The notes under the pieces were generated by a model, which did not search any database, was not told the DNA's origin, and saw only the letters and a list, made by a program, of their open reading frames with translations. From Verrucomicrobiota bacterium (GTDB lineage: Bacteria > Verrucomicrobiota > Verrucomicrobiia > Limisphaerales > JACDHS01): a stretch of 46,210 bases of DNA. Location: contig JACDHS010000021.1 in NCBI GenBank assembly GCA_013820875.1, positions 1 through 46,210 on the forward strand. The letters run 5' to 3'. Each line of letters begins with the position of its first letter. Position 1 is the first letter of the stretch. Shown one piece after another: positions 1 through 46,210 of this stretch. The position numbers and the translations under genes were made by a program.

Positions 1-120
1 CTGCCAGGGTTTGCTTTGCGGTGATTGGAAGAACTGCTTTGCTAAGAAACAATCGTCTTGTCAGCGTCGTGTCATCATATCGAATCTGAATCTAAGATCG
101 GCGGCAAAGGCAGAAGTCAG

Positions 121-151
121 GGCAAACCGGCAGGTTTGCCCCACCTTTTTT
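121..151 (+). terminator. Hairpin followed by a T-run, possible terminator
   Basis: An 8-bp perfect inverted repeat (GGCAAACC / GGTTTGCC, 4-nt loop) is followed seven bases later by a run of T. It could end a rightward gene lying left of the window, or be a dispersed structured repeat. The T-run is not directly attached to the stem, which lowers confidence. The rest of 1-288 shows no supportable gene. Confidence 0.3.
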
Positions 152-288
152 GGCTAGGAGCTCCCGCTCCACCTCCCTCACCGCGCGTTTGTTTCGCCTT
201 AACTAAACGGCAGTGGGGAGAAGGTTAGGATGCGAGCCAATAATTTCTCTGAATCCATTCTTTTCGGAAATTACTTTTGGTAATCGTT

Positions 289-981
289 CTAACTCGCCGT
301 CGCAGCTTTCTTCTCGGCAATGTCGCTGATCTTCAGGCGATACTGTGTCAGTTCGGCTTTCAGTTTTCCCACCAACTGATCCTGGTCCTCCATCAAATCG
401 TCCAAGGCAAAGCGACCGTTTAAATTCATCCGCACCTGGGCACAACCGACCATGGCCTGGGGCGTCACGACCACGAACGTTGTCCCGCTGGATTCCACGA
501 TGCGTTGCAGCCGATACCAGGTGGATGAGGGAATTCTGCGAAGTTGCTGCGCCGGGTTCAGTGCCAGATCGAGTATCACGAGGGGGAAGTTCCGATCCCG
601 CAGCAGAAGATCAGTGGCTTTCAACGCCTGGACGGCATCTTTGCAACGCACCCAGAGCAGGCGTGCTAAAACGTGTTTTTCAAATGTGGCGGGATCGAAC
701 GAATCCAATCCATCCACCAGGGCAAGAATTTGCTTTTCCGCAGCACTTTTTTGCAGCACGGCAGAAATGAACAGGGCGCTGCCGGAGCTTTTCTGTTTGC
801 TGACCAGTTCGGTGATCCCGGCTTTGAGCAGTCCGCCGTGCAGGAGTTCGTCTATCCTGGGAATGCCGGTGGGCCAGACATTTTTGGCCTTCTCCTCCGC
901 GGGTTCCGCCTTGAACCGCGCGCCCGGAAAGCGTTCCGCCAAAAGTTGGCGCAACTCTACAATTGTTTGGTTTGGTGGCAT
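289..981 (-). CDS. ImuA/RecA-like protein
   Basis: A 230-residue protein resembling the RecA-like ImuA (SulA-like) family, which partners with ImuB and DnaE2 in damage-induced translesion synthesis. The N-terminal segment with WPTGIPRIDELLHGGL (about residues 36-51) matches the stretch leading into the RecA ATPase core, where RecA homologues read 'tG...lD.lLggGi..g.itEl'. The P-loop is degenerate: SKQKSSGSALF stands where GxxxxGKT would be, so ATP hydrolysis is doubtful, as in many ImuA proteins. Strand segments ending in LALVDGLD and VILDLAL fit the RecA fold. The start has a purine-rich GGGAAAA just upstream. ImuA is usually followed by imuB and dnaE2; here the next 288 bases downstream hold no such gene. 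Function is inferred from the fold and family resemblance. Confidence 0.6.
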   Translation of the reverse strand: MPPNQTIVELRQLLAERFPGARFKAEPAEEKAKNVWPTGIPRIDELLHGGLLKAGITELVSKQKSSGSALFISAVLQKSAAEKQILALVDGLDSFDPATFEKHVLARLLWVRCKDAVQALKATDLLLRDRNFPLVILDLALNPAQQLRRIPSSTWYRLQRIVESSGTTFVVVTPQAMVGCAQVRMNLNGRFALDDLMEDQDQLVGKLKAELTQYRLKISDIAEKKAATAS

Positions 982-1133
982 GCTTTTCCCAACGGTTCAA
1001 CGACGACAATTCAGTATAAGAGATGGGGCGCGGTTTTGAAATAGAAAGGAACACCTTTAAAAACAAATTTGGCGCCGATTACCCTGGAAAAAGCAGTTAA
1101 CGCAAAGGCTTAGCGCGGCGGAGCCGCAAATAA

Positions 1134-1200
1134 AGCAGGACAGCGCATCTTGCCTGTCCCGGTGAGCAGGTGAGAAAGTGGGAAAACGAGAAAGTGGGAT
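1134..1200 (+). repeat. Dispersed intergenic repeat, copy 1
   Basis: A purine-rich segment containing AGGACAG...GCCTGTCCC, then GGTGAGCAGGTGAGAAAG and two copies of GAGAAAGTGGGA-like sequence. An inverted, diverged copy lies near 14497-14570. The match covers the hairpin part (GGACAG/CTGTCC) and the GAGAAAGTGGGA part in the same order. It is non-coding and probably a mobile or amplified intergenic repeat of this genome. Confidence 0.55.
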
Positions 1201-1235
1201 GAACGGGGCGATTGCTCTCTTGCGCCGATTTTGAA

Positions 1236-1490
1236 ATTCGGGGAATGACCTTTCTGACGTCAGAAAGGCCAATGTTCCGGAAATTTTAGACTTTCTGACG
1301 TCAGAAAGGCCAATGCTCCGGAAATTTTAGACTTTATGACGGCAGAAACTGGAAAACTCCGGAAATATCGCGCTTTCTGACGTCAGAAAGCCGAAATCTC
1401 CGGAAATCCTGACCTTTCTGACGTCAGAAAGTCGAAAACTCCGGAAATTTTGACCTTTCTGACGTCGGAAAGCCATTTCCTGGAAACGTT
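1236..1490. repeat. Tandem array of six 41-bp units with alternating palindromes
   Basis: Six dyads of the form CCTTTCTGACGTCAGAAAGG have centres at about 1258.5, 1299.5, 1340.5, 1381.5, 1422.5 and 1463.5, exactly 41 bp apart. Between them lies a second dyad based on TTCCGGAA (for example centred at 1278.5), so dyads fall every 20-21 bp. The third copy is degenerate (TTTATGACGGCAGAAA) and the sixth has one change. No open frame runs convincingly through it. It is not a CRISPR array, because there are no unique spacers. The regular phasing suggests a binding array for a dimeric DNA-binding protein; that is inference. Confidence 0.9.
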
Positions 1491-1585
1491 TTGAGCGATT
1501 TTGCAGGGGTTTTCGACGTTTTCCTTGCCGCGCTCGGTTGACTGACCATTCTCCAGAGGAATTTTTGGAAAAGATTCAGTCCCTG

Positions 1586-1690
1586 TCAGTCCAACGGACT
1601 ACGGACGCCCAGGCCCGGCTTGCTGAGGAGGTGCGTGTAGATTTGCGTGCTGGAAACATCGTTGTGCCCGAGAAGTCCTGCACCAGACCA
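1586..1690 (-). pseudogene. C-terminal remnant of an integron-integrase-like tyrosine recombinase
   Basis: On the minus strand the last ~30 codons before a TGA read [20 protein letters not shown], then GLGVRSPLD. This is the C-terminal box of tyrosine recombinases: LLGH carries the catalytic histidine region and IYTH the nucleophilic tyrosine. The closing GVRSPLD is typical of integron integrases (IntI1 ends its homology with the same residues). Just upstream, a one-base deletion would restore VQD-LLGH, the usual residues at that point. The remaining ~290 N-terminal residues are absent: the fragment begins 4-17 bases after the stop codon of the neighbouring multi-heme gene. It is a stump with no function expected. 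Its orientation, opposite to the cassette genes starting at 10.6 kb, is that of an integron integrase. Confidence 0.72.
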
Positions 1691-1694
1691 CGGC

Positions 1695-4600
1695 TCATTT
1701 GCGAGCTTCTGAACTGGCGTGATCGGGTGGAGGTCGATACCAAAGGGATTTCCAATAGGTTTGTTCGACCGCATACACGTTCATCGGATCATCCGGAGTC
1801 GTGCAGTCAGGCAAAATCCCGTATCGTTTCATCTCACGGACCCAATCCACCCTCGGCTGGAAACCGGGCATGTCGAATCGCTTATCCTTTGAGAGATACT
1901 CTTTGCCAGTCGTTGCCAGGGCGAGAAGAGCTTTGTAGCCGGGATCATTTTTGTCGGCAAAAACGGTCACTGGCTGTTGTGTTTTCGGATCGTAACAAAG
2001 ACCGAAGCCACCCGCGCTTTCGGCCAGTGGCGCAAGGAGCATCAGAGATTTTTCAGGCCGGGAAAGATTCCAGACAATGTGCCGGCTGGTTTTCAATCGA
2101 GGATCGTCCATGCTCGGACGCCAGAAGGAAACGTCCCGTTCGTCGGCCAGATCCAAAGGCAACAGACGCGAGGGAGCATTGTGACAATCGAAGCATCGAT
2201 TTTTCACGACACTCGAAGCAACCTTTGTTTCAGGCCAGTCGGCGCCTGTATTCACCTGCACATTTTCAATGTAGTTGCCGATCATACCGCAACCGAGCGC
2301 GGCGTAGGTGCCCGGGTAGGCTGCGCCGGATTCGATCCAGAGTCGCAACAATTTCACCTCGTGCGCGGTGGCTTTGACTCCGTGATGAGAGCCGTCAATG
2401 TAGGAAAGCAATTTGCTGTTTGAGGAGCCCAGCGCGCGCGGTTCGTAGTTGCTTTTCGCCATGTTGCGCCCATCGGCAACGAGTCGATTAATTGTGATGG
2501 TGTAATAACTTTGGCTGAAGATAGGGCCACGATCTCCAGTGAGCAGGAGTTTTCCAGCCGCCGGGCCGCCTCGCGCAGTTTTTTCGTAGCCGTGACAATC
2601 CGTGCATAACGCATTGAGAACCGGTTGCACGTCCCGGGGGAAATCAAAGACATCAGGCACATCGCGGATCGGTTCGATTTTCTGCGGTGGCTTGCGCAGT
2701 GCGAACAGATGTTTTCCATCAGTCTTCGGGGTTTCCGTGCGATGTTCGTGGCAGCCAACGCAACTGAGCCGTTCGCCCGGCATGGCCGTTGTGAAACTTT
2801 GCATGCGTTTCACAGAGAGATCGTTTTCATCCAACGCGACGAAAAACAGGCTGCGTAGCGCGGGCACTTCAAAGTGAGCCGAGCCATCTTCCTCAACGGG
2901 CACTGTGCCGAGAATGCGTTCGAGCGTGAAAGTCCCGCCATAGCTGATTGGTTCCATGCCGCCGGTGAAGTGGATCGGCATTGGCAAGGATTCGAGCACC
3001 AGCAGTTTCTTGATTTCGCCATGTTGCACACCATCCATGCGGCGACCGTGATTGACGTCAGCAAGAAGCATGTAACCGACGTTCAGGTCGGGCTGGACAC
3101 GCGGTTGGATGATCGGTTCGCGCGCACGCGGAACAAGTGGACGCGGCTCGTGACATTCCAAGCGGGCGGCGCGGTCTTCTTCGGAGAGTTGGAAAATTTG
3201 TTGTTCGATGCCGCGCTCGTTCATCACGACCACCGTGTCGCCAGAGGCAGCGAGAAAACATTCCTCTGAAAACGCCCATGGATCGCGGTAGTTCGCCCGA
3301 CGACTGATGCTCTGGGCGAAGTTCTTCGCATCGGGACCGCCCCTGGGATCTACCACGGTGATGACGCCGTCGTGCTCACGCTGTCCGTGTCCCGGCGAAA
3401 ATGATGCGACGACTTTGTGGCTGTTGGGAATCGGTTTGGCGTCGATCATGGTGATCGTCGGGTGCATGTTGCCGTACCAGATTTGCTGCATGGTGCCGTC
3501 GGGATTGGCCGACCAGAGATGATGAAAATCAACCTGGCTTCGATCCACATATTCCCAGCGGGTGTAAAGAATGCGCCCGTCGGGGAGCGGCCACGGCGTA
3601 TTGTCATGCTCGTTATTGCTCGACAGCGCCTGGATGTTTGAGCCGTCCGCGTCGCATCGGTACAACACCGCGACCTGCGTGAGCCAGCAATTGACGTAGC
3701 GATTGCACCGGCTGGAAACGAACACGATGCCACCGTCCGGCATGTAGGTCGGTTCTATGTCGTCAAAAGGGCCGCTGGTCAATTGGCGGAGACCAGTGCC
3801 GTCACTATTCATTACGTAAAGGTTGTAGTGCTCGGTACCGCCGGGCCGATACGAAAACAAAATTGTCTTCCCATCATAATGAACCTGCGGATCGCGAATG
3901 CCGCCTTTCTCATCAGCAAGCAAGGTGATCAAATTTCCGGTTCGCAGATTCAGCCGGTAAAGTTTTGCCCCTTCGGCGTAGGCTTTCCGCTCTGGCTCGG
4001 GTCCGTAATTGCCGAAATTGGCATACCAATGGCCGTCGCCTCCCAAAGCGCGGGCGGCAAAGATGACTTCATCCACATCGCGCATCGGGCCTTGGAGAAA
4101 ATCGGGAAGCAGTTCCTCAGCGATGCTATTTGGAGTCTTTGGCGGCTGTGGATTGGTTCCGACGTAAATGTAGTCGTACATGATCCAACTGCTGTCGCGT
4201 AATTTGAGCTGAATTTCATTCGGTCCGGCGCGCAATGCATCTGGAGGCAAGGCAAAGACCATCGCCTCGGGTTGGCCCAGAAGGGTGGGATCGCCCGAGC
4301 CTGACCCGGAGCCGCGTGGCACTTTGCGGCTGGCGATTTGTTTTCCGTTGAACGACACATCGAGGGTGGAAGCGCTAAAGGCTTCGGCTTGCCCTATGAT
4401 CAGGTGCATAGCATCCGCTGGAACGGCAGTGAGGGCGAACCGGATGGTGAAAGTGTGCGCGCGACTGCCAGCCCAGCCGTCGCTGTTACTCGGATGAATG
4501 TAAGGCCAGGCATCGAGAGTGTCTTTGCCGACGTTGAAGATGACTGGATTCGAATACTTTTTCTGGTACCCCCGCCAGGTTTCCTTCGCCAGGCCAAACT

Positions 4601-4760
4601 CCATGGCACTGCCATCAGGTTTGCCGATCCAGAAGAGCGTGCCGTCGTCCGACAGCCCGCAGGCGTCCGCGCCGAAAGCCGAATGTCCGGCGAACAGCAG
4701 TGAAATAGCGACAAGCAAAACGCAAGGCATCGACAGGAATCTGGTTCCGGGCGTCTTCAT
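1695..4760 (-). CDS. Secreted PL4-like/PD40 beta-propeller/multi-heme protein (HzsA-like)
   Basis: A 1021-residue exported protein. The start at 4760 gives a clear signal peptide (MKTPGTR..., hydrophobic [13 protein letters not shown]); an upstream in-frame ATG at 4778 would only add six residues. Residues ~30-180 ([50 protein letters not shown]) resemble the C-terminal carbohydrate-binding-like domain of family 4 polysaccharide lyases. The middle holds PD40/TolB-type propeller repeats (ILFSYRPGG...[22 protein letters not shown]). The C-terminal half resembles hydrazine-synthase-alpha-like proteins of PVC bacteria. It has three CxxCH heme motifs: CVGCH (~665), CTDCH (~720) and CFDCH (~858). 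It is probably periplasmic and acts in electron transfer or sugar oxidation; the substrate is unknown. The anammox function should not be assumed. Confidence 0.8.
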
Positions 4761-4891
4761 AAAACCGAAAGGGACCACTCTCTAATGCGTCATTTGCGAG
4801 AAGCCAGCCTTGACGCAAGTCAATACCTGTCAATTTTTACATTGAACGGTGGATTCCACGATGCTGCGCGATGAGGTTCCGCCGGTTCAAA

Positions 4892-5671
4892 TCACTGTAA
4901 TTTTTCAGCGGGACGGGTGAAGAACGGGGTGCGCTTCACGTCCATGTGCGGGCCCCAGATTTTAATGTTGTCGAAAAGACCGGTGTCGTCGAATGAACCA
5001 AGCCCGATGTAGCCCGAACTGAAAGTTGTGTCCTTCGCCTCCATAATGGGATTGTCCATGTCATTCAAGAACAGGCGGATTAATCCATCAGCAGTCGTTC
5101 TTTCCAATCGGATTCGATGCCATGCATCGCCCCATTCGACGCCGTCGGTGCGTTTACTGGTGATCTTGACGCGCGGTGCATTGTTCACGATATGAATGTT
5201 CTGCGCGACGGCGTCGCCTTTGCTGGCAATGTGAATGTAGTAGAATTGCGCCGGATCCTGCATTCCGAAGAACAGGCATAGATCGCGATGAGGAACTTCA
5301 CGCCCGGTCGAAAGTATATCGGCTTCGAGAGTAAAATCGCCGAACACTTTGTCAGCGATCAGCGCCAGGTTCAGGGGCGAACGCACGGGCGGCTTATAAT
5401 CACTTTGCGTTGACTGATGGAGCGCCAGTCCGTGGTCGTGCTGTGTCAACTTCCATGCTTTGGGATCAGTCATGACAAAGTCCTTGATGGAAGCGGGGTT
5501 TTCGAAATCCTGTTTGTAAAGGAGCTTATAGTCGCGCTGGCGCTCGGTCGCGGGTGGAAGCAGTGGTGATTCGGCAATGGTCTCCTGCGCCGAAAGATCA
5601 ATCGTGAAGGGGGCTCCACAGAAGCAAAGCGCGCAGCAAACGTAGATGAATTTCGAGTATGTCATATTCAA
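4892..5671 (-). CDS. Secreted DUF1080-like (LamG-type) protein
   Basis: A 259-residue protein with an N-terminal signal sequence (FIYVCCALCFCGAPF) and one jelly-roll domain. Segments such as DYKLLYKQDFENPASIKDFV, GDFTLEADIL, LCLFFGMQDPAQFYYIHI, WHRIRLERT and GYIGLGSFDDTGLFDNIKIWGP have the strand pattern of DUF1080/LamG-like sugar-binding or 3-keto-disaccharide hydrolase-type domains common in PVC bacteria. It is expected in the periplasm or outside the cell. It lies between two other leftward genes for exported proteins, about 130 bp downstream of neither an obvious promoter nor a terminator. A second ATG two codons in is possible. The enzymatic role is uncertain. Confidence 0.72.
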   Translation of the reverse strand: MNMTYSKFIYVCCALCFCGAPFTIDLSAQETIAESPLLPPATERQRDYKLLYKQDFENPASIKDFVMTDPKAWKLTQHDHGLALHQSTQSDYKPPVRSPLNLALIADKVFGDFTLEADILSTGREVPHRDLCLFFGMQDPAQFYYIHIASKGDAVAQNIHIVNNAPRVKITSKRTDGVEWGDAWHRIRLERTTADGLIRLFLNDMDNPIMEAKDTTFSSGYIGLGSFDDTGLFDNIKIWGPHMDVKRTPFFTRPAEKLQ

Positions 5672-5909
5672 AGCTTTCGCATTCAGCCCGTTCTACCGAG
5701 GAAGCCCTGGAGAAACTTGCAGTTGTGAATTTAGCTTTGCAATAAATCTCCACCGCGCGGCAGACGTCGATGCTGTTACTGAGCCACTCGATGGTGCGCG
5801 GGTCGCTCTTGCACGGGACACTGTTCAGTTCACCGATCGCCAGCGAGAGGACTTCCAATGCACCGGGCAGGTCACCGTCCGCTCCTTTTTTCCGTTCCAA
5901 AACCCTGGC
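5672..5909. other. Intergenic region with only a doubtful small frame
   Basis: This stretch lies between the DUF1080-like gene and a small secreted-protein gene. A leftward frame starting at 5900 (MERKKGADGDLPGALEVLSL...) runs into the DUF1080-like gene and matches no family I recognise. It could be a small real gene overlapping its neighbour or a chance frame. I see no clear promoter or terminator. Confidence 0.25.
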
Positions 5910-6176
5910 TCAAGGCCATTCCGAGATGTGGCTGCGCTTCCGTGTTTTTTTGGGATCCGTGTTAAGGCGAGTTCCGCGCTGAGGACTGCGTAGTTTTTGG
6001 GTATAACGATCCTTGGAGGGTTGGCTGTAACTGGATCTCGACTTTTGGGACGCCGAACTGACCGATTTGCTCTCGATACTCTTCACCTTGCTGGTTTTGT
6101 CTTTTACAACAATAGCGTGAGCGGCTGTGCCTGAAAGCAACACACCAGCCAGAGTAAGAACGGCAAGAATTCGCAT
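5910..6176 (-). CDS. Small secreted Ser/Lys-rich protein
   Basis: An 88-residue frame with a clear signal peptide (MRILAVLTLAGVLLSGTAAHA, cleavage after AHA). The mature part of ~67 residues is very rich in serine, lysine and arginine (SKSVSSASQKSRSSYSQPSK) and should be disordered and basic. I do not recognise a family. The signal peptide is the main reason to accept it as a gene. It lies about 50 bp downstream of the PVC dehydrogenase stop and could be cotranscribed with it. It may bind an anionic surface or polymer; that is speculation. Confidence 0.5.
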   Translation of the reverse strand: MRILAVLTLAGVLLSGTAAHAIVVKDKTSKVKSIESKSVSSASQKSRSSYSQPSKDRYTQKLRSPQRGTRLNTDPKKTRKRSHISEWP

Positions 6177-6227
6177 AATCTATCTTAAAATTGCCAGCCT
6201 CCTGCTCAATTAGCAAGATTTGCCCGG

Positions 6228-8786
6228 TTACGGCAGCTTTAGTAATTCCACTTCTGTCCATGCTTCCGCCCGGTCACCGGCAGCTTCTCGGACTTTCTTG
6301 ACCGTCTCGGGTGAGACTGGCTCACCGGCGTGCTCCCATTCGCGGCGCATGTAGGTAATGATGGATGCAATTTGTTCGTCATCAAAAAACGGCAGGCCGG
6401 GCATTTCCATGTCCCATAATTTTCCATTCACAGTGATCGGCCCTTTGACTCCGTGCAGGACAATAAGGGCGAGGCGTTCGCTCGAACCGAGCACCCAGTC
6501 TGAATTCACCAATGGCGGGGCCAGACCTTCCATGCCGAGACCGGTCGGTTGGTGGCAGGCGCCGCAGGTAATCGCGTAAAGCTCTTTGCCGGTGTCAAAG
6601 CGCTGTTGTTCTTCGGTGGTGAGTGGCTTTGCCGCAACCTGAGCGACATACCCCGCTTTGCCGGACCAAACAATCAGCGGGTTGAGCTTGGTGACAAGTG
6701 CCACCGTCTGCTTTTCCTCAATAGCAGACAATTGTTTCCAACTGGCCGGTTCACCAGAAAACAGAATCGGCTTGATGTTGGATTGCGTTTTACCTTTTGG
6801 CGGCGGCGGAATCGCCGCGGCCATTCCGTTCAGCAAAGCGATTTGCTGCCAGGAAAGTGCTTCAGCAGTCAAGGTGAGTAAGCGTTCCACCTGTTTCGGT
6901 TTTGCTTCGACAACCACACATTGCGCCAGTGCTCCCAACAAAACATCATTGCCGTTGTGCTTTGTTTCGAAGCCTTTTTCTCCCAGCAGTTTCTCGATGA
7001 ACGCGAGTTCGCGCTGATGCAAACCGGTGACCAATGCGTCGCGCAGATAAATGTTATTGCCGACATTTTTCGCCAGAATCAGCATGCCAGCCTCAGCTTT
7101 GGCGTCCTTGACTTCGCCAAGTGTAAAGGCCAACTGCATCCGGACATCATGACTATCGGTGTCGATCTCTTTGCGCAGGGCAATGAGCAATTTGTCTTTC
7201 GCGTCCGTTGTCAGGAATGGTTCCAATAAGCGGATGGCTGTGGCTTTAACCTTGAGGTGGGAATCGTTCAACGCTTGTAGCAGAAAATCTGAATCCAGTC
7301 GTTTCATGCCTTCCAATGCCCACAATGCATGCAAGCGGCCAAGCGGTTCTTTTCCTTCCAACGCAAGCTGGCGCAATCCAGCGACCGAAGTTCTGTCGTT
7401 GCGTTCCACTAACAACCGTTGCGCCACATCACGGATCGCGCCGTTTCCATTGGATAACTGTTTTACCAGTTCAGGCGAAGTCGCTTTTGAGAGTTGTGGC
7501 ACTTTGGAGAGTGGTTTTCCTTCATGCACGACGCGATAAATGCGCCCAAGCCCAACCGGCTTTTCCAGGTCGCGCGCTTCGGATTGTTTTCGCAGGTAGC
7601 TGGTGAGAAAGATTTTGTGCTGAAGCACACCGCGATACATGTCCACTATGTAAAGAGCGCCGTCAGGACCATTATTCAGGTTCACCGGACGAAAACGTTC
7701 ATCCGTTGAGGCGAGAAATTCTGCATTTGTATAAGCCTGCCATCCGCGCATGATTCCATTTTCCTCGACCAGGACATTGCGTTTGATCAGGTGGGCTGCG
7801 GGTTCGCACACGAACGCATTGCCATAAAAATCGCTCGGGAAATGGTCGCCGCGATAAATAAGCGGACCACAGGCAGCGGTAAATTTCTCCAGCGTTCCGT
7901 CCGGGCGCAAAATCCCCTCCCGATAGCCGCGATTCACACCGGGCGTAACACGAATCGGCCAGGTGATCTGATTCCGAATAGGATCAATGTTCAATCCTTT
8001 GGCATCGCGGAGATTCGGATTGCGCTTCAGGTAATGTGAGGGAACGAAATCCATGCGGAACTGGTCTGCGTTGGAATTGTAAACCAACCGTCCGAAATCA
8101 TCCTGTGCGAGTCCCCATTGCCCGCGAAACGCAGTCGCATCGCGTTGCCATTCCCCATTGGGCAAACTTTTGAAGCGAATCGTCGTATCCGCGGAATAAA
8201 TATAGTTGTCCAATGCCCAGAGAAGCCCGTTGGCGGTGTGTTCCGGATTCTTCGTATCGCCGTAATCTGTTGCGACCAATGTTTTTTCGTCGCATTTGAG
8301 ATCGCCATTGGTATCGCGGCAGAACCAGAGATTCGGCGGTTCAGCCACCAGCACACCACCACGGACCAGCGACACCGCGCGCGGCATGACCAGGTTATCC
8401 AAAAACACCGTTCGTTTATCCATCTTGCCGTCGCCATTTGTATCTTCGAGGACGACAATATTTCCGACCGGTTGATCTTCGCCGCCGCCTTCGTAGGTCT
8501 GCATGTAGCCGCTCATTTCAGCGACCCAGATGCGGCCATCCGCATCAAAAGCCATTGCGACAGGATCACGCACAAGCGGTTCATCGGCGACGAGTTCGAT
8601 GCGGAAACCGGGTTGCAGCGTGAATGATTTCAATGCCTCGGCGGAGGAAAGGACAGGGGATGGAGGAATCATTTCTGCCGGAACGCGAGAAACCTGCACT
8701 TCGCCCGGTGCATCTTTTCCATCTCCTTGTTGCGCATTAATAGTGGTGCCAGCCAGTGCCAGTAAGAACAAAAGTCGTTTCAACAT
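6228..8786 (-). CDS. PVC-type membrane-bound dehydrogenase with HEAT repeats and cytochrome c domain
   Basis: An 852-residue exported protein. The ATG at 8786 begins a good signal peptide (MLKRLLFLLALAGTTINAQQ); a longer in-frame start at 8849 adds 21 residues that spoil the signal. The N-terminal ~400 residues (FRIELVADEPLVRDPVAMAFD, RIWVAEMSGYMQTYEGGGED, GRLVYNSNADQF, NNGPDGALYIVDMYRGV) match the propeller 'putative membrane-bound dehydrogenase' domain (TIGR02604-type) of Planctomycetes and Verrucomicrobia. A middle region of helical HEAT-like repeats follows (LHALWALEGM, RMQLAFTLGEV). The C-terminus carries a cytochrome c domain with CGACH (~residue 740) and a distal methionine region (WDMEMPG). 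It is presumably a periplasmic sugar or alcohol dehydrogenase passing electrons through its own heme; the substrate is unknown. Confidence 0.87.
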   Translation of the reverse strand: MLKRLLFLLALAGTTINAQQGDGKDAPGEVQVSRVPAEMIPPSPVLSSAEALKSFTLQPGFRIELVADEPLVRDPVAMAFDADGRIWVAEMSGYMQTYEGGGEDQPVGNIVVLEDTNGDGKMDKRTVFLDNLVMPRAVSLVRGGVLVAEPPNLWFCRDTNGDLKCDEKTLVATDYGDTKNPEHTANGLLWALDNYIYSADTTIRFKSLPNGEWQRDATAFRGQWGLAQDDFGRLVYNSNADQFRMDFVPSHYLKRNPNLRDAKGLNIDPIRNQITWPIRVTPGVNRGYREGILRPDGTLEKFTAACGPLIYRGDHFPSDFYGNAFVCEPAAHLIKRNVLVEENGIMRGWQAYTNAEFLASTDERFRPVNLNNGPDGALYIVDMYRGVLQHKIFLTSYLRKQSEARDLEKPVGLGRIYRVVHEGKPLSKVPQLSKATSPELVKQLSNGNGAIRDVAQRLLVERNDRTSVAGLRQLALEGKEPLGRLHALWALEGMKRLDSDFLLQALNDSHLKVKATAIRLLEPFLTTDAKDKLLIALRKEIDTDSHDVRMQLAFTLGEVKDAKAEAGMLILAKNVGNNIYLRDALVTGLHQRELAFIEKLLGEKGFETKHNGNDVLLGALAQCVVVEAKPKQVERLLTLTAEALSWQQIALLNGMAAAIPPPPKGKTQSNIKPILFSGEPASWKQLSAIEEKQTVALVTKLNPLIVWSGKAGYVAQVAAKPLTTEEQQRFDTGKELYAITCGACHQPTGLGMEGLAPPLVNSDWVLGSSERLALIVLHGVKGPITVNGKLWDMEMPGLPFFDDEQIASIITYMRREWEHAGEPVSPETVKKVREAAGDRAEAWTEVELLKLP

Positions 8787-8938
8787 GTCGTATGGTTTTA
8801 ATTTAAGGGGAAAAGACCGGGATAGCTCAACTAGAATCCCAGGTTTCACGTAACTTAACTATCTATTGTGACGCCGCAGGCGAAGGGCGTCTTCAATCAA
8901 CTCTTGAGCTGCCCGAAGCTTTGCGAGAGAACTACTAC

Positions 8939-9379
8939 ATGAAGAATGGCTTGAAGCTCGCACTTATGACGATCGCACTCCTGCTCCCGTTTGTAACCGG
9001 TTGTTCCAGCTTCCATCGGGATTGGCGGAAAGCCGCCAAAACAGAACCGGTCGAAATCGAAGGACGATGGGAAGGAACGTGGACCAGCGATGCCTCCGGC
9101 CACACTGACAAGGTGCGCTGTCTGCTGACGCCCATTTCCGAAAACACTTACGAAGCACGCTTCCACGCGAAGTATCGAAAAATCCTAAGTTTCGGTTACA
9201 CCGCAACCTTCACCGGTCAGCACACCAACGACGTTTTTTATTTTTCCGGCGACGCAGACCTGGGACGCTTGGCCGGAGGCATTTACACTTATGAAGGTCG
9301 TGTGAGTCCCAGGAACTTCTTTTCCACCTACAACTCGAAATACGATCACGGGACATTTGAGATGGGCAGGCCGGATTGA
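8939..9379 (+). CDS. Putative lipoprotein
   Basis: A 146-residue protein starting MKNGLKLALMTIALLLPF, with a lipobox-like VTGC (Cys near residue 22) for lipid attachment. An in-frame ATG at 8921 exists, but the start at 8939 places a charged residue and hydrophobic core correctly, with GCGAGAG upstream as a plausible ribosome site. The mature part (IEGRWEGTWTSDASGHTDKVRCLLTPISENTYEARFHAKY...) looks like a small beta-barrel or beta-sandwich domain. I recognise no named family. It is divergent from the PVC dehydrogenase gene. Confidence 0.68.
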   Translation: MKNGLKLALMTIALLLPFVTGCSSFHRDWRKAAKTEPVEIEGRWEGTWTSDASGHTDKVRCLLTPISENTYEARFHAKYRKILSFGYTATFTGQHTNDVFYFSGDADLGRLAGGIYTYEGRVSPRNFFSTYNSKYDHGTFEMGRPD

Positions 9380-9464
9380 TTAAGTGAAGTCTTACAGGGA
9401 TGAATTTTTGGACGATAAGCATGATCGTCGTATATAAAAACATCAAAAAGAGGTGTTGATTTGC

Positions 9465-9492
9465 TTGAAGCCAAAACGGAAAGTGCTACAGT
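9465..9492 (+). promoter_or_regulatory. Possible sigma-70-type promoter for tRNA-Ser
   Basis: TTGAAG (9465-9470) and TACAGT (9487-9492) are separated by 16 bp and lie about 87 bp upstream of the tRNA. The -10 match is fair and the -35 match is fair. No other gene is nearby to the right, which favours this assignment. Confidence 0.4.
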
Positions 9493-9578
9493 TTCGCGCC
9501 TGATACGACCGTGACTGTCTGGATCCATCCGCAAGGATGCCTTTGATCATCGCGGCAGTTTCGGAAAATTCACAGACC

Positions 9579-10660
<1,082 letters not shown>

Positions 10661-11929
10661 ATGCGTGCCTATCGTCCATTTCTCATCCTGCTGATTGCTG
10701 CGTCGGTGCTCAATGTTCTTGTTGCTTGGGCGTGCATCTCGTGGTCCCCGTACACGAGTCATACCAAGCCGTCCGACAAACCGAGCGCCAGCGGCTATCC
10801 GCCCACTACTGCTGGGCCATATGGGCAGCAGGCATGGTGGTTCTCCGCCGCTGGTTTTGGGGTCTGGCAGTCAGTTCCTTCCGGCGCACGCGGAGCGGAC
10901 GGACAGTTCCTGTATTGGCGAGGCAGCCACACACCCGCCTATTATCGCGGCGGCTGGCCTATGCACGCTCTCCAGTCCACCGTGACGTTCCACAATTATG
11001 AGGCACGGTGGGATTTACCCGCTAGAGAGATACTGCGGCGGGGCATCCAGACCAGTTGGCTTCCGTCGTGGTTGCACGCTCATGAACATCGGCGTTTGCC
11101 CGTCGTTCCCCTCTGGCCTGACTTCGTCATCAATATCGTGTTGTATTTTGGCGTGCTCATCGCAGGCCGTTTGTTTTGCGTGCGAGTTCTGCTGAGAACG
11201 CCGAACCAGCCGGATGCACCGAACGCCGCGATAGCGCTGGTGGGCCAAGCTGGTCGTCATTGGCGCGGCGTCGGTGATCCGGAACGTTCGCTGCGAGTTA
11301 TGATTGGGAGACTGCCCATAGCGTTTGTCGTTAGCTGTGCGTTCGTTGCTGGATGCGACACCGGTGATCAGCCGCCGCCTGCAACGAGAACTCCGCCGCA
11401 TGCGGTCAAGAGCCCAGGCACTCTCTCAAATGCAGGATTAGAAGCGCAGGGCCGCGAAACCGGCGTAGAAACCGGCGGAATAAGCGGGCGAGACGCTCAA
11501 GACGCTCTCGTTGCCTCGGCCCCCCTCCCAGGCTGCCGGTCTAATAAGCTTGCTTGGGGCTGGGAAAGTCTCGATGACGCAGAATTCAGGCTAGAGCAAT
11601 ATAAGCACGTCCTTATTGTCCGTATTGATGAAGATTTCTCGACGGGAAGAGGACCTTACGGACTCACAGCACATAATTACCGGGCTACTGTTGTAAGATC
11701 GTATAAAGGAAATTGGCGAACCGGTGAGAAGATCGCTTTCGTGCATTATGTCGACTCACCGCCTTCGGCGATGCCGCCTCGAAACGCACTTTCCGGCGAG
11801 CTCAGATATGTTTTTACGAACGAACACACGGATTCTCAAATAGCTCTCGACACAGGCGAGTTCGGAGCATACTGCGAGCAGTCGATGGCTCCTGCACTTG
11901 AGGCGATTTACCCCGCAAGGAGCAGATGA
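10661..11929 (+). CDS. Composite cassette gene: membrane protein fused to a lipoprotein-like protein
   Basis: A 422-residue frame that looks like two genes in one. Residues 1-~200 have an N-terminal membrane segment (FLILLIAASVLNVLVAWACI), a WWF/W-rich extracellular part and a second membrane segment (FVINIVLYFGVLIAG), a layout of small membrane proteins often found in such clusters. Residue 214 is a methionine (ATG at 11300) that begins a fresh signal peptide with lipobox (MIGRLPIAFVVSCAFVAGC). It is followed by a Pro/Thr-rich linker and a ~130-residue domain (HVLIVRIDEDF, YRATVVRSYKGNWRTGEKI). GTTCGCT at 11286-11292 lies seven bases before that ATG, where an attC core would be, with ACCGAAC ~70 bases earlier. 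Two former cassettes may have fused by read-through. The second part may be translated alone. Families are not recognised. Confidence 0.6.
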   Translation: MRAYRPFLILLIAASVLNVLVAWACISWSPYTSHTKPSDKPSASGYPPTTAGPYGQQAWWFSAAGFGVWQSVPSGARGADGQFLYWRGSHTPAYYRGGWPMHALQSTVTFHNYEARWDLPAREILRRGIQTSWLPSWLHAHEHRRLPVVPLWPDFVINIVLYFGVLIAGRLFCVRVLLRTPNQPDAPNAAIALVGQAGRHWRGVGDPERSLRVMIGRLPIAFVVSCAFVAGCDTGDQPPPATRTPPHAVKSPGTLSNAGLEAQGRETGVETGGISGRDAQDALVASAPLPGCRSNKLAWGWESLDDAEFRLEQYKHVLIVRIDEDFSTGRGPYGLTAHNYRATVVRSYKGNWRTGEKIAFVHYVDSPPSAMPPRNALSGELRYVFTNEHTDSQIALDTGEFGAYCEQSMAPALEAIYPARSR

Positions 11930-11936
11930 TTACGTT

Positions 11937-12062
11937 TGCGAACAAAATCGGTGCAGCCAACAGCGCCCCGCGTTTTCAGTTTTGTGCCTTTGGATCTTCC
12001 ATTGGTTTTGTTCCAGGCGAGCCGGCGTTGATGGGCGCTGTGGCGGACCTTTTACGTTAGCC
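11937..12062 (+). other. Integron attC site 1
   Basis: It starts 7 bases after the stop codon at 11929. R''-like TGCGAAC (11937-11943) and R'-like GTTAGCC (12056-12062) bound a 126-bp imperfect hairpin. The left arm after AAC (AAAATCGGT, G, CAGCC, A, ACAGCGCCC) pairs with the right arm (GGGCGCTGT, GGCGG, ACC...), with two extra bases on the left: a G nine bases after AAC, and an A five bases later. These extrahelical bases are the recognition mark of attC sites. Confidence 0.75.
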
Positions 12063-12072
12063 TGCCAAGCGC

Positions 12073-12543
12073 ATGGTCACATTTCACATCATCCTGAAGT
12101 TCATTGTCGGACACGTCCTCGCTGGCGCTGTCGTGATCTTAGGGACGCTGCTTGTGACTTTGGTGTGCTACATCGTCGGACTCGCCACCGCACCGCAGGG
12201 CATTGACACACCCGCAGCGGTGATACCCGAGTTCCTCATGTTGATGTTCGTGACTGGAGTTTTTGCTGTGGCTGCTTCGACTGGTTCGTTCGTGATTTCC
12301 ACTCTCCTGACCTGGCTTCGCACGAAGCGGCCGTTTCCAGTTTGGCTTCCTGTGGTTGTCATTCCTTTGCTCACATTCGTTGTCGTTCTCTTGGCCTTTG
12401 GACAGACCCGAGGCATGGATTTTGTGGCGCTCGTGACAGGTTTGGCGTTTGTCTATTTCGCGATTTATTGGACACTTCTCACGTCATCCAGCGCTGTGCT
12501 GGGTTTCGCACGACGGAAGTTATCCAGAGAGAGGCCAGCATGA
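12073..12543 (+). CDS. Cassette gene: four-helix membrane protein
   Basis: A 156-residue hydrophobic protein with about four transmembrane segments (FIVGHVLAGAVVILGTLLVTLVC, FLMLMFVTGVFAVAAS, WLPVVVIPLLTFVVVLLAF, FVALVTGLAFVYFAIYWTLL). The ATG is only ten bases after the core site of attC 1 and the stop is ten bases before attC 2, leaving almost no leader, as in integron gene cassettes. No family is recognised. It is presumably expressed by read-through from upstream or from a weak internal promoter. Confidence 0.75.
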   Translation: MVTFHIILKFIVGHVLAGAVVILGTLLVTLVCYIVGLATAPQGIDTPAAVIPEFLMLMFVTGVFAVAASTGSFVISTLLTWLRTKRPFPVWLPVVVIPLLTFVVVLLAFGQTRGMDFVALVTGLAFVYFAIYWTLLTSSSAVLGFARRKLSRERPA

Positions 12544-12553
12544 CAATCGGGCA

Positions 12554-12646
12554 GGCTAACAAACCGGCTGCAGACAAGGCCGGGATCGCACTTCTGTTTG
12601 CAATCGAATACTATTGCTCCGGCCTGTCTGAGCCGGGGCGTTCTCC
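12554..12646 (+). other. Integron attC site 2
   Basis: R'' GGCTAAC (12554-12560) and R'-like GTTCTCC (12640-12646) bound 93 bp. The arms pair almost perfectly: left CCGGCT-G-CAGAC-A-AGGCCGG against right CCGGCCT-GTCTG-AGCCGG. The single extra G (nine bases after AAC) and extra A (five bases later) bulge out on the same strand. Unpaired 3-nt spacers (AAA/GGC) separate the outer and inner boxes. This is the clearest attC in the window. Confidence 0.88.
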
Positions 12647-12661
12647 CAATTTGATACGCCT

Positions 12662-13234
12662 ATGAGCATGATCGGATGTTTCTACGCTTTGAAGGACGAA
12701 GACCTCGAAGCAATCGTCAAAGCACCCAAACGGATTCATCGGCTCTGGAGCAAGCCGCCACCACCAAAGGAACCATCCTTCCTAGGTCGATTATTCGGAG
12801 CACAAAAACAGTCGCCTGCGGATCAGGATCAGTGGGAGCCTTCGGACAAGCCTACGGCGTTCGACGTGGACAAGGCATGGCAAGGCATCCATTTTCTCCT
12901 GACTGGTAGTGATTGGGAGGGCGATGGTCCGCTAGCGTTCATCCTGCATGGGGGGCGTGAGATTCCCGAGGACCTCGGCTATGGTTCCCCGCATGGATTT
13001 ACTTCTTCTGAAGTGAGAGTTATCGATGCGGCACTGAGAGATGTCGAAGCGTCCGCGCTTTATGAACGCGCTGATCTTTCAAAGTTCACTGAGCAGGAGA
13101 TTTATCCGCAGATTTGGGCGACGGAGCCAAAGGAGCAGTGCATTGGGTACGTCACGGAATATTTTAAGGAGCTTAAGAAATTTGTCGCTGAGTCAGCACA
13201 GTCAGGCCGCGCTCTGATCGCATACATCGGATGA
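12662..13234 (+). CDS. Cassette gene: DUF1877-like (YfbM-type) protein
   Basis: A 190-residue cytoplasmic protein beginning MSMIGCFYALKDEDLEAI, the typical opening of DUF1877/YfbM proteins. FDVDKAWQGIHFLLTGSDWEGDGPLAFILHGG (given here as the family's 'lDldKsWhgiHfLLtG' region, about residues 73-105) is the other hallmark. A Pro-rich insert with KPPPPKEPSFLGRLFG lies before it. The molecular function of the family is unknown. Members are frequent cargo in integron cassettes and mobile regions, which agrees with its place between two attC sites. Start chosen at 12662; the ATG two codons later would also work. Confidence 0.85.
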   Translation: MSMIGCFYALKDEDLEAIVKAPKRIHRLWSKPPPPKEPSFLGRLFGAQKQSPADQDQWEPSDKPTAFDVDKAWQGIHFLLTGSDWEGDGPLAFILHGGREIPEDLGYGSPHGFTSSEVRVIDAALRDVEASALYERADLSKFTEQEIYPQIWATEPKEQCIGYVTEYFKELKKFVAESAQSGRALIAYIG

Positions 13235-13238
13235 CAAA

Positions 13239-13337
13239 GGCGAACCAGGTCACTGCAGCCAACGCCGGGAAGCGCTTTCAGTTCCGCTTCGCGGTTCATG
13301 TCCTTTTGCCCGGAGTGGCTGAGTTCAATCGTTCGGC
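13239..13337 (+). other. Integron attC site 3
   Basis: R'' GGCGAAC (13239-13245) and R' GTTCGGC (13331-13337) are complementary at six of seven positions and lie 99 bp apart overall. The left arm reads, after AAC, nine bases, G, CAGCC, A, ACGCCGGG; the right arm CCCGGAGT-GGCTG-AGTTC pairs with it and leaves the G and A unpaired. The 4-base gap after the preceding stop codon and the 10-base gap before the next ATG fit a cassette junction. Confidence 0.85.
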
Positions 13338-13347
13338 GGATTGAGCA

Positions 13348-13854
13348 ATGCGCTTGTTTTCAAAATTCCTTCTTCTGTCACTTCTCTTCTTTATTTGGAG
13401 TTGCTCAGAACGCGGCCAAATGGAACCACAAGCAAGCTCACCATCTATGCAAATACAACCCCAGAAGACCTCCCCATCAATCTACAATTCGGAAGAATTC
13501 AGAACGAAGATAACCGCTCTGACACAACGTACTAATGATGGTCCCTTTCTCATTATCACGGAGAGGAGCAGCCAGAAATATGTGCAGTTTGCAGGAACCA
13601 ATCTCTTTTTCGATTTGCCCCATCAGACCCTTTCAGAAGCAGAGATGAAGCGTGCAGCCGTGATTCTAAAACACTACGGAATCGAAGGTCCTGAGACGTA
13701 CCAAATCGGAAGCGGCCCGCAGGGATGGAAGCAGACAGCGTTCCAGAAGGACTTGGGCGGTGACGTCTCGCAGGCAATTCTTATGGTTGAGGCGGTGCTT
13801 TTTGAAGTTTACGGTTTCTCGCGTAGTTGTACTATAGGCTATAGTGAGTATTGA
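13348..13854 (+). CDS. Cassette gene: putative lipoprotein
   Basis: A 168-residue protein with an N-terminal signal (MRLFSKFLLLSLLFFIWSC) ending in a lipobox-like cysteine at residue 19, then a polar Ser/Pro/Gln-rich linker (SSPSMQIQPQKTSPS) and a ~110-residue domain containing GPFLIITERSSQKYVQFAGT. A family is not recognised, although the 'IxxxxSxKFVQF' strand resembles small hypothetical proteins of other cassette arrays. It starts ten bases after the core site of attC 3 and ends three bases before attC 4. Confidence 0.75.
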   Translation: MRLFSKFLLLSLLFFIWSCSERGQMEPQASSPSMQIQPQKTSPSIYNSEEFRTKITALTQRTNDGPFLIITERSSQKYVQFAGTNLFFDLPHQTLSEAEMKRAAVILKHYGIEGPETYQIGSGPQGWKQTAFQKDLGGDVSQAILMVEAVLFEVYGFSRSCTIGYSEY

Positions 13855-13857
13855 ATT

Positions 13858-13959
13858 GCCCAACCAAGCGCTGGATCGAATGACGAGGAGCGCGGTCGCA
13901 TCCTTGTTCCAATCGGTATTTTCTTGGCGCGCTCCTCATCATCGGTCAGCTCGTTGGCA
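13858..13959 (+). other. Integron attC site 4
   Basis: R'' GCCCAAC (13858-13864) matches the RYYYAAC consensus fully; R' is GTTGGCA (13953-13959). The left arm after AAC (CAAGCGCTG, G, ATCGA, A, TGACGAGGAGCGCG) pairs with the right arm CGCGCTCCTCATCA-TCGGT-CAGC with a few mismatches, leaving the same two bulged bases, G then A five bases later. Total length 102 bp. Spacer lengths on the two sides differ by about three bases. Confidence 0.85.
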
Positions 13960-13962
13960 TGC

Positions 13963-14277
13963 ATGAAGGCGTCACTCCCGGTCTGCAAAAGAAGGATATG
14001 GTTCGGAGTTGTTGCTGCGGGGCTCTATTGCAGCCTGTGGTTTTTTACCCATTTATTTGGCGCACATCAGGTACGTAGCTGTGCAATACAGGCTATGAAT
14101 GTGCCGAAGGGTACGCCTGTTGTCTCTTGTTCAACTCGTGCCTATGCACCGTTTCTGATCCGGGCAGATTATGGTTGGCAGAGCGGGCCGGTCTACGGCG
14201 ATGGTGGTAGTGCTCTCTACTTGTGGTTTTTCGGTCGCTCTTTTCGCATTTGGGAGTTAGATCATTGGGCATCATGA
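13963..14277 (+). CDS. Cassette gene: small membrane protein
   Basis: A 104-residue protein (MKASLPVCKRRIWFGVVAAG...) with one clear membrane segment (IWFGVVAAGLYCSLWFFTHLF) and an external part containing cysteines (SCAIQAMNVPKGTPVVSC). The ATG at 13963 is three bases after the core site of attC 4; longer in-frame starts would lie inside the attC and are unlikely. No family is recognised. It ends ten bases before a half-attC. Confidence 0.65.
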   Translation: MKASLPVCKRRIWFGVVAAGLYCSLWFFTHLFGAHQVRSCAIQAMNVPKGTPVVSCSTRAYAPFLIRADYGWQSGPVYGDGGSALYLWFFGRSFRIWELDHWAS

Positions 14278-14287
14278 GGCACAACAT

Positions 14288-14311
14288 TGCGAACCATGGA
14301 TCTGCAGATTT
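14288..14311 (+). other. Truncated attC site (left half only)
   Basis: TGCGAAC (same R'' as attC 1) is followed by nine bases, G, CAGAT, T, which repeats the attC spacing. No matching right arm follows; instead the sequence runs into the hairpin-rich repeat region at 14345. The right half seems to have been lost when that repeat entered, which probably marks the right end of the intact cassette array. Confidence 0.4.
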
Positions 14312-14825
14312 GTAATATGTAATGGGTTATTTCGTTGGTAGCGTGGCTTACGCAACCCGCGCTGGGGTTGTAAAAAAGGGATCGCGTTTCCCAGCCCCGA
14401 CCAGATCGGGGCTGGGCTTGGTTACGCAATCCTTTTGGGATTGAGAGCGAGCGACCTGCTGTTTGTTCCAGGAATTTCAGCTCACCGGCTCCTTTTCTCC
14501 TTTTCCCACTTTCCTGCCTGCTCACTTTCTCCCATCAACCCGGGGACAGGCAGGATGCCTGTCCTACTCTAAAGACGCCTCCTCCTCCTGATTCTCGCAG
14601 TAAGTCGCCATGCCGGAGTCGGCTACCATCTTCCGCAATTGCGCGGGGGCGTATTGAGGGCTTTGATCAGATGTTCTTGTCAGGACAACGAATGGCATGA
14701 ACGCCGCGATTGCTTTGCTTTGGCATTTTGGTATTCATAGCGCGGTCGGGGGGGGCAGCCATTCGAGGTGTCCCGTCCCGCTGAACAACATCAACCAACC
14801 CAAGTTAAATCCGGACTTCGACACT
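14312..14825. repeat. Intergenic region of stacked structured repeats
   Basis: No gene is supported here. It holds CAACCC/GGGTTG (14353-14370), a perfect 11-bp stem CCCAGCCCCGA/TCGGGGCTGGG with a 5-nt loop (14390-14416), a GTTACGCAATCC...TTTGG motif at 14421-14440 that recurs at 22198-22222, and the inverted second copy of the 1134-1200 dispersed repeat at about 14497-14570 (with GGACAGGCA/TGCCTGTCC). GTTAAAT (14804-14810), just before the next gene, fits the attC core consensus GTTRRRY, but I find no convincing left arm. Confidence 0.6.
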
Positions 14826-15320
14826 ATGACTTCCCCTGTTTCAAAACTTTTATTGATGGCTTTGTGCCTGGTTCTTTGCGGCTGTGCGACACAAAGAACT
14901 TACACTCAGAAGGGTGTGCCACTCGATCCCAGCGCGTCTGCCATCATCATGTGCGACTCCGAGAACACCCATAAGTTTCTCAATGGCCTCAATAAAAAAG
15001 TTTTCATTGCGAGGATCGATGGCAAATCCACTTTTACGGTGAAGGGTGCGCTGACCGATACTGATCCTTATGCAGAGGCTGCATACGTCTCGCCGGGGCG
15101 CCATTATCTCGACCTGAAATATTCGCATTACAATTCCTACGCATGGGGAAGAGTCTGGTTTGATGCTGAGGCTGGAGGCTCCTACATCGTTCGCCGTCGG
15201 ATAAGCGGTTACTCCGTTATCTTTTGGGTTGAAGATATGGAAACCGGCAAGGTGGTAGGGGGCATTCCCGGCGGAGAACCTCCATTGGGTGACCGACCAA
15301 AGGCACCGACTCGCCTTTGA
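14826..15320 (+). CDS. Putative lipoprotein
   Basis: A 164-residue protein starting MTSPVSKLLLMALCLVLCGC, with lipobox LCGC (Cys ~20), so probably outer-membrane or periplasmic. The mature part (SAIIMCDSENTHKFLNGLNKKVFIARIDGKST, then VSPGRHYLDLKYSH and GGSYIVRRRISGYSVIFWVEDMETG) resembles small PEGA-like beta domains in which 'PGxHxLxL' is followed by 'aGxxYxv'. The ATG at 14826 is chosen over an in-frame ATG at 14697 because it puts the signal peptide at the N-terminus. Cytoplasmic roles are unlikely. Confidence 0.72.
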   Translation: MTSPVSKLLLMALCLVLCGCATQRTYTQKGVPLDPSASAIIMCDSENTHKFLNGLNKKVFIARIDGKSTFTVKGALTDTDPYAEAAYVSPGRHYLDLKYSHYNSYAWGRVWFDAEAGGSYIVRRRISGYSVIFWVEDMETGKVVGGIPGGEPPLGDRPKAPTRL

Positions 15321-15442
15321 AGTGGTGAAGGGTGAAACCCAGCCAACGATGTTTTGGCGGAAATTACGATGACTGGTGAGTTCGCCAGTCGCTCTGTCTC
15401 GGGACGGGAGGCGCCTTTTTGCCGCAGAGCGGCAACTGATGG

Positions 15443-15478
15443 TAGCCGTGGGTTTCAACCGGTTAAAACCCACGGCTA
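15443..15478. repeat. 36-bp near-perfect palindrome
   Basis: TAGCCGTGGGTTT and its reverse complement AAACCCACGGCTA flank an AACCGGTT core; only one base pair is mismatched across 36 bp. It can form a cruciform or, when transcribed, a very stable hairpin without a T-run. It is probably a REP-type intergenic repeat, not a terminator. Confidence 0.7.
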
Positions 15479-15573
15479 TTGGGGCGCGATTAAAAAGTGG
15501 GTGCTGGCAGACGGAGCGCGTGAGACTGGAATTAAGTGTTTGGAGTCCCAATATCGCTCTCAAAAATAACGTG

Positions 15574-15612
15574 CTGCGGCTGATGCTTCGCACACAGCCG
15601 CGCTCCGTTCCT
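15574..15612 (-). repeat. Dispersed repeat, copy A
   Basis: Read on the minus strand, GGAGCGCGG, TGTG, GCGAAGCATCAGCCGCAGCA. A copy in plus orientation lies at about 25213-25250 with only small differences. It is non-coding and probably a repeat family of this genome. Confidence 0.65.
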
Positions 15613-15710
15613 TCGGAAATCTCTTCCGCACCCCGACTATTGCGGTAATTGAAAAAAGGCTTGCCTCCCGTCCCTCATTTTAGTTCAGTGCGGCAAGCAC
15701 CCAATTGGCA

Positions 15711-16013
15711 ATGATACGCGACAGCTTTATTAAAACGTTCCTTTCGCTTTGCCTGCTTAATCTATTCCTGTTCCTGCAATTCCTCGTCGCTTCTGAGCAA
15801 CTGACCAAAAGCTTTCAAGCAAATGGCGAACCGGAGTTGCGTTGTGCAGTGACTCACTGGTCTCTCAACGCGCATGCTGAAATTGTCTCCACGGATGTGT
15901 TCATACCGGAGCCTCGCTACATTTGGGTTGGCGAAAACAATTCAACCTTTCATTTTGTTGTTTGCGATTACTTCATCATTCCCGGCCGTGGGCCTCCGAC
16001 TCTTCACACCTGA
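15711..16013 (+). CDS. Small hypothetical exported or membrane protein
   Basis: A 100-residue frame (MIRDSFIKTFLSLCLLNLFLFLQFLVA...) with one strong N-terminal hydrophobic segment that could be a signal peptide or anchor, then a mature part with VTHWSLNAHAEIVSTDVFIPEPRYIW. No family is recognised. It could start two codons earlier. It sits in the same orientation as the cassette genes but without a recognisable attC after it. Confidence 0.45.
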   Translation: MIRDSFIKTFLSLCLLNLFLFLQFLVASEQLTKSFQANGEPELRCAVTHWSLNAHAEIVSTDVFIPEPRYIWVGENNSTFHFVVCDYFIIPGRGPPTLHT

Positions 16014-16119
16014 TTCCTGTTCGGTCTTCCGCAAGGTTAAGCTTGTCGGAGGAATATTCATCAACCAACACTGTAGTGTTCGCGAAGAAATAATCTTCCG
16101 TATGCAGTGAGAAAACAGT

Positions 16120-16410
16120 GTGAAACAAATTTTCGCAGTCCTGTTACTTAGCTTTGGAGTTTATAGCTTCGCGTTTGGAATGTACATCAGCGCGCGATCC
16201 ATTGAGACACAACGTATGGAACGTTTGAAAACCATCGTTTATCCGGGAGAGCGGCCACCATCGGTCATCAAGTCGAGTCCGATCGCGAGGTATCCTGTCG
16301 GTTTATTTCTCCTGAGTGCCAGTGGGACGACGTTTGGTATCTGGGGCGGAGTGCATCTGCTCTGGCAAAGCAAAACGGCGAAGAAGAACCCAAAAAAGAA
16401 AAAATCATAA
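16120..16410 (+). CDS. Small membrane protein with two helices
   Basis: A 96-residue protein with two membrane segments (IFAVLLLSFGVYSFAFGMYI and VGLFLLSASGTTFGIWGGVHLLW) joined by a ~40-residue polar loop, and a very basic tail (KKNPKKKKS) that should stay in the cytoplasm. No family is recognised. It ends directly against the large inverted repeat at 16412, which may stop its transcript. Confidence 0.6.
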   Translation: MKQIFAVLLLSFGVYSFAFGMYISARSIETQRMERLKTIVYPGERPPSVIKSSPIARYPVGLFLLSASGTTFGIWGGVHLLWQSKTAKKNPKKKKS

Positions 16411-16411
16411 A

Positions 16412-16498
16412 GCCGCAGCAATTTGGAGGCGCACCAACCTGGATTGAGTTTCACAGGCAGGTTCGCCTCGAATCAACGCGCTTCCACATTGCTGCGGC
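16412..16498. repeat. Nested long inverted repeat
   Basis: The outer stem GCCGCAGCAAT/ATTGCTGCGGC is perfect over 11 bp. Inside it, AGGCG-(4 nt)-AACCTG pairs with CAGGTT-CGCCT with a four-base internal bulge. Total length is 87 bp. It has neither a T-run nor the RYYYAAC/GTTRRRY boxes of attC. It could be a structured RNA element, a large transcription terminator or a MITE-like repeat. Confidence 0.6.
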
Positions 16499-16604
16499 CT
16501 AAAGATTTGTTCATCCCGCCTTTTCTGACGGCAAGATGCCGGCAGCACTTTGGCGGAATCATCCCAGCAACACTCGAATCCAAAAATCAAAAATTTCCAT
16601 ACCT

Positions 16605-18713
16605 ATGAAAAGAATTAAAAAAAGTGCCCACTCAAAATCTGTTAAACGCCAATTAGGCGTGCTCCTGTCTCTCTCCATCTCTGCTTTGCCCGGCGTTGCA
16701 CAAACTGACACCACCACTCCTGAACGCCTCGGAGAAGTGGTGATCGAAGGCCGTGAGGAAAGTATGGTTGGCATCGCTGAATCGGCCTCGCAAGGAACCG
16801 TCGGCGCTGCTCAACTTGAAATGCGGCCATTGTCCCGACCGGGTGAAGTTCTGGAAACTGTTCCCGGCCTGATCCTCACGCAACACAGCGGGGCGGGTAA
16901 AGCGAACCAGTTTTTCATGCGCGGCATGAACCTCGATCACGGAACGGATTTTGCCACGCACCTGGATGGAATGCCGATCAACATGCCATCGCATGGACAT
17001 GGCCAGGGCTACACCGATTTGAACATGCTGGTTCCGGAATTGGTTTACCGGGTCAATTACAAGAAGGGACCGTACTACGCCGATGAAGGCGATTTCTCCT
17101 CCGCCGGGGCAGCAGACATGCAATACTATAATGCATTGCCGAACAGCATCGCGCGTGTGGAAGGCGGCAGCTTCGGGTATGCGCGTGGTTTGTTTGCCTC
17201 TTCACCGGAACTGGGCGCGGGCCATTTGCTTTACGGCATCGAATTGATGCACAACGACGGTCCGTGGAAAAACCCGGATAACTTCAAGAAGGTGAACGGT
17301 GTTCTGCGCTACAGCCAGGGTGATGACAATCTTGGGTTCAGCATCACTGGAATGGCTTACGCTGGAGACTGGGATGCGAGCGATCAAATTCCGTTGCGAG
17401 CGGTGCAGGGCGGGTTGTCGCGATTCGATACGATTGATCCGGACAGCGGCGGGAATTCCCAACGCTACAGCCTCGCAGCCGAATGGCATCGCGCTGATGC
17501 TAATTCCGCCACAAAAATCATGGCTTACGGGTTCTACTACAACCTGGATCTGTTCTCTAACTTCACCTATTTCCTGGATGATCCCATCAACGGCGATCAA
17601 TTTCATCAGCATGACGACCGTATGACGGGCGGCATCAAGGCGAGTCACACCTGGTACAACAACATTTTGGAACGCGAGATGGAAAACACGATCGGTTTGC
17701 AGTTGCGAAATGATTTCATTCACAATGGCCTGTTCAACACGGTGAATCGCCAGACCCTGAATCAGGTTCGCGAAGATGATGTTTGGGAAGTCAGTATCGC
17801 GCCGTACGTGGAAAACAAAACGCAATGGGCGGAAAAATTTCGCACAGTGGCAGGGGTGCGCGCTGATATTTATCACTTCGATGTGGATAGTGACAATCCC
17901 GCGAATTCAGGAAATGAAACGGATGCGATCGTCAGCCCTAAACTGAGCCTTGTGTTCGGTCCATGGGCGAATACGGAAGTTTACCTCAATGGCGGCCTTG
18001 GTTTTCACAGTAATGATGGTCGAGGTGTGACGACGAGGATTGATCCTGCAACCGGGTTGGCCGTTGACCCGGTTGATCCGCTTGTTCGGACTTATGGCGC
18101 GGAAATCGGTGTGCGCACCACATGGATTCCGAACCTGCACAGTTCGGTCTCGCTCTGGTGGTTGGATATTGATTCGGAACTTCTCTTCATCGGCGATGCC
18201 GGCAACACCGAAGCCAGCCGTCCGAGCCGGCGTTACGGCATCGAATTCGCGAATTACTATACCCCATTGAAATGGCTCACCATTGATGCCGACTTCTCCT
18301 TGTCACACTCTGAATTCCGGGATCGGGCGATAGATGAGGCGACACTGTTGCCTGTTGGTCGTGAAATTCCGGGTTCGATCGAAAGCGTGATCGCGGCTGG
18401 TATTTCCGTGCATGACTTGAATGGGTTCTTTGGGAGTTTGCGTTTGCGTTATTTCGGTCCACGACCATTGGTGGAAGATAATTCCTTACGTTCGTCCGAA
18501 ACCATTCTGTTGAGCGCCCAGGTGGGGTATCAATTCAACAAGACATGGACGCTCAGCGCGGAAGTATTCAACCTGCTCAATCGCAAGGATCATGAAATCG
18601 ATTATCAATATGAATCGCGCCTTGCGGGTGAACCGGCGGGTGGATTCGACGACACGCATTTCCATCCAGTGGAACCGATCTCGTTCCGTGTTGCGTTGAC
18701 GGCGACGTTCTAA
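16605..18713 (+). CDS. TonB-dependent outer-membrane receptor
   Basis: A 702-residue outer-membrane transporter. The ATG at 16605 (MKRIKKSAHSKSVKRQLGVLLSLSISALPGVAQ) gives a signal peptide; the longer frame from 16536 adds a poor leader. LGEVVIEG just after the signal resembles a TonB box. The plug domain follows (LSRPGEVLETVPGLILTQHS, GAGKANQFFMRGMNLDHGTD, HLDGMPINMPSHGHGQGYTD), then a 22-strand-type barrel ending in an aromatic residue (VALTATF). The plug is rich in histidine, but the ligand cannot be read from sequence. No siderophore or B12 genes lie nearby. Transport would be energised by TonB/ExbBD encoded elsewhere. A strong terminator follows the gene, so it is a single-gene unit. Confidence 0.92.
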   Translation: MKRIKKSAHSKSVKRQLGVLLSLSISALPGVAQTDTTTPERLGEVVIEGREESMVGIAESASQGTVGAAQLEMRPLSRPGEVLETVPGLILTQHSGAGKANQFFMRGMNLDHGTDFATHLDGMPINMPSHGHGQGYTDLNMLVPELVYRVNYKKGPYYADEGDFSSAGAADMQYYNALPNSIARVEGGSFGYARGLFASSPELGAGHLLYGIELMHNDGPWKNPDNFKKVNGVLRYSQGDDNLGFSITGMAYAGDWDASDQIPLRAVQGGLSRFDTIDPDSGGNSQRYSLAAEWHRADANSATKIMAYGFYYNLDLFSNFTYFLDDPINGDQFHQHDDRMTGGIKASHTWYNNILEREMENTIGLQLRNDFIHNGLFNTVNRQTLNQVREDDVWEVSIAPYVENKTQWAEKFRTVAGVRADIYHFDVDSDNPANSGNETDAIVSPKLSLVFGPWANTEVYLNGGLGFHSNDGRGVTTRIDPATGLAVDPVDPLVRTYGAEIGVRTTWIPNLHSSVSLWWLDIDSELLFIGDAGNTEASRPSRRYGIEFANYYTPLKWLTIDADFSLSHSEFRDRAIDEATLLPVGREIPGSIESVIAAGISVHDLNGFFGSLRLRYFGPRPLVEDNSLRSSETILLSAQVGYQFNKTWTLSAEVFNLLNRKDHEIDYQYESRLAGEPAGGFDDTHFHPVEPISFRVALTATF

Positions 18714-18734
18714 GAGAAACTCATCAACGATGGC

Positions 18735-18770
18735 AATCGCCGGCGCATTCCAATGCTCCGGCGATTTTTG
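18735..18770 (+). terminator. Rho-independent terminator after the TonB receptor
   Basis: AATCGCCGG (18735-18743) and CCGGCGATT (18758-18766) form a perfect 9-bp stem with a 14-nt loop, followed at once by TTTTG and a T-rich tract. Confidence 0.85.
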
Positions 18771-18822
18771 TTTTATCGTTTGTTCAGGTGACAAGAGCAA
18801 AACCGATTCTTTGCTCCCTCTT

Positions 18823-18851
18823 TTGACAATTTAATCCCTGTTCCCTAGCGT
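18823..18851 (+). promoter_or_regulatory. Sigma-70-type promoter giving a nearly leaderless HIT transcript
   Basis: TTGACA (18823-18828) is a perfect -35 box, with TAGCGT (18846-18851) as a -10-like box after 17 bp. The ATG follows six bases later at 18858, so transcription would start at or very near the initiator codon. No Shine-Dalgarno sequence is seen. The perfect -35 and spacing support it; the -10 is weak. Confidence 0.5.
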
Positions 18852-18857
18852 TCGCAC

Positions 18858-19352
18858 ATGGAAAACCTGCACGCCCCATGGCGGATCGAATACATCCTGG
18901 CCCCGAAAACTCCTTCCAATGAAAATTCCATTTTCACCCAGATTGCTCAATCCAATGACGACGTGGAGAATCTTGTTATCGCAAGGGACAAAACCTGTTA
19001 CGCCGTGCTGAACCGTTATCCTTATACTGGCGGCCACCTGATGGTTGTTCCTTACAAACAGGTTACAGACTGGAACGAACTGATGGAAAACGAAATGCTC
19101 GATCTCATGCTGCTGTTGCGACGTTGCCAGAATGCGTTGGCCAAAGTGATGAAGCCCGACGGATTTAACATTGGCTTGAATCTCGGGAAATGCGCGGGCG
19201 CAGGCATCCTGGAACATCTGCATATTCACATTGTTCCCCGTTGGAACGGCGACACCAACTTCATGCCGGTGCTCGCCTGTACGACTGTCGTTCCTGAAGC
19301 GCTTCAAGAGGTGGCCAACAAGCTAAGAAGCGCCCTTGCAGAGGCTGTTTGA
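18858..19352 (+). CDS. HIT-family nucleotide hydrolase/phosphorylase
   Basis: A 164-residue HIT-superfamily protein. The catalytic histidine triad is visible as HLHIHIVPRW (about residues 119-128), preceded by NIGLNLGKCAGAGILEH, the usual substrate loop. YPYTGGHLMVVPYKQV is the strand with the first conserved histidine region. The opening MENLHAPWRIEYI (Ap4A phosphorylase-like 'lwapWRmeYi') places it among the Ap4A-hydrolase/phosphorylase-like branch that acts on dinucleoside polyphosphates. It is the first gene of a rightward operon, 34 bp ahead of phoH, in which genes abut or overlap. Confidence 0.9.
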   Translation: MENLHAPWRIEYILAPKTPSNENSIFTQIAQSNDDVENLVIARDKTCYAVLNRYPYTGGHLMVVPYKQVTDWNELMENEMLDLMLLLRRCQNALAKVMKPDGFNIGLNLGKCAGAGILEHLHIHIVPRWNGDTNFMPVLACTTVVPEALQEVANKLRSALAEAV

Positions 19353-19386
19353 AGTCTTACATTGCTCAACCTGAACTTGATGATAC

Positions 19387-20352
19387 ATGGCTACTGAAAC
19401 ACTCCACTTTGAAAATGCGCGGTTTGCACAGCAACTCTTCAACAATGACCTGAAAAATCTTCAGGCGCTCCAGCAAGAGCTGGAAGTGAAAGCCACCTCG
19501 CGAGAAGGCTGGATCAAATTGGATGGCGCTGTTGAAGATATTGCGAGAGCCAAACAACTTTTTCAATTGCTGGAAGGGTCGCTCAAATCCGGCACAGTCA
19601 TTCGCAATCGCGAGTTTTCAGAAGCCTTGAACGTGATCAAAAATGAAGGGGTCGAAGCCCTGAAAAGTCTTTATTCGGAAAAGATTCAAACATCTTCGAA
19701 GAAAGGTCCGGTCAGCCCAAAAACCCTCGGGCAAAAGAAGTATGTGGAAGCGATCCGCGCCCATGACATCGTGTTTGGCGTTGGGCCGGCAGGCACCGGG
19801 AAGACCTACCTGGCCATGGCGATGGCGGTTGCCGCGCTCAAGGAAGAAAAAGTATCACGCATTATCCTGACGCGTCCTGCCGTTGAAGCCGGGGAAGCGC
19901 TCGGATTTCTGCCAGGTGATCTTTACGAGAAAATCACACCGTACCTGCGGCCTTTGTACGACGCACTGCATGACATGATGCCAGCGGATGAGATTCAGAA
20001 AAACATGGAGCGCAACGTGATTGAAATCGCTCCGCTCGCCTATATGCGCGGTCGCACGTTGAACCACGCTTTCATTGTTTTGGACGAAGCGCAAAATACC
20101 ACGACCGAGCAGATGTTGATGTTTCTGACGCGCCTGGGATTCAACAGCAAAACCGTCATCACAGGTGACCCTACGCAGATTGATTTACCATCACACAAAC
20201 ACTCCGGATTGGTTGAAGCCATCCGCGCGCTGGAAACCACGGAAGGTATTTCCATCACGCATTTCGGCAAGGCCGATGTTGTTCGGCATCCGCTGGTTCA
20301 ACGCATCATTGGAGCTTACGAAGAGCATCGCGGGAAGCATCCACGGGACTAA
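19387..20352 (+). CDS. phoH: PhoH-like ATPase
   Basis: A 321-residue PhoH/PhoL-type P-loop NTPase. Walker A is GVGPAGTGKTYLAMAMA (~residues 132-148), Walker B is FIVLDEAQN (~231-239), and ITGDPTQIDLP carries the conserved sensor region. An N-terminal KH-like region (SREGWIKLDGAVEDIARAKQLFQLL) precedes the ATPase domain. It is a cytoplasmic RNA-linked ATPase. The neighbour ybeY follows with no gap (stop at 20352, ATG at 20353), the usual arrangement in bacteria, which ties it to rRNA maturation and ribosome quality control. Confidence 0.95.
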   Translation: MATETLHFENARFAQQLFNNDLKNLQALQQELEVKATSREGWIKLDGAVEDIARAKQLFQLLEGSLKSGTVIRNREFSEALNVIKNEGVEALKSLYSEKIQTSSKKGPVSPKTLGQKKYVEAIRAHDIVFGVGPAGTGKTYLAMAMAVAALKEEKVSRIILTRPAVEAGEALGFLPGDLYEKITPYLRPLYDALHDMMPADEIQKNMERNVIEIAPLAYMRGRTLNHAFIVLDEAQNTTTEQMLMFLTRLGFNSKTVITGDPTQIDLPSHKHSGLVEAIRALETTEGISITHFGKADVVRHPLVQRIIGAYEEHRGKHPRD

Positions 20353-20820
20353 ATGAAAGTGCTTTCCATTCGCAATCGGCAGCGGATCTGTCGCGTTGAC
20401 CTGGTGCTGTTTAAACGGATCATCCGCGTTGTGCTGCACGACATTTTGGGGTGTACCGATTACGAACTCGGTTTATACATCGTCGGCGCGGAAGAAATGG
20501 CCGTGATGAATGAGACATTTCTGCAGCACGCCGGTTCTACAGATGTCATCACCTTTGATTACAACGATTCATCCTCGGCGACGCTGCACGGGGAGGTTTT
20601 TATCTGCATGGATGACGCACTGGAGCAGGCAAAACAGTTTAAAACGTCATGGCAATCCGAATTGACACGCTACGCCGTTCATTCTCTTCTACACCTATTG
20701 GGTTACGATGATCTGCAACCGGAGAAGCGGCGAGTTATGAAACGGGAAGAGAACCGATTGCTGAAACAAGTGGCTAAACAATTTAATCTGAGCAAATTGC
20801 AACGCGCGCAAAGCAAATGA
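20353..20820 (+). CDS. ybeY: Endoribonuclease YbeY
   Basis: A 155-residue metal-dependent endoribonuclease involved in 16S rRNA 3'-end maturation and 70S quality control. The zinc-binding helix is seen as AVHSLLHLLGYDD (about residues 111-123). The two helix histidines are present, while the third ligand of the classical HGxLHLxGYDH motif is aspartate here, a variation that also occurs in other phyla. STDVITFDY (about residues 62-70) is the second conserved motif. It follows phoH directly and overlaps the DUF502 gene by four bases (ATGA), so translation is probably coupled. Confidence 0.94.
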   Translation: MKVLSIRNRQRICRVDLVLFKRIIRVVLHDILGCTDYELGLYIVGAEEMAVMNETFLQHAGSTDVITFDYNDSSSATLHGEVFICMDDALEQAKQFKTSWQSELTRYAVHSLLHLLGYDDLQPEKRRVMKREENRLLKQVAKQFNLSKLQRAQSK

Positions 20821-21536
20821 AACACGACACCCCATGGCACCGATTTAAGGGAAATTTTCTGACCGGATTGGCAGTGGTCTTTCCGGCGGTTATTTCCATA
20901 GCCATCATCCTGTGGCTGTTCGGAACCGTTTCAAACATGACCGATATGCTCCTGGTCTTTCTGCCGAAGCAGTGGACGCATCAAACAGGAGCAGGTGGTC
21001 CGGGAACAGGTCCGATGCATTGGTATTGGAGCCTGTTTGCTTTGGTATTGGCGGTGGCCCTCATCAGTTTGATGGGCCGTTATGCGCGACATTACGTCGG
21101 GCGGAAGGCCATTGAGTTTGTGGACTGGGCGCTCATGCAAACGCCTCTGGTCAATAAGGTTTACGGCACGATCAAACAGGTGAATCAAGCATTTACCTCG
21201 TCCAGCAAGTCCTCTTTCAAACAGGTGGTTCTTTTGGAATTTCCAAGGAAAGGCATGTATTCGATGGGCTTTGTGACCAGTGAACAGAACCAGGAAATCC
21301 AGATGAAAACAAAAGATCGGGTGCTAAGTGTCTTTGTCCCTACGACACCCAATCCAACGACCGGTTATCTGTTATTCGTTCCGGAAGGTCTCATGACGAA
21401 GCTCGATATGTCGGTGCCTGATGGCATTAAATGCGTGGTAAGCCTTGGATCCATCTCTCCAGAATATACACCGCTAGTCGATCCGACTCTGGTTGCTCCG
21501 ACAATGGCGTCCGGGGATATCGTTGGTTCCGACTAA
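20817..21536 (+). CDS. DUF502 family membrane protein
   Basis: A 239-residue membrane protein of the DUF502 family. Two membrane segments are clear (NFLTGLAVVFPAVISIAIIL and WSLFALVLAVALISLMGRY), with a Gly/Pro-rich loop between them. They are followed by MQTPLVNKVYGTIKQV, the family's 'P.v..iY...kqv' signature, and FVPTTPNPTTGYLLFVP, the 'vptTPnPtsGfl..v' signature. The molecular role is unknown. It overlaps ybeY by four bases and abuts recO, so it belongs to the same operon. Confidence 0.93.
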   Translation: MKHDTPWHRFKGNFLTGLAVVFPAVISIAIILWLFGTVSNMTDMLLVFLPKQWTHQTGAGGPGTGPMHWYWSLFALVLAVALISLMGRYARHYVGRKAIEFVDWALMQTPLVNKVYGTIKQVNQAFTSSSKSSFKQVVLLEFPRKGMYSMGFVTSEQNQEIQMKTKDRVLSVFVPTTPNPTTGYLLFVPEGLMTKLDMSVPDGIKCVVSLGSISPEYTPLVDPTLVAPTMASGDIVGSD

Positions 21537-22178
21537 ATGGACGAGAAAGCCACCGGCATCATCCTGCGTGTTCGGCCTTTAACCGAAACCAGTTTGATTA
21601 TTCATTGGCTTACCGGGGAAGCCGGGCGGATTGCCACAGTTGCAAAAGGAGCGCGACGACCGAAGTCTCCCTTTCGCGGTAAACTTGACCTGTTTTTTTC
21701 TGCGCAATTTACGTTTCGACGCAGCAGTCGCTCTGAACTTCATGTGCTGCGAGAGGTGGATATCCTCGATTCCCACCCGGTATTACGCACCAGCATGGGA
21801 TACCTCAATCAAGCTGCGTATGCCGCTGCATTGATCGAGCAGGTCACCGAAACAGAAACGCCGATTCCTGAGTTGTTTCAGCTCGTTCGAGATTACCTGG
21901 CGTATGTCTCAACCCGTCCGAATGGCCCGTTGCCGGTTTTTGCTTTTGAAATGAAATTATTGAATGAACTCGGATTGCACCCGGATCTTGGTGAGGCAAA
22001 GTTGAGCGAAGGCAGCCGTAAAGTTCTGCAGAAATGTAATGAGTTGGATTGGGCTGCATTGTCCATGCTTAAGCTTTCCGGTGGCCAGATCAGTGAGATT
22101 CAACAATTCCTGCATAGTTTTTTGATTTTGAATCTAGGGCGAATTTTGCCGGGCAGGGCAGGGGCGTTGGATGTGTAG
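21537..22178 (+). CDS. recO: DNA repair protein RecO
   Basis: A 213-residue RecO, the mediator that helps load RecA on SSB-coated DNA with RecR. The N-terminal OB fold is recognisable: KATGIILRVRPLTETSLIIH, then GRIATVAKGARRPKSPFRG and LDLFFSAQFTFRRSSRSELH. The helical C-terminal part has only one cysteine (KCNELD), so the zinc finger seen in many RecO proteins is absent. It begins immediately after the DUF502 stop codon and is the last gene of the operon. Confidence 0.9.
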   Translation: MDEKATGIILRVRPLTETSLIIHWLTGEAGRIATVAKGARRPKSPFRGKLDLFFSAQFTFRRSSRSELHVLREVDILDSHPVLRTSMGYLNQAAYAAALIEQVTETETPIPELFQLVRDYLAYVSTRPNGPLPVFAFEMKLLNELGLHPDLGEAKLSEGSRKVLQKCNELDWAALSMLKLSGGQISEIQQFLHSFLILNLGRILPGRAGALDV

Positions 22179-22197
22179 CGACGGTTTCAAGTTAACC

Positions 22198-22222
22198 GGG
22201 TTACGCAATCCCCTTTGGAATC
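22198..22222 (+). repeat. Short dispersed intergenic repeat
   Basis: GGTTACGCAATCCCCTTTGG also occurs, slightly changed, at 14420-14440. Both are intergenic. It is short, so only the second copy makes it notable. Confidence 0.45.
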
Positions 22223-22311
22223 CAGAATCCATTTTTCGGCAACGGGTAACAGCTTGCCTGCCACAAAGACATTGAGACCAACCGGCAGCACTGCTACAAA
22301 CGCGACCTCAA

Positions 22312-23595
22312 ATGGAAGGTACAATCAAGATTGCTTTGGTCGGCGCTGGAATGTTCGGCGGCGATGTTCACGCCCGTTGTTACGCTGATCTACAGAAGTA
22401 TGGCATCGCTGGGATGCTCGGACGTGTCGGGTTGGATACGTACACCCGAGATTTTGCCGGTGTGAAATTTGAATTGGTCGCGGTCGCCACCCGTTCCGAG
22501 GGTTCGGCGAAGCGCGCCGCTGAAAACTTCAAAGAGTGGACCGGTCATACCCCGCGAATTTACTTTGGCGATACCCCATGGAATGACATTCTTCGCGACT
22601 TTCCAGATATCGATGTGATGGCAGTTGCCACGCCGGACAATCTCCACACCGAAGTTATCCTGGCGGCGCTTGCAAAAGGAGTTCACGTGTTGACGGAAAA
22701 GCCAATGTGTCTTTCCATCCATGAAGCGGATCAGATCATTGAACTCGCGCAGAAAATGGATCGCGTCGTCGCAGTGGACATGCACAAGCGGTATGATCCG
22801 GACCATTTACGCATCCGCGACGATATCCAAAAGCGCATCGGCGCACCCCTCTACGGCACCGCTTACCTCGAGGAACCGCTGGAAGTTTCCACCAGCACAT
22901 TCAAGTGGGCCGAGCAAAGCGATCCTTTCAGCTACGTGGGACCGCATTGGACCGATCTCATTTACTCCTACTACAAATCGAAGCCCGCTTCATTAAGCGC
23001 CGTTGGCCAAAAGAAACGTCTGGTGCGCGATGGCATCAATGCCTACGACGCCGTCCAGGTACGGGTGGAATTCGAGAACGGGATGAGCATCAATTTTCAT
23101 AACAACTGGATCACCCCATCCGACTTCGAAGGGCCCGTGAACCAGGGACACGAAATTGTCGGCGCGGATGGCAAAGTGGAAAGCGACCAGCAGTACCGCG
23201 GCTTCCGTTTCTGGAACAAGGGCGGGGGTAGTCGCACCTCGAACAATCATTTTACCCGCGACGTCTCACGTCCGGATGGAAGCAAAGCATACGTCGGTTA
23301 TGGCGTGGACAGTTTGATTGCCGGTTTGGTTGCGATTTGTCGGATGAAGTTTTTGAACGAGAGCCGCGAGGCTGTGGCCGGGATTTATCCGACCGCCGAA
23401 GAAGGCCGCATCACAGTTGCCATCGTCCACGCCGCTGTCATCGTGCGTGATCTGAATTTCAAATATCTTGCGGAGGGAAAAGGCGCACCCGTCACCGCCC
23501 GCTTCGGCAACGATGGAATCACGATCATCGATCCTCACCGGGCAAGCGAAGGGGCGGACAAGGTGTTCGAAAAAATTTACGAAAAGCCGATCTGA
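22312..23595 (+). CDS. Gfo/Idh/MocA family oxidoreductase
   Basis: A 427-residue NAD(P)-dependent sugar oxidoreductase. The N-terminal Rossmann fold starts IKIALVGAGMFGGDVHA (GxGxxG-type loop). DIDVMAVATPDNLHTEVILAAL and GVHVLTEKPMC carry the family EKP motif, where the lysine contacts the nicotinamide and substrate. The C-terminal alpha/beta domain includes HWTDLIYSYY with a conserved active-site histidine. It is cytoplasmic; such enzymes oxidise or epimerise sugars and inositols. The nearby exported glycoside-hydrolase-like genes and the isomerase-like gene at 45 kb suit carbohydrate use, but a pathway is not defined here. Confidence 0.9.
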   Translation: MEGTIKIALVGAGMFGGDVHARCYADLQKYGIAGMLGRVGLDTYTRDFAGVKFELVAVATRSEGSAKRAAENFKEWTGHTPRIYFGDTPWNDILRDFPDIDVMAVATPDNLHTEVILAALAKGVHVLTEKPMCLSIHEADQIIELAQKMDRVVAVDMHKRYDPDHLRIRDDIQKRIGAPLYGTAYLEEPLEVSTSTFKWAEQSDPFSYVGPHWTDLIYSYYKSKPASLSAVGQKKRLVRDGINAYDAVQVRVEFENGMSINFHNNWITPSDFEGPVNQGHEIVGADGKVESDQQYRGFRFWNKGGGSRTSNNHFTRDVSRPDGSKAYVGYGVDSLIAGLVAICRMKFLNESREAVAGIYPTAEEGRITVAIVHAAVIVRDLNFKYLAEGKGAPVTARFGNDGITIIDPHRASEGADKVFEKIYEKPI

Positions 23596-23699
23596 GCCTG
23601 TGGCGCAAGTTTTTCAACCTGACGAATGAGGTTGCACAAAAATCAAAAGGCGGGCATTAACCTCGCGGTCACATTCATTACTAAAAAATCGATATACTA

Positions 23700-25190
23700 A
23701 TGGCATCTCGTCGCATTCTGGGACTTCCTATTCTCGCACTTGTTTTCTGCACCTTCACTGCGTTCGCCCAAACCACCCCGGAATATCGCGGGATCTGGGT
23801 CAGCGGATGGGGTGGCCTTTACGATACCGCCGCCAAGTGTAGCACGACCATTGATCGAGTGCGCTCAGGCAACCTTAACTCTGTCGCTGTCCAGATGCGA
23901 CGACGCGGCGATGCGTTTTATAATTCCAATTACGAACCGAAAAATCCCGCGGTGGCTTCGACCTTTGATCCGCTCGCCGATTTGATCACCAAAGCTCACG
24001 ATACGAGCAACGGCAAACAACGCATTGATGTTCATGCCTGGATGGTAACGTACCATGTCTGGCAAGGCTCCAGACCTCCGGCAAATCCGAAGCATCCATT
24101 TAACCTGCACCCGGACTGGCTTCTCAGAAATAACTCCGGCCAAACCTTCATCGACAACGAATACACGTTTGACCCGGGACATCCGGAAGTGCAGCGGCAC
24201 ACCTTTAACGTCTTCATGGATGTTGTAAACCGTTACAATATCGACGCCATAAACTTCGACTACATTCGTTACAATAGTCCCAAGGAAGGCTACAACCCGG
24301 TTTCTGTCGCGCGGTTCAACCACCGCTTCGGACGCACCGGCCAACCCGCGCCTTCAGATCCCGTGTGGAAACAATGGCGGCGGGATCAAATCACCGCGCT
24401 CGTCCGAAAAATCTATCTCAATATCCAGGCGACCAAGCCCCAGGTGAAACTCATCGCTGATACCATCACCTGGTCTCCAGCGGTCTCCACGGCAACGCAG
24501 TGGACCAATTCAGCGCGGGCTTATAATGACGTGCTGCAGGATTGGCGGGGCTGGATGGAGGAGGGGATCCTGGACATCAATCGTCCCATGGCTTACTTCC
24601 GTGAATTCAACTCGGCACAGGCGGCGGCTTACCAGACTTGGATTCAGTTTGCGGCGAATGAAAAATACAACCGCCAGGTGATCATTGGCCCCGCGCTGTA
24701 TTTGAACAGCGTTTCGGACGGCATTCAACAGATGCGCTTAACGCGCACACCCACCAGTGTCGGCAAAAAAGCCGATGGCGTTTTCGGCTACGACTACAAA
24801 ACGCCCAACAATGAAGGTGTTGGTTTGACGACCGTGCTTGATGCTTGGGTTACTCCGGGCAGCTATGACTCAACTACTCCTGCCATCTTTTCCGAGAAGG
24901 TCGCCATACCATCCATGCCATGGAAAAAGTTTCCCACACGCGGTCATTTGAAAGGGTTCGTTGGAGGCGGCACTTCCACTAATCACCTTGATGGCGCGAG
25001 CATTTCGATCAAAGGCCCTGTGAACCGCAGCTTCATCAGCGATGCAACCGGTTTCTTCGGCTCGGTTGACTTGCCACCGGGCCGTTACACCTTGAACGCA
25101 TCGTTCAACGGCTATTTGTCAAGCAGCACCAACTTCTCGGTTACTGCTGGGTTAGTGACGACTCGCGATCTCATCCTGCCCACACCTTAG
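23700..25190 (+). CDS. Secreted family-10-like glycosyl hydrolase (GHL10/DUF187), copy 1
   Basis: A 496-residue exported protein. The signal peptide (RRILGLPILALVFCTFTAFA, cut before QTTPEYRG) is followed by a TIM barrel with the GHL10/DUF187 signatures: EYRGIWVSGWGG, NSVAVQMRRRGDAFYNSNYE, DVHAWMVTYHVWQG, DAINFDYIRYNSP (a strand ending in catalytic acids in related enzymes) and ILDINRPMAYFREF. After ~390 residues comes a carboxypeptidase-regulatory-like beta domain (GHLKGFVGGGTSTNHLDGA...LPPGRYTLNASFNGY). It likely acts on a polysaccharide outside the cytoplasm. Its 5' flank and most of its length are duplicated in the gene at 25941. Confidence 0.88.
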   Translation: MASRRILGLPILALVFCTFTAFAQTTPEYRGIWVSGWGGLYDTAAKCSTTIDRVRSGNLNSVAVQMRRRGDAFYNSNYEPKNPAVASTFDPLADLITKAHDTSNGKQRIDVHAWMVTYHVWQGSRPPANPKHPFNLHPDWLLRNNSGQTFIDNEYTFDPGHPEVQRHTFNVFMDVVNRYNIDAINFDYIRYNSPKEGYNPVSVARFNHRFGRTGQPAPSDPVWKQWRRDQITALVRKIYLNIQATKPQVKLIADTITWSPAVSTATQWTNSARAYNDVLQDWRGWMEEGILDINRPMAYFREFNSAQAAAYQTWIQFAANEKYNRQVIIGPALYLNSVSDGIQQMRLTRTPTSVGKKADGVFGYDYKTPNNEGVGLTTVLDAWVTPGSYDSTTPAIFSEKVAIPSMPWKKFPTRGHLKGFVGGGTSTNHLDGASISIKGPVNRSFISDATGFFGSVDLPPGRYTLNASFNGYLSSSTNFSVTAGLVTTRDLILPTP

Positions 25191-25212
25191 GACGAGGAAC
25201 TGCATGAAGCGG

Positions 25213-25250
25213 AGCGCGGTGTGCGAAGCATCAGCCGCAGCAGCCAAGGC
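25213..25250 (+). repeat. Dispersed repeat, copy B
   Basis: GGAGCGCGG, TGTGCGAAGCATCAGCCGCAGCA, the plus-strand counterpart of the copy at about 15574-15612. It is located directly after the first glycosyl-hydrolase gene. Confidence 0.65.
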
Positions 25251-25315
25251 TGGAAACCATAGCTTCCAGAAAAAACACACCCTCTGGGATCTGTTGATTG
25301 AAAAACCGATGCTCA

Positions 25316-25723
25316 TTATCGTTTCTTCAACAGATTCCTCACTTCCTCCCGCTGCTCCAGGTCCAGCACCCGTCCAGGGTAATTGGCCGTGAAAGTGCCG
25401 TTGGTGGTTTTTTGCAAGAGCCAGATGTTCGTTTTGCCGCTTTGATCGGCGTGATCAATCCGGCGGCTGATTCGTTGCTGATTGGCCCATTCCAAAGTGA
25501 GCTTTTGGCCGGGCGTGGCCGGACCTTTTAAAACTTCCGAAACGGTGAGAATGCCAGAGCCATGATCCACATCTTTCTTAGTCGTCCTGGTCACATCGGA
25601 CAATCGGGCGACCACCACCAGATCGGTCTCGGTCAGTAATTTTTCCGTCGGGATAAGAACCCATCGAGCAAAAGCCGTCCCAGCGAGGAGAACCACCAGG
25701 GAGCAAAGCAACAGGCGTTTCAT
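25316..25723 (-). CDS. Small exported protein
   Basis: A 135-residue protein beginning MKRLLLCSLVVLLAGTAFAR at the ATG at 25723, a clean signal peptide; the frame is open 28 codons further upstream, but that leader has no signal. The mature part (LTETDLVVVARLSDVTRTT, GILTVSEVLKGPATPGQKLTLEW, NIWLLQKTTNGTFTANYPG) has the pattern of small beta domains, with 'vseVLKG...Gq.l.l', found in many PVC exported proteins. It is convergent with the first glycosyl-hydrolase gene and divergent from the second, so it sits inside the duplicated pair. Confidence 0.7.
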   Translation of the reverse strand: MKRLLLCSLVVLLAGTAFARWVLIPTEKLLTETDLVVVARLSDVTRTTKKDVDHGSGILTVSEVLKGPATPGQKLTLEWANQQRISRRIDHADQSGKTNIWLLQKTTNGTFTANYPGRVLDLEQREEVRNLLKKR

Positions 25724-25940
25724 ACCGAAAACGTGCGCCCGAACCGTGCCACTAATCAAGATGGAAATTTCCTGATGAAATGACAGGATACAAACTTCAC
25801 GGTGCAATCTTTTGTCTCATCGCTTTCAGTAGCCCGAAATCAGGTTGCTCAAAAACCAGGAGCCGGGCATTAACGTTCGCATACCCAGGTTGCCACCCCC
25901 CACCTTCCTGAGTTTAACCATTCATAAAAAAAAAGCATTT

Positions 25941-27845
25941 ATGGCATCACGTTTCGTTCGGGGACTCCTCCCCATTCTCACACTCGGTTTATGCACCGTC
26001 ACTGCGTTCGCCCAGACCACCCCGGAATATCGCGGGCTCTGGGTCAACGGATGGGCCGGCCTATACGACACTTCCTCGAAGTGTACCACCGTCATCAATC
26101 AAACTCGCGCCGGCAATCTCAACTCCGTCTCCCTCCAGATGCGGCGACGCGGCGATGCGTTTTACAATTCCAATTACGAACCGAAAAATCCGACGGTGGC
26201 ATCTTCCTTTGATCCGCTTGCCGATTTGATCACCAAGGCGCACGACACAAGCAACGGCAAACAGCGTCTCGACGTTCATGCCTGGATGGTCACGTATCAT
26301 ATCTGGCAAGGATCCACGCCTCCTGCTGCTTCGAACCATCCCTTCAACCTGCACCCCGACTGGCTTCTCAGGAATAGCGCGGGGCAGACGTTTATCGGCA
26401 ATGAATACTCGTTTGATCCAGGGCATCCTGAAGTGCAGCGCCACACCTATAACGTGTTCATGGATGTCGTCAGCCGTTACAACATCGACGCGATTAACTT
26501 TGACTACATTCGCTATGCAAGCGCCGACGAAGGCTACAACCCCGTTGCTGTCGCGCGATTCAATCAGCGCTTCGGACGCACCGGCCAGCCCAGCCCTACA
26601 GATCCGGTGTGGAAACAATGGCGCCGCGATCAGATCACTGCGCTCGTCCGAAAAATCTATCTTAACATCCAGGCGACCAAGCCCCAGGTGAAACTCATCG
26701 CCGATACCATCACCTGGTCTCCAGCCGTCTCCACGGCAACGCAGTGGACCAATTCAGCACGTGCCTATAACGACGTCCTCCAGGATTGGCGCGGTTGGAT
26801 GGAGGAGGGGATCCTGGACATCAATCGTCCCATGGCTTACTTCCGTGAATTCAACTCGGTGCAGGCGGCCGATTACCGGACATGGATCCAATTTGCCGCG
26901 AATCAAAAACACAACCGCCACGTGATTATTGGGCCTGCGTTGTATTTGAACAGTGTTTCGGATGGCATCCGGCATATGCGTTTGAGCCGTGTTCCCACCC
27001 CCTCCGGCAAAAAGGCCGACGGAGTTTTCGGGTACGACTACAACACACCCAACAATCAAGGCATTGCCTTGACGACCACGCTGAATTCCTGGGTTGCCCC
27101 CAGCAGCTACGACTCGACGACGCCTCCCATCTTTTCCCAAAAGGTCGCAATACCGTCCATGCCATGGAAAACGTCTCCCACGCGCGGTCACTTGAAAGGT
27201 TTCGTTCGCGGCGGCACTACCGCCAATGATCTTGACGGCGCGACCATGTCGATCACCGGCCCTGTGAACCGCAGTTTCATCAGCGATGGCACCGGCTTCT
27301 TCGGTTCGGTTGACTTGCCACCGGGCAGTTACACCTTGAACGCTTCGTACAGCGGCTTTTCGCCGGTTAGCACCACCTTTTCCATCACTTCCGGATCCGT
27401 GACGACCCGCAACCTCCTCCTCCCAGCGCCCCCGGGCGAAATCATTATTGATAATGGTCAAGCTGCCTATGTCGGCACCTGGAACACGGGAACGTCGTCC
27501 ACCGATAAATATGGCAGCGACTATCGCTTCGCGCACGGCGTCAGCGGAACGGCTACCCACACCGCGACCTATCGTCCGAACATTCCGAGCAACGGCATCT
27601 ACGACGTTTACATTTGGTATCCGCAAGGAAGCAACCGGGCATCGAATGCGCCCTGGAGGATTTCATCCGCGGCTGGGGCCATCACCGTCAACGTGAATCA
27701 ACAGATCAACGGCGGCAAATGGGTGCTCATTTCCTCTGGAAGAACTTTCAACGCTGGAACAACCGGCTTTGTGCGGCTGTCCAATTCAATCGGCTCGACA
27801 ACGCCTGTTGTGATGGCCGATGCGGTTCGATTCGTTCGCCGCTAA
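25941..27845 (+). CDS. Secreted family-10-like glycosyl hydrolase, copy 2, with golvesin-like C-terminal domain
   Basis: A 634-residue exported paralogue of the gene at 23700. The ATG at 25941 (MASRFVRGLLPILTLGLCTVTAFAQTT) aligns with the start of copy 1; the frame is open upstream but adds no signal. It has the same TIM barrel (EYRGLWVNGWAGLYDT, DAINFDYIRYASADEGYNP) and the same regulatory-like domain. An extra ~130-residue C-terminal domain, absent from copy 1 (IIIDNGQAAYVGTWNTGTSS, ATYRPNIPSNGIYDVYIWYP, ...VVMADAVRFVRR), is of the golvesin/xanthan-lyase carbohydrate-binding type. It is probably the complete form; copy 1 lost or never had this module. A strong terminator follows. Confidence 0.88.
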   Translation: MASRFVRGLLPILTLGLCTVTAFAQTTPEYRGLWVNGWAGLYDTSSKCTTVINQTRAGNLNSVSLQMRRRGDAFYNSNYEPKNPTVASSFDPLADLITKAHDTSNGKQRLDVHAWMVTYHIWQGSTPPAASNHPFNLHPDWLLRNSAGQTFIGNEYSFDPGHPEVQRHTYNVFMDVVSRYNIDAINFDYIRYASADEGYNPVAVARFNQRFGRTGQPSPTDPVWKQWRRDQITALVRKIYLNIQATKPQVKLIADTITWSPAVSTATQWTNSARAYNDVLQDWRGWMEEGILDINRPMAYFREFNSVQAADYRTWIQFAANQKHNRHVIIGPALYLNSVSDGIRHMRLSRVPTPSGKKADGVFGYDYNTPNNQGIALTTTLNSWVAPSSYDSTTPPIFSQKVAIPSMPWKTSPTRGHLKGFVRGGTTANDLDGATMSITGPVNRSFISDGTGFFGSVDLPPGSYTLNASYSGFSPVSTTFSITSGSVTTRNLLLPAPPGEIIIDNGQAAYVGTWNTGTSSTDKYGSDYRFAHGVSGTATHTATYRPNIPSNGIYDVYIWYPQGSNRASNAPWRISSAAGAITVNVNQQINGGKWVLISSGRTFNAGTTGFVRLSNSIGSTTPVVMADAVRFVRR

Positions 27846-27867
27846 CGCTGGATTACAATTCGATCGG

Positions 27868-27910
27868 CCGCTCGCGGGTTATTTAACTGCTCGCGAGCGG
27901 TTTTTGTTTT
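27868..27910 (+). terminator. Rho-independent terminator after glycosyl hydrolase copy 2
   Basis: CCGCTCGCG (27868-27876) and CGCGAGCGG (27892-27900) make a perfect 9-bp GC-rich stem with a 15-nt loop, directly followed by TTTTTGTTTT. Confidence 0.9.
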
Positions 27911-27939
27911 CAGAATCTTCTCCTGAATCCCGACAGAGA

Positions 27940-28668
27940 CTACTCGCTATCCAGCTTCGGCGACGCAATCGGTTTCGAGGTCGCCGCAGGTGGCGAGGAA
28001 TTTGGCGTCCTGGCAGCGGATGGTTTGGCAGCATTGGTTGGTTTCGCTGGCGGAATGGCTGTTTTGGTTTCCGCTAAAAAACTATCCAGGATTGCGAGGT
28101 ATTCATCGAAAATATCCGCGGATTCATCATCTCCGCTGCCTCGAAGCTGGCGCAATTGACCTGCTACCGAGGAGGCTTCTTTGCGAAGGTCAGCGATGTT
28201 GATCGTTCCGGTAGACAGTCCGCCGACGATGGAATCGTACTTTTGCAATGCTTTGGGCCCGGCGCCAGCCAGCACCTGGCTTCGAACTTCGCTGACAAGA
28301 TGGGGATTCGCAGCGATGTGATGACTCAAGGAGGAATTGAAATCTATCTGCGGGTTTGGTCCAGTTGAAGGTGAAACAACGGGAACGGGCGGCGCTTTTG
28401 GCGTTGCGGATGGTGCGGTGCCTGGCGTCGGTTGTGTGCCAAAAGAGATCGAAGCAATCTTGTCGCGGCGGATGCGAAGAGTTCCAAGGACATCGCTGTT
28501 TAACACCACCGTGTTGCTTCCCAGTGCCACGACTTTACCGGAATAGCGGTCGCCGTTCTGCATGTCCACCTGGTCGGCTTGAGCGGAAGTCGCGATCGCG
28601 ATGATAAACAGCACGACTGCGGGGATAATACAACGTGAAGAACCCCAACGGAGAAATACCGTCTTCAT
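27940..28668 (-). CDS. Exported protein with Sm-like N-terminal domain
   Basis: A 242-residue protein. The ATG at 28668 (MKTVFLRWGSSRCIIPAVVL) starts a signal peptide ending near AQA; the frame is open further upstream but would place the signal internally. Residues ~35-80 (DQVDMQNGDRYSGKVVALGS, NTVVLNSDVLGTLRIRRDKI, ASISF) form an Sm-like beta-barrel pattern found in many exported PVC proteins. A Pro/Ala/Thr linker follows, then a helical segment (LVSEVRSQVLAGAGPKALQK), then a second Pro/Ala-rich tail. The function is unknown. Confidence 0.72.
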   Translation of the reverse strand: MKTVFLRWGSSRCIIPAVVLFIIAIATSAQADQVDMQNGDRYSGKVVALGSNTVVLNSDVLGTLRIRRDKIASISFGTQPTPGTAPSATPKAPPVPVVSPSTGPNPQIDFNSSLSHHIAANPHLVSEVRSQVLAGAGPKALQKYDSIVGGLSTGTINIADLRKEASSVAGQLRQLRGSGDDESADIFDEYLAILDSFLAETKTAIPPAKPTNAAKPSAARTPNSSPPAATSKPIASPKLDSE

Positions 28669-28724
28669 GCACAAACCATAATGGCCCAGCACAATAATGC
28701 AATAAGGAGCTGCCTGAGTTTTGG

Positions 28725-29654
28725 TTAACACGCCCCTTCAACAGAAGAGCGGCGACGCTGTCTTCCAGTGATTAAGTCGTTGCGTTCCACCAGTCCGAGC
28801 GCCCATTGGTTGGGGAAATGGTAGGCACGATCCATCTCCGGCGCCAGCTTGTCGATCGTGAAGCTTTTGGCCTTAATCTGGTCTGCAGGCATTCGTTCCA
28901 GGAGCATCACTGCGGGCCAATAATCTTCCTCGTTTAATTCGAACGGTTTCCACGTGGTTTTCTTTCCTGTCGGCAGCGGGGAACGACCAGTTCGCATCAC
29001 CCTCTTGAGCACGCGAAGCGGCGGAATCAAACCGTTCGCCGAGATCAGTTCGCCCTCGAGCCACAGGTTTGCCAAGTGTTCGGCAAACTGCCGCCGCCGT
29101 TCATCCAGATTGTGCTTCTCTTTCAGGTATAAATACTTGGAGTCATCGTGATGAAATTTTGCCGCCAGCCTTGGAAAATGCCGCGACAATTCCCATTCGT
29201 TCGCGAACTGGCCGGACGGTTCGCGGGGATGCGGATTTGAAATCCCGTCATCCTCGTTCTTCTCTCCTTTTTCCTCGTAAACCTCGCTTACGACATACTG
29301 ATAACCCTCGTAGCACGCTGAACGCTCCTTCATATCTGTGTCTGCCAACGAGTCTGGGTCGGACACGGCATTTTGGTAGGTGCTCTTGCCCATTGAGATA
29401 AGCGTGCTTCGAAAATCCATGAACGAATCGTCACCGCACCCGCCGCAAATCAGTGCAGCAGCGTCCCACAAGGGACGTGAATACGCGCTATAATACAAGT
29501 CGCGGAAATGTCTTCCGAATGCTCGGACCTTTTCAGCAGGTAATTGGCGCAATTCGTCCGCAAGCAATTTGCATTTCGTATCCATGTCGCCGCCCGAGGC
29601 GACATGAACGCGCTCAACGATGGCCCAAAAATCATCAATGGTCATAAGCTGCAT
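28725..29654 (-). CDS. DUF4240 domain protein
   Basis: A 309-residue cytoplasmic protein. MTIDDFWAIVERVHVASGGD and LRQLPAEKVRAFGRHFRDLY, then DSFMDFRSTLISMG, are the usual DUF4240 features ('fW.lid.a...', 'd.f..Fr.wLis.G'). The C-terminal half (LRVLKRVMRTGRSPLPTGKK...) is additional. I choose the ATG at 29654 because GGTGGAG stands nine bases upstream; GTG at 29660 (directly after the stop of the ATPase gene) and ATG at 29645 are alternatives. It follows the ATPase gene with essentially no gap, so the two are probably cotranscribed. DUF4240 has no established activity. Confidence 0.85.
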   Translation of the reverse strand: MQLMTIDDFWAIVERVHVASGGDMDTKCKLLADELRQLPAEKVRAFGRHFRDLYYSAYSRPLWDAAALICGGCGDDSFMDFRSTLISMGKSTYQNAVSDPDSLADTDMKERSACYEGYQYVVSEVYEEKGEKNEDDGISNPHPREPSGQFANEWELSRHFPRLAAKFHHDDSKYLYLKEKHNLDERRRQFAEHLANLWLEGELISANGLIPPLRVLKRVMRTGRSPLPTGKKTTWKPFELNEEDYWPAVMLLERMPADQIKAKSFTIDKLAPEMDRAYHFPNQWALGLVERNDLITGRQRRRSSVEGAC

Positions 29655-29660
29655 GCACAC

Positions 29661-30833
29661 TCACTCCACCCACTTCCAATGCGGGCGATCGAGCGATGTT
29701 TGTCCTTTCACCTGCGTCTGGCCGAGCTCTTTCTCCAATTCGATCAGATGAACATCCGCGCCTCTGTTCAGTTCATCCGCCAATGCGGCGGAATGTGTCA
29801 CGACCCAGAGCTGCATTCGTTCGGACGCATTGACGATGAGTTTGGCCAACGCAGGAAGCAGGTCGGGATGCAGACTCGTCTCCGGTTCGTTCAAGACCAT
29901 CATCTGAGGAGGACGCGGCGTGAGCAACGCGGCCACCCACAACAAATAACGCAACGTGCCGTCAGATAACTCCGCTCCGGTGAGAGGTCGCAGCAGACCG
30001 GGCAGACGAAGTTCAACGGCGAACCGGCAATCGCCCGGTTGAGCGATGGACAATTCCGCTCCAGGAAACGCTTCATGGACGGCGTGCGCCACTTCATCGG
30101 GATCACCGATCTCCATGATCGTTTGCAGCGCGGCAGCAAGGTCTTTGCCGTCGTGTCCGAGCACCATCGTCCGCGTGCCCAATTGCGGCGAGCGACACGG
30201 CGCGTCGGGATCGGTGCGGAATTGATCGTAAAAGCGCCACCCGCGAATCGTTTCGCGCAACATCAAAACTTCCGGTGCCGTATTCGGATCAGCGATCTGG
30301 AGAAAAATGCTTTCGAACAGGTTCAATCCGCCGTCGTGAAGCTGCCAACCTTGATCCGTGCGAATTCGGACTGAGGGCCCGGTTCGATCCACCAGCACCC
30401 GTTCCGGTTTGCAAACCGGGCCGGACCAGATGCATTCACGTTTAATCTCCGGGTCCAACGCAAACGCCGTTGGATTCATCCTATCCGCTGGCGGCGGCAG
30501 TCCCATGGCGATGCAATAACCAAAATCCTCTCCCGAAAATCCAAGCTTCAAGCGCTTCGGATCCTTTCGCGCCGTCCCTTGAATCGGGACACGTCCGGCA
30601 CGCATGTCGCGCGTGATTTTCTCCGGCCCCGCCCAGAAGGTGGAAGGAAGCCCGCCTTCCCGAGCCAACGAACTGACAATGCCACCGCTCGCCGTGTCTG
30701 CGAGCAGCCGCAGACTTTTGTAGAGATTCGATTTGCCCGACCCGTTCACCCCTTTGATGACATTCAATCTTCCCAGCGGAACAACGAGGTTCCGCAAAGA
30801 GCGATAGTTCTCAACGGCCAAGGTGGTGAGCAT
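29661..30833 (-). CDS. RecF/SMC-like AAA ATPase
   Basis: A 390-residue ATPase of the AAA_21/AAA_15 type. VENYRSLRNLVVPLGRLNVI opens the domain. Walker A is GVNGSGKSN (~residues 28-36), a signature-like LSDGTLRYLLWVAAL (~290-305) follows, Walker B is MMVLNEPETSLHPDLL and the switch histidine is in WVVTHSAAL. There is no Toprim or other nuclease domain after it, unlike full OLD proteins. Such standalone ATPases often pair with an effector in defence loci. Here the partner on the same strand is the DUF4240 protein. It is divergent from the FRG/DUF262 pair. Confidence 0.88.
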   Translation of the reverse strand: MLTTLAVENYRSLRNLVVPLGRLNVIKGVNGSGKSNLYKSLRLLADTASGGIVSSLAREGGLPSTFWAGPEKITRDMRAGRVPIQGTARKDPKRLKLGFSGEDFGYCIAMGLPPPADRMNPTAFALDPEIKRECIWSGPVCKPERVLVDRTGPSVRIRTDQGWQLHDGGLNLFESIFLQIADPNTAPEVLMLRETIRGWRFYDQFRTDPDAPCRSPQLGTRTMVLGHDGKDLAAALQTIMEIGDPDEVAHAVHEAFPGAELSIAQPGDCRFAVELRLPGLLRPLTGAELSDGTLRYLLWVAALLTPRPPQMMVLNEPETSLHPDLLPALAKLIVNASERMQLWVVTHSAALADELNRGADVHLIELEKELGQTQVKGQTSLDRPHWKWVE

Positions 30834-30895
30834 GTGGTGGCGAGACTAACCGGAAAACGGGTCAGCCTTCAACACCACGTAAATTCAAAAATCTG

Positions 30896-30919
30896 TGTCA
30901 ATAGTACGGACCTGACCCC
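30896..30919 (+). repeat. MITE-terminus-like repeat, left flank of FRG/DUF262
   Basis: TGTCAATAGTACGGACCTGA followed by CCCC. A related sequence (TGTCAATACTATGGACTGAA then CCC) forms the right end of the MITE-like element at 33011-33144, in the same orientation. The FRG/DUF262 pair therefore has directly repeated related sequences on both sides. No matching inverted terminus is visible at this left copy. Confidence 0.6.
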
Positions 30920-31012
30920 AAACTTTCATTGGACAAATTTTTAATTCCAAGCAAACTCCCTAGACATCAACCCTTGGACATCAACCCTTCGACTGCAACG
31001 GGATAGAACCGC

Positions 31013-31798
31013 ATGAAAAACGTGAAAAAAACCACGAACAATGGTTCGTTCAAAAGCATTGGAGAACTGATCGATTTACTCAAACGCGGGTCTATCGGGA
31101 AGTCGACTGTTTGGTTTAGGGGACAATCCGTAGCAAAATGGAAGCTGCAGCCCTCGATCATGAGGCCACCGCACTCGTTCGATGATGAGGTTGTTCTTCT
31201 TAAAAGGTTTAAGCAAAATGCTGTTTCATTGATGGACGCCGTGCCAACATCGGAAGCGGATTGGCTCTTCCTGATGCAACATCATGATGTTCCGACCAGA
31301 CTCCTTGATTGGACGGAAAGCCCTTTAGTTTCCCTTTATTTCGCAGTTGGGCCGTCGGGTGATAGTAAACACGATTCGGAAGATGCAGCGCTTTGGTGCC
31401 TTTTTCCGCATTCACTGAATCATATGGTAGGTGTTCGCATGGATTCAACCCATGACATTCCGAGTTTCGGTCATGAGGATGTTTTAGACGGCTATCTTCC
31501 TTCACGAGCGGCTGGAATCAAAAGCGCGTCACCTAAACCGATTGCGCTGATTGCCCCACGCCCCTTTCGGCGCCTACACGTTCAGCAGGGTGTTTTTACA
31601 CTTTTTCACCGCAACCCAATTCCTTTGGAGGAGATCGTGGATGACTACGGCAAATCTCCACATATTGTAAAGTTCATTATACCGGCAAGTGCCAAGCCTA
31701 AGCTGCGTCAAGAGCTGCAACTTCTGCAAATTGACCGGCTTGCGCTCTTCCCCGAATTGGAAAACGTCGCAGCACGAATTTTGATTCTCAAAAAATGA
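31013..31798 (+). CDS. FRG-domain protein
   Basis: A 261-residue protein with a complete FRG domain. VWFRGQSVAKWKLQPSI (~residues 40-56) is the name-giving motif. LFLMQHHDVPTRLLDWTESP, then LVSLYFAVG (~85-113), is the second invariant block. The C-terminal third has APRPFRRLHVQQGVFTLFHR (~185-204), another typical FRG segment. The biochemical activity is unknown. FRG proteins are recurrent in defence islands, abortive-infection-like loci and mobile regions. The stop codon overlaps the start of the DUF262 gene by four bases (ATGA), so they are very probably a functional pair. The coding sequence is visibly richer in A/T than the housekeeping genes nearby. Confidence 0.9.
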   Translation: MKNVKKTTNNGSFKSIGELIDLLKRGSIGKSTVWFRGQSVAKWKLQPSIMRPPHSFDDEVVLLKRFKQNAVSLMDAVPTSEADWLFLMQHHDVPTRLLDWTESPLVSLYFAVGPSGDSKHDSEDAALWCLFPHSLNHMVGVRMDSTHDIPSFGHEDVLDGYLPSRAAGIKSASPKPIALIAPRPFRRLHVQQGVFTLFHRNPIPLEEIVDDYGKSPHIVKFIIPASAKPKLRQELQLLQIDRLALFPELENVAARILILKK

Positions 31799-32916
31799 AG
31801 ACAAATTCCTTATCCCATTCACCGACTGAGATTAACGTATTTCCGCTCACTAATACAAACTCAGCGATTCTAACGTATCTCGATAGAGATAAGGTATTCA
31901 TGAATCCGACGTATCAGCGCGAAGGAAATATTTGGCCTGATGAAAAAAAACAGCTATTGATTGATTCACTTATCAATCGCTTCGATATTCCAAAACTGTA
32001 CTTTCACGAGTATCTTGAGCCTCAGCTTATTGAAGGAAAAAAGAAAAAATACGCAGTCATCGACGGGAAACAGCGTCTTTTGGCTATTTGGGACTTCATT
32101 GACAATGCTTTTCCTTTGGGGGACCGATTTGAATATTTACCTGATCCAAGCTTAAATCTTTCCGGGCTTACTTATCGCGAATTAACGGAATCCTACCCTC
32201 ACGTCAAAGCGCAATTTGATAATTGGCCTTTGGCGATAATGGTGGTGCGTACCGATGACATCGAGTTGATTGAAGATATGTTCTCGCGACTAAATGAAGC
32301 GGTTCCATTAAATGCCGCCGAGAAACGTAATGCTTTTGGCGGACCATTGCCTCCTCTTATCCGGAAACTGGTCAAAGAATCTCTTTTCGTAACTAAACTT
32401 CCGTTCAAGAACAGTCGATATCGCCATTTTGATGTGGCCTGCAAATTCCTCTATCTCTGTATGATAGGCAGTCCGGCGGATACAAAAAAAATCAAGCTTG
32501 ACGAGTTTGTTAAGGATTTCCAGAAATCGTCAGATACCAAAAAGGGACGGGAGTTGTATGCGGCCACTACAAAGATACTTACTCACATGAGTGATATCTT
32601 CACAGTGGGTGACCCACTTTTGAAAAATATCGGAACAGTTGTCGCCTACTTTCTTATATTTAAGCGAGCCGCGGCAGCAGGAGAATTAACAGGGCTTAGC
32701 CGAAAGAGATTCGTCGAATTTGATGCTCATCGAGAAAAAAATTCCGAAATTGCTGCTAAAGATATTACCAAGGCTGACTACGAATTTATGAAGTTCGATG
32801 AACTAACCGGTTCTGTGAACGACGGACATGCAATTCGATTCCGCTGCAGATTGATTAGTAAGTTCGTTCTTGGGGCAACATCCAAGACTGCGCTCTCATT
32901 CCCAGAAAAAGTGTAG
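31795..32916 (+). CDS. DUF262 (GmrS/ParB-like) protein without an HNH domain
   Basis: A 373-residue protein with an N-terminal DUF262 fold. NPTYQREGNIWPDEKKQLLI (~residues 39-58), VIDGKQRLLAIWDF (~89-102, the DGQQR-type nucleotide-binding motif) and MFSRLNEAVPLNAAEKRNAF (~163-182) are all present. DUF262 proteins such as GmrSD or SspE-like restriction factors often have a C-terminal DUF1524 HNH nuclease; the H/N/H pattern is not seen in the C-terminal ~170 residues, which look helical. It may bind and hydrolyse nucleotides, or nick DNA through the ParB-like domain, with the FRG protein as partner. This is inferred from family and gene overlap. The coding sequence is A/T-rich. Confidence 0.88.
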   Translation: MKTNSLSHSPTEINVFPLTNTNSAILTYLDRDKVFMNPTYQREGNIWPDEKKQLLIDSLINRFDIPKLYFHEYLEPQLIEGKKKKYAVIDGKQRLLAIWDFIDNAFPLGDRFEYLPDPSLNLSGLTYRELTESYPHVKAQFDNWPLAIMVVRTDDIELIEDMFSRLNEAVPLNAAEKRNAFGGPLPPLIRKLVKESLFVTKLPFKNSRYRHFDVACKFLYLCMIGSPADTKKIKLDEFVKDFQKSSDTKKGRELYAATTKILTHMSDIFTVGDPLLKNIGTVVAYFLIFKRAAAAGELTGLSRKRFVEFDAHREKNSEIAAKDITKADYEFMKFDELTGSVNDGHAIRFRCRLISKFVLGATSKTALSFPEKV

Positions 32917-33010
32917 TCGCAATAATCGTATAAAAAGCAACCTCGGAACTGCTGATAGATCGCACCTATGTTATTTTCGGAATAGCGGTTTCTTCAGCAA
33001 CGCGAAAAAA

Positions 33011-33144
33011 GGGGTCACTCCTCACTATTTACATCAATCCTCTCGCCGATCGCCAAATCGTTCTAGAGTATTGAGACTTTGCCGCCGATGGCTTGGAATG
33101 CTTCAAGCCACTGCAAACTTGTGTCAATACTATGGACTGAACCC
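33011..33144. mobile_element. MITE-like element of 134 bp
   Basis: Terminal inverted repeats of 23 bp match at 17 positions: the left end begins GGGGTCACTCC and ends ACTATTTACA (33011-33033); the right end begins TGTCAATACTATGGAC and ends GAACCC (33122-33144). The interior has no gene. No target-site duplication is obvious. The right terminus is related to the sequence at 30896-30919. The remaining bases of 32917-33174 show nothing else. Confidence 0.6.
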
Positions 33145-33174
33145 TTTTCCATTGGCGAATTAGCCTCGATTGAA

Positions 33175-34407
33175 CTACAGAAATGCTTTGATTTCGCTCC
33201 AAGTCACGTCTTCGGCCTTCTTAGGTAGAGGGCACAGTTGCCTTGCTTGGACCCAGTGATCCCAATGCTGGTAAATAGCTGCCCGAGCGTGTTGCTGGCA
33301 GTTCTGAGGGTGTGGGTGGACTACCACAATTCTGTTCTCTTTTGATCGTAGAAGCCATGCAATTAATCGCGAATTGATTCCCTTATCACCGAAGCCGTAT
33401 CCGCAAGTTACAATCCGATTAACTTTCTTAAGAGCATTATAGAATTCCACATGGAGATCCTCATATAGATAGTTCGTGTAATCGCTCATTTTGTTGTGCG
33501 TTCCCATGAGTATCAGTGGTCTCGTTATGTCCACTCCAGGTAACACTTTGGTGATCTGAGCCACACCTGGAGACACACGTTTTTCAGTTTTAGACTCCCG
33601 AATCCAGACCCAATCCACTGAACCGTGCAGCTTTACAAATTTCAAAATACAAGTATCGAACAGTTCAGGCCTCCAATAACGGACGCCGTGTTCGTCAGGT
33701 TGATCAAAGCCATCCACATGGTTCACCTCTAACTTTTGGAGTAACCGGTCCAGTAGGGGGTCGTGGTTCAGAGAAAAAATCCAGTTGGTTTCTGCAGTTC
33801 TGCACGCTTCACCTATCCAGGATAAGTAGTCGACTGAGCATTTTGGCTTTGACAGTTCTGCAGCTACAATGTCGCGAATGTAGTTGGACGCTTCATTCGC
33901 GACTTGGAGAAGATTGGAAAGACGATGCATGTACCAGTCGCCGTTACTCCTTCGTACGGACCTAAGTTTTTGAGGATCTTCAGTCAGCACGCTTTGAAGT
34001 TTATGGTCTAGATCTCGAATCAAGGGATTCAACGCCGGATTTTCTAGATCGCCGCTGAGACTGCCAACGATCTGATGAAGCATAAATTGAAGATCTTCAT
34101 AGTTTGGCTGCCGTTCCGCGTAAAAATATAGATCGGCTTCGGACTTGAGCAGTTGAAGAAGCAGGCGAATTCGGTTTAAAGCCCCGGTCGAGGAATGTTC
34201 CATGGCCTGTGGACATTCGCCGGAAAGGTATCTACCGCTTGTGTGCAGAAACACGTCACTATCTCCAAGAACCCGTGTCGTGAGTAGTGCTGTACTGGGG
34301 AGACCGGCTCTGATTGAACTTCCGGCACCAAACAAAAACGCGAGAGACATACCTGAAAGTATGGAGGAGACGTTGATCTGCTTTAGCTCGGTTTCACGAT
34401 GTGCCAA
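33175..34407 (-). CDS. SIR2-like protein
   Basis: A 410-residue protein with a SIR2-like NAD-binding fold. AFLFGAGSSIRAGLPS (~residues 23-38) is the glycine-rich NAD loop. NWIFSLNHDPLLDRLL (~220-235) holds the Asn-Asp that replaces the TQNID motif, and FVKLHGSVDW (~263-272) carries the catalytic-position histidine. ILMGTHNKMSDYTNYLYEDL, then NRIVTCGYGFGDKGINSRLI, is the later fold half with its sensor strand. The residues needed for NAD cleavage seem present. SIR2 domains of this class act as NADase effectors in several anti-phage systems (Thoeris, DSR, SPARSA). The gene overlaps the end of the upstream nuclease gene by 25 bp if the first ATG is used; an internal ATG at 34350 would leave a 32-bp gap. 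Confidence 0.85.
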   Translation of the reverse strand: MAHRETELKQINVSSILSGMSLAFLFGAGSSIRAGLPSTALLTTRVLGDSDVFLHTSGRYLSGECPQAMEHSSTGALNRIRLLLQLLKSEADLYFYAERQPNYEDLQFMLHQIVGSLSGDLENPALNPLIRDLDHKLQSVLTEDPQKLRSVRRSNGDWYMHRLSNLLQVANEASNYIRDIVAAELSKPKCSVDYLSWIGEACRTAETNWIFSLNHDPLLDRLLQKLEVNHVDGFDQPDEHGVRYWRPELFDTCILKFVKLHGSVDWVWIRESKTEKRVSPGVAQITKVLPGVDITRPLILMGTHNKMSDYTNYLYEDLHVEFYNALKKVNRIVTCGYGFGDKGINSRLIAWLLRSKENRIVVVHPHPQNCQQHARAAIYQHWDHWVQARQLCPLPKKAEDVTWSEIKAFL

Positions 34408-35585
34408 AGATCCTGCTTGAAGGCGGAGATATAATCAAAAAGCAGCGTTTCCTCTGTTGGGTAAATAAAGTTTTTTTTCATCCTGAAAAAGTCTTTTTCA
34501 AAGACGAATTCATCCAGTCGGCCCATCTTCTCCAGCATCGCCGCCGCTCTGCCGTTCTTTTGCGGTCGATCGTTCCGGTCCCAGAATTGGAAGAGATAGA
34601 AATCAGGCTCAGCCCAGACATCGATTCCAAGATGGGCGTCCTTCCAAGGGCATTCGGTGAAATAAGCGTCGCGGTTCGAGTAGATATCAATTCTGCCGAA
34701 GGGACGCAGATCGTTCTTAAAATGATCAACAATCCGGTGTGCCCGGTAGGAAGCCAGATCATCGACCATGGCTTTGAGTGCGAGGGCAGTCTGGAAATTG
34801 TCGCCCTGACACATGATTTGATGAAATGCTTCCATCACAGGTTTGTTCATGATGTTTCGTCCAAGTTTTCTGATTATTTCTGCGTATTGGCAGATGCTGT
34901 ATTTAACGTTTAAATCGGTAGATTGCTCTGCGCATTTGAGCAGCCAGCCGTGCAGTAGATCATTGTGCGAACTGTCGTAAGCGCAGATAACTTTGAGCAG
35001 GTTTTTAATTTCGTGCGCTTCCTGCGGTGTCCAGTCGGTTGTTGCCGGTCCGGCGCATCCAATCAATCGCAGGTAAACGATCGCGTCACAGTAGTAGCCG
35101 TTGCTGCGGACATAGTCCAGGTAACCGGGAATCTGCCGCCGTCGATCGGCAGCGTTGTTGATCTTGTTCTCGACGAAAATCGCTTTTTTCGACTTCTGAT
35201 CGACAATCAGAAGATCAATGCGGCCGATTTCTCGTGTGACTTCAGGCTCAGTGTAGTCTGCCAGGTTTATCCGGGCTCCATGCAGCTTTAGAAATTCAAG
35301 AAACAAGTAGCAGAAGAGATGTTTCTGTTGATGTTTCCCATTTGGGTTCAGCAGCGCATATAGAATATCGCTGTGGAACGTTTCCCGGTAGTAATAATCT
35401 GAGATCAGCTCAAATAAATTGAAACCAAGCTCGTGGTCTTTATGAGACAGGTTGTCCCGGTAGGTTCCCGCCAATCCAGAAAGGTACTTGTCGCGAATGA
35501 AGTCGTGAACCCGAGATACTGCTCCTCTGTTAAAAAAACAGATTTGCTGCAGGAGAGCCATTTCTCGAGTGAGCAGCGGTTGCAT
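34383..35585 (-). CDS. PD-(D/E)XK nuclease family protein (PDDEXK_4-like)
   Basis: A 400-residue protein from the ATG at 35585; the frame is open to 35693, but that part overlaps an unrelated truncated coding segment, and the ATG at 35561 is another option. YYRETFHSDILYALLNPNGK leads into the nuclease core. GRIDLLIVDQKSKKAIFVEN (about residues 134-153) followed by KINN gives the D...ExK catalytic set, and RRQIPGYLDYVRSNGY follows. This is the PDDEXK_4 pattern of restriction-like nucleases. The C-terminal ~200 residues are an unassigned domain with DLNVKYSICQYAEIIRKLGR and WAEPDFYLFQFWDR. It is the first gene of a leftward pair whose second gene is the SIR2-like protein, with overlapping ends, suggesting joint action. 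Confidence 0.85.
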   Translation of the reverse strand: MQPLLTREMALLQQICFFNRGAVSRVHDFIRDKYLSGLAGTYRDNLSHKDHELGFNLFELISDYYYRETFHSDILYALLNPNGKHQQKHLFCYLFLEFLKLHGARINLADYTEPEVTREIGRIDLLIVDQKSKKAIFVENKINNAADRRRQIPGYLDYVRSNGYYCDAIVYLRLIGCAGPATTDWTPQEAHEIKNLLKVICAYDSSHNDLLHGWLLKCAEQSTDLNVKYSICQYAEIIRKLGRNIMNKPVMEAFHQIMCQGDNFQTALALKAMVDDLASYRAHRIVDHFKNDLRPFGRIDIYSNRDAYFTECPWKDAHLGIDVWAEPDFYLFQFWDRNDRPQKNGRAAAMLEKMGRLDEFVFEKDFFRMKKNFIYPTEETLLFDYISAFKQDLWHIVKPS

Positions 35586-35662
35586 AAAACGAGAATGCCA
35601 AATGGTTTTAGAACAGCAAGGTTGGTATGTGGGTGAGAGGGCGAGTAGTCGCACTCCGTAGC

Positions 35663-35740
35663 CAGAATTGAACGCTCCTGTTCTTCGACCCACTGGCAGG
35701 CGAGTGGGAGTAGCGCCTTAAATTCATGGGGAGTTATCAT
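35663..35740 (-). pseudogene. Truncated start of another gene at the island edge
   Basis: On the minus strand, MITPHEFKALLPLACQWVEE followed by QERSIL reads like the first ~26 residues of a hypothetical protein known from PVC bacteria, whose members open 'mLT..EFeaLLPLA..WaeeQEr.IL'. After that point the frame continues with unrelated residues into the nuclease gene. No continuation is found elsewhere in the window. I read it as a gene cut when the nuclease/SIR2 genes arrived. The family recollection is from memory and not verified. Confidence 0.5.
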
Positions 35741-35796
35741 GGGGATGTTTCAAGAGCGGTTGGCGGTAGTTGCTTACTGAGATAGTATTCAAAGGT

Positions 35797-36639
35797 ATGG
35801 GAGACGGGAATCAACATAAAGAGGAGCGGCGCAAAGATCCTCGCACCAACGAAGCGCTGTTCGCCGACGCTCTTAACGCCGTTTCCGTACGGCATTCTGA
35901 TGACGACGAAAGTGCGGAACGGTATTGGGATGCCGTTGTGGTGCTTTATTGCCGGGCCGATCAGGAAGTGATGGACAGGGTGCGGGAGTGGTTAACCGGT
36001 GATGAACCGGCGAAGCGAATTGTTGCGGCGGATGTTTTGGCGCAGGTCGCTTACGGAGATGAACACCAGCGAGAAGCGGCGGCTCACCTGTTGGGAAAGG
36101 CGCTCGAAACTGAGACCGACGAGGAGGTAATCGCGTCTTTGATCTACGCGCTGGGACATACTCCCCACCCGCCGAGTTGCGAGCGCCTGATTCAATTTCA
36201 GAACCATCCGTCAGAGGAACTGCGGCGCGCCCTTGTTTATGCATTGCCACAATACGCGGAAAACAGGGCGGCAATCACGGCCTTGTTTCTTTTGTCGCGT
36301 GATGCTGATGACGAAGTGCGCGACTGGGCAACGTTCGGACTCGGCTCGCAGATTGATCTGGATACCGCTGAAATTCGCGATGCCCTTGGGGCAAGGCTAA
36401 AGGATCCTGACCAGGAAACGCGATATGGGGCGATGGTTGGGTTGGCGCGTCGCGGTGATCCAGCGGTCATCCCGACTTTTCTACAGGCGATTGAATCCAT
36501 GGCAGAGGGAACATGGCGGGATTGTTACCTCTTGAAGGATGCAGCCGATGAAATCGTTCGGGTCGCCGGCGAGACAGGCTCGCCTGTATGGAATGAGGTC
36601 GTTTCGAGGATCGCTCTCGCGGGAGAGGGAAGGGATTAG
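35797..36639 (+). CDS. HEAT-repeat protein
   Basis: A 280-residue helical-repeat protein. I use the ATG at 35797 (MGDGNQHKEERRKDPRTNEA); the frame can also start at a TTG at 35770. Repeats of about 31-35 residues are visible: RVREWLTGDEPAKRIVAADV, LGKALETETDEEVIASLIYA, NHPSEELRRALVYALPQYAE, LSRDADDEVRDWATFGLGSQ and RLKDPDQETRYGAMVGLARR. This is a scaffold for protein binding, with no catalytic motif. It stands alone beside the defence-like genes; no link to them can be shown. The GC content is like the housekeeping genes. Confidence 0.85.
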   Translation: MGDGNQHKEERRKDPRTNEALFADALNAVSVRHSDDDESAERYWDAVVVLYCRADQEVMDRVREWLTGDEPAKRIVAADVLAQVAYGDEHQREAAAHLLGKALETETDEEVIASLIYALGHTPHPPSCERLIQFQNHPSEELRRALVYALPQYAENRAAITALFLLSRDADDEVRDWATFGLGSQIDLDTAEIRDALGARLKDPDQETRYGAMVGLARRGDPAVIPTFLQAIESMAEGTWRDCYLLKDAADEIVRVAGETGSPVWNEVVSRIALAGEGRD

Positions 36640-37447
36640 CCGCGAAAGAACGCAAAGAGCGCAAAAAGGGAAGGGCTCATTGGGGGCACATTCCGGCCGG
36701 TAAGGCATCGGGTCGGAAATGGGTCCTTGGGAATTGGACGGCATTCTGTGTCGGTGGGGCGGGTGTCGGCCGATTTCGGACTGCGTTCCGGCCGGGGTGG
36801 TTTTGGACGAGCGGATCCGTTCCGGTTTCCGGGGAACGGGGTCTGAAACCGCGTGATTTGAACTTGTTTGCGCGGAAACTTCTTCAAATCACGCTGACAC
36901 AGACTTGTTTCCGCGCAAACATGTTCAAATCACGGTGATTCAAAGAAGTTTCTCCGGAAACAAGTTCAAATCAGGATGGAATGAAGAAGTTTCCCGGGAA
37001 ACAAGTTCAAATCAGGCTGATTTGAAGAAGTTTGCGCGGAAACAAGTCCAAATCACGCTGATTCAGACTTGTTTGCGCGGAAACAGGTCCATTTCCGCGT
37101 GGAAAGCAGGTGTTTTTTGGGGTTTTAATTGTTGTAAGTGGTTCCGGGAGTGCTGGTTGTGGATGGATAACGTTTTTGTTGAGGATGGAAATGATCGGGT
37201 GAAAAGGGTTTTGTGTGACACGAATTGCAGGTATTTTTTCCCAGCGCGGCGTAACCACAAGGATGCATATCCACGCTACGACTGAAGAACACGCGCCTCG
37301 AAATCTTGTTATCGTTCCACGATTCTTCAACGTATATAGTAGTACAAATTGGGGACGAAAGCTGGACGCATGGGTCGAATCGGTTCTGATTAGGACTCAG
37401 TTTGTCGCCCAGAAAAAAGTGGCGTTTCAGAGGCAGGGGAATAAATA
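36640..37447. other. Intergenic region with repeats and one doubtful small frame
   Basis: About 800 bases. A known-style dispersed repeat (GCGAAAGAACGCAAAGAGCG, 36642-36661) begins it, then CCGG-rich sequence, then the 41-bp array (36853-37100). From 37101 to 37447 little is seen. A 77-codon frame at 37215-37448 (MTRIAGIFSQRGVTTRMHIH...) ends in TAATG with the thyA start; it matches no family and I do not call it. AGGGGA about nine bases before the thyA ATG is a good ribosome site. Confidence 0.5.
36853..37100. repeat. Second tandem array, six 41-bp units with two dyads each
   Basis: The TTCAAATCA...TGATTTGAA element recurs in register every 41 bp (TTCAAATCA-type left arms at 36883, 36924, 36965, 37006 and 37047; a lone right arm at 36854). 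One copy, 37006-37026, is a perfect inverted repeat with a 3-nt centre. Between them, dyads flanked by TTT and AAA start at 36867, 36908, 36949, 36990, 37031 and 37072, again exactly 41 bp apart. Their cores vary (GCGCGG, CCGCGC, CTCCGG, CCCGGG) but remain G/C-only or nearly so. Dyad spacing is ~20.5 bp. The architecture is the same as that of the array at 1236-1490, with a different sequence. Confidence 0.9.
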
Positions 37448-38251
37448 ATGCGACGCATGCTGCAATTCCATAAACTGCTTCAGTTGGTTCTCGAAGAGGG
37501 AAAATTCAAGTCGGATCGGACTGGAACAGGAACCTACTCAGTTTTCGGTGCGCAGGCGCGATTTCCTCTTTCAGACGGTTTTCCGGTTGTGACGACCAAA
37601 AAGCTTCATCTGAAATCGATCATCTACGAATTGCTCTGGTTTCTTCGTGGCGACACGAATATCAAATTTTTAAACGAGCACGGCGTCACAATTTGGAATG
37701 AATGGGCGGATGCAAACGGCGATCTTGGCCGGGTTTACGGCGCGCAATGGTGCGACTGGCGAACCGCGGATGGCCGTTCCATCAACCAGATTGAACAGGT
37801 CATCGAGCAAATCAAAAAGACTCCCGACAGCCGCCGCCTGATCGTCAGCGCATGGAGCGTCGGTGAAATAGACAAAATGGCGCTGCCGCCATGTCATACG
37901 CTGTTCCAATTCTTCGTTCAGGATGGCGAGTTGAGCTGCCAGCTTTATCAGCGCAGTGCCGATCTGTTTTTAGGCGTGCCGTTCAACATCGCCTCTTATG
38001 CGCTGCTCACCATGATGGTGGCGCAGGTGTGCGATCTGAAACCCGGCACATTTGTTCATACGTTTGGCGATTTGCATCTCTACTCAAATCACCTGGAACA
38101 AGCGAAGCTTCAGCTCACTCGCGAGCCCCGTCCGCTGCCACAGATGAAGATCAATCCGGCAGTAAAAAACATTCGTGACTTCAATTACGAAGATTTTGAG
38201 TTGGTTGGATACGATCCCCATCCAGGTATCAAGGCTCCCATTGCGGTGTGA
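37448..38251 (+). CDS. thyA: Thymidylate synthase
   Basis: A 267-residue ThyA that methylates dUMP to dTMP using methylene-tetrahydrofolate. [20 protein letters not shown] contains the phosphate-binding arginine. The catalytic cysteine is in [12 protein letters not shown] (~residue 149). [20 protein letters not shown] (~162-181) is the dUMP-binding signature, and [10 protein letters not shown] the folate/substrate region. The length matches the usual 264 residues. The start has AGGGGA upstream; a second ATG lies three codons in. It is the first gene of a likely operon that includes folA, which regenerates the folate it oxidises. Confidence 0.98.
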
Positions 38252-38302
38252 TTGCTTTCAGAATCGAATGCGTCGCACTCTGTCCGATGAACTCGTCGCG
38301 TA

Positions 38303-39235
38303 ATGCATTCGAACTCTGAACAGAAGTTGAATCGCATTTGTCCGGTTTGCCTGGAGACAAGGAAGGAGGAAGTCCTGGCGAAACAAGAATTACTTTTGGT
38401 GCGCTGTCAGTCCTGTGAAATGGTCTTCGCCGACCAAGTGCCGGCGCAATATGCCGACGCGTTTTACAATGAGGTCGCCGATTCCCTCTACCTTTCGGAA
38501 GAGAAACTGCAAAGTGACTACGCTACCGTCCGGTTCGAAAGAGAGATCAAACTTCTCCGTCATCATCTATCAAGTGGCAGAATCCTTGATGTCGGTTGTT
38601 CAACCGGTGCGTTTCTTTACCAGGTGAAGAAACGGTGGCCGAAGAGTTATGATATTTTGGGAACGGACATTTGCCAACCGGCGCTGGCCTATGCGAAACG
38701 ACAACAAGTCAGTGTAGTGGAAGAGTCATTCTTGAAATGTGACTTTGGTGAATCGCACTTTGACGCGATTACATTTTGGGCGGTGCTGGAACATCTGCTT
38801 GATCCCCGATTGTTTTTGGCGAAAGCAGCTTCATTACTCAAACCAGGCGGGTTTTGCTTCATCCTCGTTCCGAATTTCAGGTCGCTCGCGACACGGCTTC
38901 TAGGGGCGAAATACCGGTATATTTTCCCGCAGCATGTAAACTACTTCACATCGGCTACCTTGCGGAAGTTGGTTGGAACGGAATCAAACTGGAAAATCGT
39001 CGAGGAAGGTTCGTGTCACTTCAATCCCATGGTCATCTGGCAGGATCGAAAGAATAAAGGGGCTGCGTTCGTTTCCGATCAGGAACGGGTGAAGTTGCTG
39101 AAGGCAACTACGTCGTATAAACAAAACCCGCTGCTTGCTCCCATCAAATGGGCTTACAATTTTTCTGAAAAATGTCTGGGCGCAACCAATCTGGCAGACA
39201 ACATCTACATCGTTTTGCAGAAGCAGAATCAATGA
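38303..39235 (+). CDS. Class I SAM-dependent methyltransferase with zinc-ribbon N-terminus
   Basis: A 310-residue protein. The N-terminus has a four-cysteine ribbon (CPVCLETRKEE...VRCQSCEMVFA), then a Methyltransf_23-type domain: GRILDVGCSTGAFLYQVKKR (SAM motif I), ILGTDICQPALAYAKRQ (acidic residue that binds the ribose), FDAITFWAVLEHLLDP (motif IV) and LLKPGGFCFILVPN. Such ribbon-methyltransferase proteins often modify sugars or polyketide-like substrates. The substrate here is unknown. Its stop overlaps the folA start by four bases, so it is translated together with folA even though a role in folate metabolism is not evident. Confidence 0.88.
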   Translation: MHSNSEQKLNRICPVCLETRKEEVLAKQELLLVRCQSCEMVFADQVPAQYADAFYNEVADSLYLSEEKLQSDYATVRFEREIKLLRHHLSSGRILDVGCSTGAFLYQVKKRWPKSYDILGTDICQPALAYAKRQQVSVVEESFLKCDFGESHFDAITFWAVLEHLLDPRLFLAKAASLLKPGGFCFILVPNFRSLATRLLGAKYRYIFPQHVNYFTSATLRKLVGTESNWKIVEEGSCHFNPMVIWQDRKNKGAAFVSDQERVKLLKATTSYKQNPLLAPIKWAYNFSEKCLGATNLADNIYIVLQKQNQ

Positions 39236-39696
39236 AAGCATTCAAAGCAATCGCCGCGATGAGCGAAAATCGAGTGATCGGGCAGGGGAACAAGATCCCC
39301 TGGCACCTGCCGGAGGACTTCAAATGGTTCAAGCAGGTGACCACCGGGAATGTGATCGTGATGGGCAGAAAAACGTTTGAGTCGATTGGCAGGCCTTTGC
39401 CGAATCGGACGACCATCGTCCTAAGCCGCTCGGATTTCTCCCACCCGGGAGTCCAAACAATCAGTAGTCTGGAAGCATTGCCGGAAGTTTCAGGGCAGGA
39501 GATTTTTATCTGCGGCGGCGCACAAATATACGAACAAACGTTACCGCTGTGTTCGGACCTTTATCTGACCCTGGTGAAACGCGTGGTGGATGGAGACGCC
39601 TTTTTCCCGCCGTTCGAAAACAATTTTGAATTGGCCGAGGTCGTTCGTGACTGTGAGGAATTCAAAATTCTGCATTTTAGGAGAACGTCTCAGTAG
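39232..39696 (+). CDS. folA: Dihydrofolate reductase
   Basis: A 154-residue DHFR that reduces dihydrofolate with NADPH. KAIAAMSENRVIGQGNKIPWHLPEDFKWFK (shown here by its ends, about residues 4-33) includes the W-x-L-P-E-D loop with the catalytic acid. VIVMGRKTFESIGRPLPNRT binds NADPH, and IFICGGAQIYEQTLPLCSDL holds the GG-x2-IY motif. The ATG at 39232 overlaps the methyltransferase stop (ATGA); a longer frame upstream would lie inside that gene. Together with thyA it closes the dTMP-folate cycle. Confidence 0.97.
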   Translation: MKAFKAIAAMSENRVIGQGNKIPWHLPEDFKWFKQVTTGNVIVMGRKTFESIGRPLPNRTTIVLSRSDFSHPGVQTISSLEALPEVSGQEIFICGGAQIYEQTLPLCSDLYLTLVKRVVDGDAFFPPFENNFELAEVVRDCEEFKILHFRRTSQ

Positions 39697-39813
39697 CCGA
39701 AGTCGGTGGCAGGTTGCCACCGCAACGGGTAGCCCGTTCCACCCATTTTCAGACAGGTTCTTAAACTTCCCCGTGGCATGCCGCGAGTTTTCGCGTATCT
39801 TTCCGCCGTTTCG

Positions 39814-41607
39814 ATGCCAAAGTTTAGTAACATTGCTGCTTATAAGTTTGCTCCGCTGAGCGAATTGCGTTCCTTGCGCTCCCGCTTGCTGGCCCTTTGC
39901 AAAAGTTGGGAACTCAAAGGGACCATTCTTCTCAGTGTGGAAGGAATTAATCTTTTTGCAGCCGGTGCACCGGAAAAAATCGAGTTGTTGCTCGCGGAAC
40001 TCCGCACCATTCCGGGCCTCGAGAATTTCGAAGTGAAAGTCAGCGAAAGCGATCATCAACCGTTCAACCGGATGCTGGTTCGCTTGAAGAAAGAGATCAT
40101 TGCTTTTGGGGTTGAAGGCATTGATCCCGCAAAACGCACTTCGCCGAAGCTATCAGCCACCACGCTCAAACAATGGCTTGATGATGGCAAACCGGTGACG
40201 TTGCTCGACACCCGCAATGACTACGAAGTAAAGCTCGGCACATTTCGCAATGCGTTGCCAATAGGCATTGACCATTTCAAAAGTTTTCCGGATGCCGTGC
40301 GCAAGTTGCCGGAGGAAATGAAAGATCAACCGATCGTGATGTTCTGCACCGGCGGGATTCGCTGCGAAAAAGCGGGGCCATTCATGGAGCGCGAAGGATT
40401 CAAAAATATCTTCCAGCTCGAAGGTGGCATTCTGAAATATTTCGAAGAATGCGGCGGCGCGCATTACGACGGCGAATGTTTTGTTTTTGATCAACGGGTC
40501 GGTGTCGATCCCAGTCTGCATGAAACGGACTCCGACCAATGTTTTAATTGCCAGACGCCGCTCACGAAAGAAGAGCAGGTGGACAGCCGCTTTGTGCCTG
40601 GTCGATCATGTGCATATTGTTTCAAGACGCCTGAAGAAGAGATCGCATTCAGTGTGGCGCGGCGGCATGAGGCGATCAAACGAGCCGTGAACCCACTGCC
40701 CGGAAGTCAGCCTTACGATAATTTTCGTCCCATTACCGTCCCTCAGGATTGCGACGGTAAAACGTTAATGGATGCGCTTTGCGCCGTGGTAAAACATCTT
40801 CCGCCCGAGAAATGGGAGTCTGAATCTGCGCGCGGTCTCTTGGTGGATATGAAGCATCAACCCGTTCCAACTACGCACGTTGTTCACGTAGGCGAAATGT
40901 ATTTGCATAAGTTTCCCAATATCGTTGAGCCCAGCGTAAACGGGGATGTTCAGATCTTGCATGAAGATGAAGCGTTGGTTGTCCTGAATAAGCCTGCGCC
41001 ACTTCCGATGCACACAGGTGGCCGATTCTTTCGCAACACGCTGCAGTATATCCTGAACGAAGTTTATCATCCGCAAAAACCGCGGCCTGCGCATCGTCTG
41101 GATGCGAACACCACGGGCGTCGTTCTCATCACTCGCACCCGCCATTTCGCTGGAAAACTTCAGCCGCAATTTTCACGCGGAGAGATTGAAAAGGTGTATT
41201 TCGTACGCGTGCAGGGTTTGCCGAAGGAAGATGTTTTTAATTGTGATGCACCGATCAGCGCGGTATCTGGAGAGATTGGGTCGCGCGATGTGGATATGGA
41301 AACGGGGCGGGCATCGAAGACTAATTTTCGAGTGTTGCAACGCAATGAAGATGGAACGGCGCTGCTGGAAGCTCGTCCATTGACGGGCCGTACGAATCAA
41401 ATCCGCGTCCATCTCTGGCATCTCGGTTTTCCGGTGTGTGGCGACCAGGTCTATCTGCCCGGCAAAAAACTCGGGGACACCCAAACGTTGCGAATGGACG
41501 ACTCACCGCTTTGCTTGCATGCGTGGAGCATCCGGTTCACGCATCCACTGACCAACAAACCGGTTGAATTCTGCGCGCCGCCACCCGCCTGGGCAAACAT
41601 CCACTGA
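39814..41607 (+). CDS. Fusion: TrhO-type tRNA U34 hydroxylase and RluA-type pseudouridine synthase
   Basis: A 597-residue two-enzyme protein. The N-terminal ~290 residues are a TrhO/YceA-type rhodanese: [34 protein letters not shown] (family signature), a rhodanese core with the active cysteine in [13 protein letters not shown] (~residue 178), and a CFNCQTPL...CAYCFK metal-site-like tail. TrhO hydroxylates U34 of tRNA to 5-hydroxyuridine. From ~residue 390 an RluA-type domain follows: [37 protein letters not shown] (catalytic aspartate in HRLD) and [12 protein letters not shown]. Both parts keep key residues and would modify RNA. The ATG at 39814 is chosen over 39778 since it begins at the conserved domain. 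Confidence 0.93.
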
Positions 41608-41620
41608 AAACCTTTTGAAC

Positions 41621-41965
41621 ATGAAGAAAAATCCTATTCCATTTCTCCGCAAACTCGGGTTGATAGAAGGCATCTCGTTTCTCCTGCTGATGGGAGTGGC
41701 AATGCCGCTAAAATACATTTGGGGAATGCCGACGCCCGTGAAGATTGTCGGTTGGGCTCACGGTGTATTGTTCGTGAGTTTGTGCGTCTCGCTCTTGCAA
41801 ACAATGATTGTAGCGAAATGGTCTTTAAAGCGAGGTGCGCTCATCTTCATCGCGGCAATTGTGCCTTTCGGCCCTTTCCTCATTGATCGTCGGGTGAAAG
41901 GCTACGAAAAAGAGTTTCACGAAAGTCGAACGGCCTCTCCGAGTGAATCTCCGGTTCTGCGCTGA
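41621..41965 (+). CDS. DUF3817 family membrane protein
   Basis: A 114-residue membrane protein of the DUF3817 type. LRKLGLIEGISFLLLMGVAM, then PLKYIWG, VKIVGWAHGVLFVSL (conserved G-x2-H) and APFGPFLIDRR-like AIVPFGPFLIDRRV are the typical segments. About three membrane helices are expected. Its function is unknown. It begins 13 bases after the fusion gene and probably ends the thyA-folA operon. Confidence 0.9.
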   Translation: MKKNPIPFLRKLGLIEGISFLLLMGVAMPLKYIWGMPTPVKIVGWAHGVLFVSLCVSLLQTMIVAKWSLKRGALIFIAAIVPFGPFLIDRRVKGYEKEFHESRTASPSESPVLR

Positions 41966-42054
41966 TTTCTTTCAAAATCTGATCCGTTAGTTTGCATCCG
42001 CCTGAAAAGGTGTAACCAAATGGGCCTGAGTTCCTCTATTCTGCTGGGACACCC

Positions 42055-43497
42055 ATGAAACATTTTTTCAGAAAGCTTGCTCTCGCCTGCGCAATTCTCG
42101 CATTTATTCTCTGCAATCAGCTCTACGCTGAAACACGGCCAAACATCGTAGTTATTCTTGCGGATGATCTTGGATGGGGAAGTGTCGGTTGCTATGGCGA
42201 CACCCGATTGCAGACGCCGCACATTGATCGTCTTGCAAAGGAAGGACGACTTTTCCGAAATGCTTACGCAACAGGTTCGGTCTGTTCACCGACACGCTAT
42301 GCCCTGATGACAGGACGGTATTACTGGCGCACGAGCATGAAGGACGGTCTCGTTTTACCTGGCAATGGACCGCTCCACATTGAAACAAACCGCACTACCC
42401 TTGCCTCTGTTATAAAAAGCAAAGGTTACCAGACCGCCGTCATTGGCAAGTGGCATCTTGGTCTCGGTGCAAATTCCAAGGTGGATTGGAACGCGCCGCT
42501 CGCGCCTGGTCCGAGAGCGATCGGCTTCGACTACTTCTATGGATTGGCAGCCAATTACGGCAACCCTCCGAATCTCTACATCGAAAATGAAACGCTCCTT
42601 GGCGTCGAGCCGGGTAAGAAAATCGTGGTCGGCAGCGAAGGAGATGAGCAGGAAGCGTTGCAGGTGGTTCGAATTGCCGATGATGTGATGAACAAGCTCA
42701 CAGACAAGTGCGTGGAGTGGATCGGAAAGAATAAGAAAACCCCGTTCTTTCTCTATTACGCTCCCATTGCCGTGCATGAACCGATCACTCCAGCAGCGAA
42801 GTTCACAGGTTCTCCTTTTGGCAAATATGGCGATTTCATTCATGAGCTTGACTGGTCCGTGGGAGAAATCCTCAAAGCGCTGGATCAATACAAACTCGCC
42901 GATAATACACTTGTCATTTTTACCAGCGACAACGGCGGTGTGGCGCACCTGAACAATCCGAGTGCGGGAGCGGCGATGAAAGCGGGGCTTGCAATCAACG
43001 GACCTTTCAAAGGCGGCAAACATGACATTTACGAAGGGGGATTGCGCGCGCCTTTCCTGGTGCGTTGGCCAGGCCGCGTGGCCGCGGGCTCCGTTTGCGA
43101 TGACATTGTAAGCATGTCTGACCTGGTGGCCACGACCAGCAGCATCTTGAAGGCATCTCTTCCAAAAGAATACTCTGAGGATAGCGTGGACGTGAGTGGT
43201 TCATTTTTCGGGAAGGGAAAACCGGCGCGGGATGTGATCGTATTGCAGGATTCCACATCGACCTACGCGGTGCGCCAGGGCAAGTGGAAGTTGATTGAGC
43301 GTGAGAATCCGTCCGCATTGCAGCCGCGAAGCGAACAACACAGGAATAAATTGATGCAACGTCGGAAAGGCGCTCCAACAGAAGACGAGTTGTTCAATTT
43401 GGAATTGGATCCCTCGGAAAGTAAGAATGTCGCGCCAGCACATCCCGAAATCGTGAAGCGTTTGCGAGTGCTGCTAAGCGAGACACGAGGATTTTAA
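42055..43497 (+). CDS. Secreted arylsulfatase-like sulfatase
   Basis: A 480-residue type I sulfatase with signal peptide (LALACAILAFILCNQLYA, cut before ETRPNIV). RPNIVVILADDLGWGSVGCY binds calcium through the paired aspartates. VCSPTRYALMTGRY holds the C-x-P-x-R sequence whose cysteine (~residue 77) is converted to formylglycine. GKWHLGLG carries the conserved K-x-H. FTSDNGG is the second metal site. The protein should hydrolyse sulfate esters of polysaccharides in the periplasm. It needs a formylglycine-generating enzyme not encoded here. The next gene follows 49 bp later. Confidence 0.94.
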   Translation: MKHFFRKLALACAILAFILCNQLYAETRPNIVVILADDLGWGSVGCYGDTRLQTPHIDRLAKEGRLFRNAYATGSVCSPTRYALMTGRYYWRTSMKDGLVLPGNGPLHIETNRTTLASVIKSKGYQTAVIGKWHLGLGANSKVDWNAPLAPGPRAIGFDYFYGLAANYGNPPNLYIENETLLGVEPGKKIVVGSEGDEQEALQVVRIADDVMNKLTDKCVEWIGKNKKTPFFLYYAPIAVHEPITPAAKFTGSPFGKYGDFIHELDWSVGEILKALDQYKLADNTLVIFTSDNGGVAHLNNPSAGAAMKAGLAINGPFKGGKHDIYEGGLRAPFLVRWPGRVAAGSVCDDIVSMSDLVATTSSILKASLPKEYSEDSVDVSGSFFGKGKPARDVIVLQDSTSTYAVRQGKWKLIERENPSALQPRSEQHRNKLMQRRKGAPTEDELFNLELDPSESKNVAPAHPEIVKRLRVLLSETRGF

Positions 43498-43546
43498 TTC
43501 GAATTTGCATTGCGAACAGAAAAGCGCAGCCACAACTATTATTTCA

Positions 43547-44815
43547 ATGTACCCGGTTAAATCAGCCCTATTGCTGTCTGCAATTTTAGCTCTACCCATA
43601 ACACCCTTGTTGGCAAAGGATAAATCGGAAAAGACGCAATATATCCTGGTGAATCGAAAGCCAAACAGCGCCTGGAATCTCAACGATCCTTCTTCCATTC
43701 AGCGCGAGGATTTTGAAGAGGTGAAACGGGAATTGCCCGAAATTCCCGGCGCAAAAGTCCGTCCCGGCATCGGCTGCATTTTTCCTTATTTCCGTCACGA
43801 TGAGGAAACATTGCAGAAATCTTTGCGGCAATTTTTGAAAATCGCAGCCGAGACCGACACACCGGTTCTTGTGCAGATTGACGGGGAAAATTGGTGGACT
43901 GGACGACCCGACCTATGGAACTGGTGGGATCCAAAAAAGCCGGGCTACGATCCCGCCAATCGCGAGAATGTGGAATGGTTCGGCTGGAGTTCCGATCAAG
44001 CGCTAAAGATCGCGTGGCGCAATTGGGGGAAACAGCATCGCATTGGACCGCCTCCCAATCTGATGAGTCCGCGGTATCGCAAGGAATCCCACAAACAGAT
44101 GGAAATTCTGATCCCGATTATTCTGCAATGGTGGAAAGCGCTGCCTGCTGAGAAAAAGGATTTGTTGGTGGGAATCAAGGTAGGATGGGAATCGTCCATC
44201 GGCGTCAACGCATGGTATTTTCCCGACGGCAACGATCTTCTGGATAAACCCGCGAGCGAGGATCCTGCTTACCGTTTAAAGACAGATGAGTTGCCGGGGC
44301 GCGGTGTTGCTGCCACCGGTTATGCGGCAGTGAAGACTGCTGGGATACGCACGAAAGGGGATCTTACGGAAGCCGATTTAGCGGAGGTGACAAGACGGCA
44401 TCTGGAGGATCTTTCACGGGTTGCGTCGGAACTTGGTGTCCCGCGTGGGAAGTTGTTTACACATGGCGTCGGTTGGAAGGATGGCGAGTTGCTTTATGAG
44501 GCTGCGGTGAATCGATATAGCTCGCCGGGCTGGAGTTTTTACAAGCACGCACGCGATCCCAAACAGGACATGGGTGTGCAAAATGCGTTGAAGAAGAGCA
44601 ATGCCCCGCATTGGGCTGCCATCGAATGGCTGTTCCAGGGGCCGCGCGAAGTGGATTCCTGGCGCAGAGCGCTTGAAACTACTTTATCGGACGAGAACTG
44701 CCGTTTGATCTGCATCTTCAACTGGGAAGGAATCAGGGATAGTGAACCGGTCCTGGAAGCTATTCGTCAGACGATTGCGGGGAGTGTGGAGTCCGGCAAA
44801 ACAGATAAGCGTTGA
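43547..44815 (+). CDS. Exported TIM-barrel-like protein, possible glycoside hydrolase
   Basis: A 422-residue exported protein from the ATG at 43547 (MYPVKSALLLSAILALPITPLLAKD). Aromatic and acid residues typical of sugar-binding barrels appear in TPVLVQIDGENWWTGRPDLW, NWWDP, LLVGIKVGWESSIGVNAWYF and RLICIFNWEGI, where the last acids lie at strand ends. HLEDLSRVASELGVPRGKLF and AIEWLFQGPREVDSWRRALE are helical. I do not recognise a numbered family. The pattern suggests a retaining glycosidase-like barrel. Being downstream of a sulfatase, it may act on the same sulfated polysaccharide; that is inference. Confidence 0.65.
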   Translation: MYPVKSALLLSAILALPITPLLAKDKSEKTQYILVNRKPNSAWNLNDPSSIQREDFEEVKRELPEIPGAKVRPGIGCIFPYFRHDEETLQKSLRQFLKIAAETDTPVLVQIDGENWWTGRPDLWNWWDPKKPGYDPANRENVEWFGWSSDQALKIAWRNWGKQHRIGPPPNLMSPRYRKESHKQMEILIPIILQWWKALPAEKKDLLVGIKVGWESSIGVNAWYFPDGNDLLDKPASEDPAYRLKTDELPGRGVAATGYAAVKTAGIRTKGDLTEADLAEVTRRHLEDLSRVASELGVPRGKLFTHGVGWKDGELLYEAAVNRYSSPGWSFYKHARDPKQDMGVQNALKKSNAPHWAAIEWLFQGPREVDSWRRALETTLSDENCRLICIFNWEGIRDSEPVLEAIRQTIAGSVESGKTDKR

Positions 44816-44842
44816 GAGATGGGCCCTCAACAGGAACTATTC

Positions 44843-44949
44843 AGTAGAGAAACCACAGATGGACACAGATAAATCCAAGTTGGGCTTTGCTCCGAATTAA
44901 AAGGGTACCTTTGCTGCTCCCATCTGTGTCCATCTGTGGTTTCTCTACT
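44843..44949. repeat. Perfect 28-bp inverted repeat between convergent genes
   Basis: AGTAGAGAAACCACAGATGG and the next eight bases (44843-44870) are exactly complementary to 44922-44949, with a 51-bp loop. The core AACCACAGATGGACACAGAT is a widely dispersed intergenic sequence in PVC and other genomes. Lying between two converging genes it could act as a bidirectional terminator or be a MITE. Confidence 0.85.
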
Positions 44950-44976
44950 TCTTAATCTGCTCGCCCCAGCTTAGAT

Positions 44977-45798
44977 TCAGCCACGCAATCCAACCAGATC
45001 CATCCGCTTCGCCGTTTCGCGATAGGCTTCTTCAACCCATTGAACGATTTTCTTCGGGTCCGGCGCATATTCGAGTTCGATCGAAACGACGCCGTCGATC
45101 TCCAGTTCCTTAATGGCTTGCAGGTAAGGTTCGAATTTCACAATGCCTCGGCCGGGCGGAAGGTCGCCATGCACTTTGCCATCGCAATCACTCAGGTGAA
45201 CGTGAATCGCCTTACCCTTCAACTTTTTGAGTTCAGTGGGTGAAGTGTCAGACAACACCATGTGACTGATGTCTATGTTGGCGCGGATGCGTGGATGTTT
45301 GCAGTCATCCACAAACTGCGCCATGGAATCAACACTGTTGAGCAGACTTAATCGGAACGGTTCCAGTTCCAGCGCGATATCAATCTTCTTTTTGTCTGCG
45401 TAATCACCAATCCGGCGGCACGTTTCGACCGCCCATGCCCATTGTTGTTGGGGAGGGATGATCTCGCGGTTCCAAATGTATTCGCCCAGGACTAGCAAAA
45501 CATTCTTCGCGTTCCACGTTTTCGCCAGATCAATAAATTTCTTCGTGCGCTCGATGTGAAACTCACGCACCGGTTCGCAGAAATCTGCCAATCCCAACGA
45601 ACAAACCGGGAGGGAAATAATCGGCAAATCCAATTTCGCACAGGTATTGGCAACGCTCTTCACTTCCTTTTGCGATATGCCGATGGCTTCGGTGTGAATG
45701 TCCACGCAATCAAAGCCGATGCGGGAAATGTGTTTCAAACCGGTGGCGGTATCCACCCCCGCCTGCACGAATGCGCTATTAATAATGCCGAGTTTCAT
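44977..45798 (-). CDS. Sugar phosphate isomerase/epimerase-like protein
   Basis: A 273-residue xylose-isomerase-like TIM barrel. MKLGIINSAFVQAGVDTATG, FDCVDIHTEAIGISQKEVKS, NVLLVLGEYIWNREI, IDIALELEPFRLSLLNSVDS (metal-binding glutamate), RIRANIDISHMVLSDTSP (metal-binding Asp-x-x-His) and KAIHVHLSDCDGKVHGDLPP, then the terminal VVSIELEY, give the complete divalent-metal site. It is cytoplasmic and isomerises or epimerises a sugar or related compound; specificity is unknown. It is convergent with the neighbouring gene and has no partner on its strand in the window. Confidence 0.9.
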   Translation of the reverse strand: MKLGIINSAFVQAGVDTATGLKHISRIGFDCVDIHTEAIGISQKEVKSVANTCAKLDLPIISLPVCSLGLADFCEPVREFHIERTKKFIDLAKTWNAKNVLLVLGEYIWNREIIPPQQQWAWAVETCRRIGDYADKKKIDIALELEPFRLSLLNSVDSMAQFVDDCKHPRIRANIDISHMVLSDTSPTELKKLKGKAIHVHLSDCDGKVHGDLPPGRGIVKFEPYLQAIKELEIDGVVSIELEYAPDPKKIVQWVEEAYRETAKRMDLVGLRG

Positions 45799-45894
45799 GT
45801 TTGCTTTTTATCTTTACGACGTAATCGAAGCAATACCGAACGAGTAAAACTCCTTTTTAGATTCACCGAGAACTTAGAGACGCCCGGAACGTGG
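45799..45894. other. Short intergenic region upstream of the isomerase gene
   Basis: It lies between the isomerase-like gene start and the third tandem array. The segment is moderately A/T-rich and would hold the isomerase promoter; I see no clear boxes. Confidence 0.4.
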
Positions 45895-46210
45895 GCTGGA
45901 CGGTCTCAAGCCCACTTCCGGATCATCCGGAAACCGCCTGGATGGTCTCAAGCCCGCTTCCGGATCATCCGAAAACGGCCTGGATGGTCTCAAGCCCACT
46001 TCCGGATCATCCGAAAACGGCCTGGACGGTCTCAAGCCCACTTCCGGATCATCCGAAAACGGCCTGGATGGTCTCAAGGCCACTTCCGGATCATCCGGAA
46101 ACCGCCTGGACGGTCTCAAGGCCACTTCCGGATCATCCGGAAACCGCCTGGACGGTCTCAAGGCCACTTCCGGATCATCCGGAAACCGCCTGGACGGTCT
46201 CAAGGCCACT
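45895..46210. repeat. Third tandem array, 42-bp period, running off the window
   Basis: The GGACGGTCTCAAG/GGATGGTCTCAAG element starts at 45898, 45940, 45982, 46024, 46066, 46108, 46150 and 46192, exactly 42 bp apart, so there are more than seven copies and the array continues beyond the window. Each unit holds the dyad TTCCGGATCATCCGGAA (or with one base changed) and the weaker dyad GACGGTC, spaced 20 and 22 bp. A frame on the minus strand reads through it as a 14-residue repeat (ALRPSRRFPDDPEV), because 42 is a multiple of three. I regard this as incidental. Confidence 0.9.

Follow-up and report, generated by a model that had tools for sequence, protein, structure and literature searches.

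Short tandem arrays between the genes of this Verrucomicrobiota bacterium share a unit length of 41–43 bp, and their sequences are largely unrelated. This period stands out, and within the sampled sequences it is nearly restricted to one bacterial family. The window (the whole stretch of DNA analysed, 46,210 nucleotides) is an entire contig (G000:C237:1-46210) and carries three such arrays, one of them a member of a sequence family with about 30 loci in the genome.

Period, sequence and occurrence of the arrays

The sample of the genome comprised 1.34 Mb out of 5.70 Mb, with 609 kb chosen independently of the repeat family in the window; the period statistics were obtained from these 609 kb plus the window (656 kb), a sample that favours contig starts. 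Here, 39 of 41 arrays with a period of at least 13 bp and at least about 2.5 copies had a period of 41, 42 or 43 bp or a multiple of these. The two exceptions were one 14-bp repeat and one 276-bp repeat inside a gene; the latter (L080:9963-12598, 9.6 copies, 81% alike) resembles the repeated HAMP-type domains of a predicted large sensor kinase gene. In addition, an alignment-free lag spectrum of the genome sample gave 41 bp at 15 loci, 42 bp at 14, 43 bp at 8 and 27 bp at one. The earlier note had stated that 41–42 bp would lose its meaning if other periods were equally frequent, and we found other periods to be nearly absent. The typical array is short (5–6 copies), and by extrapolation the genome holds roughly 200 to 350 arrays, a figure that may be an overestimate since contig ends are array-rich.

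K-mer clustering sorted 86 arrays into about 29 sequence families, and the GC content of the arrays spanned 29 to 71%. The proposal that a single class of intergenic element is set by geometry was thus borne out, as the approximately 29 unrelated families share the period and the pattern recurs in a second genus. None of the 86 arrays overlapped a gene predicted with a simple codon-usage gene caller, compared with 81% of random placements. The gaps that hold the arrays showed no bias towards tandem, convergent or divergent gene orientation, and gap types matched the expectation for long gaps. A protein-coding repeat was ruled out, because 41 and 43 are not divisible by three and gene overlap was zero. 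A CRISPR array was also ruled out; the units are contiguous and alike over their full length, with no unique spacers.

Two further arrays had been reported in the window, and TRF confirmed both, each with a period of 41 bp. The array at 1250-1472 has 5.4 copies and the dyad CTTTCTGACGTCAGAAAG, and the sample holds no second member of its sequence family. The array at 36854-37085 shows a higher-order period of 82 bp and lies upstream of thyA (37448-38251); about 46 bp past it, on the forward strand at 37131-37142, stands the trailer motif TTGTAAGTGGTT, which is common to three other unrelated array families (TTGYAAGTSG). The short motif CCGGAAA had been put forward as a common mark of all three arrays. 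It is indeed present in each. With both strands counted, however, the window contains it 25 times, and 31 of the 86 arrays have it, mostly members of one sequence family; it was discarded as a class signature. Elsewhere in the window, genes for an AAA ATPase (AAA_21), a GmrSD-N protein and a PD-(D/E)XK nuclease are clustered at 29661-35693, possibly as a defence island, and a 1027-aa protein encoded at 1695-4778 combines a hydrazine synthase alpha middle domain (HZS_alpha) with a CBM-like domain.

For each of the two array-bearing genera, one draft genome was sampled. In G001, which belongs to another genus of the family and is the closest relative sampled, 17 of 18 arrays fit the 41–43 bp period. 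These 17 come from 439 kb of sequence; 14 have a period of exactly 41 bp, and their sequences differ from those of our genome. The earlier note had called for a comparison with related Verrucomicrobiota, which found the class in G001 and zero arrays in 20 other families of the order (20 genomes, 290 kb), where about 17 would be expected at the density of our genome. Among named loci amounting to 863 kb, mostly from Verrucomicrobiota and Planctomycetota, one array of the class was detected. This 42-bp array of 3.9 copies (L171:18554-18718) sits at the contig end of a MAG labelled Akkermansia muciniphila, with a title that suggests an environmental sample, and the locus possibly represents a third lineage carrying the class. 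Judged by one protein of the window, the closest named relatives of the bacterium are MAGs of Verrucomicrobiales (78% identity) and Pedosphaera (74%).

At orthologous gene borders, G001 mostly has an array-free gap, and where at least one of the two genomes had an array, 1 of 10 site pairs was shared. The region upstream of thyA carries an array in both genomes (36854-37085 here and L220:7248-7505, 3x41-bp, in G001), and the two sequences are unrelated. Conservation of sites between the genera was rejected, as 1 shared site in 10 is not significant against about 0.5 expected (7 x 4/58). With the arrays mostly at non-orthologous sites, a dispensable or selfish role fits as well as an architectural one. 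A mutational origin is the strongest rival to the reading proposed below, followed by a binding region of mobile elements and then by structured RNA. It holds that the period serves no selected function and is fixed at array birth, whether by quasi-palindrome template switching, by slipped-strand amplification or by a duplicating enzyme that acts on about 42 bp; the dyads would be a by-product of inverted template switching. It would explain why the arrays are free of a common sequence and dispensable at most sites, and why copies are homogenised within arrays, as in L030, where a 126-bp higher-order repeat has formed; furthermore, dyads are typical slippage substrates. However, the other families of the order have the same basic replication machinery and no such arrays, and we know of no sequence-independent process that measures 41–43 bp. 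We consider this origin unlikely.

The array at the window end and its carrier

The 42-bp array that the earlier note had placed at the end of the window was recovered by TRF at 45896-46210 on the forward strand, with 7.5 copies, 95% matches and 0% indels. The contig end interrupts it, so the 7.5 copies are the visible part only. Its unit, CTGGAYGGTCTCAAGSCCACTTCCGGATCATCCGRAAACSGC, belongs to sequence family 0, the family with about 30 loci. Two dyads recur every 42 bp. Dyad A, at 45896-45910 in the first unit (CTGGACGGTCTCAAG, centre 45903), is the weaker and imperfect one, with the pattern CTGGAyggtcTCMAG, and its arms are most distinct in variants that carry CTGGATGGTCTCCAG. Dyad B lies at 45916-45932 (TTCCGGATcATCCGGAA, centre 45924), 21 bp from dyad A in both directions. 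The centre distances of 21 and 21 bp, exactly half the period, replace the spacings of 20 and 22 bp given earlier. The whole unit has a reflection symmetry of 0.65 against a shuffle mean of 0.48 (p=0.01). Directly before the array, at 45873-45895 on the forward strand, stands the inner part of a leader, CTTAGAGACGCCCGGAACGTGGG, which is common to other family-0 copies; this is all that the window copy has kept, and the outer leader and transposon end known from other copies are missing.

Full family-0 copies consist of a leader, the array, a trailer and the inverted ends CCTAAAAACGGCAGTTAA and TTAACTGCCGTTTTAAGG, with transposon ends CCTAAAAACGGCAGTT. The inverted ends of the carrier are 18 bp long, and among the 7 array-bearing copies with paired ends, 5 are flanked by exact 5-bp target duplications. 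Ten short copies of the same transposon (157–179 bp) are array-free, 7 of them with exact 5-bp duplications, so that 12 of the 17 paired elements overall have such duplications; none of the 17 contains a predicted gene. The end motif had 150 matches genome-wide, compared with 3 for a reversed-pattern control. The presence of 5-bp duplications at array-free copies indicates that an independent miniature transposon acquired the family-0 array as cargo. An array-free form of about 176 bp with the ends CCTAAAWNCGGCAGTT and exact 5-bp target duplications was seen at L016:2563-2738, L026:17359-17534 and L035:11553-11728, among other places, and the copy of about 176 bp in L016 sits within the conserved flank of a family-2 array.

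The family-0 carrier is thus a MITE by its inverted ends (CCTAAAAACGGCAGTTAA), exact 5-bp target duplication, gene-free interior and multiple copies. In contrast, the class as a whole is not: both transposon ends were found at 8 of the 86 arrays and one end at 22, few other inverted ends were seen, and such ends are missing from most array families. The CCTA.. ends and the 5-bp target duplication of the carrier recall ISEcp1/IS1380. No autonomous partner for the family-0 transposon was found; an IS1380-type partner was rejected, as the sole PF13701 match in our genome has no inverted ends nearby. A viral, plasmid or phage source for family 0 was likewise dropped after yielding no match. The family-0 array was absent from all 57 other related genomes searched, and weak matches in three of them represent flanking sequence only.

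Dispersed copies of most other families consist of a short leader (80–140 bp) plus array units and have no transposon ends. The motif TTGYAAGTSG occurs 8 times within 130 bp of an array, always pointing outward, against 19 occurrences in all intergenic sequence of the sample, and forms an outward trailer 20–55 bp beyond the array in four unrelated families. A universal leader or trailer motif was not detected; the shared flanking sequences were general interspersed repeats and TTGYAAGTSG in these four families. Along with the carriage of family 0 by a miniature transposon with target duplications, the common short leader and the outward trailer speak for a second rival, in which non-autonomous mobile elements use the arrays in cis, as an origin or a subterminal binding region, and the binding of a transposase or replication protein at two-turn intervals fixes the spacing. 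However, the array-free form of about 176 bp also generates 5-bp duplications, so the array is unnecessary for its transposition. The lack of transposon ends in most families and the failure to find an autonomous partner also count against this rival, as does the number of matches to Y1/RAYT transposases (PF01797), which are not enriched, with 7 in our genome, 3 in G001 and 0 to 30 in the rest of the order. We regard it as rather unlikely, though more probable than the RNA explanation weighed below.

Dyads and constraint on the unit

Across the class, dyads of unlike sequence were spaced 20–22 bp (29 pairs), 62–64 bp (27) and 103–106 bp apart, and dyads of like sequence 41–43, 82–86 and 123–129 bp apart. 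From this pattern it follows that two different dyads alternate at half a period. Whole-unit reflection symmetry exceeded that of shuffles in 47 of 70 arrays; about a third of the arrays had no significant whole-unit symmetry, notably family 1 (43 bp, 7 loci). What holds for all arrays is therefore the period; alternating dyads, which had been described as a trait of the class, are common but not universal.

Adjacent copies differed by approximately 1261 substitutions and approximately 25 indel bases over 14,107 aligned bases; indels were absent from 58 of 70 arrays. In 14 dyad-bearing families, variation was 0.034–0.051 at 2–6 bp from the dyad centre, compared with 0.103 in the linkers. The near-zero indels and the stronger conservation near dyad centres suggest constraint after array birth, which argues against a purely mutational origin. 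Mismatches within dyads were G:T in 29 cases and A:C in 32 (61 in total), a balance that weakly fits double-stranded DNA and disfavours an RNA function. Family 0 showed 27 compensatory double changes against a shuffled mean of 18, a count that includes subfamily changes.

Many arrays fold better than shuffles and their dyads could form hairpins, as would be expected if the arrays were templates for structured RNAs, with hairpin chains acting as protein sponges or mRNA-stabilising ends. We judge this the least probable explanation and very unlikely. The folding z-scores, which come from mononucleotide shuffles only, are alike on both strands; G:U is not favoured over A:C; and length is almost fixed, whereas RNA hairpin chains tolerate length changes. 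Furthermore, there is no gene-orientation bias, and a tRNA was the sole match of Rfam models in the window, with no known structured RNA family at the array.

The fixed length, the dyads two turns apart, the intolerance of indels, the dyad-proximal conservation and the lack of RNA-type or orientation bias are best fitted by a lattice in double-stranded DNA. We tentatively propose that the arrays may form such a lattice of phased dyads for a putative dimeric, filament-forming DNA-binding protein, a reading that we hold to be quite possible and the likeliest of those weighed here. The conserved property of these satellite-like arrays is the geometry of the double helix: a unit of 41–43 bp spans about four helical turns and usually contains two different dyads of about 16 bp half a unit apart (20.5–21.5 bp, about two turns), so that all dyads lie on the same DNA face. 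The lattice would be bound by one or several homodimeric proteins that polymerise or cooperate along DNA, of the kind used in nucleoid organisation, silencing or anchoring; here we infer the protein itself, its cooperative binding and its role in the cell. Selection would act on spacing and twofold symmetry, and base identity would drift or track the paralogues of the protein. New arrays would grow by local duplication and unequal recombination and be copied across the genome as small units of leader plus array, which for family 0 is demonstrated by its carriage in the miniature transposon. The unrelated dyad sequences count against one sequence-specific protein; the binder would have to read structure, or there would have to be several paralogues. 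Two further observations count against the lattice, namely that about a third of the arrays have no significant symmetry and that the commonest period by family, 41 bp, is slightly less than 4 x 10.5.

Known repeat systems and significance

BIME-2 elements of enterobacteria and pseudomonads also alternate two palindromes in intergenic tandem arrays and are bound by DNA gyrase (PMC2817692), and among the described REP tags, GTAG repeats occur in the verrucomicrobium O. terrae as well (PMC3733652). The arrays described here resemble REP/BIME in being dispersed, intergenic and built of tandem or alternating palindromic units with regular spacing. However, REP families are few per genome, defined by sequence, tagged by GTAG/CGTC and linked to RAYT, whereas here about 29 unrelated sequences follow one geometry. 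The GTAG/CGTC tag at the palindrome foot is absent from both dyads of the family-0 unit, where it was looked for, and a RAYT/REP origin was ruled out on the Y1 transposase counts given above. The BOX elements of Streptococcus pneumoniae (boxA-boxB(n)-boxC) are modular and dispersed, with a tandem core of about 45 bp between conserved ends. Family 0 shares this modular build of a repeated core between conserved ends; in contrast, BOX forms a single sequence family per genome, and to our knowledge no period lock across unrelated sequences exists there.

The nearest analogue of the geometry rule is found in eukaryotic satellites, whose monomers are of nucleosome length (PMC8122249). The two would have in common rapid sequence turnover and unrelated repeats of a shared length that is linked to a unit of DNA packaging; by comparison, the present class is bacterial, forms 5–6-copy arrays dispersed between genes and has a unit of about 42 bp. 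Among openly licensed papers, we found no description of the geometry rule. It is conceivable, though doubtful, that the arrays are a genome-wide satellite DNA set purely by helical geometry, whose reader would be a filament-forming architectural protein that is specific to the lineage and largely indifferent to sequence; this would make the arrays a bacterial analogue of nucleosome-length satellites.

Bacterial repeats are usually sorted by sequence, and sequence-based repeat searches overlook a class such as this one, in which two genera have arrived at one unit length with unrelated sequences. The class also accounts for part of the contig breaks seen when genomes of the lineage are in draft form. 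The spacing must be held by a DNA-binding or packaging system, or else arise from a mutational machine that measures about 42 bp; either would be new. These results suggest that spacing, and not the letters, is what matters to the cell or to a mobile element.
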